Shown here: one piece after another, positions 1 to 64,000 of the stretch
Position numbering within the stretch: position 1 is the first letter of the stretch
How the letters are laid out: each line of letters begins with the position of its first letter
DNA from: Phytomonospora endophytica
GTDB taxonomy: Bacteria > Actinomycetota > Actinomycetes > Mycobacteriales > Micromonosporaceae
DNA: 64,000 nt
Assembly (NCBI RefSeq): GCF_014202425.1
Contig: NZ_JACHGT010000018.1
Coordinates: forward strand, 62,001 to 126,000
Direction: 5' to 3'
Notes under the pieces: generated by a model
What the model saw: the letters and a program-made list of their open reading frames with translations, nothing else
Databases searched by the model: none
What the model was told of the DNA's origin: nothing
Position numbers and translations under genes: made by a program

Positions 1-297
1 GTCGGGCTGCGCGACCCACTCCGGTTGCCTCGGCGGGGATGCCACGAGGGTCCCCCGCGCGGCCACGTCGCGGCCTTCGAGGGAGTCGAGCTCCTCGGCC
101 GGGCGGGCGCCCAGTTCGACGAAACCGCCGTCGGGGAACACGATCTGCGCCACCCGGTTCGAGGTCAGCGTCGTGCCGTCGGCGAGGGTCGTGGTGAGCC
201 GGTGGCGGCCCATGTCGAGGACGGCGTAGCGGCCCCGGACGGTGACCTCGCGGCCGTCGAAGGCGGCGATGTCGGAGGTGCGGGCGACGTCGGTCAT
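1..297 (-). CDS. Hypothetical OB-like protein, 3' end outside window
   Basis: Partial gene: 99 codons are visible from the ATG at 297 and no stop is reached before the window edge. The visible protein has two repeated phrases, DGREVTVRGRY near residue 14 and LEGRDVAARGTL near residue 75, separated by predicted beta strands. This spacing resembles a small OB-fold/beta-barrel protein, but I do not recognise a named family. Its ATG overlaps the stop of the upstream gene by 4 bases (ATGA), so it is probably translationally coupled to it and may act with the LQRxAGN protein encoded there. No signal peptide is visible. Function unknown. Confidence 0.6.
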   Translation of the reverse strand, partial: MTDVARTSDIAAFDGREVTVRGRYAVLDMGRHRLTTTLADGTTLTSNRVAQIVFPDGGFVELGARPAEELDSLEGRDVAARGTLVASPPRQPEWVAQPD

Positions 298-2321
298 GGG
301 GTCGGCTCCACTTCGAAGCTGCTGGCCCGCGTCCCGTGGGTACCGGAGCCGAGATGCTGGTCGTGGAAGGTCTGGCCCTTCTTGACCGTCCCGTACATCT
401 CGAAGTTCCAGTCCTGGTTGGCCACCGCCGGGTCGCCCACGGCGTAGTTCTCCAGGGTCACGTTGTCGGAGCCGTCCTTGAGGATCACGCCCGCCCAGTG
501 GAAGTTCCACCGCCGGTGACCGGGGACGACACCGGAGCCGGGCATGTTGTACTCGGTGTTCATCGTGTAGCCGCCCCCGACGTCGGGGTTGGCGCCGGAG
601 TTGATGTGCGCCCACTTGTCGAGGTGCCGCTGCACGTACTCGGGCAGGGCCGCGTACTGGGCGCGCGCCTCGTCGGCGGTCGCCGGGTACTTCAAGACCC
701 GCGGGTTGCCCGTGTAGTGGACGTTGACCGTCAGGTAGGACTTGTCCTTGGCGGCGTCGAGGAACTTCCGCATCATCTTCGGGTAGATCTCATCGGAGTA
801 GGTGGCCGGGTTGTAGGCCGCCGACGTCGTGCCCCCACGCCAGCGCGCGTGCGGCGCCTTCCCGCTCTTGGTGCCCATCACCACCCGCGAGGACTTCCCG
901 CAGTCGGCCCACAGGCTCATCAGGTTCGTCGAACCCGAGGGATTGAGGGTGTCCAGCTTGTCGTTCCCGGTGTCACCGGCGTGGTGGTGGTAGGCCGGTG
1001 TGACCTTCCCGTAGGTCTTGCCGTTGGTGTAGGCCTTGATGCCGGTGATGCCCAGGCCGATGTGGGAGGCGTCGGGCCGCTGGAGCGCGACGTTGGCGCT
1101 GTTCACGAGCGCCTCGGTGGCGTAGAGCTCGTGATCGCCCTTCTTGTAGACGTCCCGGTTCTCCGACAGGCGCCCGCCGCCGGTGACCGGGATGTAGGTC
1201 TGCACGACCGGCCGCGGCCCGGCGTGCCGCGCGAGGATCGCGCCGACGGCGGCGTTGCCCGCCCGGCGCTGCAGGGCCAGCGCCCCGCCGGCGTTGAGGA
1301 CGCCGAGGCGTCCGTCGGGGGCGACACGGTAGGCGGGCGCGTCCTCGCGGCGGGGCCGGTGGACGTGCGCGACCGTTTCGGCCAGTGGCTGCTCGGCGTG
1401 ACCGTGTCGCGTCATGCCGTCCACGCTAGCCGCCCGTCGGGCCGGTCGCCTTGCCCGCGAAGGGTTCCGGGCCCGATGGAGGCGGTGAGTGCGCAGGTCG
1501 GGGGCGGTCGTTTCCCGAAAGGGCAGATTGGCCCGGGACGGGCCGGCGTACGCGTCGGCGATGTCGCGCAGGGCCTCGGCGCTGTCGGCGTCGGCGGGGT
1601 AGTAGGACTCGATCGAGATCTCGTCGAGGGTGATGTCCTGCGCGGTCCCGAAGGTGGTGACGGTGGAGAAGAGCCTGACCTCGCGTCCCTGGAAGCGGAA
1701 GATCATGGGCGTGGCGACCTCGACCGCGGGGGCCGGGACCGGTGCGTCGGCTTCGGGTTCGGCGAAGAACTCCGCGTAGAGGGCGGCGAGCACCGGGTCG
1801 CCGGTCCTGGCGGCCTGCCGGGACAGGCGGGCGCGGAACAGCGCGCGGACCTCGGCGAGGTTGACGATCCGGGAGCCGAGCCCGTGCGGGGAGAGCCCGA
1901 GCCGCACCATGTTGACCGGCGCGACGAGGAGGCCGGGGTCGGCGTCGGCGAAGAAGAACGCGACCGGGGCGTTGTGCATCACGATGTTCCAGTGGCCGTC
2001 GACGACGAGCGCGGGATAGGGCTCGTGCGCGCGCAGGATCCTCCCGACGGCCTCGCGGACGGCGGCCATGTCCGGCCCGTCCAGGGGCCGCTGCCGGTAG
2101 CGGGGCGCGAACCCGGCGGCGACGAGCAGCCGGTTGCGGTCCCGCAGCGGAACGTCGAGGTGGGCGGCGAGCCGCAGCACCATCTCCGCGCTCGGCCGTG
2201 ACCTGCCGGTCTCGACGAGACTGACGTGGCGCGCCGACACGTCGGCGGCGATCGCGAGGTCGAGCTGGCTCAGCCGCCGCTCGTGCCGCCACCGGCGCAA
2301 CAGGCCGCCCACCGTCTCCAC
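294..2321 (-). CDS. MmyB-type XRE regulator reading through into LQRxAGN-motif protein (675 aa)
   Basis: One open frame holds two units that are normally separate. Residues 1-58 are an XRE helix-turn-helix (RLSQLDLAIAADVSARHVSL) and residues 70-260 match the MmyB-like ligand-binding domain, which usually ends the protein at about 260-285 aa. The frame then continues through a basic low-complexity linker into a second unit that has its own ATG at 1415 (373 aa). This unit carries LQRRAGNAAVGAILAR, a motif seen near the N-terminus of many actinobacterial DUF4157-like and contractile-injection-system-associated proteins, followed by a domain with an isolated Cys (WADCGKSSR), His (FHWAGV) and ENYA. 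That set could be a Cys-His hydrolase, but this is inference. The regulator start is GTG. There is no stop between the parts: either a real fusion, a frameshift that removed the regulator's stop, or two genes sharing a frame with internal start 1415. The upstream gene is the divergent SnoaL-like gene. Confidence 0.7.
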   Translation of the reverse strand: METVGGLLRRWRHERRLSQLDLAIAADVSARHVSLVETGRSRPSAEMVLRLAAHLDVPLRDRNRLLVAAGFAPRYRQRPLDGPDMAAVREAVGRILRAHEPYPALVVDGHWNIVMHNAPVAFFFADADPGLLVAPVNMVRLGLSPHGLGSRIVNLAEVRALFRARLSRQAARTGDPVLAALYAEFFAEPEADAPVPAPAVEVATPMIFRFQGREVRLFSTVTTFGTAQDITLDEISIESYYPADADSAEALRDIADAYAGPSRANLPFRETTAPDLRTHRLHRARNPSRARRPARRAASVDGMTRHGHAEQPLAETVAHVHRPRREDAPAYRVAPDGRLGVLNAGGALALQRRAGNAAVGAILARHAGPRPVVQTYIPVTGGGRLSENRDVYKKGDHELYATEALVNSANVALQRPDASHIGLGITGIKAYTNGKTYGKVTPAYHHHAGDTGNDKLDTLNPSGSTNLMSLWADCGKSSRVVMGTKSGKAPHARWRGGTTSAAYNPATYSDEIYPKMMRKFLDAAKDKSYLTVNVHYTGNPRVLKYPATADEARAQYAALPEYVQRHLDKWAHINSGANPDVGGGYTMNTEYNMPGSGVVPGHRRWNFHWAGVILKDGSDNVTLENYAVGDPAVANQDWNFEMYGTVKKGQTFHDQHLGSGTHGTRASSFEVEPTP

Positions 2322-2356
2322 GGCGTCGACCCTAACCGCCGGGGCGGGCGCGGTCC

Positions 2357-2373
2357 ATGAACTCCGAGTTCAT
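2357..2373. promoter_or_regulatory. 17-bp palindromic operator of the MmyB-type regulator
   Basis: Perfect inverted repeat with 8-base arms (ATGAACTC / GAGTTCAT) and one central base, in the 88-bp gap between the divergent MmyB-type regulator and the SnoaL-like gene. It ends exactly where the -35 box of the SnoaL promoter begins, a good position for control of both genes. Binding by the regulator is inferred from position. Confidence 0.6.
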
Positions 2374-2401
2374 CGACAGACCGCCGTCGCGCTGTGACAC
2401 T
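2373..2401 (+). promoter_or_regulatory. Promoter of the SnoaL-like gene
   Basis: TCGACA (2373-2378) and GACACT (2396-2401) are spaced by 17 bp; the -10 ends 8 nt before the ATG at 2410. The -35 touches the palindrome at 2357-2373. Confidence 0.45.
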
Positions 2402-2409
2402 TCCCAGCC

Positions 2410-2778
2410 ATGACCGAAGATCACAAGAACCTCGTCCGCACGTGCCTGGAGCTCTACGGCAAGGGCGACCTCGACGCCGTGGCGCCCCTCATGCGCGACG
2501 ACTACACCGACCACGGACTCCCGTTCCGGACGCGAACGAAGGCGGAGTGGCTCGACGCGGCGGCGAAACTGCCCTTGACCCGGCTGCGGATCGACATCCG
2601 CCTCCTCGTCGCCGAAGGCGACCTCGTCACGATGTTCTCGCGGCGGTGGCTGCCCGGCGGCGGGCTCGACATCGCCGTCGCCGACGTCTTCCGCGTCCAG
2701 GACGGCCTGATCGCCGAGCGCTGGGAGGTCGTCGAAGCGGTCGGGGCCGACACGCCCGATCCCCTGGCCTCGCTGTGA
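2410..2778 (+). CDS. SnoaL-like / NTF2-fold protein
   Basis: 122 aa, the usual size of a single SnoaL-like (NTF2-superfamily) domain. The N-terminal helix (NLVRTCLELYGKGDLDAVA), the YTDHG segment and the closing strands with DVFRVQDGLIAERWEVVE are characteristic of this fold, which in other members forms a cone-shaped pocket for small hydrophobic ligands or catalyses ring closure or isomerisation. Substrate cannot be read from the sequence. No signal peptide; cytoplasmic. It is divergent from an MmyB-type regulator with a 17-bp palindrome between them; MmyB-type regulators commonly control a neighbouring enzyme, so this gene is the likely target. Confidence 0.8.
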   Translation: MTEDHKNLVRTCLELYGKGDLDAVAPLMRDDYTDHGLPFRTRTKAEWLDAAAKLPLTRLRIDIRLLVAEGDLVTMFSRRWLPGGGLDIAVADVFRVQDGLIAERWEVVEAVGADTPDPLASL

Positions 2779-2779
2779 A

Positions 2780-2816
2780 CCGGCGGGCCGGTGCCGTCAT
2801 GGCACCGGCCCGCCGG
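2780..2816. terminator. Bidirectional terminator, 16-bp stem
   Basis: Perfect inverted repeat with 16-base arms and the 5-nt loop GTCAT, filling the gap between the stop codons of the convergent SnoaL-like and esterase genes. There is no clear U-tract, as is common in high-GC actinomycetes. Confidence 0.75.
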
Positions 2817-4187
2817 CTAGCGGTCGGCCACCGAGCAGGAGTTGGCGAGGTCGCCGCCGGCCTGACGCGGCACCGTCCCGTCGGCGGGCGGCCGCAACCT
2901 CCACGTGGCCCAGTCGTCGAGGCGTTCGAAGGCGTCGCGGTAGCAGGGCAGGATAGGGCGCAGCAGGTCCGGATGGGCGTCGTAGAGGCCGTCGACGTGC
3001 GTCCCGTCGGCGATCACGTAGTAGCGGTGTAGGAAGGACCGGTGCTGCCCGGCGATGAGGTCGCGGTAGACGTCGGAGTCGGTGGGCGCCGGCAGCAGCG
3101 TGTCCAGGGTGCCGTGCAGGGTGATCAGCGGCCGCCCGATCCGGCCGGTGAGCTCGATCCTGGCGACGGCCTCGCGCACGGCGGCGGGCCGGGCGAAGTA
3201 GTCGTAGTCGGCGTCGCAGGCCGGTGTGCCGCTGCGGCAGAAGGGCGTGCCCGCCTCGGTGGCACCGTCGAAGCCGGGGTCGAGTTCTTCGCGGTAGATG
3301 CGCTGGGTCAGATCCCAGTAGTAGGTGTAGTGGTAGCCCCACAGGGGTTCCGAGCCCGGAGCGAAGCCCGCGCCGAGGAGTACCTCGCGTGCCTCGACGC
3401 TGCCCGCCTGGTAGTCGGGGTAGGCGCGCAGCGCGGTCGGGAGGTAGGTCAGCAGGTTGGGGCCTTCGGCGCGGAAGAGCGTGCCCTCCCAGTCGACGCC
3501 GCCGTCGTAGAGGTACGCGCGGTTCTCCAGCTGCCAGCGGGTGAGGTAGCCGCCGTTGGAGATCCCGGTCATGTAGGTGCGCAGCGGCGGCAGGCCGTAC
3601 TTCTGCCGCACGACGCGCTTGGCCGCGATCGTCAGCTGCGTGACCCGGTCGTTCCATTCGACGATGGCGTCACCGGGCTCGGTCCCGTCGCGGTAGAAGG
3701 CCGCGCCGGTGTTGCCCTTGTCGGTCGCGGCGAAGGCGTAGCCCTGGGCGACGGCCCAGTCGGAGATGGTCGCGTCGAGCGCGTACTGGCGGCGCACGCC
3801 CGGCGCGCCGGTGACGATGAGCCGGCCGTTCCACCGGTCGGGCAGGCGCAGCACGAACTGGGCGTCGTGGTTCCAGCCGTTGTTGGCGTTCGTCGAGGAG
3901 GTGTCGGGGAAGTACCCGTCGACCTGGACACCGGGCACGCCGCTCGGGTTGACCGTCAGCGTCGAGCTCAGACCGGCCCAGTCGGCGGGAACGGTGTGTC
4001 CACTCGCGACGGTTCCGGCGGTGGTGAGGTCGTCGAGGCAGCTCGCGCGCTGGGTCTCGGCGCCGGGGACGTCGACGGAGCGCATGCGGGCGCAGTGCCC
4101 GCCCTCGGCCCGCGCCGGCAGGGCGAGGCCGGACAGGGCCAGGGCCACGATGGCGAGGCCGGCGCACAGGTGCTTGAGGCGTCTCAT
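2817..4187 (-). CDS. Secreted alpha/beta hydrolase, tannase / hydroxybutyrate-oligomer-hydrolase-like
   Basis: 456 aa with a Sec signal peptide (MRRLKHLCAG, hydrophobic core to about residue 23, ALPARA cleavage region). The nucleophile elbow GISNGG places the catalytic Ser at residue 210; GTLDTLLPA and DGTHVDG near the C-terminus supply plausible Asp and His. Paired cysteines suggest disulfides in the exported enzyme. The overall pattern resembles secreted tannase/feruloyl-esterase or 3-hydroxybutyrate oligomer hydrolase relatives; the exact ester substrate is not determinable. The start at 4187 is chosen because it begins the signal peptide, and a CACGAT -10-like box lies 6 nt upstream. It stands alone between two strong terminators. 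Confidence 0.65.
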   Translation of the reverse strand: MRRLKHLCAGLAIVALALSGLALPARAEGGHCARMRSVDVPGAETQRASCLDDLTTAGTVASGHTVPADWAGLSSTLTVNPSGVPGVQVDGYFPDTSSTNANNGWNHDAQFVLRLPDRWNGRLIVTGAPGVRRQYALDATISDWAVAQGYAFAATDKGNTGAAFYRDGTEPGDAIVEWNDRVTQLTIAAKRVVRQKYGLPPLRTYMTGISNGGYLTRWQLENRAYLYDGGVDWEGTLFRAEGPNLLTYLPTALRAYPDYQAGSVEAREVLLGAGFAPGSEPLWGYHYTYYWDLTQRIYREELDPGFDGATEAGTPFCRSGTPACDADYDYFARPAAVREAVARIELTGRIGRPLITLHGTLDTLLPAPTDSDVYRDLIAGQHRSFLHRYYVIADGTHVDGLYDAHPDLLRPILPCYRDAFERLDDWATWRLRPPADGTVPRQAGGDLANSCSVADR

Positions 4188-4239
4188 GGGCCGATCGTGG
4201 CGGCCCGGCGCCGGGCGGACCAGGTGACCGCGGCCCATA

Positions 4240-4271
4240 GTGGGCCGCCCGGATGTGTCCGGGCGGCCCAC
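4240..4271 (-). terminator. Terminator with 14-bp stem after the saccharopine-dehydrogenase-like gene
   Basis: Perfect inverted repeat, 14-base arms around TGTG, starting 7 bp beyond the stop codon (4279) of the gene transcribed leftwards. It also insulates the esterase gene, whose start lies 53 bp further on. Confidence 0.75.
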
Positions 4272-4278
4272 CGTCGGC

Positions 4279-5298
4279 TCAGGGCAGCTCGACCGTCACG
4301 TGCGGGGCGAGGGCCCGCAGGAAGTCGGCGGCGTCGAACATGGTGCCCGCCGACGCGATGCCCGCCGCCGTGGTGTTCCCGGCGAGGATCCGCTCGACGG
4401 CCTCGACCACGAGGGGCGCGGTGACGGCGTAGATGTCCTGCCCGGAGGCGGTCGCGCGCCGTTCGGCGCCGTCCTTGCGGACGCGGACGTCGACGACGAA
4501 GGTCTGGTCGGAGCGGCCCGACGCGTCGGCGGCCTCCGGTGCCGGGGTGTCGGCGTCGGCGAGGTCACCGGCGGCCGAGACGGTCATGTACGTGCGGACC
4601 TCGGCGACGTCGAGGTGGGTGGGGACGGTGACCACGTCGGCCATGCTGAACTCGGCGAGGACCTCGCGCGTGCCGGTCGGCTCCGGGAAGTCCCAGTCCT
4701 GGCGGGTGAGGTCGTCGTCGTGGTGCTGGAGGGCGCCGCCGGTGAAGCGCAGCCGCCGCCCGCCCCGGCGCTCGTGGGAGACCTTCCCGGCCTCGCGGGT
4801 ACCGGCGGTGGGGCGCCAGCTGCTCAGGCCGTAGGCGACGTGGACCTCGTCGGCGGAGGTCCACTCCCCCATGGCGGCGGTCGCGAGGAGGTCGCCGAGG
4901 CCGCCGTAGAAGGCCATCGCGGGCAGGATCGCGGTGCCGGTGTGGCCCGCGTGGTCGGCGAACATCTGGAGGTTCGCCTCGATCTCGGCGGCGACGTCGA
5001 GATAGGGGATCCCGGCCCGCAGAGCGGCCTCGACGAGCGGGCCGGCGGTGATCGCGAAGGGACCGGCGGCGTTGATGACGGCGTCCGCGCCGACCAGGGC
5101 CCGGTCGAGGGCCTCGGCGTCGTCGACGGTGGCGGGGCGGACGGCGACGTCGCCCCACTCGGCGGCGAGCTTGTCCAGCCCGGCGGCGTCGCGGCCGGAG
5201 GCGATGGCGGTGATGCCGCGCCGGCGCAGTTCGGCGACGATGAAGCGGCCGGTGTGCCCGGTGGCGCCGTAGACCGCCACCGCGGGAGTTGTGCTCAT
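4279..5298 (-). CDS. Saccharopine-dehydrogenase-like NAD(P)-binding oxidoreductase
   Basis: 339 aa. The N-terminus has a Rossmann dinucleotide motif (VAVYGATGHTGRFIVAEL, residues 7-24) followed by NAAGPF, the usual pattern of saccharopine-dehydrogenase-NADP-binding-domain and trans-enoyl-reductase-like proteins of actinobacteria. The lysine-pathway activity is unlikely because the protein is short and stands outside amino acid genes; the substrate is unknown. No signal peptide. The start at 5298 has a GGGGA ribosome-binding site. It is divergent from the GlxA-type regulator gene, and the 93-bp gap holds a direct repeat of AraC-site type, so it is probably that regulator's target. Confidence 0.75.
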   Translation of the reverse strand: MSTTPAVAVYGATGHTGRFIVAELRRRGITAIASGRDAAGLDKLAAEWGDVAVRPATVDDAEALDRALVGADAVINAAGPFAITAGPLVEAALRAGIPYLDVAAEIEANLQMFADHAGHTGTAILPAMAFYGGLGDLLATAAMGEWTSADEVHVAYGLSSWRPTAGTREAGKVSHERRGGRRLRFTGGALQHHDDDLTRQDWDFPEPTGTREVLAEFSMADVVTVPTHLDVAEVRTYMTVSAAGDLADADTPAPEAADASGRSDQTFVVDVRVRKDGAERRATASGQDIYAVTAPLVVEAVERILAGNTTAAGIASAGTMFDAADFLRALAPHVTVELP

Positions 5299-5347
5299 GT
5301 TTCCCCGATCTCGATGTGTTGATCTCCAGTCTGCGGGCTCCGGGAGC

Positions 5348-5375
5348 ACAACGTCGTAGTCCGGAACGACAACGT
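5348..5375. promoter_or_regulatory. Candidate AraC-type operator (direct repeat)
   Basis: ACAACGT occurs at 5348-5354 and again at 5369-5375, 21 bp apart (two helical turns), each followed by a similar CGTA. Tandem sites on one helix face are usual for AraC-family proteins. It lies just upstream of the regulator's own ATG at 5392 and in front of the divergent oxidoreductase. Confidence 0.35.
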
Positions 5376-5391
5376 GCGTACACTTTCGGAC

Positions 5392-6330
5392 ATGCCTACC
5401 GTCGCCTTCCTCGCCGCCGGTGACCTGCTGCACTTCGAACTGGGCGTCGCCTACGAGGTCTTCGGCAACCCGCCCCTCGACGTCGACGGCTGGTACGACG
5501 TCGTCCTCTGCGGCCCCCGGCCGGTACGGATCGGGCCGTTCACCGTCGAACCCGACGACGGACTCGACCGCCTCGCACGCGCCGACACCGTGATCGTCCC
5601 CGCCTGCGCCGACGTCGACGCACCCCCACCGCGCGAGGCCGTCGACGCCGTCCGCGCCGCCCACGAAGCGGGCGCGCGCATCGCCTCGCTGTGCACCGGC
5701 GCCTTCCTCCTCGGCGAGGCGGGCCTCCTCGACGGAAGACGCGCCACCACCCACTGGGCACACGCCGCCGACCTCGCCGCGCGCCACCCGCACGCCATCG
5801 TCGACCCCGACGTCCTCTACACCGACAACGGCAGCGTCCTCACCGCCGCCGGAAAGGCCGCCGCCGTCGACCTGTGCCTGCACCTGATCAACCTCGACCA
5901 CGGCGCCGCCGTGGCCAACACCGTCGCCCGCCGCCTCGTCGTACCACCCCACCGCTCCGGCGGACAGGCACAGTTCGTCGCCACACCCGTCCAGACCACC
6001 GGCGAGCACGGACTCGCCGACCTGCTCACCTGGACGCGCCAGCGCCTCGACCGGCCCCTGACGGTCACCGACCTGGCCCGCCGGGCCAACGTCAGCCCCC
6101 GCCACCTCGGCCGGCGGTTCCGCTCGGTCACCGGGAGCACGCCCCTGCAATGGCTGCTGACCGAACGGATCCGCCGCGCGCAGGAACTGCTGGAGACCAC
6201 CGACGAGAGCGTCGTCGCCGTGGCCGTCGCCACCGGCATGGGCACCGCGACGACCCTGCGGCGCCAGTTCAAGCGCATCGTCGGCGTCCCGCCCGACGCC
6301 TACCGACGCGCCTTCCGCTCCACCGCCTGA
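5392..6330 (+). CDS. GlxA-family transcriptional regulator (DJ-1/PfpI + AraC HTH)
   Basis: 312 aa. Residues 1-170 are a DJ-1/PfpI (GATase1-like) domain with the nucleophile-elbow region IASLCTGAFLLGEAGLLDG and the THWAHA segment typical of GlxA-type regulators. Residues 210-305 are an AraC-type double helix-turn-helix (LTVTDLARRANVSPRHLGRR, ending VVGVPPDAYRRAF-like). The DJ-1 part in this family senses a ligand rather than catalyses. The ATG at 5392 is preferred over the in-frame GTG at 5374 because it aligns with the beginning of the family's first strand. It most likely controls the divergent oxidoreductase and itself through the ACAACGT repeats. Confidence 0.85.
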   Translation: MPTVAFLAAGDLLHFELGVAYEVFGNPPLDVDGWYDVVLCGPRPVRIGPFTVEPDDGLDRLARADTVIVPACADVDAPPPREAVDAVRAAHEAGARIASLCTGAFLLGEAGLLDGRRATTHWAHAADLAARHPHAIVDPDVLYTDNGSVLTAAGKAAAVDLCLHLINLDHGAAVANTVARRLVVPPHRSGGQAQFVATPVQTTGEHGLADLLTWTRQRLDRPLTVTDLARRANVSPRHLGRRFRSVTGSTPLQWLLTERIRRAQELLETTDESVVAVAVATGMGTATTLRRQFKRIVGVPPDAYRRAFRSTA

Positions 6331-6416
6331 CGCCCACTCAAGAAACGGTCAAGATCGGCCACCAGCGTGCGTGCCACGCTGGCGCCACCACCCGCCCACC
6401 ACCCCGGAAGCGAGCC

Positions 6417-7112
6417 ATGACCGAACAACGCCGACTCGGCGGCGTCCTCGCGCTGCGCGAGACCTGGTGCCGACCCGACGAGAAGATCCTCTGGTGCTGC
6501 GACGGCGCCAAACCCCGCTTCGACGTGCCGGGCGTCAACCCCGACGGCAGCACCGGGAAAGGGCAGAAGCGCCTCGAAACCGCCTTCGCCGTAGCCGACC
6601 TCCTCTCCGGCGAACCCGACTCCGACACCGGCGTGCCGACACCGAAGGTGATCGCCTCCGGCACGAGCGCGAACACCGAGGCGCCCCGGCTCGCCTACGC
6701 CGCGGCCGCCGAACCGGGCCTGTGGGTACTCACCACGCAGCGCTTCGCCTACGTGGCACCGGTTCCCGACCCCACTCCCCCACCGGCACCTCAGCAGCGG
6801 GGACTGCTGGGAAAGCTGCGCTCCCAGGCCGAGAACGTCCGCTCCTTCGTCAGCGGCGGGCCCGCTTACGTCCCCGGCGAGCCGGTTCCGGTGCGGGCAC
6901 AGCGAAGCGTCTTCGAACTCCACAGTGGACAGGTCACCGCGACCGGCCCGTCGGTCTGGAAGCGCCCGAGGTTCCACGACCTCGAACCGGTCTTCGACTC
7001 CTTCGTCTTCGCCGACCGGTCCATGCTCTCGTTCTTCGCCGGTCCCGGTGAAGGCCGGATCCAAGGCGCACGGCAGACCACCCGGCTGATGCCCCTCAGC
7101 GAGGAGAAGTGA
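6417..7112 (+). CDS. Unknown protein, first of a related pair (231 aa)
   Basis: Not recognised. Seen: N-terminal WCRPDEKILWCCDG, a Pro-rich middle stretch (residues 120-130) and a C-terminal FADRSMLSFF segment. The WCRPxE and FADRSxL phrases recur in the next gene, so the two proteins share a distant common ancestry. The strand-rich pattern with LTTQRFAYVAPVP recalls bacterial PH-like domains, but this is weak. No signal peptide or membrane span. The start at 6417 follows GGAAGCGA. Its TGA overlaps the ATG of the next gene by one base, so the two are co-transcribed and coupled. Confidence 0.7.
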   Translation: MTEQRRLGGVLALRETWCRPDEKILWCCDGAKPRFDVPGVNPDGSTGKGQKRLETAFAVADLLSGEPDSDTGVPTPKVIASGTSANTEAPRLAYAAAAEPGLWVLTTQRFAYVAPVPDPTPPPAPQQRGLLGKLRSQAENVRSFVSGGPAYVPGEPVPVRAQRSVFELHSGQVTATGPSVWKRPRFHDLEPVFDSFVFADRSMLSFFAGPGEGRIQGARQTTRLMPLSEEK

Positions 7113-7672
7113 TGAGCACCCGGCGCATCGAGCTCGACCCGCAACTGGCGTGGTGCCGCCCGGGGGAACGCCTGCTCACCCGCGCCAAACCCACCGGACA
7201 CATCGGCTCCAGCGTCGCCGGCGAGGTGACCGCACCGCACGAACCGCGAAGCGCCACACCACAACCCGTCGACCCGGCCCCACCGCTGCCACTGCCGACG
7301 GCATCGGTCGCCGAAGGACGCTTCCACGACGACGAATGGGTCCACGACCCGACCCTGTGGGGCTGGGTCCACGCCGAGTCCCCCGACCGGCTCGCCGTTC
7401 GCCTCGCCGACCCGCTCACCGCCGGACGCGGCGAGGTGACGCTGCTGTTGAGCACGCGGCGCATCGCGGTCGCGCGCACACATCAGCCCTTCACGGTCTG
7501 GTTCGAAGCCGACGTCCGGCACGTGACCGCCGTACGCCCCTTCGGGCTCCTCGGCGGCGGCGGACAGCGCGAGTTCCTGCGCGCCGACTTCGCCGACCGC
7601 TCGGTGCTGCTGTGGCAGGTGAACCGGGTCCGCAAAGAGGCCAGGGACGTCCGGACCGCACTCGGGCTCTGA
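7112..7672 (+). CDS. Unknown protein with PH-like C-terminal half, second of the pair
   Basis: 186 aa. N-terminal LAWCRPGERLLTRAKP parallels the WCRPDEKIL of the preceding protein, then a Pro/Ala-rich linker (residues 45-65), then a strand-rich half with LLLSTRRIAVARTHQPF and DFADRSVLLWQV that resembles a bacterial PH-like domain. No catalytic residues are evident. The ATG at 7112 overlaps the previous stop by one base and is served by GAGGAGA at 7101-7107. The two proteins probably act together; role unknown. Confidence 0.7.
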   Translation: MSTRRIELDPQLAWCRPGERLLTRAKPTGHIGSSVAGEVTAPHEPRSATPQPVDPAPPLPLPTASVAEGRFHDDEWVHDPTLWGWVHAESPDRLAVRLADPLTAGRGEVTLLLSTRRIAVARTHQPFTVWFEADVRHVTAVRPFGLLGGGGQREFLRADFADRSVLLWQVNRVRKEARDVRTALGL

Positions 7673-7708
7673 CTTCAGCGCTCGGTCATCACGAGACTCC
7701 GGTGCGTC

Positions 7709-7736
7709 TTGTGTTACCGCCACGTTTCCGTACTAT
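7709..7736 (+). promoter_or_regulatory. Promoter for leaderless sulfotransferase mRNA
   Basis: TTGTGT (7709-7714), 16-bp spacer, TACTAT (7731-7736). The -10 ends 7 nt before the ATG at 7744, so transcription should begin at or next to the start codon; no ribosome-binding site is present. Confidence 0.55.
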
Positions 7737-7743
7737 GTGGACA

Positions 7744-8370
7744 ATGATCCGAGTCATCGGCGCGGGCCTGCCGCGCACCGGAACGACCACCCTGAAAGCC
7801 GCACTGGGTTCCCTGCTCGGGGGCCGATGCCATCACATGACGGAGGTCTTCGAACATCCCGAGAGCATGGCCGGGTGGCAGGCCGCCCTCGACGGCGACA
7901 CCGGCCGACTTCCCGAACTGCTCACCGGCTACGTCGCCGCCGTCGACTGGCCGTCGTCGGCGTTCTGGCCCGAACTCGCCGAGCTCCACCCGGAGGCCCC
8001 GATCCTGCTCTCGCTGCGCGACGACGGGCCGACCTGGTGGGGCAGCATGGACGCGACGGTCATCGAGTACGCCCATCGCCGGCGCGCCGGAGGCGACGAG
8101 TTCCTCGCCATGGCCATGAGCCTGTGGGGCAAGGTCTTCGGCGAGACGCTCGACGACGACCCGGTTCGCGGTGCCGCCGCCTACGACGAGTACGTCGCGC
8201 ATGTGCGCGCCACCGCGCCGAAAGAGCGGCTTGTCGAGTGGAACGCCAAGGACGGCTGGGAGCCGCTGTGCTCCGCGCTCGGGGTGGCGGTGCCGGATGA
8301 GCCCTTGCCGCACCTCAACCCGCGCGAGGACTGGGTCAAGGCCGACGCGGAGGCCGAGTCGCAGGGTTAG
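7744..8370 (+). CDS. Sulfotransferase family protein
   Basis: 208 aa. The N-terminus carries the PAPS 5'-phosphosulfate loop (VIGAGLPRTGTTTLKAAL), then a WP-containing segment and SLRDDGPTWWGSM, the normal arrangement in this short actinobacterial sulfotransferase family. It would move a sulfuryl group from PAPS to an unidentified acceptor in the cytoplasm. The family consensus begins MIxVIGAGLPRTGT, so the ATG at 7744 is preferred over the ATG at 7735, which lies inside the -10 box; the mRNA is then leaderless. The stop overlaps the convergent 56-residue protein gene by 3 bases. Confidence 0.8.
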   Translation: MIRVIGAGLPRTGTTTLKAALGSLLGGRCHHMTEVFEHPESMAGWQAALDGDTGRLPELLTGYVAAVDWPSSAFWPELAELHPEAPILLSLRDDGPTWWGSMDATVIEYAHRRRAGGDEFLAMAMSLWGKVFGETLDDDPVRGAAAYDEYVAHVRATAPKERLVEWNAKDGWEPLCSALGVAVPDEPLPHLNPREDWVKADAEAESQG

Positions 8371-8537
8371 CCGCCGAACAGTCGGCGGAACCATCCGCCT
8401 TTGTTGGTGCCGGGCTCGTTCGGGTGCCCGGCGCACCACTGGTCGGCGGGGACGGCGGCCTTGACCTGGTCGACGTGCTGGCCGCAGCCCGCCCAGGTCG
8501 TCTTGCCGCAGGTCTTGCAGCCGGTGGGACGGCACAT
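8367..8537 (-). CDS. Small conserved Cys-rich protein (56 aa)
   Basis: ATG at 8537 to TAA at 8367, with AGGAG 8-9 nt upstream. The protein begins MCRPTGCKTCGKTTWAGCGQ and has cysteines at positions 2, 7, 10 and 18 plus one more (WCAGHP) at about 35; the CxxC pairs suggest a small zinc-binding fold. Short proteins with this N-terminal phrase are widespread in actinobacteria but have no known role to my knowledge. The C-terminus ends WFRRLFGG. It sits convergent to the sulfotransferase and downstream of the AhpD-like gene on the same strand, with a 33-bp gap, so the two may be co-transcribed. Confidence 0.75.
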   Translation of the reverse strand: MCRPTGCKTCGKTTWAGCGQHVDQVKAAVPADQWCAGHPNEPGTNKGGWFRRLFGG

Positions 8538-8570
8538 GCGCGTTGCTCCTGTGGGTAGGTCGGTGGTGGA

Positions 8571-8972
8571 TCAGGCCGCGGACTCGCCGGCTTCCAGCGC
8601 GTCGGCGAACTCACAGAACGCACTGTAGGCGCGGGCGCCGTGGATGGTGGCGGGGCCGCCGTGCATGAGGAAGGTGACGCCGATCGCCTCGGCGGCCTCC
8701 TGCCGCGTGGCCCCGGCGCGGGCCGCGGCCTGCGCGTGCGAGGCGATGCAGCCGTCGCAGCCCTCGACGACGCCGATGGCCACGGCGATCAGCTCCTTGG
8801 TCTTGCGCTCCAGCGCGCCGTCGGCGAAGGCCGCCTGGGACAGCGCCCCGAAACCCCGGTAGACCTCGGGAATCGCCCGGCGCAGGTCCCGGTGCAGTGG
8901 GGAGAGGTCGCGCAGGACGGCTCCGCCGTGGTGGTCGTGCCGGCCGGCGGCCGTCTTCGTCGCCTCCGACAT
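8571..8972 (-). CDS. AhpD-like carboxymuconolactone decarboxylase family protein
   Basis: 133 aa, one CMD domain. The signature EGCDGCIASHAQAAARAGAT (residues about 68-87) contains the CxxC and distal His of AhpD-type proteins, which work as alkylhydroperoxidase or thiol-disulfide partners rather than decarboxylases. No signal peptide. The start at 8972 is served by GAAAGGAGA. It is divergent from a CsoR/CstR-type regulator gene, and one of the two ATCCCCC-type palindromes lies next to its ribosome-binding site, so it is the most likely target of that sensor. This context suggests detoxification of reactive sulfur, metal or peroxide stress. Confidence 0.85.
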   Translation of the reverse strand: MSEATKTAAGRHDHHGGAVLRDLSPLHRDLRRAIPEVYRGFGALSQAAFADGALERKTKELIAVAIGVVEGCDGCIASHAQAAARAGATRQEAAEAIGVTFLMHGGPATIHGARAYSAFCEFADALEAGESAA

Positions 8973-8993
8973 GCGAAGGTCTCCTTTCGGGTC

Positions 8994-9009
8994 ATCCCCC
9001 TGGGGGGAT
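8994..9009. promoter_or_regulatory. CsoR/CstR-type operator 1
   Basis: 16-bp near-palindrome ATCCCCCTGGGGGGAT (one mismatch) with the G/C-run architecture of CsoR-family operators, lying just upstream of the AhpD-like gene. Its centre is 31 bp from that of the second copy, about three helical turns. Confidence 0.7.
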
Positions 9010-9024
9010 ATCGAACGTTAACAC

Positions 9025-9040
9025 ATCCCCCCGGGGGGAT
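9025..9040. promoter_or_regulatory. CsoR/CstR-type operator 2
   Basis: Perfect 16-bp palindrome ATCCCCCCGGGGGGAT upstream of the sensor gene at 9089. Two sites in one divergent region fit joint control of the sensor and the AhpD-like gene. Confidence 0.75.
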
Positions 9041-9088
9041 GTAGGATCGGCACACACCCCGACGTTCGCGACCCGATCTGGAGAACGC

Positions 9089-9349
9089 ATGCAGCTGCCC
9101 GCCGAGGACATGAAGGCCGTCATCACCCGCATGAAACGGGCGCACGGACACCTCGCCACCGTCATCCGCATGATGGAGGAGGGCGCCGAGTGCGAGGACG
9201 TGCTGACACAGCTCGCGGCCGTGAACAAGGCGCTGAGCCGCGGGGGGTACACCCTCGTCGCGACCGGCCTCCAGCACTGCCTGGCCAACGGCGGGCTCGA
9301 CGGGGTCGACGCCAAGCGGATGGAGAAGTTGTTCCTGGCGCTGGCTTAG
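9089..9349 (+). CDS. CsoR/FrmR-family sensor with CstR-like cysteine pattern
   Basis: 86 aa, the all-helical CsoR/RcnR/FrmR fold (KAVITRMKRAHGHLATVIRM is helix 1). Copper sensors of this family bind metal with Cys-His-Cys. Here the two cysteines are C35 and C64, with the family's 29-residue spacing, but the His position is Gly60. Two Cys without the His is the pattern of CstR, which senses persulfides by forming a Cys-Cys crosslink. The downstream H63 is not the ligand position. The start at 9089 follows GGAGAACGC. It likely represses itself and the divergent AhpD-like gene through the two G/C-run palindromes. The signal (sulfur, metal or other) is inferred only. Confidence 0.85.
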   Translation: MQLPAEDMKAVITRMKRAHGHLATVIRMMEEGAECEDVLTQLAAVNKALSRGGYTLVATGLQHCLANGGLDGVDAKRMEKLFLALA

Positions 9350-9493
9350 CGGTGGAGCGACGCCGGTGCCGTGATTCGGGCGGCGGAACAGAACACGCAG
9401 AGCGGATGCCGTTGTGAGTCGGGGTGCCGGATCACCGCCCCGCCCGCCCCCGAACCTCCACCGCCCCACCCCCGTCCCCTCTACACTCCCCCA

Positions 9494-10174
9494 GTGAGCT
9501 CCACCCCGCCGCACCTTCCCACGCCCGCCGCCCTGCTCCGCCTCGCCGCCGACCAGGGTCCGCCCATCGACGGTGCCGCCGGCGAGCTCTTCCCGCCGCG
9601 GGTCACCGCGACGGGCACGATGCGGCGGCTCCTCGCCGAGGCCCTGCGGCAGTTCGCGGCGCGTGGCTTCCACGCCGTCTCGGTGCGGGATCTGGCGGGC
9701 GCGGTCGGCATCCATCCGAGCACGGTCTACGCCCACGTCAAGTCCAAAGAGGACCTCCTCGCCGAGCTCATCCGGCACGGCCACGACGAGCACCTCGAAC
9801 GTCTCACCCTCGCTCTCGAAGCGGTTGGTGAGGATCCGCTCGACCGGCTGTCGGCGCTTGTCGGCGCCCACGTGCGTCTGCACGCCGAATACCCGCTCCT
9901 CGCCCGTGTCTGCAGTCGCGAGCTGGAGGCCCTGACCGGCGACAGGCGTCGCCAGGCCTACGCGATGCGCGTGCGCGCCGAGGAGTTCTTCCTCGACGTC
10001 GTCGTCCGCGGCCAGCGCGCCGGGCTGTTCCGCGACTGCGAACCACTGCTCGCGGTCACCGCGCTGGGCTCGATGGGCATCCGCGTCGCCGAGTGGTGGC
10101 GGCCGGAGTTCGGCGTCGGCGTCGACCAGCTCGTCGACACCTACACCGCCTTCGCGCGGCGGATGCTCGCCTGA
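9494..10174 (+). CDS. TetR/AcrR-family regulator of the hydrolase-ligase operon
   Basis: 226 aa. HTH at about residues 40-85 (GFHAVSVRDLAGAVGIHPST followed by VYAHVKSKEDLL), preceded by an unusually long, Pro-rich N-terminal tail of some 35 residues; the C-terminal ligand domain is of the usual size. The GTG at 9494 is chosen because TACACT (9482-9487) ends 6 nt upstream and no ribosome-binding site is seen, indicating a leaderless transcript. A palindrome AACGATCGTT and a promoter lie between this gene and the following operon, which it probably represses; acyl-CoA or a related ligand would be the natural inducer. Confidence 0.8.
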   Translation: MSSTPPHLPTPAALLRLAADQGPPIDGAAGELFPPRVTATGTMRRLLAEALRQFAARGFHAVSVRDLAGAVGIHPSTVYAHVKSKEDLLAELIRHGHDEHLERLTLALEAVGEDPLDRLSALVGAHVRLHAEYPLLARVCSRELEALTGDRRRQAYAMRVRAEEFFLDVVVRGQRAGLFRDCEPLLAVTALGSMGIRVAEWWRPEFGVGVDQLVDTYTAFARRMLA

Positions 10175-10178
10175 GGCC

Positions 10179-10208
10179 TTGACACCTTCCTCGTAACGCC
10201 ATCACAAT
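10179..10208 (+). promoter_or_regulatory. Promoter of the hydrolase / CoA ligase / PHA depolymerase operon
   Basis: TTGACA (10179-10184), 18-bp spacer, CACAAT (10203-10208). A transcription start near 10215 would place the palindrome at 10222-10231 immediately downstream. Confidence 0.6.
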
Positions 10209-10221
10209 GGTCGCGTAACCA

Positions 10222-10231
10222 AACGATCGTT
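10222..10231. promoter_or_regulatory. TetR-type operator AACGATCGTT
   Basis: Perfect 10-bp palindrome just after the predicted transcription start and before the ribosome-binding site of the hydrolase gene. The upstream TetR-family gene is the obvious binder. Confidence 0.5.
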
Positions 10232-10246
10232 CGTATGGGAGTGTCC

Positions 10247-11152
10247 ATGGCCATCACCCTCGACCAGGCCGCGCGCGGCCGCGTCACCGCCGACGGCGCC
10301 GACCTCGCCTTCGGCCACTGGCCCGGGCGCGGCCCGGCCGTCGTCGCGCTGCACGGACTGACCGCCTCCCACGTCAACTTCGCCGGCATCGCCGACCGGC
10401 TCGCCGGGCGGCGCCCCCTGCTCGCCTTCGACCTGCGCGGACGCGGCCGCTCCGACAAACACGGCCCCTTCGGCATGGCCCAGCACGCCAAGGACGTCGC
10501 CGCCGCGATGGCCTCCTTCGGTCTCGGCGAGAGCGTCGTCGTCGGGCACTCCATGGGCGCCTACGTCGCGGTCGCCCTCGCCGCGATGTACCCGCAGCGC
10601 GTCAGCGGCCTCGTCCTCATCGACGGCGGGGTCCCGGTTCCCGCGCCGCCCGTCCCGGTGGAGCAGCTCCTCGCGCCCCAGCTGGCGCGCCTGGACCAGA
10701 TCTACCCCGACGTCGAGTCCTATCTGGACTTCTGGCGCGCGCTTCCGGTGCTGCCGAAGGAAAGCTGGGAGGGCCCGGGCCGCGCATGGATCGAGGCGTA
10801 CCTGCGCTACGACCTCGGCGGCGAACCCCCGGCCCTGCGGCCACGCGCGTCGGCCGAGGCCGTCGCCGCCGACCTCGCCGACAGCCTCGACCCGCAGGTC
10901 CTGTCCGAGCGCCTCGCCGGGCTGACGGTGCCGGTCCTGCTGCTACGCGCCGAACACGGCTTCCTGCCCGGCCATCCCGGGCTCATCGCCGACCCGAGCC
11001 CGGCCGCCGGGCTCGTCGCGAACTTCACCGACCGGCTCCTGCCCGGCACGACGCACTACACGATCGCCATGGACGACCCCGGCGCCACGACCGTCGCCGA
11101 GGCCGTGCTGGCCTTCGCCGACGCGTGCGACCGCTTAAAGGAGCGGGCATGA
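10247..11152 (+). CDS. Alpha/beta hydrolase
   Basis: 301 aa, cytoplasmic alpha/beta-hydrolase fold: oxyanion loop VALHGLTASH (residues about 34-43), DLRGRGRSD, nucleophile elbow VVGHSMGAY with the catalytic Ser near residue 102, a late Asp region and the C-terminal GTTHYTIAMD His. The start at 10247 is preferred over the ATG at 10235 because GGGAG lies 5 nt before it. First gene of a three-gene operon with 4-base ATGA overlaps to an acyl-CoA ligase and then a secreted PHA depolymerase, so it probably hydrolyses an ester or thioester in hydroxyacid use. The fifth codon from the end (Leu297) is TTA, a rare codon in this genome. Confidence 0.8.
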   Translation: MAITLDQAARGRVTADGADLAFGHWPGRGPAVVALHGLTASHVNFAGIADRLAGRRPLLAFDLRGRGRSDKHGPFGMAQHAKDVAAAMASFGLGESVVVGHSMGAYVAVALAAMYPQRVSGLVLIDGGVPVPAPPVPVEQLLAPQLARLDQIYPDVESYLDFWRALPVLPKESWEGPGRAWIEAYLRYDLGGEPPALRPRASAEAVAADLADSLDPQVLSERLAGLTVPVLLLRAEHGFLPGHPGLIADPSPAAGLVANFTDRLLPGTTHYTIAMDDPGATTVAEAVLAFADACDRLKERA

Positions 11153-12750
11153 TCCTCAACATCTGGGCCGTCTTCGACCACGCCGCCCGCCACCACCGCG
11201 AAGTCGAGATCGTCACCGGCCTCCCCGACGGCGGCGTCCACCGCCACACCTACGGCGACTTCTGCGACCGCTCCGAACGGCTCATGTCCGCATTGGACGG
11301 TCTCGGCCTCGCCGAGGACGCCGTCGTCGGCACGCTCGCCTGGAACTCCTACCGCCACCTTGAGGCCTACTTCGCCGTGCCCGCGACGGGTCGCGTGCTG
11401 CACACCCTCAACCTGCGGCTCGCCCCGGCCGAACTGGCGCGCGTCATCGAGCACGGCGGCGACGAGGCGATCCTCGTCGACGCCGAACTGGTCCCGCTGC
11501 TGCTCGCCGCCCGCGAGGCCGGCGGCCTGGGGCGGGTGCGGCACGTGATCGTGTACGGAGACACCGAGGCCGACCTGCCCGGTCTCACCGACTACGAGGG
11601 CCTCATCGCCGCGCACGAACCCGGATACCCGCGCAGGCAGTGGGACGAGAACCGTCCACTGGGGATCTGCCACACCTCCGGCACGACCGGCAACCCGAAA
11701 GGCGCGGTCTACACACACCGCTCCACCGTGCTGCACGCCTTCGGCGTGGCCTCCGGCTCGGGGCTCGGTCTGGGACCCGGCGACTGCGGTCTCCCCGTGG
11801 TGCCGATGTTCCACGGCAACGCCTGGGGAATGCCGTACGCCGCGACGATGGTCGGCGCCAAACAGGTCTACCTCGCCGGTCCGCTCACCCCCGCCCGCCT
11901 CGCCGAGCTCATGCTCCGCGAGGAGGTCACCGTCTCGGCGGGCGTACCGACGGTCTGGCTCGACTTCGCCGAACACCTCAGCGCCACCGGCCTGCGGCTG
12001 CCCGCCCTGCGGCACGTCATCTGCGGCGGAGCTCAGCCACCGAGGTCCCTTGTGGACAGATATCGCGCGGAGTTCGGCATCCCGCTCGTCCAGGCGTGGG
12101 GCATGACCGAGACCTCGCCACTGGGCAGCGTCGCCTGGCCCAAACACCACATGCGGCACTGGGACCACCAACGCGTCCTCGACGAAGTCGGCTCCCAGGC
12201 CGGGCTCGCCTCCCCCGGCGTCGCGGTGTCCATAAGGGACGACGACGGCGCCGAGATCCCCTGGGACGGCGAGACCATGGGCGCGCTGCACGTCCGCGGC
12301 CTGTGGGTCGTCGACGGCTACCTCCACGGCGAAGGCGCCGGGCAGTTCACCGACGGCTGGTTCGCCACCGGCGACGTCGCCGTCGGCAGCCCCTACGGCT
12401 ACATCCGCATCGCCGACCGCACCAAGGATCTGATCAAGTCGGGCGGCGAGTGGATCTCCTCGGTGGACATGGAGGCCGCCCTCATGGGCCACCCCGACGT
12501 CGCCGAGGCCGCGGTCGTCGCCGTCCCCGACCCGCGCTGGCAGGAACGGCCGCTGGCCTGCGTCGTCCCGGCGCCCGGCCGCGCGCCCGAACTCGACAGC
12601 CTGCGGGAACACCTGCTGGGCCACGGTTTCGCGCGCTGGCAACTGCCCGAGCGGATGGAACTGCTGACCGCGATCCCCCGCACCGGCGTCGGCAAGTTCG
12701 ACAAGAAGACCCTGCGCGCGTCCCTCGAAGAGAAAGGACCCCCGAGATGA
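11149..12750 (+). CDS. Fatty-acid/hydroxyacyl-CoA ligase (ANL superfamily)
   Basis: 533 aa, full-length acyl-CoA synthetase. The AMP-binding signature HTSGTTGNPKGAVYTH (residues about 178-193), the AWGMTETSP motif, the YGYIRIADRTKDLIKSGGEW hinge and the C-terminal Lys in GKFDKKTLR are all present, so it should adenylate a carboxylic acid and transfer it to CoA. The chain length is not certain; the sequence resembles the medium/long-chain family. The start overlaps the hydrolase stop (ATGA) behind AAAGGAG. With a PHA depolymerase next, activation of released 3-hydroxyacids is a reasonable role. Confidence 0.85.
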   Translation: MILNIWAVFDHAARHHREVEIVTGLPDGGVHRHTYGDFCDRSERLMSALDGLGLAEDAVVGTLAWNSYRHLEAYFAVPATGRVLHTLNLRLAPAELARVIEHGGDEAILVDAELVPLLLAAREAGGLGRVRHVIVYGDTEADLPGLTDYEGLIAAHEPGYPRRQWDENRPLGICHTSGTTGNPKGAVYTHRSTVLHAFGVASGSGLGLGPGDCGLPVVPMFHGNAWGMPYAATMVGAKQVYLAGPLTPARLAELMLREEVTVSAGVPTVWLDFAEHLSATGLRLPALRHVICGGAQPPRSLVDRYRAEFGIPLVQAWGMTETSPLGSVAWPKHHMRHWDHQRVLDEVGSQAGLASPGVAVSIRDDDGAEIPWDGETMGALHVRGLWVVDGYLHGEGAGQFTDGWFATGDVAVGSPYGYIRIADRTKDLIKSGGEWISSVDMEAALMGHPDVAEAAVVAVPDPRWQERPLACVVPAPGRAPELDSLREHLLGHGFARWQLPERMELLTAIPRTGVGKFDKKTLRASLEEKGPPR

Positions 12751-13709
12751 TCAAAAGACTGCTCACCTTCGCGGCGGCATTAGCCACGCTGCTCACCACC
12801 GTCGCCGCCCCGGCACAGGCGGCGGAAGGCCGCTACTTCTACGGCGCCTACGCCAACCTCGCCGGAATCCGCGACTACCACGGCTACGTCCCGTCGACCT
12901 ACCGTCCCGGCACGCCGATGCCGCTCCTGGTCGCCCTGCACGGCTGCACCGAGAACAGCTTCGGCTTCGACCTGCTCACCGGCTTCAGCGCACTGGCCGA
13001 ACAGCGCGGCTTCATCGTCGTGTTCCCCGACCAGAGCACACTCGCCAACCCCGCCCAGTGCTGGAATTGGACGCTGCCGACCAACCGGCACCGCGGCCTC
13101 GGCGAGCCCTCCATCATCGCCGGGATCACCCGGAAGGTCCGCTCGCAGTACACCGTCGACACCGCCCGCACCTACGTCACCGGCATCTCGGCCGGCGCGG
13201 TGATGTCGGGCATCATGGGCGCCACCTACCCCGACGTCTACGCCGCCGTCGCGATGGGCGCCGGCTGCGAGTACCAATGTGACGTCCTCGGCGGCACCGA
13301 CCCCGACGCACAGGGCCTCGCCGCCTACCGCGAGATGGGCTCGCGCGCACGCCCGGTACCGGTACTGGTGTTCCAGGGCACCGCCGACCCGGTCGTGCCG
13401 CCGTCGACGGCCGGGCGCGTGATCGCGCAGTGGGCACAGACCGACGACCTCGCCGTCGACGGCCGCGACGACGGCGACGTGGACGACGTCGCCGAGTCCG
13501 TCGCACACCGCACGGCACCGGGAGGCCGCACCTACACCCACTCCGTCTACGGCGGGCCTGGCACGGGTTCGATGCTGGAGCTGTACATGATCGACGGCGC
13601 CGGGCACTCCTACCCGGGCGGCTGCTCCTGCAGCCTGTACGGCGACCCCGCCGGTCCCGACGCCAGCGGCATCACCTGGGACTTCTTCCTGGCTCACCCG
13701 CGCGGGTGA
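12747..13709 (+). CDS. Secreted polyhydroxyalkanoate depolymerase / feruloyl-esterase-like (type 1)
   Basis: 320 aa. A Sec signal peptide (MIKRLLTFAAALATLL, cleavage near APAQAAEG) precedes an esterase-PHB depolymerase domain: LVALHGCTEN oxyanion region, WNWTLP, the lipase-like box TGISAGAVMS with Ser148, GTADPVVPPS (Asp) and the late DGAGHSYPGG (His). Several Cys pairs suggest extracellular disulfides. It would cleave polyesters or feruloyl esters outside the cell; the downstream linker and substrate-binding domains of large PHB depolymerases are absent. ATGA overlap with the ligase gene indicates one operon. Leu12, inside the signal peptide, is encoded by TTA. Confidence 0.85.
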   Translation: MIKRLLTFAAALATLLTTVAAPAQAAEGRYFYGAYANLAGIRDYHGYVPSTYRPGTPMPLLVALHGCTENSFGFDLLTGFSALAEQRGFIVVFPDQSTLANPAQCWNWTLPTNRHRGLGEPSIIAGITRKVRSQYTVDTARTYVTGISAGAVMSGIMGATYPDVYAAVAMGAGCEYQCDVLGGTDPDAQGLAAYREMGSRARPVPVLVFQGTADPVVPPSTAGRVIAQWAQTDDLAVDGRDDGDVDDVAESVAHRTAPGGRTYTHSVYGGPGTGSMLELYMIDGAGHSYPGGCSCSLYGDPAGPDASGITWDFFLAHPRG

Positions 13710-13736
13710 GATGAACACCCGCGCCATCACGGCCGG

Positions 13737-14225
13737 GTGAACTTCGAGGTCTACCGCGGTGAGCTGGTCGCCCACTGCTACCGGATGCCCGGCGCGATCC
13801 ACGAGGCCGAGGACCTGACCCAGGACACCATGCTGCGCGCCTGGAAGGCCCGCGACCGCTACGACGCCACGCGTGCGCCGGTCCGCACCTGGCTCCACCG
13901 GATCGCCACGAACGGCTGCCTGACCGCACTCGAAGGCCGGGCGCGCCGGCCCCTCCCCTCGGGGATCGGCGCGCCTTCGGCCGACGTGGCGGTCCGACGC
14001 GAGAAACGCGACGTCGTCGTCACCGGCAGCCTGAGCGTCGTGCACGCCCTGACGGCGGCCGACCTCGTCGACGAATACCGCCTGCTGACCTTCCCGACCG
14101 TCCTCGGCACCGGCGAGCGCCTGTTCCCCGCCGGGAGTCCCCCGGTGCACCTGGAGACACTGTCGGCCGAGCACGTGGGCGCGGCGGTCCTCACGACCTA
14201 CGGTCGGGGCACACCGGGCGCGTGA
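13737..14225 (+). pseudogene. Chimera of an ECF sigma-factor N-terminus and a RibD/DHFR-family C-terminus
   Basis: 162 aa open frame made of two unrelated halves. Residues 1-83 match region 2 of SigJ/SigG-type ECF sigma factors ([42 protein letters not shown], then [12 protein letters not shown]), and stop where region 4 should follow. Residues 88-160 match the C-terminal half of dihydrofolate-reductase-like RibD proteins ([38 protein letters not shown]). Neither domain is complete. Such genes are often neighbours in actinomycetes, so an in-frame deletion between two adjacent genes explains the join near residue 85. It is probably non-functional, though the frame is intact with a GTG start. 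Confidence 0.8.
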
Positions 14226-14284
14226 CCGTGCCCCCGGGCAACGGCCCGCTACCAGACGGCCGCGCCGCCGCCTACGATGGCGCG

Positions 14285-14755
14285 ATGTCGCTCGCTCCAC
14301 GCTGGACACGGCCGCTCCGGATCCGCTTGCCGATGGTCGTGATGGCCGCCTGCTTCGCGGGCGCGGCCTACGCGATCCGCGCGGTGTGGGACGGGCCCGT
14401 CGGGCAGTACTCGGGCGCCGCCTTGTCCGGGGCCATCGTCTACACGATCGTGGTCTTCGTCCGGCCGCCGGTCTCCCCGCTGCTCGCCGGTGGCGTCGCG
14501 ATCGCGTACTGCTGGTGCACCGAGTTCGCGCAGCTCACCCCCGTACCCGCGATGATCTCCGAGCACAGCTGGTTCGCCCGCCAGCTGCTGGGCTCTCAGT
14601 TCGACCTCACCGACGTCGTCTGGTACCCCCTCGGCGTCGTCCCGCTGGTGGCCGCGCATCTGTTCCTTCGTGCTCGCGCACGTTCGTCAGAGGAATCGGT
14701 GCCCACCGAGGCGCGGGCCGATCACCGGATCGGGCGCGCCTCACGCGGCGGATAG
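14285..14755 (+). CDS. DUF2809 family membrane protein
   Basis: 156 aa, four hydrophobic segments (residues about 12-30, 40-58, 62-80, 108-128) with the DUF2809 signature CWCTEFAQL and a late FDLTDVVWYPLGV. Integral membrane, function unknown. TACGAT (14273-14278) ends 6 nt before the ATG at 14285, so the mRNA is likely leaderless; the longer in-frame start at 14222 lacks both a promoter and a ribosome-binding site. The C-terminal 34 bases overlap the convergent RDD gene. Confidence 0.8.
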   Translation: MSLAPRWTRPLRIRLPMVVMAACFAGAAYAIRAVWDGPVGQYSGAALSGAIVYTIVVFVRPPVSPLLAGGVAIAYCWCTEFAQLTPVPAMISEHSWFARQLLGSQFDLTDVVWYPLGVVPLVAAHLFLRARARSSEESVPTEARADHRIGRASRGG

Positions 14756-15225
14756 ATCCCCGCCTGGCGCTCGGCGCGCATCCGGCCGGTGCGCGCCACG
14801 TCGATGCCGACCCGCTGCTGCGTCCCGTCGACGGTGCCACCACCGGCCAGCACGCCGATGAGCATCGCCGGGAGCAGGATGGTCCGCACCAGCATCGCCC
14901 AGGGGCCCTTGGCACCGATCCGCTCGCCGTCGGCGATCCGCACCAGGCGCGTGCCGGTCACGACACCGCCGAGCGCGCGGCCACCGCGATAGAACAGGCC
15001 GCCGTAGAGCAGCGGCACCCCGATGAGCAGACCGCCCATGATCCCGATGACGACACCACCACCGACGTCGTCGGAGCTGAGCACTCCCGCCAGCGCCACG
15101 AACCCGGCGAGGAAACCGAACACGAACACCACGAAGTCGATCAGCCAGGCGAAGAACCCGGCCCACGCCCCCGCCGCGATGTAGGGCGTGCCGTTGCCGA
15201 AGGTCTCGATCTTCCGTGGGGCCAT
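14722..15225 (-). CDS. RDD family membrane protein
   Basis: 167 aa. The RDD signature is present as IDFVVFVFGF in the first membrane segment, with further segments near residues 58-75 and 110-128, and the typical internal GTRLVRIADGERI region between. The family's role is unclear; some members affect Na+/H+ exchange. TAGCCT (15233-15238, minus strand) ends 7 nt before the ATG, pointing to a leaderless transcript. Convergent with, and overlapping, the DUF2809 gene by 34 bases. Confidence 0.8.
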   Translation of the reverse strand: MAPRKIETFGNGTPYIAAGAWAGFFAWLIDFVVFVFGFLAGFVALAGVLSSDDVGGGVVIGIMGGLLIGVPLLYGGLFYRGGRALGGVVTGTRLVRIADGERIGAKGPWAMLVRTILLPAMLIGVLAGGGTVDGTQQRVGIDVARTGRMRAERQAGIYPPREARPIR

Positions 15226-15320
15226 GGCCGACAGGCTAGCGGGCGATCTCCACGAATTGTTCCCGCGCCGACCCCGGGTTCACCCACCGGGCACCGCCCG
15301 GCATCGGGAAGGATGACGGC

Positions 15321-16142
15321 ATGGCCAAGACGATCGTCATCACCGGCGCGAGCGACGGCATCGGCGCGGCCGCCGCGAGGCGGCTGCACCGCGACGGGCA
15401 CCGCGTCGTCGTGGTCGGCCGCTCACCCGAGAAGACCGCCGCCGTCGCCACCGAACTCGGCACCGACGCACACCTCGCCGACTTCGCCCGCCTCGACGAC
15501 GTCCGCGCCCTCGCCACCGCGCTCGACGAGGCGTACCCCCGCATCGACGTGCTCGCCAACAACGCCGGCGGCATCTTCGGCGACCCCACCAAGACCGTCG
15601 ACGGCCACGAGAAGACCTTCCAGGTCAACCACCTGGCACCGTTCCTGCTGACGAACCTGTTGCTGGACAAGCTGATCGCCGCACGCGCCACGGTGCTCCA
15701 GACCTCCAGCGTCGCCGCCCGCGCCTTCGGCCGCCTCGACCTCGACGACCTCGAACACGACCGCGACTTCACCCCCGAACGCGCCTACGGCACCGCCAAA
15801 CTCGCCAACATCCTCTTCACCCGCGAACTCCACCGCCGCTTCGGCGAACAGGGCCTCGCCGCCGCCGCGTTCCACCCCGGCGTCGTCGCCACCGGCTTCG
15901 CCTCGGAGTCGACGAGCCCGATGCGCCACTTCTACCGCAGCCCCATCGGCCGCGCCTTCATGACCGGCTCCGAACGCGGCGCCGACCAGCTCGTCTGGCT
16001 CGCCGAAAGCACCCCCGGCACCGACTGGACCCCCGGCGCCTACTACGAGAAACGCCGCCCGGCCAAACGCGTCAACCCCCAGGCACTCGACGACGCGCTC
16101 GCCACCGCCCTGTGGGACCGCTCCGCCGCGCTCCTCACCTGA
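15321..16142 (+). CDS. Short-chain dehydrogenase/reductase
   Basis: 273 aa classical SDR related to retinol dehydrogenase/protochlorophyllide-reductase-like proteins. TGASDGIGAAAARRL (residues 8-22) is the cofactor loop, NNAGG the structural motif, SSVA the catalytic Ser and ERAYGTAKLAN the Tyr/Lys pair. Arg residues after strand 2 (VVGRSPEK) favour NADP(H). Cytoplasmic; substrate unknown. A GGAAGG-type ribosome-binding site precedes the ATG. The next gene has its own promoter, so the two are separate units. Confidence 0.85.
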   Translation: MAKTIVITGASDGIGAAAARRLHRDGHRVVVVGRSPEKTAAVATELGTDAHLADFARLDDVRALATALDEAYPRIDVLANNAGGIFGDPTKTVDGHEKTFQVNHLAPFLLTNLLLDKLIAARATVLQTSSVAARAFGRLDLDDLEHDRDFTPERAYGTAKLANILFTRELHRRFGEQGLAAAAFHPGVVATGFASESTSPMRHFYRSPIGRAFMTGSERGADQLVWLAESTPGTDWTPGAYYEKRRPAKRVNPQALDDALATALWDRSAALLT

Positions 16143-16159
16143 AAACACCCGAAACGGAC

Positions 16160-16188
16160 TTGCCCGTCATGCGGTACGGAACTAGCAT
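16160..16188 (+). promoter_or_regulatory. Promoter for leaderless maleylpyruvate-isomerase-like mRNA
   Basis: TTGCCC (16160-16165), 17-bp spacer, TAGCAT (16183-16188), then 7 nt to the GTG at 16196. No ribosome-binding site is visible. Confidence 0.55.
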
Positions 16189-16195
16189 CCGCCGG

Positions 16196-16852
16196 GTGGA
16201 TCTCTTCTCGCGCTCGTGGACCGCGCTGCTCACGGCGGTCGCCGAGACCAAGGACGACGACTTCGGACGCCCCTCGGGCTGCACGGGCTGGCTCGTGCGC
16301 GACCTCGCGTGCCACCTGGTGATCGACGCCCAGGACGTGCTGATCACCCTCGTCACCCCCGCCGAAGGCCCCCCGACCGTCGACGCGGCCTCCTACTGGA
16401 AGGTCAGCGCCGAACCCCCCAGCGGCGACGACCCCCTCGCCGCACTCATCCCCCGCCTCGCCGCCGCCTACGGCGAACCCCGATGGCTCAAGTTCCACCT
16501 CGACGACCTCGGCACGGCCGCCGGACGCGCCGCCGCGCTCGCCGACCGGACCGCGCTGGTCGGCACCCAGGACGAGGTCGTGAGCGTCGACGACTACCTG
16601 TCGGCCTACGTCCTCGAATGGACACTCCACCACCTCGACCTCAACGCCCACCTCGACGCGGCGGCCCCACCGCCCGCCGAGACCCTCGCGGCGACCCGTG
16701 CGCTGCTGGAACGCATCGCCGGGGCGGCGTTCCCGGCGTCGATGAGCGACACCGACGCGCTGCTGGTCGGCACCGGCCGCCGCCCCGCCGGCGTCGAGGA
16801 ACACCACGCCCTCGGCGAACTCGCCGAGAAACTGCCCCTGTACCTGGGCTGA
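16196..16852 (+). CDS. Maleylpyruvate-isomerase/DinB-like protein
   Basis: 218 aa, mycothiol-dependent maleylpyruvate isomerase N-terminal (DinB-like four-helix) fold: LFSRSWTALLTAVAE, CTGWLVRDLACHLVIDAQDV and a late YVLEWTLHHLDLNAHL. The histidines in HLV and the WTLHHLD motif correspond to the metal-site positions of this superfamily. Many such proteins are thiol-dependent transferases using mycothiol; the substrate here is unknown. The GTG at 16196 is chosen because a well-formed promoter ends 7 nt upstream; the ATG at 16169 lies inside that promoter. Convergent with ptsI, 6 bp between stops. Confidence 0.75.
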   Translation: MDLFSRSWTALLTAVAETKDDDFGRPSGCTGWLVRDLACHLVIDAQDVLITLVTPAEGPPTVDAASYWKVSAEPPSGDDPLAALIPRLAAAYGEPRWLKFHLDDLGTAAGRAAALADRTALVGTQDEVVSVDDYLSAYVLEWTLHHLDLNAHLDAAAPPPAETLAATRALLERIAGAAFPASMSDTDALLVGTGRRPAGVEEHHALGELAEKLPLYLG

Positions 16853-16858
16853 GTCCGG

Positions 16859-18490
16859 TCACCCCACCGCCGCGCGCGCTCCCTCCGCGTCGCCGGCCGC
16901 CAGCGCCGCCGCGGCCGCCGCACGGCACTCCGCGAACGTCCGCGCGGCCAGGGCCTCCCGTACGGCCGGGATGGCCCGCGCCGACATCGAAAGGCTGTCG
17001 ATCCCCAGCCCGGCCAGCACCACGGCCAGGGCCGGATCGGCGGCCGCCTCCCCGCAGACGCCGACGGGCTTGCCCGTCTCGGCCCCGGCCCGCGCGCACA
17101 TGGCCAGCAGATCGAGCAGCGCGGGCTGCCAGGGGTCGAGGAGCTCGGCGAGTTCGGCGCACTGGCGGTCGGCGGCGAGGGTGTACTGGCTGAGGTCGTT
17201 GGTGCCGACGCTGATGAAGTCGACGACCTCCAGGATCGGCCGGGCGCGCAGGGCGGCGGCCGGAATCTCGACCATCACCCCGGCCTTGGCGATTCCCGCC
17301 GCGCGGCACCGGGCGACGAATCCGGCGGCTTCGGCGACGGTGGCGACCATCGGCGCCATCACCGCGACATCGGCCCCGGCGGCGCTCGCGGCGGTCGCGA
17401 TCGCGTCGAGCTGGACGCGCAGGATCTCCGGGTGGCGGCGGGCGACGCGCAGGCCGCGCACCCCGAGGGCGGGATTGGGTTCACCATCGGCGAAGAGGAA
17501 CGGGAGGGGCTTGTCGGCGCCCGCGTCGAGGGTGCGGACGACGACCTTGCGGCCCGGCATGGCCCGGAACACCCTGGTGTAGGCCTCGACCTGCTCGTCG
17601 AAGCCGGGCGCCTCGGTGCGGTCGAGGTAGCGCAGTTCGGTGCGGAACAGGCCGATGCCCTCCGCGCCGTCGAGATGGTCTTCGGCCGAACCGACGTTGG
17701 CCAGCAACGCCACGGGATGACCGTCGGACGTGCGGCCGGGTCCGCTCGTGGCCGACAGTCGTGCGCGACGGGCGGTCTCCTCCGCGCGGATCCCGGCGAC
17801 GGTGCCCTCGTCGACGCCGGTCTCGACCAGCCCGCGTGTGCCGTCGACGGTGACCAGCGTGCCGTCGGGGATGTCGAGCGCTCCGGCGCAGCCGACGACG
17901 GCGGGCAGCCCGAGTGCCCGGGCGAGGATCGCGGTGTGGCTGGTCGGTCCGCCTTCAGCCGTGACCAGCGCGAGCACCTGCCCGGTGTCGAGCCCGGCGG
18001 TGTCGGCGGGCGAGAGGTCGGCGGCGACCAGCACGAACGGGCGGCCCGGCGCGGGAATCCCGGGCATGGCCAGCCCGAGACAGGCCGCGACGGCACGATC
18101 GCGCAGGTCGTCGAGGTCGGCGGCACGCTCGGCCAGGTAACCGCCCGCGGCCTCGAAGGCGGCACGGTGGACGGCGAGGGCCTCGGTGATCGCGTGCGGG
18201 GCGTCGGTCCCGGCGCCCACCCGGGCGGCGACGTCCTCGCCGAGCATCGCGTCCTCGGCCATCATGACCTGCGCGTCGAGGATGTCGGCGGCGACCGTGC
18301 CCGCCACCGCGGCGGCCCGTGCGCCGAGGTCGTCGGCGACGGTCTTCAGCGCGCCCAGTGCCCTCGCCGTCTCGGCGTCCACATCGGACACCGAGACGGC
18401 GGGGGGAAGCGCCGGGCGAGCGGCGATCCGGTGGGCCGGGCCCGCCGCCAGGCCGGGGCCCGCGGCGATCCCGCGCAGTGGCTCAGTCAT
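16859..18490 (-). CDS. ptsI: PTS enzyme I (phosphoenolpyruvate-protein phosphotransferase)
   Basis: 543 aa, normal length. The N-terminal domain holds the phosphorylated His in GGPTSHTAILARALGLPAVV (residues about 178-197); the C-terminal TIM barrel has GIGLFRTE, the long PEP-binding region with FISVGTNDLSQYTLAADR and the late CGEAA. It takes phosphate from PEP and passes it to HPr. It overlaps the ptsH stop by 8 bases and is the last gene of the eight-gene minus-strand PTS operon, an unusual place for a general PTS component. Confidence 0.95.
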   Translation of the reverse strand: MTEPLRGIAAGPGLAAGPAHRIAARPALPPAVSVSDVDAETARALGALKTVADDLGARAAAVAGTVAADILDAQVMMAEDAMLGEDVAARVGAGTDAPHAITEALAVHRAAFEAAGGYLAERAADLDDLRDRAVAACLGLAMPGIPAPGRPFVLVAADLSPADTAGLDTGQVLALVTAEGGPTSHTAILARALGLPAVVGCAGALDIPDGTLVTVDGTRGLVETGVDEGTVAGIRAEETARRARLSATSGPGRTSDGHPVALLANVGSAEDHLDGAEGIGLFRTELRYLDRTEAPGFDEQVEAYTRVFRAMPGRKVVVRTLDAGADKPLPFLFADGEPNPALGVRGLRVARRHPEILRVQLDAIATAASAAGADVAVMAPMVATVAEAAGFVARCRAAGIAKAGVMVEIPAAALRARPILEVVDFISVGTNDLSQYTLAADRQCAELAELLDPWQPALLDLLAMCARAGAETGKPVGVCGEAAADPALAVVLAGLGIDSLSMSARAIPAVREALAARTFAECRAAAAAALAAGDAEGARAAVG

Positions 18491-18764
18491 GGCCGGACGT
18501 GGCGTCGAGGTCGGTGCCGAGCAGCGCGGCCAGGGCGTCGAGGGCCTCCTCGGCGCCTTCGCCCTCGGCGGCGATCGTCACCTCGGCGCCGTGCCCCGCA
18601 CTGAGGGCGAGCACGTGCAGCATGCTGCCGGCCGGGACCGGGGCCTTGCCCCCGGCCTGAATGGTCACCGCGACCGGTTGTGCTTTGGCCGCCTTGACGA
18701 ACAGGGCGGCGGGACGGGCGTGGAGGCCGCTCGCGGAGGCGACGGCGACGGTTCGAGACGGCAT
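18483..18764 (-). CDS. ptsH: HPr phosphocarrier protein
   Basis: 93 aa. ASGLHARPAALFVKAA contains the phosphorylated His, and PAGSMLHVLAL occupies the regulatory-Ser region. It receives phosphate from enzyme I and hands it to EIIA. The ATG at 18764 is preferred over the adjacent ATG at 18767 because it gives better spacing to the GAGGAG site. It overlaps ptsI by 8 bases and follows the dehydrogenase gene by 13 bp. Confidence 0.92.
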   Translation of the reverse strand: MPSRTVAVASASGLHARPAALFVKAAKAQPVAVTIQAGGKAPVPAGSMLHVLALSAGHGAEVTIAAEGEGAEEALDALAALLGTDLDATSGHD

Positions 18765-18777
18765 CATGGCTCCTCGG

Positions 18778-19818
18778 TCAGGGTTCGATCGTCACCTTGA
18801 TCGCCTCGCCGCGCGCGACGAGGTCGAAGGCCTCGACCGCGGCCGACAGGGGCAGGCGGTGGGTGATCAGGTCGCTCACGGGGACGGCTCCGCCGGCGAT
18901 CAGGGCCAGCGCCTCGGCGTTGTTCGCCGGGCTCGATCCGTTGGCGCCGACGATGGTCAGTTCGCGGTAGTGCACGAGGTTGGAGTCGCAGGCGATGATC
19001 GGGGCGTCCTTCGGCAGGCCGCCGAAGAAGCTGATCCGGCCCCGCCGCGCGGCCATCGCGATCGCCTGCTCCTGGGCACCACCCGAGGCGGCGGCGGTGA
19101 TGACGACGTCGGCACCGCGTTCCTCGGTCAGTTTCAGGACGGCCTCGACGGCGTCGGTGTCCCCGCCGTGGACGGTGGCGTCGGGCCGGACGAGGGCCGC
19201 GGCCATCTCCAGGCGTTCGGCGTTGATGTCGACGAGGAACACCCGCCGCGCACCACGGGCCTTGGCCAGCCGGACGTGCAGGCAGCCGATCGGGCCCGAA
19301 CCCATCACGACGACGTCGTCGCCGTCACCGACGCGGGCGAGGTTCTGGCCGTTGATGACGCAGGCGAGGGGTTCGGCGACGGAGGCCTCGGCGAAGCCGA
19401 GCCCGTCGGGGATCCGGTTGAGGCCGCCGACGGCGAGGACCTTGGCGGGGACCACCATGTACTCGGCGAAGCCGCCGTCGTAGTGGTAGCCCATCGACTC
19501 CTGCTTCGGGCAGACCGACATGCGGCCGCGCCGGCATTCCCCGCACTGTCCACAGGGGATGGCCGCGATGACCTGGACGCGGTCGCCGGGGGCCCACCCG
19601 CCGACCCCGTCGCCGAGTCCGGCGACCTCACCGGCGACCTCGTGGCCCATCACCCGCGGCGGGACGATGTGGTGGTGCCCGAAGCGGGAGATCTTGACGT
19701 CGGTCCCGCAGGTCGAGCAGTCGCGGACCCGGATGAGCACCTCGCCGGGCCCCGGTACGGGCTCGGGCGCGTCCTCGATCCGGACATCGCCTGGCGCGTG
19801 GAAACGGACCACCTTCAT
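18778..19818 (-). CDS. Zinc-dependent polyol(-phosphate) dehydrogenase
   Basis: 346 aa medium-chain dehydrogenase. Catalytic zinc ligands are in STCGTD and GHEVAGEV; the structural zinc site is CGQCGECRRGRMSVC; the Rossmann motif is GSGPIG followed by an acidic DIN at the end of strand 2, favouring NAD. In a PTS operon with a PfkB kinase the likely reaction is oxidation of a sugar-alcohol phosphate to the ketose phosphate, as galactitol-1-phosphate dehydrogenase does; plain sorbitol/iditol oxidation is the alternative. The stop of the EIIA gene (TAG) directly abuts its ATG, and GAGGAGGAA inside EIIA serves as its ribosome-binding site. Confidence 0.85.
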   Translation of the reverse strand: MKVVRFHAPGDVRIEDAPEPVPGPGEVLIRVRDCSTCGTDVKISRFGHHHIVPPRVMGHEVAGEVAGLGDGVGGWAPGDRVQVIAAIPCGQCGECRRGRMSVCPKQESMGYHYDGGFAEYMVVPAKVLAVGGLNRIPDGLGFAEASVAEPLACVINGQNLARVGDGDDVVVMGSGPIGCLHVRLAKARGARRVFLVDINAERLEMAAALVRPDATVHGGDTDAVEAVLKLTEERGADVVITAAASGGAQEQAIAMAARRGRISFFGGLPKDAPIIACDSNLVHYRELTIVGANGSSPANNAEALALIAGGAVPVSDLITHRLPLSAAVEAFDLVARGEAIKVTIEP

Positions 19819-20274
19819 CTATTCCTCCTCGTCCGGCGTGAGCAGCCGGCGCACGTCGTCGGGTTCGGTCGCCGCGCGCAACAGGCGGGCGCGTTCGGGG
19901 TCGAGCAGGACCAGGGCGAGCTCGCCGAGCAGGGCGACGTGTCCGTCGCCGCGGGCGGCGATGGCCACGCAGACGGTGACGCGCTCGCCGTCCCAGTCGA
20001 CGCCGTCGGGGAAGCGGAGCACGGCCAGGGCGTCGCGCTCGATGTCCTCTTTGGAGGTGAGCGTGCCGTGCGGGATGGCGACGCCTTCTCCGACATAGGT
20101 GGAGACGGAGCGTTCGCGGGCCAGCATGGCGTCCACATAGGATGGTTTGGCGGCGCCGATCGCGACGAGCGCCTCGCCGCAGCGGCGGACGGCGTCGTCA
20201 CGGTCGGCGGCGGTCTCGGCGAGCCGGATGGCGCGGTCGTCGAGGAGGCCGGTCAGGGCGTCATTCACCGACAT
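19819..20274 (-). CDS. PTS EIIA component, mannitol/fructose type
   Basis: 151 aa, the PTS EIIA type-2 fold. GEGVAIPHGT carries the active-site His that is phosphorylated by HPr. A stand-alone EIIA that would pass phosphate to the neighbouring EIIB. The ATG at 20274 is used; a GTG directly before it (20277) is an alternative. It overlaps the EIIB gene by 14 bases, indicating coupled translation. Confidence 0.9.
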   Translation of the reverse strand: MSVNDALTGLLDDRAIRLAETAADRDDAVRRCGEALVAIGAAKPSYVDAMLARERSVSTYVGEGVAIPHGTLTSKEDIERDALAVLRFPDGVDWDGERVTVCVAIAARGDGHVALLGELALVLLDPERARLLRAATEPDDVRRLLTPDEEE

Positions 20275-20569
20275 CACTTCCGGTCTGGATGGCGCTGACG
20301 AGCCGCGCCACGGCCGGGTCGCCGATGAACAGCTGGATCGAGACGATGACGGTGTCGGGGGCGACGCCGCGGACGCGGTCGGCGAGTCCCTGGTGGGTGA
20401 CGATCACGTCGGCCTCGACGGGGATCTCGGCGACGGCGGCGTGCACGACGGTGACGCCGTTCTTCTTGAGCTGACGGCGGAGCTGACCGGCCAGCATGAC
20501 GCTGCTGCCCATGCCGGCGTCGCAGGCGACGACGAGCGTCTTGATCGCCGATCCGTTGATGGTGGTCAT
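20261..20569 (-). CDS. PTS EIIB component, mannitol type
   Basis: 102 aa. VVACDAGMGSSVMLAGQL near residues 13-30 is the mannitol-type EIIB P-loop with its phosphorylated Cys. It would transfer phosphate from EIIA to the incoming sugar alcohol at EIIC. In many bacteria this domain is fused to EIIC; here it is a separate gene overlapping EIIC by 4 bases (ATGA). Confidence 0.9.
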   Translation of the reverse strand: MTTINGSAIKTLVVACDAGMGSSVMLAGQLRRQLKKNGVTVVHAAVAEIPVEADVIVTHQGLADRVRGVAPDTVIVSIQLFIGDPAVARLVSAIQTGSDVGE

Positions 20570-21702
20570 GTCCTTGCCTTTCGGCTTTCGGCGGGGACGG
20601 TGCCCCGCGGGGCGGGTACGGCGGTGGTGGCTTCCGCTTCCTCTTGTTCGGCCCGTTTCTCGCCGCGACCGAAGCCCAGCAGGACCGAGGAGGCGGCGAA
20701 GCTCACGGCGGCGGAGATGACGATCCCCAGGATCACGCCGAACCAGTCGCCTTTGGGCGTGACCGCCATCCAGGCGAAGATGCTGCCCGGCGCGGGTGTG
20801 GCGACGAGTCCGACGCCGGTGACCATGAAGGTCGCGACACCGGCGGCGCCGCCGAGGATCGCCGCGAGGATCAGCCGCGGCTTCATCAGCACGTAGGGGA
20901 AGTAGATCTCGTGGATGCCGCCGAGGAACTGGATCGTGGCGGCGGCGGGGATGCTCGGGCGCAGGGCGCGCGGCCCGAAGAACATGAAGGCCAGCAGCAG
21001 GCCCAGACCGGGTCCGGGGTTGGACTCGATCATGAACAGGATCGAGCTGCCGGTGTCGGCGGCCTCGGCGGCGCCGAGGGGGCCGAGCACGCCGTGGTTG
21101 ATGGCGTTGTTGAGGAAAAGGACCTTCGCCGGTTCGACCAGGACCGAGGAGGCGGGCAGGAGGTTGTGCGTGACCAGCCAGCTCACCGCGTCACCGGCGG
21201 CGTCGGTGACCACCCGGAACACCGGGCCGATGACCCAGGCGCCGAGCACCGCCATCCCGGCGCCGAGGATCCCGGCGGAGAAGTTGTCGATGAGCATCTC
21301 GAAACCGGGCTTGATCCGGTCTTCGAGGAGACCGTCGAAGAGTTTGAGCAGGTAGGCGGCGAGCGGGCCGATGACCATTGCGGCGAGGAACATCGGCTGT
21401 TCGGCGCCGACCACGACGCCGACGGTGGCCACCGCGCCGACCACGGCACCGCGCTGCCCGTGGACCATCCGGCCGCCGGTGTAGCCGATGAGCAGGGGCA
21501 GCAGGAACTTGATCATCGGGCCGACGAGTTCGCCGAAGTGCTCGTTGGGGATCCAGCCGGTCGGGATGAACAGCGCGGTGATCAGGCCCCAGGCGATGAA
21601 GGCGCCGATGTTGGGCATGACCATGCCCGCCAGGTAACCGCCGACGCGCTGGACGGAGGCCTTTAAACCGGTGCCGGTGACCTGTGGTGTGTAGTCGCTC
21701 AT
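20566..21702 (-). CDS. PTS EIIC permease, mannitol family
   Basis: 378 aa, about eight hydrophobic segments. GGYLAGMVMPNIGAFIAWGL, NNAINHGVLGPLG and GGIHEIYFPYVLM (the conserved GIHE motif of mannitol EIIC) identify the family. It moves and presents the polyol for phosphorylation. The C-terminal 40 residues are an acidic/Ala-rich cytoplasmic tail where a fused EIIB would otherwise be. Leu13 is a TTA codon near the start, so expression may depend on the rare leucyl tRNA. The gap to the kinase gene is 11 bp. Confidence 0.9.
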   Translation of the reverse strand: MSDYTPQVTGTGLKASVQRVGGYLAGMVMPNIGAFIAWGLITALFIPTGWIPNEHFGELVGPMIKFLLPLLIGYTGGRMVHGQRGAVVGAVATVGVVVGAEQPMFLAAMVIGPLAAYLLKLFDGLLEDRIKPGFEMLIDNFSAGILGAGMAVLGAWVIGPVFRVVTDAAGDAVSWLVTHNLLPASSVLVEPAKVLFLNNAINHGVLGPLGAAEAADTGSSILFMIESNPGPGLGLLLAFMFFGPRALRPSIPAAATIQFLGGIHEIYFPYVLMKPRLILAAILGGAAGVATFMVTGVGLVATPAPGSIFAWMAVTPKGDWFGVILGIVISAAVSFAASSVLLGFGRGEKRAEQEEAEATTAVPAPRGTVPAESRKART

Positions 21703-21713
21703 TGCTGTCTCCC

Positions 21714-22679
21714 TCAGGGACGATCCGGGGCTGCGGCCGCCGGAGTGTTCGGGGGCCGGACACCGTCCGGCAGGTGGTGGACGCGCACCAGGTCCCGGCG
21801 CAGGTCGGCCGGTCCGGGCATGCGGCTGCCCGGCAGGCTGACCGCCGCCGCGGCCCAGGCGAGGGCCTCGGCGAACGCGTCGGCGCCCGCGGCTCCGGCG
21901 GCGAGGAACCCGGCGAGAAGGGCGTCGCCGGCCCCGACGGAGCTGCGGGGGACGGGCACGTCGGCCTCGCCGGCGAGCACGCCGTCGGCTCCGACGAGCA
22001 GGGCGCCGTCGGCGCCGAGACTGGCCAGGACCGTGCCCGCGCCGAGCGCGCGCAGTTCCCGGGCCGCCGCGACGACCTCGGCCGTCGTGGCCGGGACCCG
22101 GCCGACGGCTTCGGCGAGTTCCTCCCGGTTGGGTTTGAGGAGATCCGCGCCGGCCTCGGCGGCGGCGCGCAGGGCCGGGCCGCTGGTGTCGACGGCCAGG
22201 CGCACGCCGGAGTCGACCACCCGGCGGCACAGGCCCGCGAACGCGCTGACCGGCAGGCCGGGGGGCACGCTTCCGCAGATGACGACCCAGGTGGCGTCGA
22301 CGGCGGCGGTCAGGGCCCGGGTCGTGATGAGTTCGAACTCGGCGGGCGACAGGCTCGGACCCGGTTCGTTGATCTTGGTGACGGTGCCGTCGGGTTCGGC
22401 GAGGGTGATGTTGGAGCGGGTGCGCCCGACGATCGGGACCGAGCGCACGTCGACGCCCTCGTCACGCAGCAGCCGCATGATCTGCGCGCCCTCGTCCCCG
22501 CCGCAGGGCAGGACCGCGGGGGCCGAGACCCCGTTGGCCAGCAGTGCCCGGGACACGTTGACGCCCTTGCCGCCGGGATCGAGGTGCGCCGAGGCGGCGC
22601 GGATGACCTCACCGCGGACGAGGCGCTCGACGTCGACGGCCCGGTCGAGGCTGGGATTGAGCGTCACGGTGACGATCAC
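21714..22679 (-). CDS. PfkB-family kinase, 1-phosphofructokinase / tagatose-6-phosphate kinase type
   Basis: 321 aa. MIVTVTLNPSLDRAV start, DPGGKGVNVSRAL substrate loop and the ATP/anion-hole motif SSVGAGDALLAGFLA with the catalytic Asp identify the LacC/FruK subgroup of PfkB kinases. With a mannitol-type PTS and a polyol-phosphate dehydrogenase it should phosphorylate the resulting ketose phosphate to a bisphosphate (fructose or tagatose); which one cannot be told. GTG start overlapping the regulator's stop by 4 bases (GTGA). Residues 295-321 are a Pro/Ala-rich tail. Confidence 0.88.
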   Translation of the reverse strand: MIVTVTLNPSLDRAVDVERLVRGEVIRAASAHLDPGGKGVNVSRALLANGVSAPAVLPCGGDEGAQIMRLLRDEGVDVRSVPIVGRTRSNITLAEPDGTVTKINEPGPSLSPAEFELITTRALTAAVDATWVVICGSVPPGLPVSAFAGLCRRVVDSGVRLAVDTSGPALRAAAEAGADLLKPNREELAEAVGRVPATTAEVVAAARELRALGAGTVLASLGADGALLVGADGVLAGEADVPVPRSSVGAGDALLAGFLAAGAAGADAFAEALAWAAAAVSLPGSRMPGPADLRRDLVRVHHLPDGVRPPNTPAAAAPDRP

Positions 22680-23437
22680 GCGCGCACCACCCGCACGCCG
22701 TTGGCCTCGATGTCCTCGGCGAGGCCGGTGTCGAGACCGGTGTCGGTGATGAGCGTGTCCACTTCGGCCAGCGCGCCGAAGCGGGCCAGGTAGTCGTTGC
22801 CGATCTTGGTGTGGTCGGCGAGCACGACGCAGCGGCGGGCCGCGCGGATCATCGCGCGCTTCACCGCCGCCTCGGCGGGGTCGGGTGTGGTCAGGCCGCG
22901 CTCCACCGAGCAGCCGTTCGTGCCGAGGAAGGCCACGTCGACGTACATGTCGGCCAGGGGCCGCAGTGCCCAGTCGTCGACGGTCGCCAGGGTCTTGCCG
23001 CGCAGGCGCCCGCCGAGGAGCAGGACGTTGAGGTTGGGGCGGGTGCCCAGGAGCGTGGCGATCACCGGGGAGTTGACCACGACGGTGAGCTCGCGGTCGG
23101 CCGGCAGCGCGTGCGCCAGCCGCGAGGTGGTCGTCCCGGCGTCGAGGATGACGGCGCCGTCCGCGGGGACCTCGGCGAGGGCCGCCTTGGCGATGCGCTC
23201 CTTCTCCTCGGTGAGGACGGTGTCGCGGGTGGCCAGGGCGGGCTCGAAACCGAGTCTCTCCACCGGGATCGCCCCACCGTGGACCCGGCGCAGCACGCCG
23301 GCGCGTTCCAGCGTCGTCAAGTCCCGCCGGATCGTCTCCGCGGTCACGTCGAGGGTTTCGGCGAGACCGGCCACCTCCACGCGCCCGCCGGCGCGCGCGA
23401 TGCGGACGATCTCCTGTTGCCGTTCCTCAGCGTACAT
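22676..23437 (-). CDS. DeoR-family repressor of the PTS operon
   Basis: 253 aa. Winged HTH at residues 5-57 (LAETLDVTAETIRRDLTTLE, then VLRRVHGGAI) and the DeoR sensor domain with DAGTTTSRLA and the phosphate-binding LGGRLRGKT, TNGCS and LADHTKIG motifs. Such proteins repress sugar operons and are released by sugar phosphates; here the PfkB substrate or product is the likely inducer. First gene of the eight-gene operon, so it is autoregulated. TTGACT/TAAACA boxes lie upstream. Confidence 0.9.
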   Translation of the reverse strand: MYAEERQQEIVRIARAGGRVEVAGLAETLDVTAETIRRDLTTLERAGVLRRVHGGAIPVERLGFEPALATRDTVLTEEKERIAKAALAEVPADGAVILDAGTTTSRLAHALPADRELTVVVNSPVIATLLGTRPNLNVLLLGGRLRGKTLATVDDWALRPLADMYVDVAFLGTNGCSVERGLTTPDPAEAAVKRAMIRAARRCVVLADHTKIGNDYLARFGALAEVDTLITDTGLDTGLAEDIEANGVRVVRA

Positions 23438-23471
23438 GTGGTTTCACCGCCGTTTCGTTTTGTATCTCTTC

Positions 23472-23500
23472 TGTTTACGCCCGAGCTTGGGCGAAGTCAA
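23472..23500 (-). promoter_or_regulatory. Promoter/operator of the PTS operon
   Basis: On the minus strand TTGACT (23500-23495), 17-bp spacer, TAAACA (23477-23472). The spacer holds a near-palindrome GCCCGAGCTTGGGC (23479-23492, one mismatch), and downstream there are repeated GTTTC-like words (23441-23460). Either could be the DeoR-type operator. Confidence 0.5.
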
Positions 23501-23576
23501 GAGCGGATTCCTTGCCACAGAAGCATTTCCGGAGGCACCATCACGCAACCCGGGCGCGGCGAACAGACAGAAACGG

Positions 23577-23623
23577 GCATCGCCTCCACGCTCCGGCGGG
23601 GTGCCGGCTCGCGAAGGCGATGC
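23577..23623 (-). terminator. Hairpin downstream of the amidotransferase-like gene
   Basis: Outer 9-base arms GCATCGCCT / AGGCGATGC (23577-23585, 23615-23623) enclose a smaller CCGGC/GCCGG stem. It lies 50 bp beyond the stop codon of the leftward gene at 23673, in the 235-bp gap before the PTS promoter; nothing else is visible in that gap. Confidence 0.5.
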
Positions 23624-23672
23624 GGTGACTGTCAAAGGGGCCCGATGCGGCGGCCCGCGACGCGGTGGGACG

Positions 23673-24380
23673 TCAGGCGCGCTCGCGCACGACCTCGGCG
23701 AACCTGCCGACGACGCTCCGCCAGACCGGCGTCGCCAGCGGCTCGTCGGCGACCGCGGCCTCGTACACGGCGGCCTTGTCGAGACCCTGCGCCCGCAGCT
23801 TCTCCGCGTCCCACGACAGCAGCGAGTCCGGGGCGACCTCGGGGTGGAACTGCGTTCCCCACGCCACCTCACCGACCCGGAAGGCCTGGAACGGGCAGAT
23901 GTCGGTCTCGGCCAGCCAGGCGGCGCCCTCGGGAAGCCTGGTCACCGCGTCGATGTGATGCTCGATCGCCGTGACGACGGGGGGAAGCCCGCCGAACAGG
24001 CGGTCGTCCTCGGCTTCGGCGCGGACCCGGATCGGGACGCTGCCGGTCTCGGGCGCGCCGACGTCGGCCTCGACCACTCCCCCGGCGACGTGCGCCAGCA
24101 GCTGCCCGCCAAGGCAGATCCCCAGCATCGGCGTGCCCTCGTCGAGGGCCCTGCGCACGATCGCGCGCGTCGCGGCCAGCCACGGCGCCCGCGCGTCGTC
24201 GTCGGGCATGAATCCGCCACCGAGCACGAGCACCGCGTCGTGAACGGCCGTCTCCGACGGAGCCCGCTCGGGCCCATGGACCAGGTCGAGCCGCAGACCC
24301 GCCTCGACGAGCCACTCGCCGACACGGCGGGGCCCACCGCCCTCATGGTTCTGGACGACGAGGACACGCGGCTCGATCAT
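23673..24380 (-). CDS. Type 1 glutamine amidotransferase-like protein
   Basis: 235 aa class-I GATase fold: LGICLGGQLLA gives the nucleophilic Cys (near residue 89) and WGTQFHPEV the His and Glu of the triad. It resembles the stand-alone GMP-synthase-like GATases of actinobacteria, some of which hydrolyse gamma-glutamyl amides. No partner synthetase is nearby, so the acceptor is unknown. TAGCGT (24387-24392, minus strand) ends 6 nt before the ATG, consistent with a leaderless mRNA. Confidence 0.82.
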   Translation of the reverse strand: MIEPRVLVVQNHEGGGPRRVGEWLVEAGLRLDLVHGPERAPSETAVHDAVLVLGGGFMPDDDARAPWLAATRAIVRRALDEGTPMLGICLGGQLLAHVAGGVVEADVGAPETGSVPIRVRAEAEDDRLFGGLPPVVTAIEHHIDAVTRLPEGAAWLAETDICPFQAFRVGEVAWGTQFHPEVAPDSLLSWDAEKLRAQGLDKAAVYEAAVADEPLATPVWRSVVGRFAEVVRERA

Positions 24381-24476
24381 GCCGACACGCTACGCCTCCC
24401 GCGCACGGCACGGCTCGCGGGAATCGTGCCCTTCGACGTGACACTCCGGGCGTGGAGTACCCGCCCCGAAACAAAG

Positions 24477-24593
24477 TTGACCTTCCGGCCGTTGTCCACG
24501 AGAGTCGTAGCCGGTCCCGGCCACCGTCGAAGGGAGTGGGCCCTTGCTCGTCTGAAGTCTTGAGGCACCCGGCGCCCCACCGGCGTCCCGTGC
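24477..24593 (+). promoter_or_regulatory. Promoter and possible attenuator leader of the ABC-F gene
   Basis: TTGACC (24477-24482), 17-bp spacer, GAGAGT (24500-24505). About 175 nt of leader follow. AGGGAG (24531-24536) precedes a four-codon frame TTG-CTC-GTC-TGA (24544-24555). Ten nt later comes a hairpin 24565-24593 with GCAC/GTGC outer and GGCGCC/GGCGTC inner pairs. A tiny uORF plus hairpin before an ABC-F resistance gene fits ribosome-mediated attenuation, but this is inference. Confidence 0.35.
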
Positions 24594-24688
24594 GCGACTT
24601 CGAACGAGCCCCGCCCTCCCGACGTCGACGCGCACCCGGTGTCTCGAACGTGACCGTCCCGTTCGCTTCGAGCACTCGCGAGGACCCC

Positions 24689-26329
24689 ATGTCGACCGAT
24701 ACCACCATCACCTTCACCGGCCTCGTCCACGTCTGGCCGGACGGAACACCGCTCTTCGACGGCCTCAGCGGCGCCTTCGGACCCGGCCGGACCGGGCTGA
24801 TCGGCCTCAACGGCTCGGGCAAGTCGACCCTGCTGCGCCTCGTCGCCGGCGAACTGAGTCCCACCGAAGGCGCCGTCGAGGTCACCGGCGAGATCGGATA
24901 CCTGCCGCAGAACGTCGTGCTCACGACCGAACCGCGCGTCGACGAGGCCCTCGGCATCGCCGCCGTCCGGGCCGCCCTGCGCGCGATCGGCGACGGCGAC
25001 ACCGGTGAGGAGCACTTCGCGACCATCGGCGACGACTGGGACGCCGAGGAGCGCGCCACCGCCACCCTCGGAGGGCTCGGACTCGGCCACATCGGACTCG
25101 ACCGGACCGTCGGCGAGTTGTCCGGCGGCGAGTCGGTGCTGCTGCGGCTGGCCGCGCTGCTGCTGCGCCGGCCCGACGTGCTGCTCCTCGACGAGCCGAG
25201 CAACAACCTCGACCTGCCCGCTCGCCACCGGCTCTACGCGGCGGTCGAGGCGTGGCGGGGCGTCCTCGTCGTGGTCAGCCACGACCGCGCCCTGCTGGAA
25301 CGCGTCGACCAGATCGCCGACCTCCGCGACGGCGAGATCGTCTCCTACGGCGGGAACCTCTCCGCCTACGAGGCGGCGCTGGCCGTCGAGCAGGAAGCCG
25401 CCGCACGCATGGTCCGGGTCGCCGAGTCGGACCTGCGCAAACAGAAGCGCGAACTCGCCGAGGCCCAGGTGAAACTGGCGCGGCGGCGGCGCTTCGGGCA
25501 GAAGAAGTGGGACACCAAGCGCGAGCCGAAGGTCATCATGGGCAACCGCAAACGGCAGGCGCAGGTCTCCACGGGCAAGCACCGGATCATGCACGAGGAG
25601 CGCCTCGCCGAGGCCCGCGAGCGGCTCGACGAGGCGGTCGAGGCCGTCCGCGACGACGACGTGATCCGCGTCGACCTCGCCCACACCGCGGTGCCCGCCG
25701 GCCGCAGCGTGCTCACGCTGCGCGACCTGGTCCCCGAGCACGGCGCGAGGGTACGCGGCGAGTTCGAGATCCGCGGTCCCGAGCGGGTCGCGCTCGTCGG
25801 CCGCAACGGTTCGGGCAAGTCGACATTGCTGCGCACGATCGCCGGGGAGCTGCGGCCGTGCGCCGGCGAAGCCGTCGCGCACGTGCCGCTGCGGTATCTG
25901 CCGCAGCGGCTCGACGTTCTCGACGACGGCCTCGGCGTGGCGGCCAACGTCGCGCGCTTCGCGCCCGAGGCGACCGACAACGAGATCCGCGCGCGCCTGG
26001 CCCGGTTCCTGTTCAAAGGACAGCGTGCCGACCGGGCGGTCGGCGTGCTCTCCGGCGGCGAGCGTTTCCGGGCCTCCCTGGCCGCGCTCATGCTCGCCGA
26101 ACCGGCGCCGCAGCTGCTGATGCTGGACGAGCCGACGAACAACCTCGATCTGGCCTCCGTGCGGGGACTCGTCGAGGCCCTCGCCTCCTACCGGGGCGCG
26201 CTGATCGTGGCGTCGCACGACATCGCGTTCCTCGACGCGCTCGGGATCACCCGGTGGGTCGAGCTCGACGGGGAGCTGCGGGACACCGGCTTTCGTCGCA
26301 ACCGGCGCTTAGCCTGGTCGAGACGGTGA
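24689..26329 (+). CDS. ABC-F family ATPase (ribosome protection type)
   Basis: 546 aa with two ABC domains and no membrane segments. First Walker A GLNGSGKSTLLRLVAGEL, signature LSGGESVLLRLA, Walker B VLLLDEPSNNLDLP; second GRNGSGKSTLLRTIAGEL, signature LSGGERFRASLA, LLMLDEPTNNLDLA. Between them is a basic helical linker (residues about 230-320, RKQKRELAEAQVKLARRRRF), the part that reaches the ribosome in antibiotic-resistance ABC-F proteins. It resembles the Tlr/OleB-like actinomycete class; the drug is unknown. Leu541 is a TTA codon. An upstream leader may attenuate expression. Confidence 0.87.
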   Translation: MSTDTTITFTGLVHVWPDGTPLFDGLSGAFGPGRTGLIGLNGSGKSTLLRLVAGELSPTEGAVEVTGEIGYLPQNVVLTTEPRVDEALGIAAVRAALRAIGDGDTGEEHFATIGDDWDAEERATATLGGLGLGHIGLDRTVGELSGGESVLLRLAALLLRRPDVLLLDEPSNNLDLPARHRLYAAVEAWRGVLVVVSHDRALLERVDQIADLRDGEIVSYGGNLSAYEAALAVEQEAAARMVRVAESDLRKQKRELAEAQVKLARRRRFGQKKWDTKREPKVIMGNRKRQAQVSTGKHRIMHEERLAEARERLDEAVEAVRDDDVIRVDLAHTAVPAGRSVLTLRDLVPEHGARVRGEFEIRGPERVALVGRNGSGKSTLLRTIAGELRPCAGEAVAHVPLRYLPQRLDVLDDGLGVAANVARFAPEATDNEIRARLARFLFKGQRADRAVGVLSGGERFRASLAALMLAEPAPQLLMLDEPTNNLDLASVRGLVEALASYRGALIVASHDIAFLDALGITRWVELDGELRDTGFRRNRRLAWSRR

Positions 26330-26351
26330 CCCCGGCGGGGAAGGAAGCGCG

Positions 26352-26564
26352 ATGGAGCAGGCGGAGACGGAGTTCCCGCACGGGATCGGCAAGGTCGCCA
26401 CGCGCGAACTCGCGCTCAACGGCTACACCCGTTACGAGCAGCTGACGGGCGTGTCGGCCCGGACCCTGCTGCGGATCCACGGGGTCGGGCCGAAGGCGAT
26501 CCGGATCCTCGGTGAGGAGCTGACCGGGCGGGGGCTGGCCTTCGCCGAGGACGAGGGGCCCTAG
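26352..26564 (+). CDS. Small helix-hairpin-helix DNA-binding protein
   Basis: 70 aa. GIGKVATRELALNGYTRYEQL and LLRIHGVGPKAIRILGEEL form two consecutive helix-hairpin-helix motifs (GIG... and GVGPKA), the fold of the RNA polymerase alpha C-terminal domain and of many small DNA-binding proteins. Function unknown. GGAAG precedes the ATG. It follows the ABC-F gene by 22 bp and may share its transcript; its stop overlaps the convergent VOC gene by 4 bases. Confidence 0.75.
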   Translation: MEQAETEFPHGIGKVATRELALNGYTRYEQLTGVSARTLLRIHGVGPKAIRILGEELTGRGLAFAEDEGP

Positions 26565-27010
26565 GCCGCGCAGAACTCGTTGCCCTCCGGGTCGCTCATG
26601 ACCCACCAGTGCCCGGCGGGTCCCTGGTCGACTTCGCCGACCCTGGTCGCGCCGAGTCCTTCGAGGCGCGCCACGAGCGCGTCGAGGCCGTCTTCGGCGT
26701 GCACGTCGATGTGCAGGCGGTTCTTGACCGACTTCTTCTCCGGGACGTCCTGGAACAGCAGGCGCCGCCCCTGCCCGATGCCGCTGACGGGGTCGAAGGG
26801 GTCGCCGGGGTGCCGCACGGCGGCCAGGCCGCGGAAGTTCTTGCGCCCGTTGTGCTCGACCACGGCCGCTTCGGGCAGGTGCCCGGCGGCCAGCAGCTGG
26901 TCGATCAGCGCCGTGGGGTCCTCCACCTCGTACTCCAGGGCCGCGGCCCAGAAGTCGGCGAGCACCGGCGCGTTCTCGGTGTCGATGACGAGCTTCCAGT
27001 TCAATGCCAT
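26561..27010 (-). CDS. VOC-superfamily (glyoxalase-like) protein
   Basis: 149 aa. WKLVIDTENAPVLADFWAAA at the N-terminus and HIDVHAEDGLDALVARLEGL with the closing SDPEGNEFC motif define the glyoxalase-like (PF18029-type) VOC fold. Metal-site residues of true glyoxalase are only partly kept, so substrate binding or drug sequestration is as likely as catalysis. A palindrome covering the -10 box lies immediately upstream; the mRNA appears leaderless (TATAAC, 7 nt, ATG). Confidence 0.8.
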   Translation of the reverse strand: MALNWKLVIDTENAPVLADFWAAALEYEVEDPTALIDQLLAAGHLPEAAVVEHNGRKNFRGLAAVRHPGDPFDPVSGIGQGRRLLFQDVPEKKSVKNRLHIDVHAEDGLDALVARLEGLGATRVGEVDQGPAGHWWVMSDPEGNEFCAA

Positions 27011-27011
27011 G

Positions 27012-27030
27012 TAACCAGTTATACCGGTTA
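27012..27030. promoter_or_regulatory. Inverted repeat over the VOC-gene promoter
   Basis: TAACC (27012-27016) and GGTTA (27026-27030) form the ends of an imperfect 19-bp inverted repeat. On the minus strand it contains TATAAC, 7 nt before the VOC start codon, so a bound repressor would block transcription. The regulator is not identified. Confidence 0.4.
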
Positions 27031-27082
27031 GTGATCAGGAGCGCAAGCCGACGGCGGTTCACCCTCGGCTCGCGCGTCGGCG

Positions 27083-28204
27083 TCAGTCCACGGTGGCCGC
27101 TTCGGCGGGTCGTGGCGCGAAGAAGCGGACGAGGTCCTCGGCCGCCGTCGGGGACAGCATCATCGCCTGGACCCGCGCCGACATCTCCGCGATCGGGCCG
27201 ATCCTGGCGAACATCTCCTCCTCGTAGGCCCTGATCGCGGTGTCGGGATCGGGGCCGGCGGCGAGCCGCGCGGCGAGTTCGGCGCCGTCGAGCATGGCCT
27301 GGTTGGCGCCTTCACCGACCGGCGGCATGAGGTGGGCGGCGTCGCCGATGAGGGTGACGCCCGGCCGGTGGGCCCAGCGGAAGTCGGTGGGCATGGCCTC
27401 GATCCTGCGCGGGATCGGCGGGCCGTCGCCTGCTTCGATGAGGGCGGTGAGGCCGGGGTCCCAGCCGTCGAACAGGTCCAGCAGGTCCCGCTTGCCGCGG
27501 TAGGCGTCCAGGTCGCGGTCGGTCGCGCGCAGGGACACGCCGACCTTGATGCCGCCGTCGCCGAGGCGTTGTGCGGCCAGGATCTGGTTCTCGCCGACGC
27601 ACCAGAGGTTTCCCGGGCCGACCAGTTCGGCGAGCTTCGGGTGGCGCCGGTCGGCATCGCCGATGGTGAGCTCGACCAGGGTGGCCACGGGCGACAGCGC
27701 CGTGTCGGCCAGCAGCGACCGGACGGCCGAGCGTGCGCCGTCGGCGCCGATGAGGACGTCGCAGTCGGCGGTGTGCCCGCCCTCGAAGGTCAGCCCGAAG
27801 CCGCCGCCGGGCCGTGGCGCCGCCGCGAGAAGCCGGTGCCGCCAGGCCACCACGCCCTCGGGGAGGGATTCGAGCAGGAGGTCGCGCAGTACCGCGCGGT
27901 CGATCTCCGGGCGCCCGGAGAAGGAGCCGGGTTCGGGCACGTGGTGCACGAGCGTGCGCCCGGCCGTGTCGAGGATGCGGTGTTCCTCGCCTTCCGGCCG
28001 CGCCTCGGAGCGGAACCGCCCGGCGAGGCCCGCTTCGGCCAGGGCCCGCTGCCCCGACTCCGGGTGCAGGTCGAGCATGCCGCCCTGGGAGCGCGCGGTC
28101 CGGCTCGCCTCACGCTCGTAGACCACCGCCTCGATGCCGTTCAAGTGCAGGATTCGGGCCAGCGTCAAGCCGCCGAGGCCGCCACCGGCGATAGCGATGC
28201 GCAT
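27083..28204 (-). CDS. TetX-like FAD-dependent monooxygenase
   Basis: 373 aa class A flavin monooxygenase. MRIAIAGGGLGGLTLARILH is the FAD-binding GxGxxG, CDVLIGADGARSAVR the GD motif, and VTLIGDAAHLMPPVGEGANQ the second FAD motif. GGMLDLHPESGQRALAEAGL aligns with the corresponding GGTLDLHKGSGQEAM-like stretch of TetX, the tetracycline-inactivating enzyme, and the length is close to TetX. The start at 28204 has GGAG at a 7-nt spacing; the ATG at 28210 abuts it. It is divergent from a TetR-class regulator with a 12+12 bp operator. Tetracycline or another polyketide is a plausible substrate, not shown. Confidence 0.82.
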   Translation of the reverse strand: MRIAIAGGGLGGLTLARILHLNGIEAVVYEREASRTARSQGGMLDLHPESGQRALAEAGLAGRFRSEARPEGEEHRILDTAGRTLVHHVPEPGSFSGRPEIDRAVLRDLLLESLPEGVVAWRHRLLAAAPRPGGGFGLTFEGGHTADCDVLIGADGARSAVRSLLADTALSPVATLVELTIGDADRRHPKLAELVGPGNLWCVGENQILAAQRLGDGGIKVGVSLRATDRDLDAYRGKRDLLDLFDGWDPGLTALIEAGDGPPIPRRIEAMPTDFRWAHRPGVTLIGDAAHLMPPVGEGANQAMLDGAELAARLAAGPDPDTAIRAYEEEMFARIGPIAEMSARVQAMMLSPTAAEDLVRFFAPRPAEAATVD

Positions 28205-28214
28205 CTTCATCTCC

Positions 28215-28255
28215 GTTACCGTACGATGTACCTTATGGATACGTCGTACGGTAAC
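28215..28255. promoter_or_regulatory. Operator between TetX-like and TetR-class genes
   Basis: Perfect inverted repeat of 12-base arms, GTTACCGTACGA (28215-28226) and TCGTACGGTAAC (28244-28255), 17 bp apart. The left arm contains TACGAT (28222-28227), the -10 box of the leaderless tetR-like gene that starts inside the repeat at 28235, and it abuts the monooxygenase ribosome-binding site. Confidence 0.75.
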
Positions 28256-28960
28256 ACGCCCCTGCCCGTCTGGGAACGACCCGAACCCCAGCCCCGGGCC
28301 GCACCGGTGACCCTGAGCCGCACGAAGATCGCCGCCACCGCGATCGGCGTCGCCGACGAACACGGCCTCGACGGACTGTCGATCCGCAAGATCGCCAAGG
28401 AACTCGGCGTCGGCCCGATGCGGCTCTACGACTACGTCCTCAACAGATCCGAACTGCTCGACCTGATGGTCGACGCCGTCTACGCCCGCATCGCCGACGG
28501 CGACCCGCACACCACATGGCGCTCCACCGTCCTGACCATCGCGCACCGAACCCGCGAAGCCGCGCTCGCACACGAATGGTTCGCCGACCTGCTCGGAGCC
28601 CGGCCGCACCTCGGACCCCACGCACTCGCCGTCGGCGAGGCGACCGCGGCGGCGCTCGCCCAGGCGCCCGGACTGGACGGGATCGACGATCTCCAGCGCG
28701 CCCTGGGCGCCGTCAACGGGTTCATCATCGGCGCGCTCCGCAGGGAGATCACCGAGCGGCGTACCGCCCGCTCGACCGGCACCGACGAGGCCGCCTGGCA
28801 GGCCGCCCTCGGGCCCTACCTGACGCGCATGCTCGACACGGGCCGCTACCCCACCGTGGCCAGGCTCGTCGTCGACGGCGCCCACCTCAACGCCGAAGAG
28901 ACCTTCCACCACAACCTGGCCGCCGTCGTCGACGGCGTCACCGGCCGCCCCCGCGCCTGA
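28235..28960 (+). CDS. TetR-class repressor of the TetX-like gene
   Basis: 241 aa. N-terminal HTH at residues about 35-75 (GLDGLSIRKIAKELGVGPMR, YDYVLNRSELLDLM) and a long all-helical C-terminal part of the TetR_C (tetracycline repressor-like) type. TACGAT ends 7 nt before the ATG at 28235, so the transcript is leaderless and the gene starts within its own operator. Together with the monooxygenase it reproduces the tetR-tet divergent arrangement, though the inducer is unknown. Confidence 0.85.
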   Translation: MDTSYGNTPLPVWERPEPQPRAAPVTLSRTKIAATAIGVADEHGLDGLSIRKIAKELGVGPMRLYDYVLNRSELLDLMVDAVYARIADGDPHTTWRSTVLTIAHRTREAALAHEWFADLLGARPHLGPHALAVGEATAAALAQAPGLDGIDDLQRALGAVNGFIIGALRREITERRTARSTGTDEAAWQAALGPYLTRMLDTGRYPTVARLVVDGAHLNAEETFHHNLAAVVDGVTGRPRA

Positions 28961-28963
28961 ACG

Positions 28964-28984
28964 GCGGCTCCGGGGCGGAGCCGC
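28964..28984. terminator. Bidirectional terminator, 8-bp stem
   Basis: GCGGCTCC / GGAGCCGC with a GGGGC loop, 3 bp after the tetR-like stop and 17 bp before the stop of the convergent gene at 29001. Confidence 0.65.
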
Positions 28985-29000
28985 GGTTCAGGGCTCGGGA

Positions 29001-29381
29001 TCATGCCATCGCGTCGCCCTCATACTGGTCGCGGTAGATCCGGTAGGTCGGCCGCGACAACAGCTTGTTCTGGATCTCGTGGATCGCGGTGACGACCTCG
29101 GGGATCTCGGAGGGGTGCTGCACGGGCAGGCCGAAGAACGCCCCGCCCGCACGGGCGGTGAGCAGCCAGCACACCGCCTCCTCGGGCGTGAACCCGGCGG
29201 CGCGGATGTGTCGGTAATCGGTGCGTTCGGCCTCGGTCCAGCCGGGCAGCGACGGGACGCGCTCGTCGGTGAAGACCTCGGCCGCCGCGGCGGGCGAGGC
29301 GGGGACGGTCGTGGCGACCACGGCGCCTGCCGTGGCGGCGGCCACGGCGCGCAGGACGTGACGGCGATCAGGTGTCGACAT
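29001..29381 (-). CDS. Tat-exported small protein of unknown function
   Basis: 126 aa. The N-terminus has a twin-arginine motif (PDRRHVLRAV) followed by a hydrophobic Ala/Val-rich segment and an AxA-type cleavage region (SPAAAAEV), so the mature protein of about 90 aa is exported folded. The mature part (GWTEAERTDYRHIRAAGFTP, VQHPSEIPEVVTAIHEIQNK) matches no family I recognise. No Cys apart from one in EAVCWLL. Convergent with the TetR-class gene. Confidence 0.65.
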   Translation of the reverse strand: MSTPDRRHVLRAVAAATAGAVVATTVPASPAAAAEVFTDERVPSLPGWTEAERTDYRHIRAAGFTPEEAVCWLLTARAGGAFFGLPVQHPSEIPEVVTAIHEIQNKLLSRPTYRIYRDQYEGDAMA

Positions 29382-29422
29382 TGGACGGACGCTATCGGCG
29401 CCCGGGACCGGACGTCAACGAC

Positions 29423-29986
29423 TCACAGGCCCGCCGTCACGCCTTTCAGTTCGGCGAAGCAGTCGCGCACGAGCGCCGGCATGTCGGCCTCGCCGTGTTC
29501 GGCGAGCCATCGCCCGAAGGCGACCTTGAACACCGCGACGCCCGTCTCGGCCGCGAGGTGCGCCACGCCCTCGGGCGCGCCCCTGTCCCGCAGGGCCGCC
29601 GTGAGCGTGACCGCCCAGGACGCCAGCTTGATCAGCTCGCGCTCCCGGAGTTCGGCGTTGGCGTCGATGACCGCCTGCCGCCTCCGCGAGTGGACCGGGT
29701 CGCGGATCAGGCGCCCGGCGGCGGCGAGGGCGGCCGCCACGGCCTCGATCGGCGCGGCCCCTGCGGGTGCCGCCGCGACCGTCTCGGCCAGCAGGTCGAG
29801 GAGTTTCTCGGCGCCGCCGAACAGGACTTCGCGCTTGTCGCCGAAGTGCCGGAAGAACGTGCGCTCGGTGAGCCCGGCCCGCCCGGCGATCTCGGCGACG
29901 GTGGTCTGCTCGAAACCGCGCTCGGCGTACAGCTCCAGCGCGGCCTCGGACAGGCGCTCGCGCGCGTTGGGCTCCCAGCGACTCAT
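29423..29986 (-). CDS. TetR-family regulator
   Basis: 187 aa. HTH at residues 8-54 (GFEQTTVAEIAGRAGLTERT, FFRHFGDKREVLF), C-terminal helical ligand domain. TAGGCT (29993-29998, minus strand) ends 6 nt before the ATG, so the mRNA is probably leaderless. It is divergent from an SDR/NAD-epimerase-like gene with two identical-arm 19-bp palindromes between them, one of which overlaps the regulator's own -35 region. Autorepression and repression of the SDR gene are expected. Confidence 0.88.
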   Translation of the reverse strand: MSRWEPNARERLSEAALELYAERGFEQTTVAEIAGRAGLTERTFFRHFGDKREVLFGGAEKLLDLLAETVAAAPAGAAPIEAVAAALAAAGRLIRDPVHSRRRQAVIDANAELRERELIKLASWAVTLTAALRDRGAPEGVAHLAAETGVAVFKVAFGRWLAEHGEADMPALVRDCFAELKGVTAGL

Positions 29987-30001
29987 GCCTTCAGCCTAGA
30001 G

Positions 30002-30020
30002 GATGTCAGTCACTGACATC
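30002..30020. promoter_or_regulatory. TetR-type operator copy 1
   Basis: Perfect 19-bp palindrome with arms GATGTCAGT / ACTGACATC around a central C. It overlaps the predicted -35 region of the leftward TetR gene. Confidence 0.85.
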
Positions 30021-30034
30021 AGCGTGCTACCGTC

Positions 30035-30053
30035 GATGTCAGTGACTGACATC
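30035..30053. promoter_or_regulatory. TetR-type operator copy 2
   Basis: The same 9-base arms as copy 1 around a central G; centre-to-centre distance 33 bp, about three helical turns. It lies 22 bp upstream of the SDR start, before its GGGAGG site. Confidence 0.85.
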
Positions 30054-30074
30054 AATCGACCGGGAGGTCCCCCC

Positions 30075-30998
30075 ATGCACGTATTCGTCACCGGCGCGTC
30101 CGGCTGGATCGGCTCCGCCGTCGTCCCCGAACTCATCGGCGCAGGCCACCGCGTCACCGGCCTCGCCCGCTCCGAACCCTCCGCCGAGGCGCTGACCAGG
30201 GCCGGTGCCCAGGTCCGCCGCGGAACCCTCGACGACCTCGACGTCCTGCGCGACGCCGCCGCCGCCAGCGACGGCGTCGTCCACCTCGCCTTCAAACACG
30301 ACATCGCCTTCACCGGCGACTTCCAGGGCGCGGCGGCCGCCGACCGCGCCGCCGTCGAAGTCTTCGGCGACGTCCTCGCCGGCACCGGCCGCCCACTCGT
30401 CATCGCCTCCGGCCTGCCCGGGATCACCCCCGGCCGCGTCACCACCGAACGCGACGGCGTCGAACCCGACCCCGCCGCCCGCCTCGACGACGGCCCACGC
30501 GCCCGCATGGCCACCGCCGACCTCACACGCACCCTCGCCTCCCGCGGCGTGCGCTCCTCGGTGCTGCGCCTGCCCCCGACCGTCCACGGCGAAGGCGACC
30601 CCGGCTTCATCTCCGCGATCATCGGCATCGCCCGCGCCACCGGAGTCTCCGCCTACATCGGCGACGGCTCCCACCGCTGGCCCGCCGGGCACCGCGACGA
30701 CGCCGCCCACCTGTTCCGCCTGGCACTGGAAGACGCCGAGGCCGGTGCGACCCTCCACGCCGTCGCCGACGAAGGCGTCGCCGTCCGCGACATCGCCGAG
30801 GTGATCGGCCGCCACCTCGGCGTACCCGTCACCGCCCTGACCCCCGAGGAAGCGAGCGCCCACTTCGGCTGGATCGGCGCCTTCCTGGGCACCGACATGC
30901 CCGCGTCGAGCACCCTGACCCGCGCATGGACCGGCTGGTCACCGACCGGACCCGGCCTCATCGAAGACCTCGGCAAAGGTCACTACTTCCACACCTGA
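30075..30998 (+). CDS. NAD(P)-dependent SDR/epimerase-like oxidoreductase
   Basis: 307 aa extended/atypical SDR. MHVFVTGASGWIGSAVV is the cofactor loop, GLARSEPSAEA suggests NADP by the Arg after strand 2, and DGVVHLAFKHD, GLPGITPGRV and RLPPTVHGEGDPGF follow the NAD-dependent-epimerase-like pattern of actinobacterial proteins. The usual YxxxK motif is not clear, so it may bind cofactor with altered catalysis. The start at 30075 follows GGGAGG; the in-frame ATGs further upstream lie in the palindromes and are rejected. Target of the divergent TetR. Confidence 0.82.
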   Translation: MHVFVTGASGWIGSAVVPELIGAGHRVTGLARSEPSAEALTRAGAQVRRGTLDDLDVLRDAAAASDGVVHLAFKHDIAFTGDFQGAAAADRAAVEVFGDVLAGTGRPLVIASGLPGITPGRVTTERDGVEPDPAARLDDGPRARMATADLTRTLASRGVRSSVLRLPPTVHGEGDPGFISAIIGIARATGVSAYIGDGSHRWPAGHRDDAAHLFRLALEDAEAGATLHAVADEGVAVRDIAEVIGRHLGVPVTALTPEEASAHFGWIGAFLGTDMPASSTLTRAWTGWSPTGPGLIEDLGKGHYFHT

Positions 30999-31003
30999 CA
31001 TCG

Positions 31004-31044
31004 CCACCCGGGAGGAGTGGGCCCAGCCCCACCCCACCCGGGGT
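31004..31044 (+). terminator. Imperfect GC-rich hairpin after the SDR gene
   Basis: A left arm beginning CCACCCGGG and a right arm ending CACCCGGGGT pair with a few mismatches across a short loop, 6 bp after the SDR stop. The rest of the 131-bp gap to the next gene shows only a CATAACTT -10-like box near 31075. Confidence 0.4.
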
Positions 31045-31129
31045 CTGGACGGATACCCGCCGCCCCCGATCCTCCATAACTTCGTCATGTCGGCCGGTGC
31101 GCCCCGCACCACCGAGGACGGAGAAGACC

Positions 31130-31360
31130 ATGTTCGTACTGCTGCTGCTCGGCAAACTCAGCCCCCGCCGTCGCGTCGTCTCCGGCGTCACCTGCGCCCT
31201 CGCCGGAATCCTGTGGATCGCCGTCTCCGCCGTGGCCGCACCCGGCCTGCTGGTCCACGGCGTCGTGCTGGCCGCCGTCGGCGCGATCCTGTGGATCAGC
31301 GGCGCCGTGGCCCGGCGCCGGGCGCGCGTCACCACCGTCGAATACGCCGGTGAGCGCTGA
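31130..31360 (+). CDS. Small two-span membrane protein
   Basis: 76 aa. Two hydrophobic segments (residues about 18-38 and 42-60) flanked by Arg-rich ends (SPRRRV, RRRARV). Not assigned to a family. GGAGAAG precedes the ATG. It lies 27 bp upstream of the histidine kinase gene and is probably the first gene of that operon, so it could be an accessory sensor or target of the two-component system. Confidence 0.6.
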   Translation: MFVLLLLGKLSPRRRVVSGVTCALAGILWIAVSAVAAPGLLVHGVVLAAVGAILWISGAVARRRARVTTVEYAGER

Positions 31361-31387
31361 CCCGCGATGGAGGAGACTGGGACGATC

Positions 31388-32701
31388 ATGAAGGAGACGA
31401 GAAGAGGTTCCGGGCCGATGCTCGCGATCCCGCTCGGGCTGCGCCGGTCGGCGATCCTCATCGCGCTCACCGCGCCGATGGCCGTGATCGGCGTCGGCGT
31501 CGCCGTCGGCGGACTGCGCTTCGCGCTCGGCTGGTCCAAAGACGCCTCCCCGCCACCGCTGGTCGGCCTCCTGGCCACCACGGGCGAGGTCGGGATGGCC
31601 CTGCTCTGGACGAGCGTCGCGGTGTGGGCGACGTGGACCTTCGCCGGACGGGCACTGACCACCGCCGCACGCCGGATCATCGGCGGCTGGCTCGGCACCC
31701 CGATCGAAGCCGCCTACACGCCCCTCCCACAGGTGACGCACATGGCGACCGGCTACTGGTGGAACGGCTTCGAATACTACGAATCGGAGCGCGAAGCACG
31801 CCGCCGCGCCACGTGGGAAGCCCGCAAGCGCGACCCACAGGCCCGCCGCGAACTCCGCTGGCTCCTCGGGTCCATCGTGACGATCCTGCCCGTCGCCGCC
31901 CTGCCCCTCGCCGCGCTCGCCGCGGGAGCCTTCCTCGCGGTCGCGAACCCATGGCCGGCCGGTGTCGCGCTGCTCGTACTGGGCCTGGCGTCGGCGCCTT
32001 TCGCGTGGCGCATCGTGCTGCCCCTGGCACCCCGGCTCCTCGGACCCGCCCCCGCCCGGCCCGGACAGCGGGTCGAGGAACTGGAGGCGATCCGCGCCGA
32101 CCTCACCCAGACGCAGGCCTCCGAACTGGAACGCATCGAGCGCGGCCTCCACGACGGGCCGCAGGCACGACTCGTCGCGCTCGGCATGTCGATGGGCGCC
32201 GCCGAAAGACTCGTGGAAACCGACCCGGCCGCCGCCAGGGCCATCCTCGCCGAGGCGCGCGCCGCCTCGGCCGCCGCGCTCGACGAACTGCGCTCGCTGG
32301 TCCGCGGCATCAACCCGCCGGTGCTCACCGAACGCGGCCTCGTCGACGCCGTGCGGGCGCTCGCGCTCGACGCGGCGGTGCCCGTCACCGTCCGCAGCAG
32401 TGTCCCGTCGCGGCCCGAGCGGCCCGTCGAGGCGGCGCTGTACTTCGCCGTCGCCGAACTGCTGGCCAACGTCGCCAAGCACGCCGGGGCGACCCGGGTC
32501 GTCATCGACCTCGACTACGGTGACCGCATGCTGACCGCGACGGTGACCGACGACGGTGTGGGCGGGGCCGCGGCCTCACCCGGTTCGGGTCTCAGCGGCA
32601 TCGAGCGCCGGATGGCGGCCTTCGACGGCCGCGTCGCGATCGACAGTCCGGCCGGTGGGCCGACGAGCGTGCGGGTGGCGGTGCCGTGCGCGTTGTCATA
32701 G
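31388..32701 (+). CDS. Sensor histidine kinase (HisKA_3 / NarL-type)
   Basis: 437 aa. Hydrophobic segments at about residues 22-42, 55-85 and 165-205 give four to six membrane passes with a short extracytoplasmic/cytoplasmic loop (YYESEREARRRATWEARKRD). The dimerisation/phosphoacceptor helix is ELERIERGLHDGPQARLVAL with the phosphorylated His, followed by a GHKL ATPase (AELLANVAKHAG as N-box, DDGVGG as G1). The ATG at 31388 is chosen over 31367 for its GGGA spacing; both are possible. It overlaps the response-regulator gene by 16 bases. Confidence 0.85.
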   Translation: MKETRRGSGPMLAIPLGLRRSAILIALTAPMAVIGVGVAVGGLRFALGWSKDASPPPLVGLLATTGEVGMALLWTSVAVWATWTFAGRALTTAARRIIGGWLGTPIEAAYTPLPQVTHMATGYWWNGFEYYESEREARRRATWEARKRDPQARRELRWLLGSIVTILPVAALPLAALAAGAFLAVANPWPAGVALLVLGLASAPFAWRIVLPLAPRLLGPAPARPGQRVEELEAIRADLTQTQASELERIERGLHDGPQARLVALGMSMGAAERLVETDPAAARAILAEARAASAAALDELRSLVRGINPPVLTERGLVDAVRALALDAAVPVTVRSSVPSRPERPVEAALYFAVAELLANVAKHAGATRVVIDLDYGDRMLTATVTDDGVGGAAASPGSGLSGIERRMAAFDGRVAIDSPAGGPTSVRVAVPCALS

Positions 32702-33342
32702 CCGAGGACCTGTTCCTTCTGCGCGACGGGCTCGTGCGTCTCGTGGAGGCCTTCGGGCATGAAGTCGTCGCCTCCGTCGACAACGGGCCGGCCGCCCTCG
32801 CAGCGCTCCTCGCCCACCGGCCCGACGTCGCGATCGTCGACGTAAGGCTGCCGCCGACCTTCTCCGACGAGGGCCTGCAGGCCGCACTGGAGGCACGCGG
32901 GCAGGTGCCCGGTCTGCCGGTGCTGATCCTGTCGCAGCACGTCGAGCAGCTGTACGCGCGCGAACTGCTCGCCGACGGCCACGGCGGGATCGGTTACCAG
33001 CTGAAGGACCGCGTCCTCGACGCCGAGCAGTTCATCGGCGCCGTCGAACGCGTCGCCGCCGGAGGGACGGCCCTCGACCCGACGGTCGTGGCGAGGCTGC
33101 TCGGCCGGCCGGAACGCGCCGATCCCCTCGCCGCCCTGACCGGGCGGGAACGCTCGGTGCTGGAGCTGATGGCCGAGGGCCTGTCGAACACGGCGATCGC
33201 GGGCCGGTTGTTCCTGAGCGAGGGCGCGATCAGCAAGTACACGACGACGATCTTCGCGAAGCTCGGGCTCTCCGCCGACGACGACACGAACCGGCGGGTG
33301 CGGGCGGTGCTGACGTATCTGAGCGCGGGCGCCGAGGAGTGA
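32686..33342 (+). CDS. NarL/LuxR-type response regulator
   Basis: 218 aa. Receiver domain with acidic pocket AEDL, phosphoacceptor Asp in VAIVDVRLPP (near residue 52) and Lys in YQLKDRV; C-terminal LuxR HTH (LTGRERSVLELMAEGLSNTA, LFLSEGAISKYTTTIFAKLG). GTG start inside the kinase gene (16-base overlap) makes the pair translationally coupled. DNA targets are not visible; the small membrane protein gene and the ASCH gene flank the system. Confidence 0.9.
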   Translation: MRVVIAEDLFLLRDGLVRLVEAFGHEVVASVDNGPAALAALLAHRPDVAIVDVRLPPTFSDEGLQAALEARGQVPGLPVLILSQHVEQLYARELLADGHGGIGYQLKDRVLDAEQFIGAVERVAAGGTALDPTVVARLLGRPERADPLAALTGRERSVLELMAEGLSNTAIAGRLFLSEGAISKYTTTIFAKLGLSADDDTNRRVRAVLTYLSAGAEE

Positions 33343-33413
33343 TCGGAGGCGGGGGCGTCGACGCCGCCCTGGACTCCGCGGGATCGAGTTCGCGACGAAC
33401 ACAGGAGACCCAC

Positions 33414-33806
33414 ATGTGGCCCCGAGTCGACGGCCTGCGCGGCCTGGAACTGGGCACCCCCGGCGAGATGCGCCGATGGCTCACCGACCTCGTCCTCTCC
33501 GGTGAGACCGCCACGGCGGGTCTGCTCGCCGAGTACGCCGACGAGGGCGAGGAACTCGAACACCTCGGTGAACGCCTGGCGCTGATCGACGACGACGGCA
33601 CCCACGCCGCCACCGTCGAGATCACCGGCGTCACGGTCGTGCCGTTCGCCGAGGTCTCCTTCGCCTTCGCCCGCGACGAGGGCGAAGGCCACACCTCGAT
33701 CGAGCACTGGCGGGAGACCCACGCCGAGTTCTGGGCCGCCGAGGGCACCCGCGTCGATGACGGGACCGAGATAGCCTGCCTGCGCTTCACGGTCCTCCCC
33801 ATGTGA
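33414..33806 (+). CDS. ASCH domain protein
   Basis: 130 aa, single ASCH domain: ETATAGLLAEYADEGEELEH, then a strand with VEITGVTVVPFAEVSFAFA and EGHTSIEHWRETHAEFWA, the standard ASCH order. The fold is related to PUA and is expected to bind RNA or modified nucleosides; some members are RNases or N4-acetylcytidine amidohydrolases. AGGAGA precedes the ATG. Same direction as the two-component system, 71 bp downstream, possibly the same transcript. Confidence 0.82.
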   Translation: MWPRVDGLRGLELGTPGEMRRWLTDLVLSGETATAGLLAEYADEGEELEHLGERLALIDDDGTHAATVEITGVTVVPFAEVSFAFARDEGEGHTSIEHWRETHAEFWAAEGTRVDDGTEIACLRFTVLPM

Positions 33807-33814
33807 AACACCGC

Positions 33815-33836
33815 CCCGAGGCGCCATTGCCTCGGG
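33815..33836. terminator. Terminator, 8-bp stem
   Basis: CCCGAGGC / GCCTCGGG around GCCATT, 8 bp after the ASCH stop; the following 51 bp to the convergent MFS stop show nothing else. Confidence 0.65.
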
Positions 33837-33887
33837 ACGGTCGTCTGCACGGGGATGCGCCGGTGGACAAGCGCACCCCCGCGATTC

Positions 33888-35519
33888 CTACCTCCTGGAC
33901 GGCTCCCGCAGCCCGTCCCCCGCGCCCGGCGGCAGGATCTCGACGTCGGCCATGGGGCTGGCGTCGGCGGCCGAGGCGGCGGTGGCCGCCGCGGTGGCCG
34001 GCTCCGGCACGTCGAGGCTGGTGCGCAGGGGCGCGGGCTTGAGGAAGATGGCCGCGATGACGCCGATGACGGCGATGGCCGCGCCGATGAGGAAGATGCG
34101 GCCGGTGGCGTCGCCGTAGGCGGCGCGCACGATGTGCTCGATGGCCGGGGGCAGCGCGTTGAGGTTCAGGCTGCCGCTGCCCTGCGAGCTGTCGGCGGGT
34201 ACTCCCATGGCGGTGAGGTCACGGGTGATGTTCTCGGTCACGCGGTTGGCCAGCACGGCTCCCAGGACCGAGACACCCACGGCGCCACCGAGCGAACGGA
34301 AGAACGCGATCGACGACGAGGCCGCGCCGATGTCCTTGAGCCGGACGGTGTTCTGCACGGCGAGGACCAGGTTCTGCATGGTCGAGCCGACGCCGACGCC
34401 GACGGCGAACATGGCGGCGCCGAGGTAGATCAGCGAGGTCTCGTGGTCGATGAAGCTGAGCCCGAGCATGCCGATGACGAGCACGATGGCGCCACCGACG
34501 ATGTAGGGCTTGACCTTGCCGGTCTTGCTGACGAGACGTCCGATGATGATCGACGAGCCGAGCACGCCGGCCATCATGGGGATGGTCATCAGGCCCGCTT
34601 CGGTCGGCGTGTAACCGCGGCCGATCTGGAAGTACTGGCCGAGGAACACCGATCCGCCGAACATGGCCATGCCCACCGCGAGGCTGGCGATGATCGCGAG
34701 CGCCGTGGTGCGCTGCCGCACGATCGGGAGCGGGACGACGGGCTCGGCGGCACGCGATTCGACGAGGACGGCGAAACCGAGCAGGAGCACCGAGCCGGCG
34801 ACCATGGCGCCGCTCTGCCAGGAGATCCAGTCGAACTCGTGGTCGACGAAGGAGACCCAGATGAGCAGCAGGCTGACGCCGGCGGCGATGAGGGCGGCAC
34901 CGAGGTAGTCGATCTTGACCTTGCGGCGCATGACGGGCAGGCGCAGGGTCTTCTGGAGCACGAAGAACGCGAGGATCGCGACGGGCACGCCGATGAAGAA
35001 GCACCAGCGCCAGCCGAGCCACGAGTCGACGATGACGCCGCCGAGGAGCGGTCCGCCGACGGTCGCCAGCGCCATGACGCCACCGAGGTAGCCGTTGTAC
35101 CGGCCGCGCTCGCGGGGCGGGATCATGGCGGCGATGGCGACCTGGACGAGCGCCTGGAGGCCACCGACGCCGAGGCCCTGGAAGGCACGGGCGGCGATGA
35201 GCTGCCCGGCGTCCTGGGCGACGCCGCTGAGCACGGATCCCGCCGCGAAGATGAGGATGGCGATCTGGATGAGCGCCTTCTTGCTGAACAGGTCGGACAG
35301 CTTGCCCCAGATGGGCGTGGACGCCGTCGCGGTGAGGAGGGTCGCGGTGACGACCCAGGTGTACTGGCCCTGGGTGCCGTCCAGCGCTCCGATGATCTTC
35401 GGGAGCGCGGTCGACACGACGGTGCCGCTGAGCATGGCGACGAACAGGACGAGCAGGAGGCCGCTGAGGGCTTCGAGGATCTGCCGGTGGTTCATCTGAG
35501 TGGCGGGTGGTTCGCCCAT
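33888..35519 (-). CDS. DHA2-type (EmrB/QacA) MFS drug exporter
   Basis: 543 aa with about 14 membrane segments, the size and topology of drug:H+ antiporter family 2. Signatures include TVVSTALPKIIGALDG in segment 1, GKLSDLFSKKAL in loop 2-3, RAFQGLGVGGLQALVQVAIA (motif C region) and GGVMALATVGGPLLGGVIVD. The C-terminal tail is acidic and Ala-rich. AAGGAGA serves the ATG at 35519, which overlaps the MarR stop by 4 bases. It exports an unidentified toxic compound; expression is controlled by the MarR and possibly the divergent TetR. Confidence 0.88.
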   Translation of the reverse strand: MGEPPATQMNHRQILEALSGLLLVLFVAMLSGTVVSTALPKIIGALDGTQGQYTWVVTATLLTATASTPIWGKLSDLFSKKALIQIAILIFAAGSVLSGVAQDAGQLIAARAFQGLGVGGLQALVQVAIAAMIPPRERGRYNGYLGGVMALATVGGPLLGGVIVDSWLGWRWCFFIGVPVAILAFFVLQKTLRLPVMRRKVKIDYLGAALIAAGVSLLLIWVSFVDHEFDWISWQSGAMVAGSVLLLGFAVLVESRAAEPVVPLPIVRQRTTALAIIASLAVGMAMFGGSVFLGQYFQIGRGYTPTEAGLMTIPMMAGVLGSSIIIGRLVSKTGKVKPYIVGGAIVLVIGMLGLSFIDHETSLIYLGAAMFAVGVGVGSTMQNLVLAVQNTVRLKDIGAASSSIAFFRSLGGAVGVSVLGAVLANRVTENITRDLTAMGVPADSSQGSGSLNLNALPPAIEHIVRAAYGDATGRIFLIGAAIAVIGVIAAIFLKPAPLRTSLDVPEPATAAATAASAADASPMADVEILPPGAGDGLREPSRR

Positions 35520-36052
35520 CAGGCGGTCTCCTTGTGGTCGACGGGTCGTGGGAAGGCGCTCGGGCGATCCGAGGCCAGGTGACGGGCCACGTCGTCGGTG
35601 ACGCGGAGCATCTGTGCGGCGAAGCTGCGCAGCTCGTCGCGGTTCCAGTCGGCGAGGGTCTCGGCGAAGACCTCGTGGTACCAGTCGCGACTGGCCGCGA
35701 GGGCTTCCCGCCCCGCCGGGGTGAGGGTGATCAGGCAGGCACGGCGGTCGTGTTCGTCGGCGACGCGTTCGGCGAGGCCGAGCGTGACGACGCCGCTGAT
35801 GGAGCGGCTGACCGTCGAGGTGTCGAGGGCGAGCGCCTCGGCGAGGTCCTTGAGGTGGCAGCCGCGTGTTCCGGCGCTGGCCTCTTCGATCTGGCCGAGG
35901 AGCGGCATGACACCTGCGGGTAGTGCGGCGTGCGCCCCGGTCCAGCGGCGGCGGAGGAGCCTGATCGTCTTGAGCAGGCCGCGCAGTCCGTTGCGGAGGT
36001 CTTCTTCGAGGGCGTCGTCGCGCGGTGTTTCTTGCATGGCACAAGCAATCAT
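35519..36052 (-). CDS. MarR-family regulator of the exporter
   Basis: 177 aa. Winged HTH in the middle: LKDLAEALALDTSTVSRSIS, GLAERVADEHDRRACLITLT, GREALAASRDWYHEVF. First gene of an operon with the exporter (ATGA overlap). The ATG at 36052 follows GAGGTGA closely; an in-frame ATG at 36037 is the alternative. A 30-bp inverted repeat lies immediately upstream between this gene and a divergent TetR. Confidence 0.87.
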   Translation of the reverse strand: MIACAMQETPRDDALEEDLRNGLRGLLKTIRLLRRRWTGAHAALPAGVMPLLGQIEEASAGTRGCHLKDLAEALALDTSTVSRSISGVVTLGLAERVADEHDRRACLITLTPAGREALAASRDWYHEVFAETLADWNRDELRSFAAQMLRVTDDVARHLASDRPSAFPRPVDHKETA

Positions 36053-36061
36053 TCACCTCGC

Positions 36062-36091
36062 TTCCCATTGGGCAAAGTTTCCCAATGGGAA
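36062..36091. promoter_or_regulatory. Operator between MarR and TetR genes
   Basis: Perfect inverted repeat: TTCCCATTGGG (36062-36072) and CCCAATGGGAA (36081-36091), 8-bp spacer. It is shared by the marR-exporter operon and the divergent tetR-like gene. Confidence 0.8.
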
Positions 36092-36122
36092 ATGAGGTAA
36101 GGATCACGGTACGATCGACGCG

Positions 36123-36713
36123 ATGGACACCAATGCCGGCCTGCGCGAACGCAAGAAGATGGCGACGCGCACGGCTCTCCACCAGGCGGCCGTGCGACTC
36201 GCCGCCGACCAGGGCCTCGACAAGGTCACGGTCGAGGCGATCTGCGATGCGGCCGACGTGTCCCGCCGGACCTTCTCCAACCACTTCGCGTCGAAGGAGG
36301 AGGCGCTGCTCTACAGCGACCACGAGCGGCTACGGCGCTTCGTGACGCTCGTGCGGGAGCGCCCGGCGACCGAGACGCCCTGGCAGGCGCTGACCGCCGC
36401 CGTCGAGGGCTTCAACGCCGAGGGCCCGGCCTTCGACGAGGAGTTCATGGACAAGCTGCGGATGGTGCGGCGCCACATCAGCCTGGCCACCCACCAGGCG
36501 GCGACCTACGCCGCCGTCGAGCGGGACCTCGCCGCCGAGATCGCCACCCGCCTGCCGGAGGCCACGGCCTCCCCCCTGCGGGCGCGGCTGCTGGCGGCGG
36601 CGACGCTGACGTCGATGCGCGTGTCGTTCCAGTACTGGCTCGACCAGCCCGACGCCGGCCTCGATCAGCTGCGGCTGGACGCGCTGGGGATCGTCGGGGA
36701 GAAGTTCGACTGA
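36123..36713 (+). CDS. TetR-family regulator
   Basis: 196 aa. HTH at residues 10-58 (LHQAAVRLAADQGLDKVTVE, AICDAADVSRRTFSNHFASK), helical ligand domain of the MftR-like (TetR_C_17-type) class. TACGAT (36110-36115) ends 7 nt before the ATG, so the mRNA is leaderless. It is divergent from the MarR-exporter operon and shares its operator, giving two drug-responsive repressors for one pump. Confidence 0.87.
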   Translation: MDTNAGLRERKKMATRTALHQAAVRLAADQGLDKVTVEAICDAADVSRRTFSNHFASKEEALLYSDHERLRRFVTLVRERPATETPWQALTAAVEGFNAEGPAFDEEFMDKLRMVRRHISLATHQAATYAAVERDLAAEIATRLPEATASPLRARLLAAATLTSMRVSFQYWLDQPDAGLDQLRLDALGIVGEKFD

Positions 36714-36757
36714 AACCCGTGCGATCATCGTCCCGGCACGCCGAGGGAGGGGACGCG

Positions 36758-37153
36758 ATGCGGCGGGTGGAGATCACACCGGGTTTCCCAGGGCTCGACC
36801 GGATCCCGCGCGACACCTCGCCGGGGATCTACCCGGTCGAGGCGCGCGCGGCCGTCGGGGCCCTGCGCACCCTCGGCTGGGACGCCGTCTACGCCACCGG
36901 CGAGCACCGGCACGTCGACGCCGGGGACGGCGCCTGCTGGCTGCCGCTGCTGCGTTTCGGTGAGGAAACGCGCGCACGCGTGGCCGCCGACGTGATGACC
37001 CGCCTCGTCGACGCCGTCGGCGACGGCCGCGAGGTGATCCACCTGGAGTACCACCGCCGCACCGATGGCGGGACGGAGAAGCTGCGCGCCAGTGGGTCGG
37101 CCGCCGACCTCAAGGGCCTGCTCCGCACCGTCGCCGCCGAGGACGCCGACTAG
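36758..37153 (+). CDS. Hypothetical protein (131 aa)
   Basis: Not recognised. The protein has no signal peptide or membrane segment; it begins MRRVEITPGFPGLDRIPRDT and contains GACWLPLLRFGEETRARVA and a strand-helix pattern near EVIHLEYHRR. A strong AGGGAGGGG site precedes the ATG. It lies 44 bp after the TetR gene in the same direction and ends 1 bp before the convergent aldo-keto reductase gene. Confidence 0.6.
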   Translation: MRRVEITPGFPGLDRIPRDTSPGIYPVEARAAVGALRTLGWDAVYATGEHRHVDAGDGACWLPLLRFGEETRARVAADVMTRLVDAVGDGREVIHLEYHRRTDGGTEKLRASGSAADLKGLLRTVAAEDAD

Positions 37154-37154
37154 G

Positions 37155-38036
37155 TCACGCCTCGGGGATCTCCCGCCCGAAGGCCTCAAGGGTGATGTCG
37201 GAGGGGTCCGGACCGCGCCGGACACCGGTGTCGAGGGCGTCGAGGGCCTTCAGTTCCTCATCGGTGAGGGTGAAGCCGAACACGTCGAAGTTGGCGGCGA
37301 TGCGCTCGGGATTCACCGACTTCGGGATCGCCGAACGCCCCTCCTGGAGGTGCCAACGCAGCATGACCTGCGCGGGCGTGCGGTCGTGCTCGGCGGCGAT
37401 CCCGGTGATGACCGGGTCGTCGAAGGTGCGCCCGGCGCCGGTGTCGCGGTAACTGGTGATCCCGCCGATCGGCGACCACGCCTGCGTCACGATCTCGCGG
37501 GCCGCGTCGGCGCGCTGGACCTCGGGCTGCGCGAAGTACGGGTGCACCTCGACCTGGTTGACCGCCGGGACCACCGCGGCCTTGGCCAGCAGCGCGTCGA
37601 GATGATCCGGCATGAAGTTGCTGACCCCGATCGCGCGGACGCGCCCGTCGGCGAGCAGCGTCTCCAGCGCGCGGTAGGCCTCGATCGTGCGGTCGAAGTC
37701 GCCGGGGAGCGCCTGGTGCAGCAAGAGCAGGTCGATCCGTTCGACGCCGAGTTTCCCGGCGCTCTTGCCGAAGGCGTGGAGGGTCTCCTCGTAGCCGTAG
37801 TCGCTGATCCAGATCTTGGTCTCGATGAACACCTCGTCGCGGTCGAGCCCGGATTCGGCGACGGCCCGGCCGACCTCGCGTTCGTTGCCGTAGGCCGCGG
37901 CGGTGTCGACCAGCCGGTAGCCCGTGCGCAGGGCGGCGGCGACCGCGGCGACGGTCTCCTCGGGCGCGGCCTGATAGACACCCAGGCCCAGCGCGGGCAT
38001 CGTCACCTGGTTGTTCAGCGTGATGATCTCGGTCAT
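37155..38036 (-). CDS. Aldo/keto reductase
   Basis: 293 aa AKR TIM barrel of the prokaryotic 2,5-diketo-gluconate-reductase-like group. The catalytic tetrad is visible: Asp in RLVDTAAAYGNE with Tyr, Lys in ETKIW, His in LLLLHQALPG. The cofactor site IPKSVNPERI near the C-terminus indicates NADPH. Substrate unknown. TACCGT (38044-38049, minus strand) ends 7 nt before the ATG, a leaderless arrangement; the divergent neighbour is a VOC protein. Confidence 0.88.
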   Translation of the reverse strand: MTEIITLNNQVTMPALGLGVYQAAPEETVAAVAAALRTGYRLVDTAAAYGNEREVGRAVAESGLDRDEVFIETKIWISDYGYEETLHAFGKSAGKLGVERIDLLLLHQALPGDFDRTIEAYRALETLLADGRVRAIGVSNFMPDHLDALLAKAAVVPAVNQVEVHPYFAQPEVQRADAAREIVTQAWSPIGGITSYRDTGAGRTFDDPVITGIAAEHDRTPAQVMLRWHLQEGRSAIPKSVNPERIAANFDVFGFTLTDEELKALDALDTGVRRGPDPSDITLEAFGREIPEA

Positions 38037-38162
38037 GACTTCGACGGTACGGAGGAAACACCGCGCCGGGGAGGCACTCTCATTACTCCCCTCCCCCGCC
38101 CGCGCCCGATCGGTCAGGAATGAAGAAGCGGCCCGCCAGCACCCCCACCTAGCGTTGATCAC

Positions 38163-38576
38163 ATGACCAACGAACTCTTCCAGACCTTCATCGCCGTCGA
38201 CGACCACGACAGGGCCCTCACGTTCTACCGCGACGCCGTCGGCCTTGAGGTCCGCAACGACGTCGGCTACGAGTCGATGCGCTGGGTCACCCTCGGCGCG
38301 CCCTCGCAGCCGGGCATCGACATCGTCCTCGAACCGGCCGTCGGCGACCCGAACGCCGCCGAGGAGGACAAGGAGGCCGCCGCGCGCCTGCTCAGCCGCG
38401 GGCTGCTGCGCGCGGTGATCTTCCGGACCGACGACGTCGACGCCACCTTCGAGCAGATCCGCGCCACCGGCGCCGAGGTCATCCAGGAGCCGACCGACCA
38501 GGGCTGGGGCGTCCGCGACTGCGCCTTCCGCGACCCGGCGGGCAACATGGTCCGCTTCAGCCACCCGAAGAAGTAG
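38163..38576 (+). CDS. VOC-superfamily (glyoxalase-like) protein
   Basis: 137 aa. FQTFIAVDDHDRALTFYRDA at the N-terminus, IFRTDDVDATFEQIRATGAE and FRDPAGNMVRFSHP at the end fit the bleomycin-resistance/dioxygenase VOC fold. The substrate is unknown. TAGCGT (38150-38155) ends 7 nt before the ATG, consistent with a leaderless mRNA. Divergent from the aldo-keto reductase. Confidence 0.83.
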   Translation: MTNELFQTFIAVDDHDRALTFYRDAVGLEVRNDVGYESMRWVTLGAPSQPGIDIVLEPAVGDPNAAEEDKEAAARLLSRGLLRAVIFRTDDVDATFEQIRATGAEVIQEPTDQGWGVRDCAFRDPAGNMVRFSHPKK

Positions 38577-38587
38577 AGGGCGGCGGG

Positions 38588-38604
38588 GGGTGGCGAAGCC
38601 ACCT
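38588..38604 (+). terminator. Short hairpin after the VOC gene
   Basis: GGTGGC-GAA-GCCACC (38589-38603), flanked by a G-run, 12 bp past the stop. The remaining 100 bp to the convergent gene contain no supportable gene. Confidence 0.5.
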
Positions 38605-38706
38605 CGCGACTCGGTGTCGGCGGCCAGAGGGCTTTCGGCTTCCACGACGAGGTCGGCATGAGCCTCCTCCCGCGGTCCATCGAGGACGGCACGGCGACGC
38701 CGGTGA

Positions 38707-39312
38707 TCACTCCGGATCCCGACGTGTGACGCCCGGCCCGGCGACCGCGCGCAGGTGCACCCGCTCCCCCTGCCTCCCGAACAGGCTGAGCACCTCCACC
38801 GGCCCGCGCCCGGCCGCGCCGAACCAGTGCGGGATCTGGCAGTCGAACTCCGCGGCCTCCCCCGCGCCCATCACGAAGTCCTGCTCACCCAGCCGCACGC
38901 GCAGCCGCCCGTCGAGGACGTACAGCCACTCGAAACCGGTGTGGGTGCGTGGATGCGGCTCCTCGTCGTGCGCGGGAATCGTCAGCTTGTAGGCACGCGG
39001 CTCGCCCTGCCTGCGCGACAGCGGGACCAGGATCCGGCCGCCCGACCGCGTCGGCTTCTGCGGCACCCGCGGGTCGACGATCCGCGGTGAGGCGACGATC
39101 TCGTCCAGCGGCACGCCGAGGGCCGCCGTGATCGGCAGCAGCAGCTCCAGGCTCGGTTTACGCTGCGCCGACTCCACCCGCGACAGCGTGCTCGTCGAGA
39201 TCCCGGTCGCGCGGGCGAGCTCGGCCAGGCTCACGCCCTTCTTCTCCCGGGCCCGCCGCAGGCGCGGGGCGATCTGCTCGATCACGGCGTCGACGCTCGG
39301 TTGTCCGTCCAT
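38707..39312 (-). CDS. XRE-cupin transcriptional regulator
   Basis: 201 aa. HTH at residues 16-70 (GVSLAELARATGISTSTLSR, VESAQRKPSLELLLPI) and a C-terminal cupin (residues about 110-190: HPRTHTGFEWLYVLDGRLRV, FDCQIPHWFGA). XRE-cupin proteins usually regulate a neighbouring metabolic or export gene in response to a small ligand. It is divergent from an MFS exporter with a GGCAAG/CTTGCC repeat between them. Confidence 0.88.
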   Translation of the reverse strand: MDGQPSVDAVIEQIAPRLRRAREKKGVSLAELARATGISTSTLSRVESAQRKPSLELLLPITAALGVPLDEIVASPRIVDPRVPQKPTRSGGRILVPLSRRQGEPRAYKLTIPAHDEEPHPRTHTGFEWLYVLDGRLRVRLGEQDFVMGAGEAAEFDCQIPHWFGAAGRGPVEVLSLFGRQGERVHLRAVAGPGVTRRDPE

Positions 39313-39342
39313 GTCCCCAGTGAAGCAAGCCGTCCCGGAAAC

Positions 39343-39358
39343 GGCAAGGCTACTTGCC
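39343..39358. promoter_or_regulatory. Candidate XRE-cupin operator
   Basis: GGCAAG-GCTA-CTTGCC inverted repeat in the 90-bp divergent region, flanked by two GAAACGG words. Position supports control of both neighbours. Confidence 0.5.
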
Positions 39359-39402
39359 TGAAACGGGCATGGGTCCTGATCCTCGCGGTGGAGGTGATCC
39401 GA

Positions 39403-40584
39403 ATGGACACGATGATCGAGACCCCGACGAACCGCTCAAGGCTGCCGGCCGGCGTCTACCTGCTCGGTTTCAGCCTGTTCGCGATGGGCAGCGCGGAGTT
39501 CCTGCTCGCCGGGGTGCTGCCGGCCGTGGCGGCCGACCTGGACGTCACGCTCTCCTCGGCCGGGATGCTCATCACGGCCTTCGCGCTGGGCGTCGTCGTG
39601 GGCGGTCCGCCGTTCGCGGTACTGAGCCTGCGCTGGCCCCGGCGTACGGCGCTGGTGGTCACGCAGGGCGTCTTCGCAGCGGCGATCGCCGCCGGGCTGC
39701 TCGGCGACTACTCGACCCTGCTGGTCAGCCGGGCGATCGCCGGTGTCGCCTACGCGGGCTTCTTCGCGGTCGCCTCGGTGACCGCGATCCGGCTGGTCAC
39801 ACCGGACCGCAACGCCCGCGCGTCCGGCGTCGTGATCAGCGGCCTGAGCGTGGCGATGGTCGCCGGCGGGCCCGCCGGGACACTGCTCGGCCACTTCACC
39901 GACTGGCGCGGCGGGTTCTGGGCCGTCGTGGCGCTCACCGTCGCCGGTATGGCCGCCTGCGTCCTCGGGCTGCCCGCCGCCGGCGCCGCGCCCACGGCGA
40001 AGCCCGGCGTCGCCGGCGAACTGGCGACGATGCGCAGGCCCGCGCTGTGGAACATGCTCGCCGTCACGATCCTGACCACGGCGGCGTACATGATCACGTT
40101 CAACTACCTGGCCGCGATGCTCGCCGAGGTCACCGGACTCGCCGAGATCTGGATCCCGGCGGTCCTCGCGCTCTTCGGCGTCGGCGCCTTCGCCGGGCTG
40201 TCGATCGGCGGGCGGATCGCCGACCGGCGTCCGCACCTGGCGCTGCTCGGCGGCACGGTCGCCGTCGCGGTCCTGTCGCTGGTCATGGTCGCCGCCGTGG
40301 AACAGGTCTGGGCCGTGGTCCCGGCGGTGTTCGCGCTGGGCGTCGCAGCCTTCGTGGTCAACCCGGCGATCTACGGCCGGGTCTTCGCCATCGCCGGCAC
40401 CGCCCCCACACTCGCCGGGGCGACGACGGTGTCAGCCTTCCAGCTCGGCATCAGCGTCACGCCGGTGCTGGCGGCGGCGCCGCTGGCGTGGGGCGCCTCG
40501 CTCACCTCGGTGTCCCTGATCGGGGCGGCGCTGGCGGTGGTCGCGGTGCCCTTCGTCCTCCTCGACCGGGCGGGGAGGGGGTGA
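39403..40584 (+). CDS. MFS exporter, Cmx/CmlR-like
   Basis: 393 aa, 12 membrane segments. GVYLLGFSLFAMGSAEFLLA in segment 1, LPAVAADLDVTLSSAGMLIT and LSLRWPRRTALV in loop 2-3 match the arabinose-efflux/chloramphenicol-exporter branch (Cmx, CmlR). Substrate not known. GGAGG ends 8 nt before the ATG at 39403. It is probably controlled by the divergent XRE-cupin regulator. Confidence 0.85.
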   Translation: MDTMIETPTNRSRLPAGVYLLGFSLFAMGSAEFLLAGVLPAVAADLDVTLSSAGMLITAFALGVVVGGPPFAVLSLRWPRRTALVVTQGVFAAAIAAGLLGDYSTLLVSRAIAGVAYAGFFAVASVTAIRLVTPDRNARASGVVISGLSVAMVAGGPAGTLLGHFTDWRGGFWAVVALTVAGMAACVLGLPAAGAAPTAKPGVAGELATMRRPALWNMLAVTILTTAAYMITFNYLAAMLAEVTGLAEIWIPAVLALFGVGAFAGLSIGGRIADRRPHLALLGGTVAVAVLSLVMVAAVEQVWAVVPAVFALGVAAFVVNPAIYGRVFAIAGTAPTLAGATTVSAFQLGISVTPVLAAAPLAWGASLTSVSLIGAALAVVAVPFVLLDRAGRG

Positions 40585-40596
40585 TCGGCACGGGCG

Positions 40597-40618
40597 CGTG
40601 CCCGCTCGGGCGGGCACG
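40597..40618. terminator. Terminator, 9-bp stem
   Basis: CGTGCCCGC / GCGGGCACG around TCGG, between the MFS stop and the stop of the convergent 75-residue gene. Confidence 0.7.
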
Positions 40619-40650
40619 ACGCTCCGTGGCGCCGCCGGTCGCGTGAGGCC

Positions 40651-40878
40651 TCAGCCTCCGCTACCGGTGGCGCCCGCCTGCCAGTCGACGGCCCACAGGC
40701 ACACGTCGCGGACGCGTTCGGCGGTCTCGTCACCGAGACCGAGGTCGGGCGCTCGCACGGCGCCACCGGTGTCGACACCGAGCCGTGAGGCCTGGGCGGT
40801 GACGACGGTGAGCGCCGTGTCGATCGAGTCGCCCGTCCGGTCGGCGAACTCCTCGGCGATGTCCCTGATCGTGATCAT
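40651..40878 (-). CDS. Small hypothetical protein (75 aa)
   Basis: Acidic 75-residue protein starting MITIRDIAEEFADRTGDSID; helical, no membrane segment. A GAGGGAG site precedes the ATG at 40878 by 6 nt, which favours this start over longer frames. Family unknown. The sequence ALTVVTAQASRLGVD resembles the helical content of small regulatory or binding proteins, without a defined match. Confidence 0.6.
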   Translation of the reverse strand: MITIRDIAEEFADRTGDSIDTALTVVTAQASRLGVDTGGAVRAPDLGLGDETAERVRDVCLWAVDWQAGATGSGG

Positions 40879-40928
40879 GATCGGCTCCCTCTTCTGATGT
40901 CGTGGGGCACGGGACTTCCACCGTCGAC

Positions 40929-41078
40929 TCAAGGCCATCGGGCCGAGGCGGCGTGAAGCGCCTGGGAAAAGGCTGGGATGGTGCGGCCGGACGGCCGGTC
41001 GGCCCCCGCGGGGACGCGCTCGACGGCGGCCCTCCGGGAGGCGCGGCTTCCGCCGACGGCGGCTGCCAGGTACCCCAT
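40929..41078 (-). CDS. Possible leaderless small ORF (49 aa)
   Basis: Weak candidate in the 366-bp gap 40879-41244. ATG at 41078 lies 6 nt after TATGCT (41085-41090, minus strand), the same -10/start spacing seen at many genes here. The 49-residue product is Ala/Arg-rich (MGYLAAAVGGSRASRR...) without recognisable domain. Nothing else in the gap is convincing. Confidence 0.2.
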   Translation of the reverse strand: MGYLAAAVGGSRASRRAAVERVPAGADRPSGRTIPAFSQALHAASARWP

Positions 41079-41244
41079 GACCCCAGCATATTGGCGCGGC
41101 GGGGACACCGACGGCGGGATGGGGGATCTGGAAGAGGCGTCACACCCGCGAAAAGGAGCCCGGCGGCGATGTCGAAACGCCGCACCCGGCTTCGTCCCCG
41201 TCACGTCGAGAGCCCGACACGCCACTCAGCCGAGGAGCACGACA

Positions 41245-41745
41245 GTGAACCCGAACGAGATCACCGCGATCCTGAACCTGCCGCTCAGCCGGGAGCTGCT
41301 GGCCCGCGACGTGACCCGCCTGGCCTACGTCGCCAAGGACGGCACACCGCGCAACATCCCGATCATCTTCGCCTGGAACGGCACCGAAGTCGTGGTGTGC
41401 ACGCCCAAGAACGCACAGAAACTCGCCGCCTTGAAGGCCAACCCGGCTGTCGCCCTGACCATCGACACCGAGTCCCACCCGCCGAAGATCCTGTTCATCC
41501 GCGGCCGCGCCGAACTCGACTACGTCGACGGCATTCCCGAGGAGTACCTCCAGACGACCACGACCTACGAGATGACGCCCGAACAGCGCGTCGAGTGGGA
41601 GGCCGGGGTGCGCTCGCTGTACGAGGACGGCATGGTCCGCATCGTGATCACGCCGACCTGGGCGAAGCTCATCGACTTCGAGACGACCCTGCCGAGCGCC
41701 GTCGAGGAGTTGCTGCAACGGCAGCGGGAACGGCAGGGCGCGTGA
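41245..41745 (+). CDS. Pyridoxamine 5'-phosphate oxidase-like (split-barrel) protein
   Basis: 166 aa split-barrel flavin-binding fold. LAYVAKDGTPRNIPIIFAWN is the first strand pair and VALTIDTESHPPKILFIRGR the FMN-side strand; the C-terminal half carries WAKLIDFETTLP. Many actinobacterial members use F420 or FMN, or bind haem-like ligands; the cofactor here is not certain. GTG start at 41245 behind GAGGAG. Confidence 0.8.
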   Translation: MNPNEITAILNLPLSRELLARDVTRLAYVAKDGTPRNIPIIFAWNGTEVVVCTPKNAQKLAALKANPAVALTIDTESHPPKILFIRGRAELDYVDGIPEEYLQTTTTYEMTPEQRVEWEAGVRSLYEDGMVRIVITPTWAKLIDFETTLPSAVEELLQRQRERQGA

Positions 41746-41761
41746 GAGTGCCCGTGGGCGA

Positions 41762-41785
41762 GACGCCCCGGTCACCCGGTGCGTC
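41762..41785 (+). terminator. Hairpin after the PPOX-like gene
   Basis: GACGCCCCGG / CCGGTGCGTC pair with one mismatch around a 4-nt loop, 17 bp beyond the stop and before the convergent protease stop. Confidence 0.5.
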
Positions 41786-41809
41786 CCGCCCGCGTCTGTC
41801 CCCTGTGGA

Positions 41810-43375
<1,566 letters not shown>

Positions 43376-43409
43376 GATCGTCTCCGTTCGGTCAAGGAAC
43401 TGGTGAGGG

Positions 43410-43439
43410 ACGCTAGACCCGGCGAGCGCCGTCGCGGAA
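43410..43439 (-). promoter_or_regulatory. Promoter of the subtilisin gene
   Basis: Minus strand TTCCGC (43439-43434), 18-bp spacer, TAGCGT (43415-43410); the ATG lies 34 nt further on behind GGAGAC. Confidence 0.4.
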
Positions 43440-43510
43440 CACCTTCTTCCCTCGCGCGGCAAATCTGTGGATGATGGGGCAAAACCCTGGCCACCCGGGC
43501 GGTGCTACCG

Positions 43511-44473
43511 ATGACGACACCCGGCGGGAACCGGCGCCTCACCACCGGTTTCGCCTCCCCCGAGCTCCTGGCCGCCGTGCAGTCGGGTCCTTTCGAGGCC
43601 GCGCTGAGGTTCGCGTTGCGGGATTACGGACTCAGCCTCGACAGGATCGAGCACCGGCTGCGCGCGCTCGGCCTCAACGTCAGCGCGTCGAGTCTCAGCA
43701 ACTGGCAGAACGGGCGCAGCAGACCCGAACGGGCCGAGTCGATCGAGGCACTGCGGTGGCTGGAGGAGGGCCTCGCGCTGCCCGGCGACACGCTCGTCCG
43801 GCTCTTCGGGCCACGCCGCGCGCGGGGTCGCTGGCTCCGGCACGTGCCGGGCTCGGTGCGCTACGACGCCCTGCTCGACGACCACGCGCGCCTCGCCGAG
43901 CTGCTGGCCGAAGTGGACACCGGCGCCGACCAGCGCATCCGGTCGGTCGCCTGCGACGAACTGGTGAGCCTCGACGCCGAGGGCCGGTTCCGCTCCGTGG
44001 CGATCCGCCAGCTGCTGACCTCGCGGGAGGACGGCGTCGCCAACTGCACCGTCTTCTACCACTCCGAAGACGACGGCCCGCTGCCCGACGTCGCCGCGCC
44101 GCCCGGCTGCCGCATCGGGCGATGCCGGAGCGACGAGGCCGCCGGGTTCACCGTGGCGGAGTTCCTGTTCGACCACGTCCTGGGACGCGGCGAGGTCATG
44201 CTCCTCGACTACGAGTTCCGCTTCCCCGAAGGCGCCGGACCCCGCGCCGACCGCTACTACCGCGTCCTGCGCAACCCTGGCGGCTCGGCCCTCCTTCGGG
44301 TCAGCTTCGCGCCCGCCGCCACACCCGTGCGCTGCGAGGGATTCCGCGCCGGACGCGTGGGCACGATCCCGGCCGAGGCGACGCCGCTGCCGTGCCAGCG
44401 CGGGCGGACCGTGCACTGGTACACCCCGGACGCCGCGCCGGGGGTCACGGGGATCAGGTGGGAGTGGGAGTAG
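43511..44473 (+). CDS. HTH DNA-binding regulator with unknown C-terminal domain
   Basis: 320 aa. Residues about 33-90 are an XRE-like helix-turn-helix (GLSLDRIEHRLRALGLNVSA, SSLSNWQNGRSRPERAESIE). The remaining 220 residues form an uncharacterised domain with paired Cys and strands (NCTVFYHSEDDGPLPDVAAP, GFTVAEFLFDHVLGRGEVML). Proteins of this architecture occur in many actinomycetes without assigned function. The ATG at 43511 is used. The next gene in the same direction encodes a STAND NTPase; the regulator is the obvious candidate to control it. Confidence 0.65.
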   Translation: MTTPGGNRRLTTGFASPELLAAVQSGPFEAALRFALRDYGLSLDRIEHRLRALGLNVSASSLSNWQNGRSRPERAESIEALRWLEEGLALPGDTLVRLFGPRRARGRWLRHVPGSVRYDALLDDHARLAELLAEVDTGADQRIRSVACDELVSLDAEGRFRSVAIRQLLTSREDGVANCTVFYHSEDDGPLPDVAAPPGCRIGRCRSDEAAGFTVAEFLFDHVLGRGEVMLLDYEFRFPEGAGPRADRYYRVLRNPGGSALLRVSFAPAATPVRCEGFRAGRVGTIPAEATPLPCQRGRTVHWYTPDAAPGVTGIRWEWE

Positions 44474-44508
44474 GGGCCGTGAAACGCGAAGGCCCCGGCG
44501 TGTTCGCG
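44473..44508 (+). other. 36-nt sequence with H-type pseudoknot topology
   Basis: Six consecutive 6-nt blocks from the last base of the stop codon: GGGGCC, GTGAAA, CGCGAA, GGCCCC, GGCGTG, TTCGCG. Block 1 pairs with block 4 and block 3 pairs with block 6, the order of a classical H-type pseudoknot with two 6-bp stems and 6-nt loops. The same bases can instead form two competing hairpins. It sits 70 nt upstream of the STAND gene. It may be a terminator, an mRNA switch or coincidence. Confidence 0.4.
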
Positions 44509-44577
44509 TGATCCCGTCTCCCGGGCGAGGTGCGGATACGCTGAGAGCGCCCGCGCGCCGGTCAGGGGGATCGTGAA

Positions 44578-47277
44578 GTGCTGCCAGAACTGCTCACCGA
44601 AGGCTTACTGCAGGCCCTCACCGCGATCTTCGGCGACCGGATGCGGCCCAACCCGGTGACCCGCGCGATGAAGTCGGCGCTGTCGGAGGCCATCAAGCGA
44701 ACGGCCCAGGAGCTGGGTTCCAGCGAAGCCGAACGGGCCGCGATCGCCGAACTCCTGCGCCGTCGGCTGCGCGGACTCGACGCCCGGACCGCCGCGATCA
44801 CACCCGATGTGGACGGCGACGTCAGCCGCACGCTGACGACCGCGGTGACCCACTGGGTGAGCGCCGAGGACACCGCACGAGCGGAGTACACCGACGTAGA
44901 GGCCATGATCACCGCCCTCGACCGCAACATCCGGGTCGCCGTGGCCGGGCACGGCAAACCCGGCGGCCCGCTGGAGAGCTTCCACGACCGGCTCATCGCG
45001 ACCAGCCGCCACCGCGAACAACTCGACGCCGTCGACGCCGTCCGCTCCGACGTCGCCGAGTTCTCCCGGCGGATGGACGAACGCCTCCAGCAGGGCTGGC
45101 TGTCGGGCGACCTGTTCGCGCTGCCCGCCTCGGGCGAGATGGCCGGACGCGACGAGGATCTGCGCACCCTCCTCGACCTCGTCGCCGCCTACGAACCCGT
45201 GCCGGGCCGGCCACTGATGATCGTCATCCACGGCATGCCCGGTGTCGGAAAGTCGACTCTCGCCACCGAACTGGCCTGGCGACTCAGCCGCGCGCAAGGC
45301 TTCGACGTACCGTTCGTGGCCCTCCACGGCTGGGAGGCCGACCCCAGCGGCGAACTGCTCCCGCCCGCCGACCCGACCTCCGTGCTCGGCGAACTGCTCG
45401 TCGCCTGCGGCGCGGCCACCGACAACGTCGTCGCCTCCCCCGCCATGCGCGCCAACGCCTGGCGTTCGGAAGTCGTCCGGCACGGCTTCCCCGTCGTGAT
45501 TCTCGACAACGCCCGCGACGAACGGCAGGTCCGCGACCTCCTGCCCAGTTCCAGCAACTGCCTGGTGCTGATCACCAGCCGCGACCGGCTGTCGGGCCTT
45601 CGCGCGCACGAGTACCGCCTTCGCACGCTGTCCACACGAGACACCCGCCGGATCCTCGCCGAGGCGAGGCCCACCGCCACACCCGAAGCCGTGAACCGCC
45701 TCGCCGCGCTCACCGCCGAACTCCCCCTGGCCATCGACATCGTCCTGGCCACCCTGCGCCGCTACGAGGACCTGCCCGTCTCCGACATCGCCACCGAACT
45801 CGCCGAGGTGTGGGCGATCCGCGGCGCCACCGACCCCTCGCTCGCCGGACTGGAATCCCCCCTCGCACCCGCCGCGAAGGCCGTATGGGCCGCCTTCGAC
45901 ATGTCCTACCGTCGCCTGCGCGACATGGAACGCCGCGCCCTGTGCCTCCTGGTCCGCAAACCCGGCCGAACCGCCAGCGCCTTCGCGCTCGCGGCGCTCC
46001 TCGGCACCACCGAGGCACGCGCCAGGCTGCTGCTGGCCGAACTCGCCGCGGCGAACCTGCTCGAATCGCACCCCGGCGCCACCTGGCGCTTCCACAACCT
46101 GATCGCCGTCTACGTCAAGGAACGCGCCGCCACCGACATCGACGACGAACTCTGGCGGCAGGCCGCCGGCCGACTCCGCGCCGCACAGGCCGCGGTCGCC
46201 ACGACCATCGCCGGACACCTGCACAGCTCGCCGTACGCCCTGGTGCACCCCGGGCCCTCCAACGGCGAACGAACCTCCGATGTGGACGGTGAAGCGGTCG
46301 CGGGCGCGCTGCGCCGGCTCGCCGACGAGCGCGAGAACCTCCTCGCGGCCCTGACCGTCGAACCCACCGACGACAAGGCCCGCACGGCGCTGACGACGAT
46401 CGCGCTGTCGGTCGGCGGTCCCTTGCAGAACCTCGGCTTCACCGACGACGCCGAGACCTGCCACCGTTTCGTGCTGGCCACCGGCACGAGCCTCGGCGAC
46501 GAACGCGGCCAGGCCGCCGGACTCGTCGGCCTCGGCAACGTCGCCCGCCTCAGAGACCAGTACGCCGAAGCCACCGGCTACTACGGCCGCGCCGTGGCGA
46601 TCTACCGCGACCTCGACGACCGCTTCGGCATCGCCCGGGGCCTCACCGGGCTCGGCCACGTCGCACGCCTCAACGAACGCTACGGCGACGCCGGGGTGCA
46701 CTTCGTCGAAGCACAGGCGATCTACCGCGAAGCCGGTGACACCGAAGGCGAAGCGGGCTGCCTGACCGGCCTCGGCGAGGTGGCGATGATGTGCGGCGAC
46801 CTCACCGGCGCCACCACGCACTACGAGCGGGCCCTTGACATGTACCGCGACGACGGCGACCGCAGAGGCGAAGCCGAGAGCCTGTGGGGCCTTGCCGAAC
46901 TGGCACGACTGCGCGAGCGGTGGCCCGAGGCCGGGACGCTGTACGAACGCTCCCACGGGCTCTACCGCGAGGCCGGGGACCTGCTCGGTGAGGCCGACAG
47001 CCTGCGCGGCATGGGCGAGGTGGCCCGCGCCGACGGCCGCTACGACGAGGCCGCCGACCTCTTCGCCCGCGGCCGCGCCCTCCACCGGCGGCTCGGGGAC
47101 CGCATAGGCGAGGCCGACGCGCTGCGCGGACTCGGCGACGTGGCACGCGACCGCACAGAACCGGCGGCCGCGCGGGAGTACTGGACCGAAGCCGCCCGCA
47201 TCTACGTCGCCATCGGATCGTCCTTCGCCGACGTCGTCGGCGCCTCGCTGTCCACTTTGGGCGAAGAATCGGACTGA
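44578..47277 (+). CDS. STAND NTPase (NB-ARC) with C-terminal TPRs
   Basis: 899 aa. Residues 1-170 are an uncharacterised, helical and charged N-terminal domain. Residues 190-470 are an NB-ARC-type STAND ATPase: Walker A VIHGMPGVGKSTLATEL (219-227), Walker B FPVVILDNARD, TSRDRL sensor and a winged-helix region. From about residue 600 there are at least six TPRs of the form A-x2-YxxAxxIYRDxGDxxGxA. STAND proteins are signal-triggered oligomerising switches, including antiviral Avs and transcriptional regulators; here the N-terminal domain would be the effector. GTG start behind GGGGGA. Leu10 is TTA. Preceded by a DNA-binding regulator. Confidence 0.85.
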   Translation: MLPELLTEGLLQALTAIFGDRMRPNPVTRAMKSALSEAIKRTAQELGSSEAERAAIAELLRRRLRGLDARTAAITPDVDGDVSRTLTTAVTHWVSAEDTARAEYTDVEAMITALDRNIRVAVAGHGKPGGPLESFHDRLIATSRHREQLDAVDAVRSDVAEFSRRMDERLQQGWLSGDLFALPASGEMAGRDEDLRTLLDLVAAYEPVPGRPLMIVIHGMPGVGKSTLATELAWRLSRAQGFDVPFVALHGWEADPSGELLPPADPTSVLGELLVACGAATDNVVASPAMRANAWRSEVVRHGFPVVILDNARDERQVRDLLPSSSNCLVLITSRDRLSGLRAHEYRLRTLSTRDTRRILAEARPTATPEAVNRLAALTAELPLAIDIVLATLRRYEDLPVSDIATELAEVWAIRGATDPSLAGLESPLAPAAKAVWAAFDMSYRRLRDMERRALCLLVRKPGRTASAFALAALLGTTEARARLLLAELAAANLLESHPGATWRFHNLIAVYVKERAATDIDDELWRQAAGRLRAAQAAVATTIAGHLHSSPYALVHPGPSNGERTSDVDGEAVAGALRRLADERENLLAALTVEPTDDKARTALTTIALSVGGPLQNLGFTDDAETCHRFVLATGTSLGDERGQAAGLVGLGNVARLRDQYAEATGYYGRAVAIYRDLDDRFGIARGLTGLGHVARLNERYGDAGVHFVEAQAIYREAGDTEGEAGCLTGLGEVAMMCGDLTGATTHYERALDMYRDDGDRRGEAESLWGLAELARLRERWPEAGTLYERSHGLYREAGDLLGEADSLRGMGEVARADGRYDEAADLFARGRALHRRLGDRIGEADALRGLGDVARDRTEPAAAREYWTEAARIYVAIGSSFADVVGASLSTLGEESD

Positions 47278-47317
47278 ACGGCCCGCTCAGGCCACCGGGA
47301 GGCGTACCCTCGCGACC

Positions 47318-47752
47318 ATGCCGATCGACGCCGACGGGTACGAGATCTCGACCGACCGCGCACGACTCGACATGGACTGGTTGCACGACCGGCTGTCGAC
47401 CGACACCTACTGGGCACCGGGCCGCCCCCGCGAACGCGTCGAACGCGCTCTCGACCACTCGGTCTGCTACGGCGTCTACCACCCCGACGGCCACCAGGTC
47501 GCCTTCGCGCGACTGGTCACCGACCACACGATCATCGCCTGGCTCGGCGACGTCTACGTCGATCGCAGCGTCCGCGGCACCGGCATCAGCCTGCGGCTCA
47601 TCGCACGGATCATGGCCGACATCGAACCGATGGAACTGCGCCGCATGATCCTGTCCACCAAGGACGCCTCCGGCCTCTACGAACGCTTCGGCTTCGGCCC
47701 CCAGGAAGACCGCGACGAGTGGATGCAGATCGTGTGGGAAGAGCACCTCTAG
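47318..47752 (+). CDS. GNAT-family N-acetyltransferase
   Basis: 144 aa, one GNAT domain. Acetyl-CoA loop is VDRSVRGTGISLRLIARIM; strand 4 is WLGDVYV and the C-terminal LYERFGFGP is typical. Substrate unknown. TACCCT (47305-47310) ends 7 nt before the ATG at 47318, so it is probably leaderless and transcribed separately from the STAND gene. Convergent with the ArsR-type regulator, 6 bp between stops. Confidence 0.87.
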   Translation: MPIDADGYEISTDRARLDMDWLHDRLSTDTYWAPGRPRERVERALDHSVCYGVYHPDGHQVAFARLVTDHTIIAWLGDVYVDRSVRGTGISLRLIARIMADIEPMELRRMILSTKDASGLYERFGFGPQEDRDEWMQIVWEEHL

Positions 47753-47758
47753 ACCCGC

Positions 47759-48844
47759 TCAGCGCATCACCGCCGCCAGCAGATCGCCCCCCAGCCCCGT
47801 CAGATCCACCAGATTGACGGTGTACCGGACGTACCGTCCCTCCCGCCGCGCCGTGAGCAACCCCGCACGACGCAAGACGGCGAGATGTCTGGATACCTCC
47901 GGCGCCGACAACTCCCAGGCATGCGCCAGCTCCCCGGTCGTATGCGGACCGCGAGCCAGGGTCCGCAACAACCGCAGCCGTACCGGATGCGCCAGCGCCT
48001 CCAGCCGCGACGTCACAGTCTCCAGCGACACCGGCGCCGACGGACCCGCCTCGGCCACGGGATACTGCAGCACCGGCTGCCACCCCGGCGCGTGCACCGC
48101 CACCAGATGCGGACGCCCGAAGACGCTGGCGAGAAACGTGACCCCGGCGCCCTGGGCCGTGGTCGCGTTGTCCTGCAACTTGTCCACGATGATGCGGTCC
48201 CCGTCCGGCGACAGCGTGATCGCACTGGACACCGACGCGAGCGCCGCCGCGACGCCCTGGCGCCTCAGCAGGTCGTTCTTCAACCGCAGATCGGTGGCGA
48301 CGCGCACCGCGACGCTCGCCCAGGCGTCGTCGAAGAAGGCCCCGGCGCACTCTTCGAGGGTGCGCCGCACCCGCGCCCGCACGGCCGCCGGATCCGCCAG
48401 CAACCGCTCCGCGAAAGCCTCCTGAAGCACACCGCGCGCCTGAGCGAGGTCCAGCGCACGCTGCCGCGCCGACGCGTCGGCGAGCGGCGAAGGCGCCCCG
48501 AAATGGACCCGGTTGCTGCCGCACGTGGTGATCAGCGCAGCGGTCACATAGGTCTCGTCGTCGAGGCGGTCGACGTCGTCCAGCTCCTCGGCGAGTGTCT
48601 GGCGCGGACGGGCGGGAACCAGGAAGTCGGCTCGCGAGGAACGCCAGAGGAACTCCGCCTCCCGAAGCCGCTCGGCCAGCTCCGGGCGCAGCCCGGACCA
48701 GGTGTCGGCGGCCCAGCCCGCGAGCTGCGGATGATGCCCGGGCTCGGCCAGGACGTGCAGCATCGCGGTCAGCTCGGCCAGCGGGGAGGCAGCGAAGCGC
48801 AAGCGCCCGGCCGGAAGGCCACCGATGTCGATCCTCAACGTCAC
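47759..48844 (-). CDS. DUF5937/ArsR-type regulator
   Basis: 361 aa. Residues 1-260 are the DUF5937-type sensor region found in large actinobacterial ArsR-like regulators (LRFAASPLAELTAMLHVL, DAWASVAVRVATDLRLKNDL). Residues 275-361 are a winged HTH: LAHPVRLRLLRTLARGPHTT, LSAPEVSRHLAVLRRAGLLT, GRYVRYTVNL. No metal-binding cysteines of classical ArsR. It is divergent from an MFS exporter with a 29-bp palindrome between, which it should repress. Confidence 0.85.
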   Translation of the reverse strand: MTLRIDIGGLPAGRLRFAASPLAELTAMLHVLAEPGHHPQLAGWAADTWSGLRPELAERLREAEFLWRSSRADFLVPARPRQTLAEELDDVDRLDDETYVTAALITTCGSNRVHFGAPSPLADASARQRALDLAQARGVLQEAFAERLLADPAAVRARVRRTLEECAGAFFDDAWASVAVRVATDLRLKNDLLRRQGVAAALASVSSAITLSPDGDRIIVDKLQDNATTAQGAGVTFLASVFGRPHLVAVHAPGWQPVLQYPVAEAGPSAPVSLETVTSRLEALAHPVRLRLLRTLARGPHTTGELAHAWELSAPEVSRHLAVLRRAGLLTARREGRYVRYTVNLVDLTGLGGDLLAAVMR

Positions 48845-48879
48845 TCCCCCATTCTGGCCGGTCCGGCCGCCGGGAACCG

Positions 48880-48908
48880 CGTCGGTTGACGGAGTTCGTC
48901 AACCGACG
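48880..48908. promoter_or_regulatory. Operator of the ArsR-type regulator
   Basis: Perfect inverted repeat with 12-base arms CGTCGGTTGACG / CGTCAACCGACG and spacer GAGTT, in the 99-bp gap between regulator and exporter. TTGAC within the left arm may also be a -35 box. Confidence 0.8.
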
Positions 48909-48943
48909 TGGCGAGCCCGCCACCCCGCCGCACCGTTGTCGCC

Positions 48944-50221
48944 ATGGCGACCACCACCACGATCCGGCCGCGCGCCCTCATCCGTGCCTCCGGCGGCCCC
49001 CGCTACGCCGTGGCCATGGCCGTCGACGCGCTCGGCACCGGCCTGCTGCGCCCCTTCCTGCTGCTCTACGGCGTCATGGTGCTCGAACTGTCCCCGGCGG
49101 CCACCGGCATCGCCATGACCGCGGGCGTCGTCGTGGCCCTGGCGTGCACACCCGCCGTCGGACGATGGCTCGACCGGGGCGCCCGCAGCACGGTCGTCGC
49201 GGCCTCGATGCTGGTACGCGTCGTCGGCGTCGCACTGCTGCTGGCCGCCCCGACCGGACACGTCTGGCTGTTCACCGCGGCGGTGCTCTTCCTCGGCATC
49301 GGCAACCAGGCCTGGCCAGCCGCCCACGCCGCCCTCGTCGCCACCGTCGCCCACGGCCGCGAACGCGACGCCGCCCTCGCCGCCGGACGCGCCCTGCGCA
49401 ACGCCGGCCTGGGCGTGGGCGCCCTCCTGGCCACCGCCTGCCTCGCCGGCGGCCCCACCGCCCTCCAGGCACTCGCCGCCGTCACCGGCCTCGCCTACCT
49501 CGCCGCGGCCACCCTCGCGTGGTCGGTCCACCTGCACACGACCCCGGCCACCGCCCCCACCGGGGACCACGCCGACCGGCCGCCGCCCCGGATGCGCGCC
49601 CTGCTGGCCGCCAACGTCATCTACGTCTTTTGCCTCAACGTCCCCGAAATCGCGCTCCCCCTCGTCCTGGTGACCCAGCTGCACGCCTCACCGGCATGGT
49701 CGGCGGCCATCTTCGTGGCCAACACCGTCCTGGTCGTCACCCTGCAAGTGCCGGTCACCGTCCTGCTGTCGCGCTTCTCCCGACGGGCCGTGCTCGCCTT
49801 CGGCGGCCTCGTCATCGCCGCGTCCTACCTGGGCTTCCTCGCCGCGACCGCCCTCGGACACGGCTGGGCCGCCCCGGCCGTCGCCGCGGTGTCGGTCGTC
49901 TGCACCATCGGCGAGATCATCTACGCCGGCAGCTCCACCGCACTCGTCACCGCCCTCGCCCCACCACACGCCCTGGGCCGCGCCCTCGCCCGCTTCCAGC
50001 TCTCGACCGGCCTCGGCCTCGCGGTGTCCCCGGCCGTGATCACGTCCCTGGCGTCACTCGGATCGGGAGCCCTGTGGGGCGGCCTCGCGGCGGGGACGCT
50101 CGCCTCCGCCGCCGCGGTCGCCGCGGAGAGGGACGGCGGGCCGCGACGGCGAAGAGACGATGTGGCGGCGGACGCCTTGGACGCGGCCAGGCCCTCCGAG
50201 CGCGCAGTGGCCCCTCGGTGA
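48944..50221 (+). CDS. MFS transporter
   Basis: 425 aa with 12 predicted membrane segments: LLRPFLLLYGVMVLELSPAA, GRWLDRGARSTVVAASMLVR in loop 2-3, RALRNAGLGVGALLATACLA and later CTIGEIIYAGSSTALVTALA. It belongs to the DHA1-like MFS; the substrate is unknown. The C-terminal 45 residues are a basic/acidic cytoplasmic tail. The ATG at 48944 begins MATTTT. Likely repressed by the divergent ArsR-type protein. Confidence 0.83.
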   Translation: MATTTTIRPRALIRASGGPRYAVAMAVDALGTGLLRPFLLLYGVMVLELSPAATGIAMTAGVVVALACTPAVGRWLDRGARSTVVAASMLVRVVGVALLLAAPTGHVWLFTAAVLFLGIGNQAWPAAHAALVATVAHGRERDAALAAGRALRNAGLGVGALLATACLAGGPTALQALAAVTGLAYLAAATLAWSVHLHTTPATAPTGDHADRPPPRMRALLAANVIYVFCLNVPEIALPLVLVTQLHASPAWSAAIFVANTVLVVTLQVPVTVLLSRFSRRAVLAFGGLVIAASYLGFLAATALGHGWAAPAVAAVSVVCTIGEIIYAGSSTALVTALAPPHALGRALARFQLSTGLGLAVSPAVITSLASLGSGALWGGLAAGTLASAAAVAAERDGGPRRRRDDVAADALDAARPSERAVAPR

Positions 50222-50300
50222 GACGTCCGCCCCCGTGACTCCCTCGCGCGGGTGAGTCGCAAGATGGGTCGCGTCGGCGATGTCCTTTCGCCCCACGGAT

Positions 50301-50333
50301 TCCAGACTGGTGCTCATCCCCCACGAGTCTGGA
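50301..50333 (+). promoter_or_regulatory. RBS-overlapping hairpin upstream of the serine hydrolase gene
   Basis: TCCAGACT (50301-50308) and AGTCTGGA (50326-50333) are perfect 8-base arms 17 nt apart. The right arm contains the GGA of the GGAG ribosome-binding site before the ATG at 50339. It could be an RNA hairpin that masks translation or a protein operator. Confidence 0.4.
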
Positions 50334-50338
50334 GCCCC

Positions 50339-52243
50339 ATGTTCAAGCAGGTCATCGCGAGGTTCGCCGCCGTCGGCACCGCCGCGCTCGCACTCGTCGG
50401 CATCGTGCCGGCGGCGGCCTCCGCCGATCCCGCGAGCGGAGTTCCGCTCGACGGTCTCGACTCCCTCGTCAGCGGCTACGTGACCGACGCCCTCTTCGCC
50501 AATGACGTGCCCGGGGCGGCGGTGAGCGTCGTCGCCGGCGGACAGGTCGTCTACTCGGGAGGCTTCGGTGTCGCTGACATCGCCGCGGCGGAAGCGGTCG
50601 ATCCCGAGCGCACCGGTTTCCTCATCGGCTCGCAGACGAAGCTCTTCACCGCGCAGGCGGCGCTGCGGCTGGTCGGGGAAGGCGTGCTCGACCTCGACGC
50701 CGACGTCAACGACCACCTCGGCGACTTCCAGATCGACGACGCCTACCCCGGGCGGCCGGTGACGCTGCGGCACCTGCTCACCCACACCGCCGGGTTCGAC
50801 GACGACAACCTCATCGGCAGCGGCGGCACCGACGCCGCCGAGATCCCCGACTTCGCCGAGCGCATGGCCGCCGTCCAGCCCGAACGCGTCCGGCCGCCGG
50901 GCGAGACCGTCACCTACAGCAACTACGGCTACTCCCTGATCGGCTACCTCGTGCAGTCCGCCTCCGGAGTCCCCTACGACCGCTACGTCGCCGACAACGT
51001 CCTCGCACCACTGGGCATGAACCGGACCACCGTCTCCATGCCATATCCCGCCACCATCGGCGAGACCCTGGCCACGGGCTACTCCATCGACATGGGCCAC
51101 AACGACCCCGTCGAACTGGCCTACGCCGACACCCCCGCGGCCGGCGCCGGGCCGGTGTCCACGTCGGCCGACATGGCCCGCTACATGATCGCCGCGCTCG
51201 GCGCCGATCCGCGAATGGGACCCGGCGCCGAGGAGATGCTCCGGCCGCAGTACACCGAGGACGCTTCGCTGCCGGGCATGGGCTTCGGATGGGAGCAGAT
51301 CCTCATCGGCGGGCACCCGGCCTGGTTCAAGGGCGGCGACTTCCCCGGATTCCACGGCACGATGTTCCTCCTGCCCGAATACGGCATCGGCCTGCACATC
51401 GTCGCCAACGGCGACGGCTACAGCGGCGGCGGCATCGACGGATTCGGGCTCGCCCGCCAGATCGCCGACCGCTACCTGCCCTCACCGGCCCCGCCCACGG
51501 CGGCGGCGACGCCCGACGCCGACGCGACCGCCTACGAGGGCTGGTACCACTCCAGCCGCACCAGCCAGAACAGCTTCTACAAGGTCAAGGCCCTCTTCGA
51601 ACGGCCGATCCGGGTCCGCGCGACCGACGGCGGAGGCATCGTCACCGACGGGATCTGGGCCGACGGCATCGCATGGGTCCAGGTCGCGCCGGGACACTTC
51701 CAGCGCCCGGGCACCTGGGACCGGCTGGTGTTCGGGGAAGACGGCACGATCGCCCTCAGCGGAGCCACCGAAGTCCTGGAACGCACCGGGCCGCTGGAAC
51801 ACCCGTACCCGCACATGGCGCTGCTCGCAGCGGCCGTGCTCACCGCGCTGACCGCACTGGTCTGGCTGCCGCTCGCCGCCCTGATCCGACGCCGCCGGGG
51901 TATGCCGAGCCCGTCGCGGACCGCCCGCGCCGCCCGCCTGACCGCATGGACCGCCTGCGCCTCGACGGTCGGCTCGGTGGTCCTCCTCGTCGCCCTGGCC
52001 GCGGTGCCCTCGCAGTTCCAGGTCGCGCTCGCCACCGCCTCGGTCCCGCTGCTCGCCATGCTGATCCTGGCCTCCCTGACGGTTCCGGCGAGCGTCGCGC
52101 TGGCCGGGTTCACCGCCGCCGCGTGGAGTCGCGGCTGGTGGAGCCGGCGGGGCCGCCTCGGCTACACCGCGGTGACCGTCGCCACGATGGCCTTCGCCGC
52201 GGTCGCGATGATCTATAACATGACCGGACCTTCGTTCACGTGA
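50339..52243 (+). CDS. Membrane-anchored serine beta-lactamase/D-aminopeptidase-like protein
   Basis: 634 aa. Sec signal peptide (GTAALALVGIVPAAASA), then a class C beta-lactamase-like domain: SxxK in GSQTKLFTAQA, YSN in VTYSNYGYSLIGYL and the late HGT-type FHGTMF. Residues about 400-500 form a lipocalin-like tail domain, and four hydrophobic segments (about 490-620) anchor the C-terminus. It may act on peptides, beta-lactams or esters. Its stop overlaps the GTG of a histidine kinase gene (GTGA), making a three-gene operon with a two-component system. Confidence 0.85.
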   Translation: MFKQVIARFAAVGTAALALVGIVPAAASADPASGVPLDGLDSLVSGYVTDALFANDVPGAAVSVVAGGQVVYSGGFGVADIAAAEAVDPERTGFLIGSQTKLFTAQAALRLVGEGVLDLDADVNDHLGDFQIDDAYPGRPVTLRHLLTHTAGFDDDNLIGSGGTDAAEIPDFAERMAAVQPERVRPPGETVTYSNYGYSLIGYLVQSASGVPYDRYVADNVLAPLGMNRTTVSMPYPATIGETLATGYSIDMGHNDPVELAYADTPAAGAGPVSTSADMARYMIAALGADPRMGPGAEEMLRPQYTEDASLPGMGFGWEQILIGGHPAWFKGGDFPGFHGTMFLLPEYGIGLHIVANGDGYSGGGIDGFGLARQIADRYLPSPAPPTAAATPDADATAYEGWYHSSRTSQNSFYKVKALFERPIRVRATDGGGIVTDGIWADGIAWVQVAPGHFQRPGTWDRLVFGEDGTIALSGATEVLERTGPLEHPYPHMALLAAAVLTALTALVWLPLAALIRRRRGMPSPSRTARAARLTAWTACASTVGSVVLLVALAAVPSQFQVALATASVPLLAMLILASLTVPASVALAGFTAAAWSRGWWSRRGRLGYTAVTVATMAFAAVAMIYNMTGPSFT

Positions 52244-53412
52244 GAGTGCCCCTCATGCCGCGTCCGACCGCCATCCGCCCACGCCGGTTCCGCCCGCCGC
52301 CGTTCGCCTTCGACGCCGCCGTCGCCGTGGCGGTGCTGGCCGCGCACACCGCTCCATTCCTGTTCACCACCCGGGTCGCCGACCCGGTCGCCGGCTGGAC
52401 GTGGTGGCAGTACCTGCCGGTCCCGGCGATGGCGGTCGCGCTCCTGTGGCGCCGCCGGGCGCCGCTGCCGGTGCTGCTGGCCGTATTGGCGCTCCAGATC
52501 TGTTACGCCGCGCCCGATCCGGACACCGCGCCGCAGGAGGTGCCCTACGCGGTCCTCGTGGCGGCGTACTCGACGGCGGCGCTCTGCGGGCCGAGGGCCC
52601 GGGTGTGGGCGGTGGCCGTCCTGGCGGTGCTCGGATCGGTCCAGGCGCTCGGCCTGGTGCTGGACACCACGAGCGGTGAGACCGCCACGCGGGGCCTCAT
52701 CCTGGTGGTCACCGCCTGGATCCTCGGGCGGCTCACGGCCGGCCGGCAGGCGCTGGCCGAGCGGCTGCGCGCCGAGAAGGCCGACGAGGCGAAGCGCGCG
52801 GTGGCGCGCGAACGCACCATGATCGCCCGCGATACCCACGACATCCTCGGGCACGCGATCAGTCTCATCGTCGTCCAGGCCGAAGCCGGAGCGGTGGTCG
52901 TGCACACCGCGCCCGACCGCGCCGAGACGGCCCTCCGGGCGATCGCCGAGTCGGGACGCGGTGCGATGACACAGGTACGCGGACTGCTCGGGCTGTGGGA
53001 GGGCCGCGAACGAGCCGACGCCGAGCGGCCCTCGATCCCGGGGATATCGGACCTCGTCGAAGGCACCGGCCGAACCGGGCGAAGAGTCGGTCTGACCGTC
53101 ACCGGCGCGCCCGGAGCGCTGGCGGCCGACGCCGAGGTCGCCGCCTACCGCATCGTCCAGGAGGCCCTGACCAACGTGGTCAAACACGCCGGTCCGGCCG
53201 ACGTCGAAGTCCGGCTGGACTGGGCCGCCGACGGCTTGACCGTCTCGGTGACCGACGACGGCAACGGCACCGGCACGAACGGCGGTGGCGGCCGCGGCCT
53301 CATCGGTATCCGCGAGCGCGCCCGCGCCTGCGGTGGAACGGCCTCGTTCGCGCGCGGCCGAGACGGCCGCGGCTTCGCCGTCGAGGCCCGCTTGCCCGGG
53401 AGGGCGCTGTGA
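52240..53412 (+). CDS. Sensor histidine kinase (HisKA_3, DesK/NarL-type)
   Basis: 390 aa. Five hydrophobic segments within the first 170 residues (for example AAVAVAVLAAHTAPFLFTT and VWAVAVLAVLGSVQALGLV) form the sensor. The phosphoacceptor helix is IARDTHDILGHAISLIVVQA, followed by the GHKL ATPase with IVQEALTNVVKHAGPADVEV and DDGNGTGTNGGGGRGLIGIR. GTG start at 52240 overlaps the hydrolase stop; the GTG at 52246 and ATG at 52255 are alternatives. Confidence 0.87.
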   Translation: MRVPLMPRPTAIRPRRFRPPPFAFDAAVAVAVLAAHTAPFLFTTRVADPVAGWTWWQYLPVPAMAVALLWRRRAPLPVLLAVLALQICYAAPDPDTAPQEVPYAVLVAAYSTAALCGPRARVWAVAVLAVLGSVQALGLVLDTTSGETATRGLILVVTAWILGRLTAGRQALAERLRAEKADEAKRAVARERTMIARDTHDILGHAISLIVVQAEAGAVVVHTAPDRAETALRAIAESGRGAMTQVRGLLGLWEGRERADAERPSIPGISDLVEGTGRTGRRVGLTVTGAPGALAADAEVAAYRIVQEALTNVVKHAGPADVEVRLDWAADGLTVSVTDDGNGTGTNGGGGRGLIGIRERARACGGTASFARGRDGRGFAVEARLPGRAL

Positions 53413-54101
53413 CGATCCGCGTGGTGATCGCCGACGACCAGGAGCTGGTGCGCGTCGGCTTCGGCATGATCCTCGGGGCGCAGCCCGACATGGAGGTCGT
53501 GGCCGAAGTCGACGACGGTGCCGCCGCGATCGAGGCGGTGCGGGCGCTGGAGCCCGACGTCGTGCTCCTCGACATCCAGATGCCGGGCGTCGACGGCATC
53601 GAGGCGGCCAGGAGCATCTGCGCCGGGAGCACCGCGAAGGTCATCATGCTGACCACCTTCGCCCGGGACGAGTACCTGTACGCGTCGCTGCGCGCGGGTG
53701 CCAGCGGATTCCTGCTCAAGGACGTCCGCGGTGAGGACCTCGTACACGCCGTCCGCGTCGCACGCTCCGGGGAGGCCCTGCTCGCGCCGGCCGTCACCCG
53801 GCGGCTGATCGACGACGTCGCACGCCAGACGGTTCGCCCCCGCCTGGACGACTCGGTCCTGGACCGGCTGACCGAACGCGAACGGCAGACCCTGCTGCTG
53901 CTCGGCCGCGCCATGTCGAACGCCGAGATCGCCCGGGAGATGGTGGTCAGCGACCACACCGTCAAGACGCACGTCTCGAACGTCCTGACCAAACTGGGGC
54001 TGCGCGACCGGGCACAGGCGGTGATCAGCGCATACGAGACGGGCCTGATCGTGCCGGGCGGGGAACCGCCGGGGGCCGGGGGCGGTCCTTTGCGGACGTG
54101 A
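53409..54101 (+). CDS. NarL/LuxR-type response regulator
   Basis: 230 aa. Receiver with IADDQELVRVGFGMIL, phosphoacceptor Asp in DVVLLDIQMPGVDG (near residue 54) and Lys in GFLLKDVRGE; LuxR HTH LTERERQTLLLLGRAMSNAE, MVVSDHTVKTHVSNVLTKLG. GTG start overlapping the kinase stop (GTGA). It completes the serine hydrolase-kinase-regulator operon; the hydrolase is probably sensor-linked or the system's output. Confidence 0.92.
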   Translation: MTIRVVIADDQELVRVGFGMILGAQPDMEVVAEVDDGAAAIEAVRALEPDVVLLDIQMPGVDGIEAARSICAGSTAKVIMLTTFARDEYLYASLRAGASGFLLKDVRGEDLVHAVRVARSGEALLAPAVTRRLIDDVARQTVRPRLDDSVLDRLTERERQTLLLLGRAMSNAEIAREMVVSDHTVKTHVSNVLTKLGLRDRAQAVISAYETGLIVPGGEPPGAGGGPLRT

Positions 54102-54188
54102 GCGCCCCTGACCGGTCAAGACCGGCTCAAGACCCGACGCGTCGAACCGTGCCACCGTGGCCTCGCCGCCGCATCACGCGACGGCCCG

Positions 54189-54211
54189 GGCGGCCGGACA
54201 CGTCGGCCGCC
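54189..54211 (+). terminator. Terminator after the response regulator
   Basis: GGCGGCCG / CGGCCGCC with a 7-nt loop in the 135-bp gap before the next gene, about 90 bp after the stop. The rest of the gap shows a repeated CAAGA word and a GATGAT -10-like box. Confidence 0.5.
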
Positions 54212-54236
54212 GGGACCGACGATGATGGGATCAGGG

Positions 54237-55604
54237 ATGACTGTGCCCGCAGGCCTCGCCGAGTCGGCGGCCGCGACCTTGGTGCGGCTGATGGTCACCG
54301 AGCTCGCGGGGGTCGACGTCGGCTACGTCGGGCGCTTCGCCGCGCTCGACACGACCGGTGACGCGCGGGCCGTGCGGAACATCGAGGCACGGCTGACCAT
54401 CGACGCGCGCTGTCTCGAAGCCGCGTTGACGGCCGGGGCGAGCGGGGTCACGAGCATGGCGCCGACAGAACTTGGTTCCGGTCTCCATCCGAAGTCGCCG
54501 CCGGAGGTCCACGAGCGGTGGGCCGGGCTGATCGAGGAGGCACTGGCGCGGGGATTCGTGCGGGCCGCCGAACTGAACGCGTTCCTCGCCGAGTTCGCGC
54601 CGGCGGCCGAGGACGGGCACGAACTGCTGGAGGTCTTCACCGAGCTGGACGCGCGGCGGCGGGCACTGTGGCACCGGACGGGTCGGCGGACGCTTCTGCC
54701 CGGCCGTGACCTGGACGAGCTGCGGACGCTCAACGTGAAGCGCGGGCAGCTGTGCGCCCGGATCCGGAGCCGCCATCCGGCGGCGGTGCGCGCCGACCGC
54801 GTCCAGTCGGCGCTGCAACGCCGGTACGAGGCCCGGCGTGCCGAACTGCTGGCATCGCGGTCGCGGTACACCAGCCCCGAAGCCCAGGCGGGCTTCGCGA
54901 TGACGCTGGAGCACCTCGACAGTGCCCACGAGCTCGCGCTGCGGCGGCAGAGCGTTCCGCGGTACGGGTCTCAGCCGGAGGCGGCTCCCGTGGCCGCGCG
55001 GGCCGCGGGGTCCATCGCCGCGGCGGTCGGGCAGATGCGGCAGTCCACGGCGGCGCGGATGGAGGAGCAGCGCGCCGTGCTGGTGCGCATGCGCGACCAG
55101 CACCTCACGGCCGAAGGCCGCGCCGCGTACGACCAGGCGATCGCCCAGATCGACCTCGGCACGCGCTCGATGGGGCGACAGCCCGCGATCACGCCCGAGG
55201 CGGAGGCGGCCATGAGCGACGAGCAGCGACGTGCCACCGAACAGGCGATCGCGGACGTCGTGCGGGCCACGGCGGGCCTGGGCGGGCTGGGAGCCGCGGT
55301 GCAGGCCGCGGCCGCCCACGGCGATCACATGCTGGCGCAGGCGACCCTGCTCTCCGGCCTGAACGCCGAGCTCCACGCGGCCGGGCAGGACCGCGACAGG
55401 GCGTACCGGGCCGAACTCAACGCCAAGGCCGCCGTGGACAAGGCGAGGCTCTCCGGCGTCCGGGCCGACCACCGCCCCGCACTGCGGCACTACGAACAGG
55501 CCCGGCAGCGGCACGAGGCCGCCACGGCCCGGATGGCCGACATCCAGGCCCGCGTCGACGACCGGCAACGAGATCTCCACAGTGGACTCCCGCCGGCGTC
55601 GTAG
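54237..55604 (+). CDS. Coiled-coil protein of unknown function (455 aa)
   Basis: Not assigned to a family. The C-terminal half is highly helical and Ala/Gln/Arg-rich (MRQSTAARMEEQRAVLVRMR, RHYEQARQRHEAATARMADI), indicating long coiled coils; the N-terminal 120 residues have a more globular character. No signal peptide. The ATG at 54237 is preceded by a GATGAT box and GGG. The next gene, same direction, encodes a four-domain SseB-like protein, and the 86-bp gap has no hairpin, so the two probably form an operon and may build one structure. Confidence 0.6.
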   Translation: MTVPAGLAESAAATLVRLMVTELAGVDVGYVGRFAALDTTGDARAVRNIEARLTIDARCLEAALTAGASGVTSMAPTELGSGLHPKSPPEVHERWAGLIEEALARGFVRAAELNAFLAEFAPAAEDGHELLEVFTELDARRRALWHRTGRRTLLPGRDLDELRTLNVKRGQLCARIRSRHPAAVRADRVQSALQRRYEARRAELLASRSRYTSPEAQAGFAMTLEHLDSAHELALRRQSVPRYGSQPEAAPVAARAAGSIAAAVGQMRQSTAARMEEQRAVLVRMRDQHLTAEGRAAYDQAIAQIDLGTRSMGRQPAITPEAEAAMSDEQRRATEQAIADVVRATAGLGGLGAAVQAAAAHGDHMLAQATLLSGLNAELHAAGQDRDRAYRAELNAKAAVDKARLSGVRADHRPALRHYEQARQRHEAATARMADIQARVDDRQRDLHSGLPPAS

Positions 55605-55690
55605 TCAAGTTCGAGTCAAGACTCCCCGCCGCGACCCGCAGTACGGTCCGTTTCGTCAACACGGAGGAAGCGAAACGGAAGGCGGTCAAC

Positions 55691-57424
55691 GTGACGGACT
55701 CGTTCGGCCCGTCGAACGACCTGGAGGTCGCGCTGTGCTCGGCGGTCGACCGGGGTGACCTGGAGGCCTACCTCGACATACTGCGAGGCGCCACGGTCGT
55801 CCTCCCGTGCCCCAACGGCAATGAACTCGGCCCGGGCACCAGCGGCTGGCCGGTGATGACCGTCGACGGGCGCGGGTACGTACCGGTGTTCACCTCTGCC
55901 GAGGCGATGCTCGCCAATCCCGCCGCTCGCGACATGTCCGGCGTCCCCCACACCTTGCCCAAGCTGGCGAGGATGTGGCCGGAGGCGACGTGGGGCCTGG
56001 CCGTCGACCCGGGATCGCCCATCGCGGTCTGCGTTCCGAGCAGCTACGTCATGAGCACCGGGTTCCGGCTCGGGGCCGTCGACCCGGTCGACGCCCTGCA
56101 CATCCCCGACATCCGGCTGGACGGCTTCGAGGAGATCCGGACCGGCACGCTCATCACCGACGGCGCGGCCGAAGAGGAGCTGGCGCGGGCGATCGCGGGC
56201 GGCGATGCCGAACGGGCGCTGCGGGCACTGTTCGCGCCGCCGCTGTTCCTCATCTCCACCGAGAAGGACGGCTACACCCTGCCCGGCGAACCGGGATTCC
56301 GGTGGCTGACGCTGCGAACCAAGCAGGGTAAGGCGGTGCCGGTCTTCACCTCACGAAACCGGGTGGACCTCGGACTCGGCCCCAACACCTACACCACGTT
56401 GCCGACCCGCCTGCTCGACCTGGCCGAAGCCTGGCCGAACGACGGTTTCGGGATCGTTGTGAACCCGAACACGCCGCTGACCGTGCACCTGCCCGGCGCC
56501 GGCGTTCTGGGACTGACCGACTTCGCCGACAGGCTGGACCTGCGCCCGGACACCGACGACTTCCGGCCCGGCGCCGAGCCCGACGAGGCGCTGTTCGACG
56601 CGGCGGCCGTCGCGCTGGCACTGGAGCACACGCCCGGGGTGGCGATCCAGTCCAACGAACAGACCGACCACACCCTGCTGGCGGCCGCGTCGCGGGGCGA
56701 TCGCGTCGCCTACCTCAAGATCCTGCTGAACCTGAACGTGCGGCTCCCCGCTCCACCGGACCAGGATCCGGGGACCCGGTACGCCGGGCGGCCGTTCCCG
56801 TGGCGGACGGTACGGGCCGGCGACCGGACCGTGATGGAGGTCTTCACGTCGACGTACATGCTGCGGGGGACCGGCATCAGGACCCGCTCCGGCGCGGAGG
56901 TCCCCAACCTGCTGCGCCACTGGCCCGACCCGGCCTGGGATCTGGCGATCAACCCCGGCACGCCGCTCGGCGCGTTCCTGCCGGGCGATCGGATCGCGTC
57001 GCTCTCCCTCTGGCACGACCAGGCGCTCGCACACGCGCTGTCGCACCACTTCCCCGTCGACGATCGCGCCGACCTGAAACTCCTCGACGCGGCCCGGCGA
57101 GGAGACCGGTCCGGGTTCCTCGAAATGCTGCGTCCGGCCAAGGTCATCCTCGTGACCGAGGACCGCGGCCTCGACTGGAACACGCCGCCGACCGATCCGA
57201 GGTTCCCGTGGGACCCGGTTCCGCTGCGCGGACGGCCCTCGATCCCGGTGTACAGCTCACGCACCTGGCAGGAGCGGAGTGGGGGGTCGGGCAAGACCGT
57301 GCGAGCGCCGTTCGGTGAACTCGCGGCCGCGTGGCCGGAAGGCGGGCCCGACCTCGTCCTCAACCCGGCATCCCCGATCTCGGTGACGATGACGGCCGAG
57401 GAGGTGCGGGCGTTCGCGGGGTGA
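55691..57424 (+). CDS. Four tandem SseB-like domains (577 aa)
   Basis: The protein is four diverged copies of an SseB-N-type unit (about residues 10-125, 157-277, 322-440 and 460-577). Each copy shows A-x3-G-D (AVDRGD, AIAGGD, AASRGD, AARRGD), then PV/ME-V-F/Y-T/S-S (VPVFTS, VPVFTS, MEVFTS, IPVYSS) and a W-P...-D/N-P-G/N-x-P segment (VDPGSP, VNPNTP, INPGTP, LNPASP). Single or double SseB domains are common; four is unusual. SseB-type domains occur with secretion systems and unknown regulators. GTG start at 55691 is the only start near the family N-terminus. Confidence 0.78.
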   Translation: MTDSFGPSNDLEVALCSAVDRGDLEAYLDILRGATVVLPCPNGNELGPGTSGWPVMTVDGRGYVPVFTSAEAMLANPAARDMSGVPHTLPKLARMWPEATWGLAVDPGSPIAVCVPSSYVMSTGFRLGAVDPVDALHIPDIRLDGFEEIRTGTLITDGAAEEELARAIAGGDAERALRALFAPPLFLISTEKDGYTLPGEPGFRWLTLRTKQGKAVPVFTSRNRVDLGLGPNTYTTLPTRLLDLAEAWPNDGFGIVVNPNTPLTVHLPGAGVLGLTDFADRLDLRPDTDDFRPGAEPDEALFDAAAVALALEHTPGVAIQSNEQTDHTLLAAASRGDRVAYLKILLNLNVRLPAPPDQDPGTRYAGRPFPWRTVRAGDRTVMEVFTSTYMLRGTGIRTRSGAEVPNLLRHWPDPAWDLAINPGTPLGAFLPGDRIASLSLWHDQALAHALSHHFPVDDRADLKLLDAARRGDRSGFLEMLRPAKVILVTEDRGLDWNTPPTDPRFPWDPVPLRGRPSIPVYSSRTWQERSGGSGKTVRAPFGELAAAWPEGGPDLVLNPASPISVTMTAEEVRAFAG

Positions 57425-57454
57425 GGGGGCACGCGGGCCGCCGCGGTCCCCTCA
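57422..57454. terminator. Bidirectional terminator that uses both stop codons
   Basis: TGAGGGG (57422-57428) and CCCCTCA (57448-57454) pair; they contain the TGA of the SseB gene and the reverse-strand stop of the convergent TetR gene. Inner GC-rich pairs strengthen the hairpin. Confidence 0.6.
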
Positions 57455-58045
57455 CGGACGAACCCCCGGCTCCGCCGCGACCGTGATCGCCTCGACGATC
57501 TCGCGGACGGCGGAGGCGTCGGGGAGCGCGCCGAGTTCGCCGGCGAACAGGAGGTGGCCGGTGCCGATCAGGGTCAGGGCGAGTGTGCGGGTGTCGGCGC
57601 CGGGGTTGACGCGGCCGCGGCGGCGTTCGGCGTCGAGGTAGGCGGCGAGGCGGGTACTGGCCTCGCTGAGCAGGGGGATGCCGTGCGGGGTCGTGGTGCG
57701 CAGTCGCGTCCGCAGGTGGTCGCGCGTGATCACGAGGCTGACCAAGCCCAGGTTCACCGGCGTGAAGATGCGCGTGAGCGCCCGGGTCAGGTTGGCGACG
57801 AGCGTGCCGGTCGACTCGTCGAGCGAGTCGATCTCCGCCTCGATTCCGGCGGCGCGGGCGCGCACGAACTCGGCGAGGAAGTCGTCGAAGTCGGCGAAAT
57901 GGCGGTGCAGGACCCCTTTGGCGACTCCGGCCTCCTCGGTCACGGCGCGGCTGGTCAAGGCACCGGCGCCGTCGCGCGTCAGGACCCGCTCGGCGGCGGC
58001 GAGCAGCCGTGCCCGGGCATCGTGCAGGGCGACACCGGTCGGCAA
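57452..58045 (-). CDS. TetR-family regulator (TTG start)
   Basis: 197 aa, a standard TetR length. HTH at residues 8-60 (LHDARARLLAAAERVLTRDG, AVTEEAGVAKGVLHRHFADF). The TTG at 58045 is chosen because AGGAGGA lies 5 nt upstream, whereas the longer in-frame start at 58105 has no site. It follows the FAD monooxygenase gene by 80 bp on the same strand and probably represses the shared promoter at 59734-59762. Confidence 0.82.
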   Translation of the reverse strand: MPTGVALHDARARLLAAAERVLTRDGAGALTSRAVTEEAGVAKGVLHRHFADFDDFLAEFVRARAAGIEAEIDSLDESTGTLVANLTRALTRIFTPVNLGLVSLVITRDHLRTRLRTTTPHGIPLLSEASTRLAAYLDAERRRGRVNPGADTRTLALTLIGTGHLLFAGELGALPDASAVREIVEAITVAAEPGVRP

Positions 58046-58125
58046 GGGTCCTCCTACGGGCAGGTCGAACAGGGCGTGCGGCCCCTCGGATGGGTGCCAG
58101 CCCAATCTACCGCCGCCGCGGTCCC

Positions 58126-59688
58126 CTAGCGGCCGACCAGGCGCTGCAAGTAGTCGGACACCGACCGCTCCTCCCAGGTGCCGCCCGCGAGGGCGACGTA
58201 GCCGTCGGGGCGGATCAGTACGAGCCCGGCACCGTCGACGCCGTAGAGCTCGTGCGCCTCACCGGTCGTGTCGTGGAGCGCTTTCTCGTCGTGGGCGGCG
58301 AGGAGGACGCGGTGAGTGCGAACCTCGCCGTCGTCCACTCGCGGTGCGGGTCCCGAACCGAAGACGAGCAGGGTGAAATGCGGCCCGCGGAACAGGTCGA
58401 ACAGCCGCACCGGCGCACCCGTCGCGAGGTCGACGCAGGTCGCGTCCGGGGCGCGGTCGCCGGCCCGGATCCCGATCGTGTCGTCCAGGTCGTGGGAGAG
58501 GCCGGCACCTCGGTAGGTGATGCTCAGCTGGCTGACGTCGCTGAACGGGTCGCGGCCCTGGAAGGCGCCGATGATGCGGTCGGACACGCGTGCGGTGTCG
58601 GTGCCACTCCAGTGCCTGCCTCTGGCGGTGGTGGAGGCGAGCACGTGCTCGGCGATCGGGAGGCGCTCCTCCTGGTAGGTGTCGAGCAGCGTTTCGGGCG
58701 CGCCGCGCAGGACGCGGCCGAGTTTCCAGCCGAGGTTGTAGGCGTCCTGGACGCCGGTGTTCATTCCCTGACCACCGGCGGGTGTGTGCACATGGGCGGC
58801 GTCTCCCGCCAGGAGGACGCGGCCGTCGCGGTAGCGGTCCACCATGCGGATGTTGACCTGGTAGACCGAGAGGTAGACCGGGTCGAAGAAGCGCACGCCG
58901 GGCAGGCCGACGCGTTCGGCGAAGATGTCGGCGAAGGCCTCGACCGACATCGTCGCCGTGCCGCCGTCCTCGGGCAGAGGCGCGGTGAAGAACCAGGTGT
59001 CGCTCCGGGGCATCGGTGACAGGGTCAGCATCCCGCGTGGGCCGTGCGCCCACATGTGGGTGACGGAGTCGTCGAGGCCTTCGACGCGGAGGTTGCCGAA
59101 CAGCATCCGCTGCCGCTCCCAGGTCTCGCCGAGGAAGCTGATCCCCGCGAGCTTGCGCACGGTGCTGCCGCCGCCGTCGCACCCGACCAGGTACCGCGCC
59201 CGGATCTCCTCGCGACGCCCGGCACGCAGGACGGTCGCGGTGACCCGGCCGCCGTCCTGGACGAGGTCGACGAGTGCCGCATCGAGTTCCACGCGGACCC
59301 CGAGCGATGCGAGCCGATCGCGCAGGACCGCCTCGGTGAACTGCTGCCCCACCATCAGGCTGCCGGGATACGGCGCGCCGGGGACCGAAGGCGCGTCGTA
59401 CATGACCGCCTCGCGCACGACGTGCCCGTCGGCGTCGTAGAAGCGTGTGGACAGCTGCGTCTCGGCGTGCTTGGCCAGATCTTCGAGCACCCCGAGATCC
59501 TCGAACACCTCCTGTGTGCGGGCGCGGACGCCACGGGCCCGCGTACCGACCGCATGGGCGGGCGCCCGATCGACGATCCGCACGCCGACCCCACGCCGCG
59601 CGAGGTCGCACGCCAACGTGAGCCCGACCGGCCCCGCGCCGATGACGACGACGTCGGTGGTGGTGGTGGTGGTGGCTGAAGGTTTCAT
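58126..59688 (-). CDS. Aromatic-ring FAD monooxygenase (PgaE/RdmE-like)
   Basis: 520 aa group A flavin monooxygenase. DVVVIGAGPVGLTLACDLAR (FAD GxGxxG), YLVGCDGGGSTVRKLAG (DG motif), GRVLLAGDAAHVHTPAGGQG (GD motif) and a C-terminal thioredoxin-like domain (LLVFGSGPAPRVDDGEVRTH), the layout of polyketide-tailoring and rifampicin-type hydroxylases. The substrate is probably a polycyclic aromatic compound. Six consecutive ACC codons (Thr6-Thr11 region) form a GGT repeat. A near-consensus promoter with an overlapping palindrome lies upstream. The next gene, in the same direction, is its probable TetR repressor. Confidence 0.87.
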   Translation of the reverse strand: MKPSATTTTTTDVVVIGAGPVGLTLACDLARRGVGVRIVDRAPAHAVGTRARGVRARTQEVFEDLGVLEDLAKHAETQLSTRFYDADGHVVREAVMYDAPSVPGAPYPGSLMVGQQFTEAVLRDRLASLGVRVELDAALVDLVQDGGRVTATVLRAGRREEIRARYLVGCDGGGSTVRKLAGISFLGETWERQRMLFGNLRVEGLDDSVTHMWAHGPRGMLTLSPMPRSDTWFFTAPLPEDGGTATMSVEAFADIFAERVGLPGVRFFDPVYLSVYQVNIRMVDRYRDGRVLLAGDAAHVHTPAGGQGMNTGVQDAYNLGWKLGRVLRGAPETLLDTYQEERLPIAEHVLASTTARGRHWSGTDTARVSDRIIGAFQGRDPFSDVSQLSITYRGAGLSHDLDDTIGIRAGDRAPDATCVDLATGAPVRLFDLFRGPHFTLLVFGSGPAPRVDDGEVRTHRVLLAAHDEKALHDTTGEAHELYGVDGAGLVLIRPDGYVALAGGTWEERSVSDYLQRLVGR

Positions 59689-59725
59689 GGCGTCTTCTCC
59701 CTTCGCGGCGGGGTTGGAGTGACCG

Positions 59726-59762
59726 CGCGCCCATTATTAGCGGGCGCGTGCCCACTTGTCAA
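59726..59762 (-). promoter_or_regulatory. Strong promoter with TetR-type operator
   Basis: Minus strand TTGACA (59762-59757), 17-bp spacer, TAATAA (59739-59734), close to consensus. CGCGCCC (59726-59732) and GGGCGCG (59742-59748) flank the -10, forming a repeat centred on it, so a bound TetR would block RNA polymerase. Confidence 0.75.
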
Positions 59763-59809
59763 CGCGAGGAAGCGGGCGGGACATCCGAACATGACAGGAG
59801 GGGCCGCCC

Positions 59810-62689
59810 TCAGCCCTCGTCGCCCAAGCCCTCCAGCCGCTCCGCCGCGTCGGCCGCGGCCGATGTGTCGCCGATGGCCTCCGCCACCGCGAGGGCCTCG
59901 CGGAAGGCCCGCGCGGCCATGGCCGGGTCTCCCGCCTTCTGGCGGATGCGGCCCAGGGCGCTGTAGATGACGCAGCGGCGCTGCTGGTCGGCGGTGGCCT
60001 CGACGATGGCCACCGCCTCGGTGATGGCGTCGACGGCCTCGGGGTGGCGTCCTTGACGCGACCGCGCCATGGCGAGGTTGAGCAGCCCGTACTCCTCAAG
60101 GCTGATCGCGCCGAGCCGGCGGGCGGCGTCGACGGCGCGGGTCGCGTGCTCGGCGGCGGCGTCGAGCTCACCCAGTTCGCACAGGCAGTAGCTGACGCAG
60201 GCCAGTGCCGCGGTCGCCGCGGTCTGATCCTCGGCGATGGTGAAGTACTCGTATCCGCTGCGCATGAGCGGCAGCGCCTTGTCGTAGGCACCGAGGTAGG
60301 TGTGGACATTGCCGATGTTGACACCGCACCGCGCCACTTCGCTGTGAATCCCGGCCGCCTCGGCCACCGCGACCGCCCGCTCGAACAGCGCGAGCGCGTC
60401 GTCGAAGTCCCCGGCACGGGCGGCGGCGATGCCCATGCCGCGAAGCACCGCCGCCTGTCCCTGCGAATCCCCGGCCTTCTCATAGAGGCGGGCGGCGTGT
60501 TCGTGATGCGTTCGGGCCTTGTCGAGGCGATAGGCGACGGTGTGCGCCTTGCCCATGCCGGAGGCGACATCGGCTTCGGCCGCCACGTCGCCGAGCCGCG
60601 CCGCCGCGGTCGCGGCGAGATCCAGCACGTCGAGGGCCTGGTCGACGTCACGACGCTGAAGCAGGAAGGAGACCAGTGGGTAGTGCAGGTCGCGAACGTG
60701 TTCGTGCCGGTCGTGCTCGGCCGCGAGCCGGATCGCGGTGATCATGGCCTGCAGGTTCGACGCCAGCCACAGCGCGGCGTCCCCCTGGCCGGCGAACGGC
60801 GGCTGCGGGAACAACGGCGGCGGGCAGGGCGGGGTGGGATCGCGCAAGGGTGCCAGCAGGTCCATGGCGGCGTTGGCGGTGTGCCGGTACCAGGTGAGCA
60901 TCCCGTCCATCGCACCGCGACGGGTGGCCTCGTCGTCGGTCTCGCGCGCGGCCGCCGCGGCGAAGGCCCGCAGCAGATCGTGCAGTCCGTAGCGGTCAGC
61001 ACCCGTCGACGTGACCAGTGAGGCGTTGGCCAGCAGCTCCAGGCCCCGTGCGGCGGCGCTCGGCTCCAGCCCGGTGAGGTTGGCCGCGAAATGGGCCGTC
61101 GGTTCGGCGTTGGGGTGCACGCCGAGCAGGCGGAAGAGGCGCGCCGTCTCCTGCGGAAGATCCCGCAGCGACCAGGCGATCACCCCGTGGACACGGGTGC
61201 GCGGATCACCGGCGTCGAGGACTTCGAAGCGGCGCAACTCGTCGGTGAGTTCTTCGGCGACGGTACTCAACGGCAGACCCGGGCGCCGGGCGGCGCGCTC
61301 GGCGGCCAGACGAAGTGCCAGCGGCAGGCGCGCGCAACCCTGGACGATCGCCTCCACGGCACCGCGTTGACCGGTCAGCCGGTCGCCGCCGACGACCCTG
61401 CCGAGCAGCCCGATCGATTCCTCCACCGTGAGGCGGTCGAGGAGCAGTCTGGTGGCCCCTTCGCCGGCGATGAGGCCGGCCAGCATGTCGCGGCTGGTGA
61501 CCAGGACGCTCGTCTCGGGACACCCCGGCAACAACGGCCGTAGTTGCTCGGAGTCGCGGGCGTTGTCAAGGACGATGAGCATGCGCCTGCCCGCGACCGC
61601 CGTGCGCCACGCGGCCGCGCGCGCGTCGAGGTCGGCGGGAATCTCCGACTCCGGCGTGGCCACGGCCATGAGCAGCAGCCCCAAGGCCCCGGCCGACGGC
61701 ATCGGCTCCGACTCGTCGTAACCGCGCAGGTTGACGTAGATCTGCCCGTCGGGAAACAGGTCCGACCGGGTGTGCGCCCAGTGCAGCGCCAGCGCCGTCT
61801 TACCGACCCCGGGGGAACCGACCACCGCGACGGACGCCGACGGCGTCTCGACCGCCGCGTCGAGTGCGGCGAGGATGTCGGTACGCCCGACGAAGTGCCG
61901 CGGAGCCGCCGGCAACTGCCGCGGAATCCGGTGCGACGGTGGCGGAAGGGCCCCGCGCCCGCGGCGTTCGGCGATCAGATCGGTGTAGGCCGCCTGGAGC
62001 GCGGCTCCGGGTTCCACACCCAGCTCATCGTCGAGGATCCGCCGGAACTCGTGGTACTCGCCGATGGCCTCGCCACGGCGATCGGTGCGGTCGAGGGCGA
62101 GGATCCGCAGACGGCGAAGGCGCTCGTCGACGGGCCGATCGCTGATCAGCTCGGAGAGTTCGCCCAGGACGTCACCGGCGTCGCCGAGGTCGATCGCGGC
62201 GGCGATCCGGTCGCAGCGCGCGGCCAGGAGCTGCTCTTCGAGACCCGGCCCGAAGGCACGGGCCAGTTCGTCGGTCGTGCCCGCGAGAGCCGGCCCACGC
62301 CAGAGGGCGAGTGCCTCACGGAGGAGCCCGGCCGCCGCCTTCACGTCGCCGCGGGCCAGTGCCGAGCGGGCCGCGGCACAGTCGTCCTCGAAGACGTGCG
62401 CGTCGACGGCGGCGCGGGCCGCGTGCAGGACGTAACCGGTGCCTTGGCGGCGGAGCAGCTCAGGGTCCTTGATCAGACCGCGAAGAGCCGAAACCTGTTT
62501 CTGCAGTAACCGCGGAGCCGTGGTCACGGTCTCGCCGGGCCAGACGAGCCGCAGGATCCGTTCGACGGGGACGACGCGTCCGGCGTTGAGGGACAGCAAG
62601 GCCAGCAGCGATCGTGTTCTGCGACCGGTCAAGTGCACTCGTTCACCATGACGATCGAGCTCCACGGTCCCCAGTAGACGGATGTCCAC
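59810..62689 (-). CDS. SARP/AfsR-type regulator (BTAD-NB-ARC-TPR, 959 aa)
   Basis: Residues 1-95 are an OmpR-like winged DNA-binding domain and 95-245 the BTAD bundle (AHVFEDDCAAARSALARGDV, EYHEFRRILDDELGVEPGAA). Residues 265-560 are an NB-ARC switch (VAVVGSPGVGKTALALHWAH, RMLIVLDNARDSEQLRPLL). Residues about 640-950 are TPRs. This is the AfsR/LndI class that activates antibiotic or peptide loci. GTG start at 62689 behind GGGGAGG; the ATG at 62716 is an alternative. Leu61 is TTA. It is divergent from the Cys-rich peptide genes and is their likely activator. Confidence 0.9.
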   Translation of the reverse strand: MDIRLLGTVELDRHGERVHLTGRRTRSLLALLSLNAGRVVPVERILRLVWPGETVTTAPRLLQKQVSALRGLIKDPELLRRQGTGYVLHAARAAVDAHVFEDDCAAARSALARGDVKAAAGLLREALALWRGPALAGTTDELARAFGPGLEEQLLAARCDRIAAAIDLGDAGDVLGELSELISDRPVDERLRRLRILALDRTDRRGEAIGEYHEFRRILDDELGVEPGAALQAAYTDLIAERRGRGALPPPSHRIPRQLPAAPRHFVGRTDILAALDAAVETPSASVAVVGSPGVGKTALALHWAHTRSDLFPDGQIYVNLRGYDESEPMPSAGALGLLLMAVATPESEIPADLDARAAAWRTAVAGRRMLIVLDNARDSEQLRPLLPGCPETSVLVTSRDMLAGLIAGEGATRLLLDRLTVEESIGLLGRVVGGDRLTGQRGAVEAIVQGCARLPLALRLAAERAARRPGLPLSTVAEELTDELRRFEVLDAGDPRTRVHGVIAWSLRDLPQETARLFRLLGVHPNAEPTAHFAANLTGLEPSAAARGLELLANASLVTSTGADRYGLHDLLRAFAAAAARETDDEATRRGAMDGMLTWYRHTANAAMDLLAPLRDPTPPCPPPLFPQPPFAGQGDAALWLASNLQAMITAIRLAAEHDRHEHVRDLHYPLVSFLLQRRDVDQALDVLDLAATAAARLGDVAAEADVASGMGKAHTVAYRLDKARTHHEHAARLYEKAGDSQGQAAVLRGMGIAAARAGDFDDALALFERAVAVAEAAGIHSEVARCGVNIGNVHTYLGAYDKALPLMRSGYEYFTIAEDQTAATAALACVSYCLCELGELDAAAEHATRAVDAARRLGAISLEEYGLLNLAMARSRQGRHPEAVDAITEAVAIVEATADQQRRCVIYSALGRIRQKAGDPAMAARAFREALAVAEAIGDTSAAADAAERLEGLGDEG

Positions 62690-62736
62690 GCGCCCCTCCC
62701 CACGGCGGCCGGGCATACCGCCGGCGACCGATTCTA

Positions 62737-62771
62737 CAAGATCGAGACATTTCCGGGAACAAGATCACGAC
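62737..62771 (+). repeat. Direct repeat in the SARP-peptide intergenic region
   Basis: CAAGATCGAGAC (62737-62748) and CAAGATCACGAC (62760-62771) match at 10 of 12 positions and start 23 bp apart. SARP proteins bind direct repeats on one helix face near -35 regions, so these could be the activator's sites. The 23-bp spacing is not the usual 11 or 22, so confidence is limited. Confidence 0.35.
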
Positions 62772-62828
62772 CGCCCCGACAGACGCTGTGGCGGCAAGTG
62801 AGAGCCACTTCGACAAGGGAGAACCACC

Positions 62829-62999
62829 GTGAAGTTCTTCACCCGTCTCGCCGACGCGGCGCTCCGCCGCGTCGCTCCGGAAGTAGAGGCCGAGGCCGCC
62901 TGCATCCTCATCCAGGTGTACTCGCCGAACTGTGACGGCTGGTGCGTCTGGACCTACGACAACTGCGCGAACAAGTACGGCCGTTGCCCGTGGGCGTGA
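62829..62999 (+). CDS. Cys-rich precursor peptide A (56 aa)
   Basis: GTG at 62829 behind GGGAG, TGA at 62999. A 24-residue leader with no Cys (MKFFTRLADAALRRVAPEVE then AEAA) is followed by a core with cysteines at 25, 35, 39, 46 and 53 and the phrase CVWTYDNC. Leader and core match peptide B in register: P17, V19, E22-A23-A24-C25-I26-x-I28 and C-V-x2-Y-D-N-C. A-x-A lies before A24, a signal-peptidase-I-type site. The leader is not hydrophobic enough for a classical Sec signal. Odd Cys number (5). Homologues not recognised. Confidence 0.75.
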   Translation: MKFFTRLADAALRRVAPEVEAEAACILIQVYSPNCDGWCVWTYDNCANKYGRCPWA

Positions 63000-63004
63000 A
63001 GCGG

Positions 63005-63178
63005 ATGAGCATCCTGAGCTCCACAGCCGAGCGAATCCTCTCGCTGATCTCCCCGGCGGTCACCGTCGAGGCCGCCTGCATCGTCATCGATCACTACTGC
63101 TGGTGCACCGCGACGTGCGTCAACGAGTGCGTGACCGTGTACGACAACTGCCCGACCCGCAGGGTCTGCGTCAAATAG
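63005..63178 (+). CDS. Cys-rich precursor peptide B (57 aa)
   Basis: ATG at 63005; the GTG at 62996 overlapping the first peptide's stop is the alternative, but 63005 makes both leaders exactly 24 residues and puts P17, V19 and EAAC25 in the same positions. Leader MSILSSTAERILSLISPAVT then VEAA; core has cysteines at 25, 32, 34, 38, 42, 49 and 55, with CVTVYDNC. V-E-A precedes A24, matching a -3/-1 signal-peptidase site. Seven cysteines, odd as in peptide A. The 5-nt gap between the genes couples their translation. A strong hairpin follows. Confidence 0.75.
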   Translation: MSILSSTAERILSLISPAVTVEAACIVIDHYCWCTATCVNECVTVYDNCPTRRVCVK

Positions 63179-63187
63179 CCCGGTCCA

Positions 63188-63218
63188 GGGGCGCCCGCGC
63201 TCGATGCGCGGGCGCCCC
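63188..63218 (+). terminator. Strong terminator/attenuator after the peptide genes
   Basis: Perfect inverted repeat: GGGGCGCCCGCGC (63188-63200), loop TCGAT, GCGCGGGCGCCCC (63206-63218), 9 bp after the peptide B stop and 34 bp before the thioredoxin-like gene. Partial read-through would leave peptide mRNA in excess over the processing genes. Confidence 0.85.
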
Positions 63219-63252
63219 GCACCGTCCACACCCGACTCTGAGGGGTCCCGCC

Positions 63253-63765
63253 ATGTACGTCTACGCCGCCCTCGCCACTCTGCTCACGGTCTTCTGCGTG
63301 GCGAACCTGCTGCTCATGCTGGCCGTCGTACGCCGGTTGCGTTCCCACGAATCGAGGCTGGCGGCGAACTCGCGCCCGCTGACCCTGCCGACCGGCACCC
63401 GCATCGCCCCCTTCACGACGACCACCGTGGACGGCGATCGGATCTCGGCGGCCGGCCTCGCCGACGGCACCCTCATCGGCGTGTTCTCGCCAGCCTGCGA
63501 GCCCTGCCACGCACAGTTGCCCGCCTTCGTCGAACACTCCCGAAGCTCCCCGGCCCTCGCCGTCGTCCTCAGCGACGGCGACGAGGCCACCGACATGGTC
63601 GCCGCACTCGCCGAGGCCTGCCCTCTGGTCGTCGAAGGACACGGCGGAGCGGTGAGCACCGCGCTCGGCGTGCAGGGCACACCCGCCCTGGTGATCGTCG
63701 CTCAAGGCGCCATCGTCGCCACCGAGTCCGCCGTCTCCCGGCTTCCTCAGCCGGCACGCACATGA
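63253..63765 (+). CDS. Membrane-anchored thioredoxin-like (TlpA/MauD-type) protein
   Basis: 170 aa. N-terminal transmembrane anchor (residues about 3-24, ALATLLTVFCVANLLLMLAV), then a thioredoxin-like domain with the redox motif SPACEPCHAQLPAF (CxxC) and the cis-Pro region VQGTPALVIV. TlpA/MauD-type proteins reduce or isomerise disulfides outside the membrane; MauD assists disulfide-rich subunits. AGGGG precedes the ATG at 63253. Its stop overlaps the next start by 4 bases (ATGA), pairing it with the signal peptidase. Confidence 0.85.
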   Translation: MYVYAALATLLTVFCVANLLLMLAVVRRLRSHESRLAANSRPLTLPTGTRIAPFTTTTVDGDRISAAGLADGTLIGVFSPACEPCHAQLPAFVEHSRSSPALAVVLSDGDEATDMVAALAEACPLVVEGHGGAVSTALGVQGTPALVIVAQGAIVATESAVSRLPQPART

Positions 63766-64000
63766 TCACCACCGCCGCGGTCGTCACCGCCATCGCCCTT
63801 CTCACCGCCGGCTGGGTCCGGCTGCGCTACCTCGTCACCCGCGTCGACGGCCCGAGCATGCAGCCCACCTTCCACGACGGCGACCGCCTCCTCGCCCGCC
63901 GGGGAAACCACCACGCCGACCGGGGACAGGTCGTCGTCTTCCGCAACCCCCGCCCCGTCGGAGTACCCGGCTCATCGTCAGGGCCACTGCTGCTCAAACG
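63762..64000 (+). CDS. Type I signal peptidase (S26), cut by the window end
   Basis: 79 codons visible. An N-terminal membrane segment (TTAAVVTAIALLTAGWV) is followed by the catalytic Ser box RVDGPSMQPTFHDGDRLLAR, where Ser is the S-M-x-P nucleophile; the catalytic Lys should lie beyond the window. Because it is coupled to the thioredoxin-like gene, it probably cleaves the two peptide leaders at the A-x-A / V-x-A sites after residue 23. The complete locus (transporter, further peptides) lies outside. Confidence 0.85.
   Translation, partial: MITTAAVVTAIALLTAGWVRLRYLVTRVDGPSMQPTFHDGDRLLARRGNHHADRGQVVVFRNPRPVGVPGSSSGPLLLK

What the first reader, a model, noticed from the sequence alone, without database searches (positions are those of the whole stretch)
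62829..64000. Paired Cys-rich peptide system with its own redox protein and signal peptidase
Two 56-57 residue peptides have 24-residue Cys-free leaders in identical register (P17, V19, E22-A23-A24-C25-I26-x-I28) and cores sharing C-V-x2-Y-D-N-C. They are followed by a membrane thioredoxin-like CxxC protein and an S26 signal peptidase in a 4-base-overlap pair, and preceded by a divergent SARP/AfsR regulator. A-x-A / V-x-A sites before A24 fit S26 cleavage. Both cores have an odd number of cysteines (5 and 7), so an intermolecular disulfide between A and B is possible. I do not recognise this peptide family; it may be an undescribed disulfide-rich secreted peptide or bacteriocin type.
Basis: partly seen in the sequence, partly recalled or inferred. 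Interest (0 to 1): 0.9.

Follow-up and report, generated by a model that had tools for sequence, protein, structure and literature searches.

The report
Conotoxin-like disulfide peptide arsenal in actinobacteria
The two small cysteine-rich peptides at the end of this window belong to a large, barely described family of bacterial peptides, very probably secreted and disulfide-bonded, that share one leader and one export-and-folding kit, and this actinobacterium carries about thirty of them scattered over its genome.

Summary
Peptides A (62829-62999) and B (63005-63178) are real. A MauD/TlpA-like protein and an S26 peptidase follow in one operon, which continues past the window into carrier-thioesterase and adenylation genes. 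The leader (M-x5-LADRhLxRh(A/V)P-x3-AxAA-C) defines an actinobacterial family without a Pfam or NCBIfam model. Of 79 MauD loci from a genome scan (one is a Bacteroidetes off-target), 71 have such a precursor within 7 kb, 73 an ABC exporter, 71 S26, 61 MauE. Cores share little but cysteines, and their number is even in 145 of 152 sequence clusters (one of 7 odd is a counting artefact), so they are very probably disulfide-bonded. The window's genome holds 31 such precursors, a related genus 50, and 76 of these 81 lie without cassette genes nearby. Most likely an export, cleavage and oxidation machine acting in trans serves a conotoxin-like repertoire. Prior art: the decRiPPter paper (2020) listed mauE/mauD Cys-rich candidate RiPP families in Streptomyces, uncharacterised. 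Function (competition or signalling) is inferred.

The parts
62829..62999 (+). Precursor peptide A: 23-aa leader, predicted S26 cut after A23, core A24-A56 with 5 Cys
   Evidence: leader profile hit E=4.0e-10, itself a row of the profile
63005..63178 (+). Precursor peptide B: same leader register, core A24-K57 with 7 Cys
   Evidence: leader profile hit E=1.7e-9, itself a row of the profile
63188..63218 (+). Perfect 13-bp stem with 5-nt loop between B and MauD; possible attenuator or mRNA stabiliser lowering downstream expression (inferred)
   Evidence: -45.6 kcal/mol for 77 nt, z -3.19, 1 of 200 shuffles as good
63253..63765 (+). Membrane-anchored MauD/TlpA-like thiol:disulfide protein, CEPC motif, 170 aa
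   Evidence: the two motif cysteines invariant in 14 of 14 aligned family members; its own Pfam matches (Redoxin E 2.1e-4, AhpC-TSA 0.004) are below the curated cut-offs, its relative in L098 passes AhpC-TSA (39.3 bits against 26)
63762..64000 (+). S26 signal peptidase I family protein; cut by the window end, complete in L005 1763-2176 (window numbering 63762-64175)
   Evidence: (PF10502 3.1e-26)
59810..62716 (-). Divergent SARP/AfsR-type regulator (968 aa)
   Evidence: (BTAD 2.2e-36)
62736..62771 (.). Two 13-nt direct repeats (ACAAGATC[GA][AC]GAC), 23 bp apart, in the SARP/peptide intergenic region; possible SARP operator (inferred; short two-copy repeats are often chance)

Best explanation
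A and B are precursors of secreted, disulfide-bonded mini-proteins of a leader-defined actinobacterial family. The amphipathic 23-residue leader does not look like a Sec signal: a charged residue, usually D9 followed by R10, sits in its middle. It is taken to an MsbA-type ABC exporter without peptidase domain. On the outer face the membrane S26 peptidase cuts after A/V-x-A23, releasing the core (33 and 34 residues here). MauD, and MauE where present, keep the cysteines in the right redox state so that disulfides form. SARP switches the operon on. In this genome the machine is spread over several loci and serves 31 precursors in trans. A and B, each with an odd cysteine number, most likely leave as a covalent A-B heterodimer with six disulfides. 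The product probably acts on other cells (antagonism) or as a signal. Shown by sequence: family, leader, cassette, expansion, even-cysteine rule, putative cut site. Inferred: export order, cleavage, disulfide pattern, A-B link, trans action, function.
For: Cassette: of 79 MauD loci, precursor 71 (leader profile E<=0.1), ABC 73, S26 71, MauE 61, SARP 40; precursor+ABC+S26 in 65. Leader-profile hits at E<=0.05: 73 within 3.5 kb of MauD (0.54 Mb) against 3 in the other 0.83 Mb. Even Cys number in 145 of 152 clusters, against 940 of 1478 even among other small ORFs of 45-90 aa with 4-12 Cys (p about 1e-20); an earlier count on 107 clusters gave 102 even. Domains: ABC exporter without C39, MauE, AhpC/TSA, S26. 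Trans use: G000 31 and G007 50 precursors, 76 of 81 without a local MauD, S26, MauE or exporter (exporter counted from 250 bits). At E<=1e-60 G007 has one exporter match, G004 and G106 one strong and one weaker each; MauD matches at E<=1e-6 number 3, 2, 1 and 2 in G000, G007, G004, G106. Two cassette-type exporters lie elsewhere in G000 (543 and 456 bits), one in a SARP-S26-ABC-MauD-precursor cassette on C2.
Against: The window operon has no local ABC exporter or MauE, so export in trans is assumed. Nothing shows that the leader binds the exporter, that S26 cuts it, or that disulfides form. Other odd-cysteine members exist without an obvious partner (L136, L146, L200, G000:C18:54266). G035 has five exporter matches but only three leader hits, so exporter and precursor numbers do not always go as in G007. 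The class-wide leader search found only 12 of 296 genomes, the own one included. The AlphaFold model of B is weak (pLDDT 68.5). No immunity gene or target was recognised, so antagonism is a guess. 8 of 79 MauD loci showed no precursor, one of them Bacteroidetes.
Confidence: 0.7

Rival explanations
1. The cores are metal-binding (metallothionein or metallochaperone-like) peptides; MauD keeps the thiols reduced before metal loading.
For: Cys-rich; MauD-like proteins can act as reductants (recalled). S26 also scores against the Ni-SOD maturation protease model, below its cut-off (45.4 of 63.25 bits).
Against: Cysteine parity is strict (145 even of 152), which metal clusters would not require; exporter and S26 point to the outside of the cell. 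Metal-binding motifs were not tested.
Confidence: 0.08
2. The peptides are substrates of a hybrid RiPP-NRPS pathway: the adenylation protein and the carrier-thioesterase of the same operon activate an amino acid (or hydroxy acid) and the Cys-type thioesterase transfers it to the peptides.
For: S26 stop and PCP-TE start lie one base apart; PCP-TE and adenylation gene overlap by 8 bases. An A+PCP-TE pair also lies near precursor and MauD in Longispora albida (L097/L128). The thioesterase has G-x-C-x-G in 9 of 10 relatives.
Against: Matches to both proteins occur in only 2 of 79 MauD loci, and in one of these (L131) they lie within one large NRPS-like gene. In at least six other genomes an A+PCP-TE pair lies without a detected precursor, beside MFS, ATP-grasp, PvcA-like or pantothenate-like genes. 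In G007 a PCP-TE gene lies beside a SARP 51% identical to the window's, again with no precursor detected (L250). So it may be an independent small-molecule module under the same SARP.
Confidence: 0.15
3. A and B are separate peptides in which one Cys each stays free or carries a small adduct; no A-B bond.
For: Other odd members without an obvious partner exist (L136, L146, L200). One odd peptide, G000:C18:54266, looks like simple loss of a Cys kept in its G007 orthologue.
Against: Odd counts are rare (7 of 152, one artefact), yet both neighbours in one operon are odd; the adjacent related pair in Actinoplanes flavus (L151) has 4 and 4.
Confidence: 0.3
4. Lanthipeptide or other thioether RiPP.
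For: Leader plus variable Cys core; SARP and ABC exporter as in actinobacterial RiPP clusters.
Against: No lanthionine synthetase, YcaO or radical SAM domain among the window operon and cassette proteins that were scanned; the cassette has redox genes instead. Unlinked enzymes were not searched for.
Confidence: 0.03

Closest known systems
decRiPPter mauE/mauD candidate RiPP families (PLoS Biol 2020, PMC7794033; passages and section 7 read)
   Same: Streptomyces clusters with mauE (one family also mauD), selected for transporter, peptidase and regulator, each with a predicted precursor of at least 8 Cys; genomes named include S. viridosporus T7A. The L170 peptide from S. viridosporus NRRL 2414 has 10 Cys and the present leader (E 9.9e-6).
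   Different: Listed as uncharacterised candidates; the parts I read describe no common leader, S26 role, cysteine parity, trans repertoires, spread beyond Streptomyces or A/PCP-TE variant. The supplementary precursor table was not available, so identity with this family is likely, not proven.
Conotoxins and plant NCR peptides (recalled)
   Same: Conserved leader, hypervariable disulfide-rich core, many paralogues per genome.
   Different: Eukaryotic Sec/ER secretion; no homology claimed; here ABC exporter, S26 and MauD/MauE.
Bacteriocin export with a separate leader protease, as NisT/NisP (recalled)
   Same: ABC exporter without peptidase domain plus an extracytoplasmic leader protease.
   Different: Protease is S26, not subtilisin-like; no lanthionine enzyme seen.
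Methylamine dehydrogenase maturation by MauD/MauE (as cited in PMC7794033)
   Same: MauD and MauE homologues beside a small Cys-rich protein.
   Different: The substrates here are leader peptides beside ABC exporter and S26 genes; methylamine dehydrogenase genes were not searched for.

Membership tests
Leader-defined MauD/ABC/S26 peptide family (defined here) | Leader profile match | tested here: met
   A E=4.0e-10, B E=1.7e-9 in own genome (both are rows of the profile). A also matched the earlier 66-seed profile; B was not in that hit list at E<=0.05
Leader-defined MauD/ABC/S26 peptide family (defined here) | Local MauD and S26 | tested here: met
   cluster members
Leader-defined MauD/ABC/S26 peptide family (defined here) | Local ABC exporter and MauE | tested here: not met
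   absent next to A/B; exporters elsewhere in the genome
decRiPPter mauE/mauD candidate families | mauE homologue in the cluster | tested here: not met
   no match next to A/B; 61 of 79 related loci have it
decRiPPter mauE/mauD candidate families | Precursor with at least 8 Cys | tested here: not met
   A 5, B 7; 70 of 152 clusters have 8 or more
decRiPPter mauE/mauD candidate families | Regulator and peptidase present | tested here: met
   SARP and S26
Lanthipeptides | Lanthionine synthetase in the cluster | tested here: not met
   no such domain in the seven proteins scanned (A, B, MauD, S26, PCP-TE, adenylation, SARP)
Sec-dependent secreted peptides | Hydrophobic h-region in the leader | tested here: inconclusive
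   charged residue(s) near positions 9-10 of the leader, read by eye; no signal-peptide program was run
Disulfide-rich peptides | Cysteines paired in disulfides | tested here: inconclusive
   even number in 145 of 152 clusters; A and B odd; no chemistry
Bacteriocins | Killing activity and immunity | not testable with these tools
   no assay; no immunity gene recognised, none systematically sought

The most novel reading that the evidence does not exclude
Some actinobacteria keep a conotoxin-like combinatorial arsenal: dozens of hypervariable disulfide-rich peptides scattered over the chromosome, all addressed by one leader to a central exporter/S26/MauD machine acting in trans, with A-B here released as a disulfide-linked heterodimer and possibly capped by an A-domain/Cys-thioesterase pair.
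Probability: 0.4. Interest if true: 0.9.

Novelty: new variant of a known kind. Interest (0 to 1): 0.74.

Why it matters
A leader-defined, probably disulfide-stabilised peptide family found in Streptomyces, Nonomuraea, Amycolatopsis, Lentzea, Actinoplanes and other actinobacteria, with about 50 members in one genome, is a large and unexplored source of stable mini-proteins. Leader, cassette and even-cysteine rule give a simple way of finding members, and few exporters against many dispersed precursors make leader recognition in trans directly testable.

Tried and rejected
Pfam and NCBIfam on A and B: no family (one sub-threshold match of A to a viral esterase model, E 0.062, ignored). Solved structures: best E 0.27 and 0.033, not credible. 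Alignments A3, A4 and A5 were not conserved enough for the search for related loci; a single-precursor scan matched 590 stretches but confirmed none; the six-row MauD alignment A6 worked. AlphaFold of B gave a leader helix and three strands at pLDDT 68.5; I judged it too weak for a fold search and ran none. The adenylation-domain specificity code was read by eye against motif spacing that I recall; not trusted and not used. Paper searches. Of PMC7794033 I read passages and section 7; of the other papers I saw only search listings and abstract starts. 'Not characterised' rests on these eight searches of an open-licence library.

Rows dropped and limits: of 83 leader hits in G000 and G007, 2 were dropped before counting (G000:C5:33558 with 0 Cys, G007:C1:303988 with 1 Cys); 81 kept. 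The 50 of G007 include one doubtful long frame without a proper start (C3:985016, 11 Cys). At least 18 of the 83 hits are themselves rows of the profile. The pooled parity set left out Cys-free hits and took expansion peptides with at least 4 Cys and at most 110 aa. The odd cluster with 3 Cys (L100) is a counting artefact: the whole peptide has 4. The regex that seeded the 66-leader profile required at least 3 core Cys, which does not favour even numbers. Up to 24 of the 78 scanned MauD loci gave seeds, so the 71 of 79 is not wholly independent of the profile. The 71 of 79 uses E<=0.1, the 73-to-3 comparison E<=0.05. Hits in G004, G106, G261, G257 and G035 were counted by the search only; most were not inspected one by one. 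The A/V-x-A/S/G count has no control. The full-length profile search of 250 family genomes had hits in 60 at E<=0.01, not all checked.

Full report
Observation. All stated leader positions and the CVxxYDNC motif check out; cysteine counts are 5 and 7. Beyond the window the operon continues on the same contig: S26 ends at L005 2176, a carrier-thioesterase (PF00550+PF00975, 346 aa) starts at 2178, and a stand-alone amino-acid adenylation protein (496 aa) overlaps it at 3211-3218 and ends at 4701, facing a convergent transporter-like gene (by eye). A 13-bp perfect stem lies between B and MauD and a 13-nt direct repeat with 23-bp spacing between SARP and A (short repeats can be chance).

A family. 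A search of 61 genomes with B found relatives in G007, and iterated searches gave a leader: M-x5-LADRhLxRh(A/V)P-x3-AxAA-C. Pfam and NCBIfam have no model for A or B. Neighbour clustering of 37 loci with 46 precursors showed recurring genes: ABC exporter, MauD, S26, MauE, SARP. Pfam on representatives: the exporter has PF00664+PF00005 and no C39 peptidase; MauE is PF07291; the MauD of L098 matches AhpC/TSA. The window's MauD itself has only sub-threshold Pfam matches but aligns with the other 13 over its length, both motif cysteines included.

Entry by MauD. A scan of named genomes with a six-sequence MauD alignment gave 79 loci, all actinobacterial but L203. With a leader profile from 66 seeds, 71 of 79 have a precursor within 7 kb at E<=0.1, 73 ABC, 71 S26, 61 MauE, 40 SARP; 65 have precursor+ABC+S26 and 53 also MauE. 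Leader hits at E<=0.05 fall 73 within 3.5 kb of MauD (0.54 Mb) and 3 elsewhere (0.83 Mb); the three are the Catellatospora loci L129-L131, where the precursor lies beside an S26 gene, 5.7 kb from MauD. Genera with a hit include Streptomyces, Nonomuraea, Amycolatopsis, Lentzea, Nocardia, Actinoplanes, Longispora and Catellatospora (the Amycolatopsis and Nocardia hits are weak, E 0.008-0.06, but in the usual place). Up to 24 of these loci had given seeds. Eight loci gave none: L132, L138, L144, L169, L194, L199, L201, L203.

Cysteines. Over 152 sequence clusters (70% identity) the core cysteine number is even in 145 and odd in 7, one of which is a counting artefact; an earlier count over 107 clusters gave 102 even and 5 odd. 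Other small ORFs of the same loci (45-90 aa, 4-12 Cys) are even in 940 of 1478; against that base p is about 1e-20. This is what disulfide pairing demands. Apart from cysteines the cores are near background: mean pairwise identity 0.31 against 0.27 for shuffled cores and 0.40 for leaders. A loose A/V-x-A/S/G pattern follows the leader proline in 149 of 152 (no control). A and B are two of the few odd members and adjacent in one operon, while the four Actinoplanes relatives in alignment A7 (L151, two; L174; L176) have 4 each and the G007 orthologue of A has 6. In A7 four cysteines are shared by all six rows; A then has one extra and B three, so one interchain bond would leave every cysteine paired. 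That is inference.

Repertoire. A leader-only profile found 32 hits in this genome (31 kept), 51 in G007 (50 kept, one doubtful), 21 in G106, 13 in G004, but only 4, 2 and 3 in G261, G257 and G035; G000 and G007 hits were translated one by one. In G000 28 of 31 have even cysteine numbers; the odd ones are A, B and C18:54266, whose G007 orthologue keeps a sixth Cys. In G007 two have an odd total: the doubtful frame, and one whose leader holds one of its 7 Cys (core 6). Of the 81, 76 have no MauD, S26, MauE or exporter of 250 bits or more in the fetched stretch of about 8-20 kb. At E<=1e-60 G007 has one exporter match, G004 and G106 two each, one of them much weaker; G035, with only 3 leader hits, has five. 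G000 has two exporters above 450 bits: on C11 with S26, and on C2 in a SARP-S26-ABC-MauD cassette (no MauE match) beside an 8-Cys peptide found by eye whose leader is aberrant; this peptide is not among the 31. Twenty reciprocal best pairs link G000 and G007, six with cores at least 60% identical, so part of the repertoire is conserved between genera. A class-wide search with this profile found only 12 of 296 genomes, the own one included: it is patchy, or the profile misses divergent leaders such as those.

The adenylation and thioesterase genes. They are operonic here and near a precursor in Longispora albida (L097/L128), but matches to both occur in only 2 of 79 MauD loci, the other (L131) within a large NRPS-like gene. 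Elsewhere the pair sits with MFS, ATP-grasp, PvcA-like or pantothenate-like genes and no detected precursor (the pantothenate genes by eye). In G007 a PCP-TE gene lies beside a SARP 51% identical to the window's, without a detected precursor. The thioesterase nucleophile position is Cys (G-x-C-x-G) in 9 of 10. They may modify the peptides or be a co-regulated small-molecule module; the evidence does not decide.

Mechanism. Best reading: ABC export guided by a leader that does not look like a Sec signal, S26 cleavage outside, MauD/MauE-assisted disulfide formation, SARP control, in trans for orphan precursors; A and B as a heterodimer. These steps rest on gene association and motifs. The biological role, antagonism or signalling, is not shown.

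Known work. The decRiPPter paper (PMC7794033; passages and section 7 read) reported three Streptomyces candidate RiPP families with mauE, one also with mauD, each with a precursor of at least 8 Cys, and suggested a role in precursor modification. That is very probably this family. I found no characterisation in searches. After checking, confidence in the best explanation was set at 0.70 because the Sec and cleavage-site readings have no formal test and G035 does not fit the one-exporter pattern.

Noticed in passing
L005 2178-4701 (window numbering 64177-66700): Carrier-thioesterase with a Cys nucleophile motif (GLCDG) and a stand-alone adenylation protein directly in the peptide operon.
   Followed up: partly
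L128 461-2938; L251 4574-7099; L252 from 11312: About 830-aa proteins (Pfam on L128: PvcA/DIT1 domain, isonitrile-synthase type) beside A+PCP-TE pairs; in Longispora albida they adjoin the peptide locus.
   Followed up: partly
L249, L253: A PCP-TE gene (in L249 also an adenylation gene) with genes that look by eye like PanB, PanD, CoaX and an aminotransferase, plus MFS and a Pfam NAD_binding_9 protein: perhaps a pantothenate-type small-molecule cluster.
   Followed up: partly
G000:C18:54266 (L288), about 7.7 kb before the window: Leader-family peptide with 5 Cys whose G007 orthologue has 6: apparent loss of one cysteine.
   Followed up: partly
L102 8501-9150 and L112 9571-9732: Three tandem, very similar precursors in G004 and one in G089, in conserved synteny without cassette genes.
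   Followed up: no
L038, L082: Precursors syntenic between G007 and G000, next to two ABC half-transporters of another type and glycoside-hydrolase-like genes (by eye).
   Followed up: no
window 58126-59688 (-): 520-aa protein with an N-terminal FAD-monooxygenase-like motif (recalled, not searched), beside a TetR-like gene (by eye) at 57452-58105.
   Followed up: no
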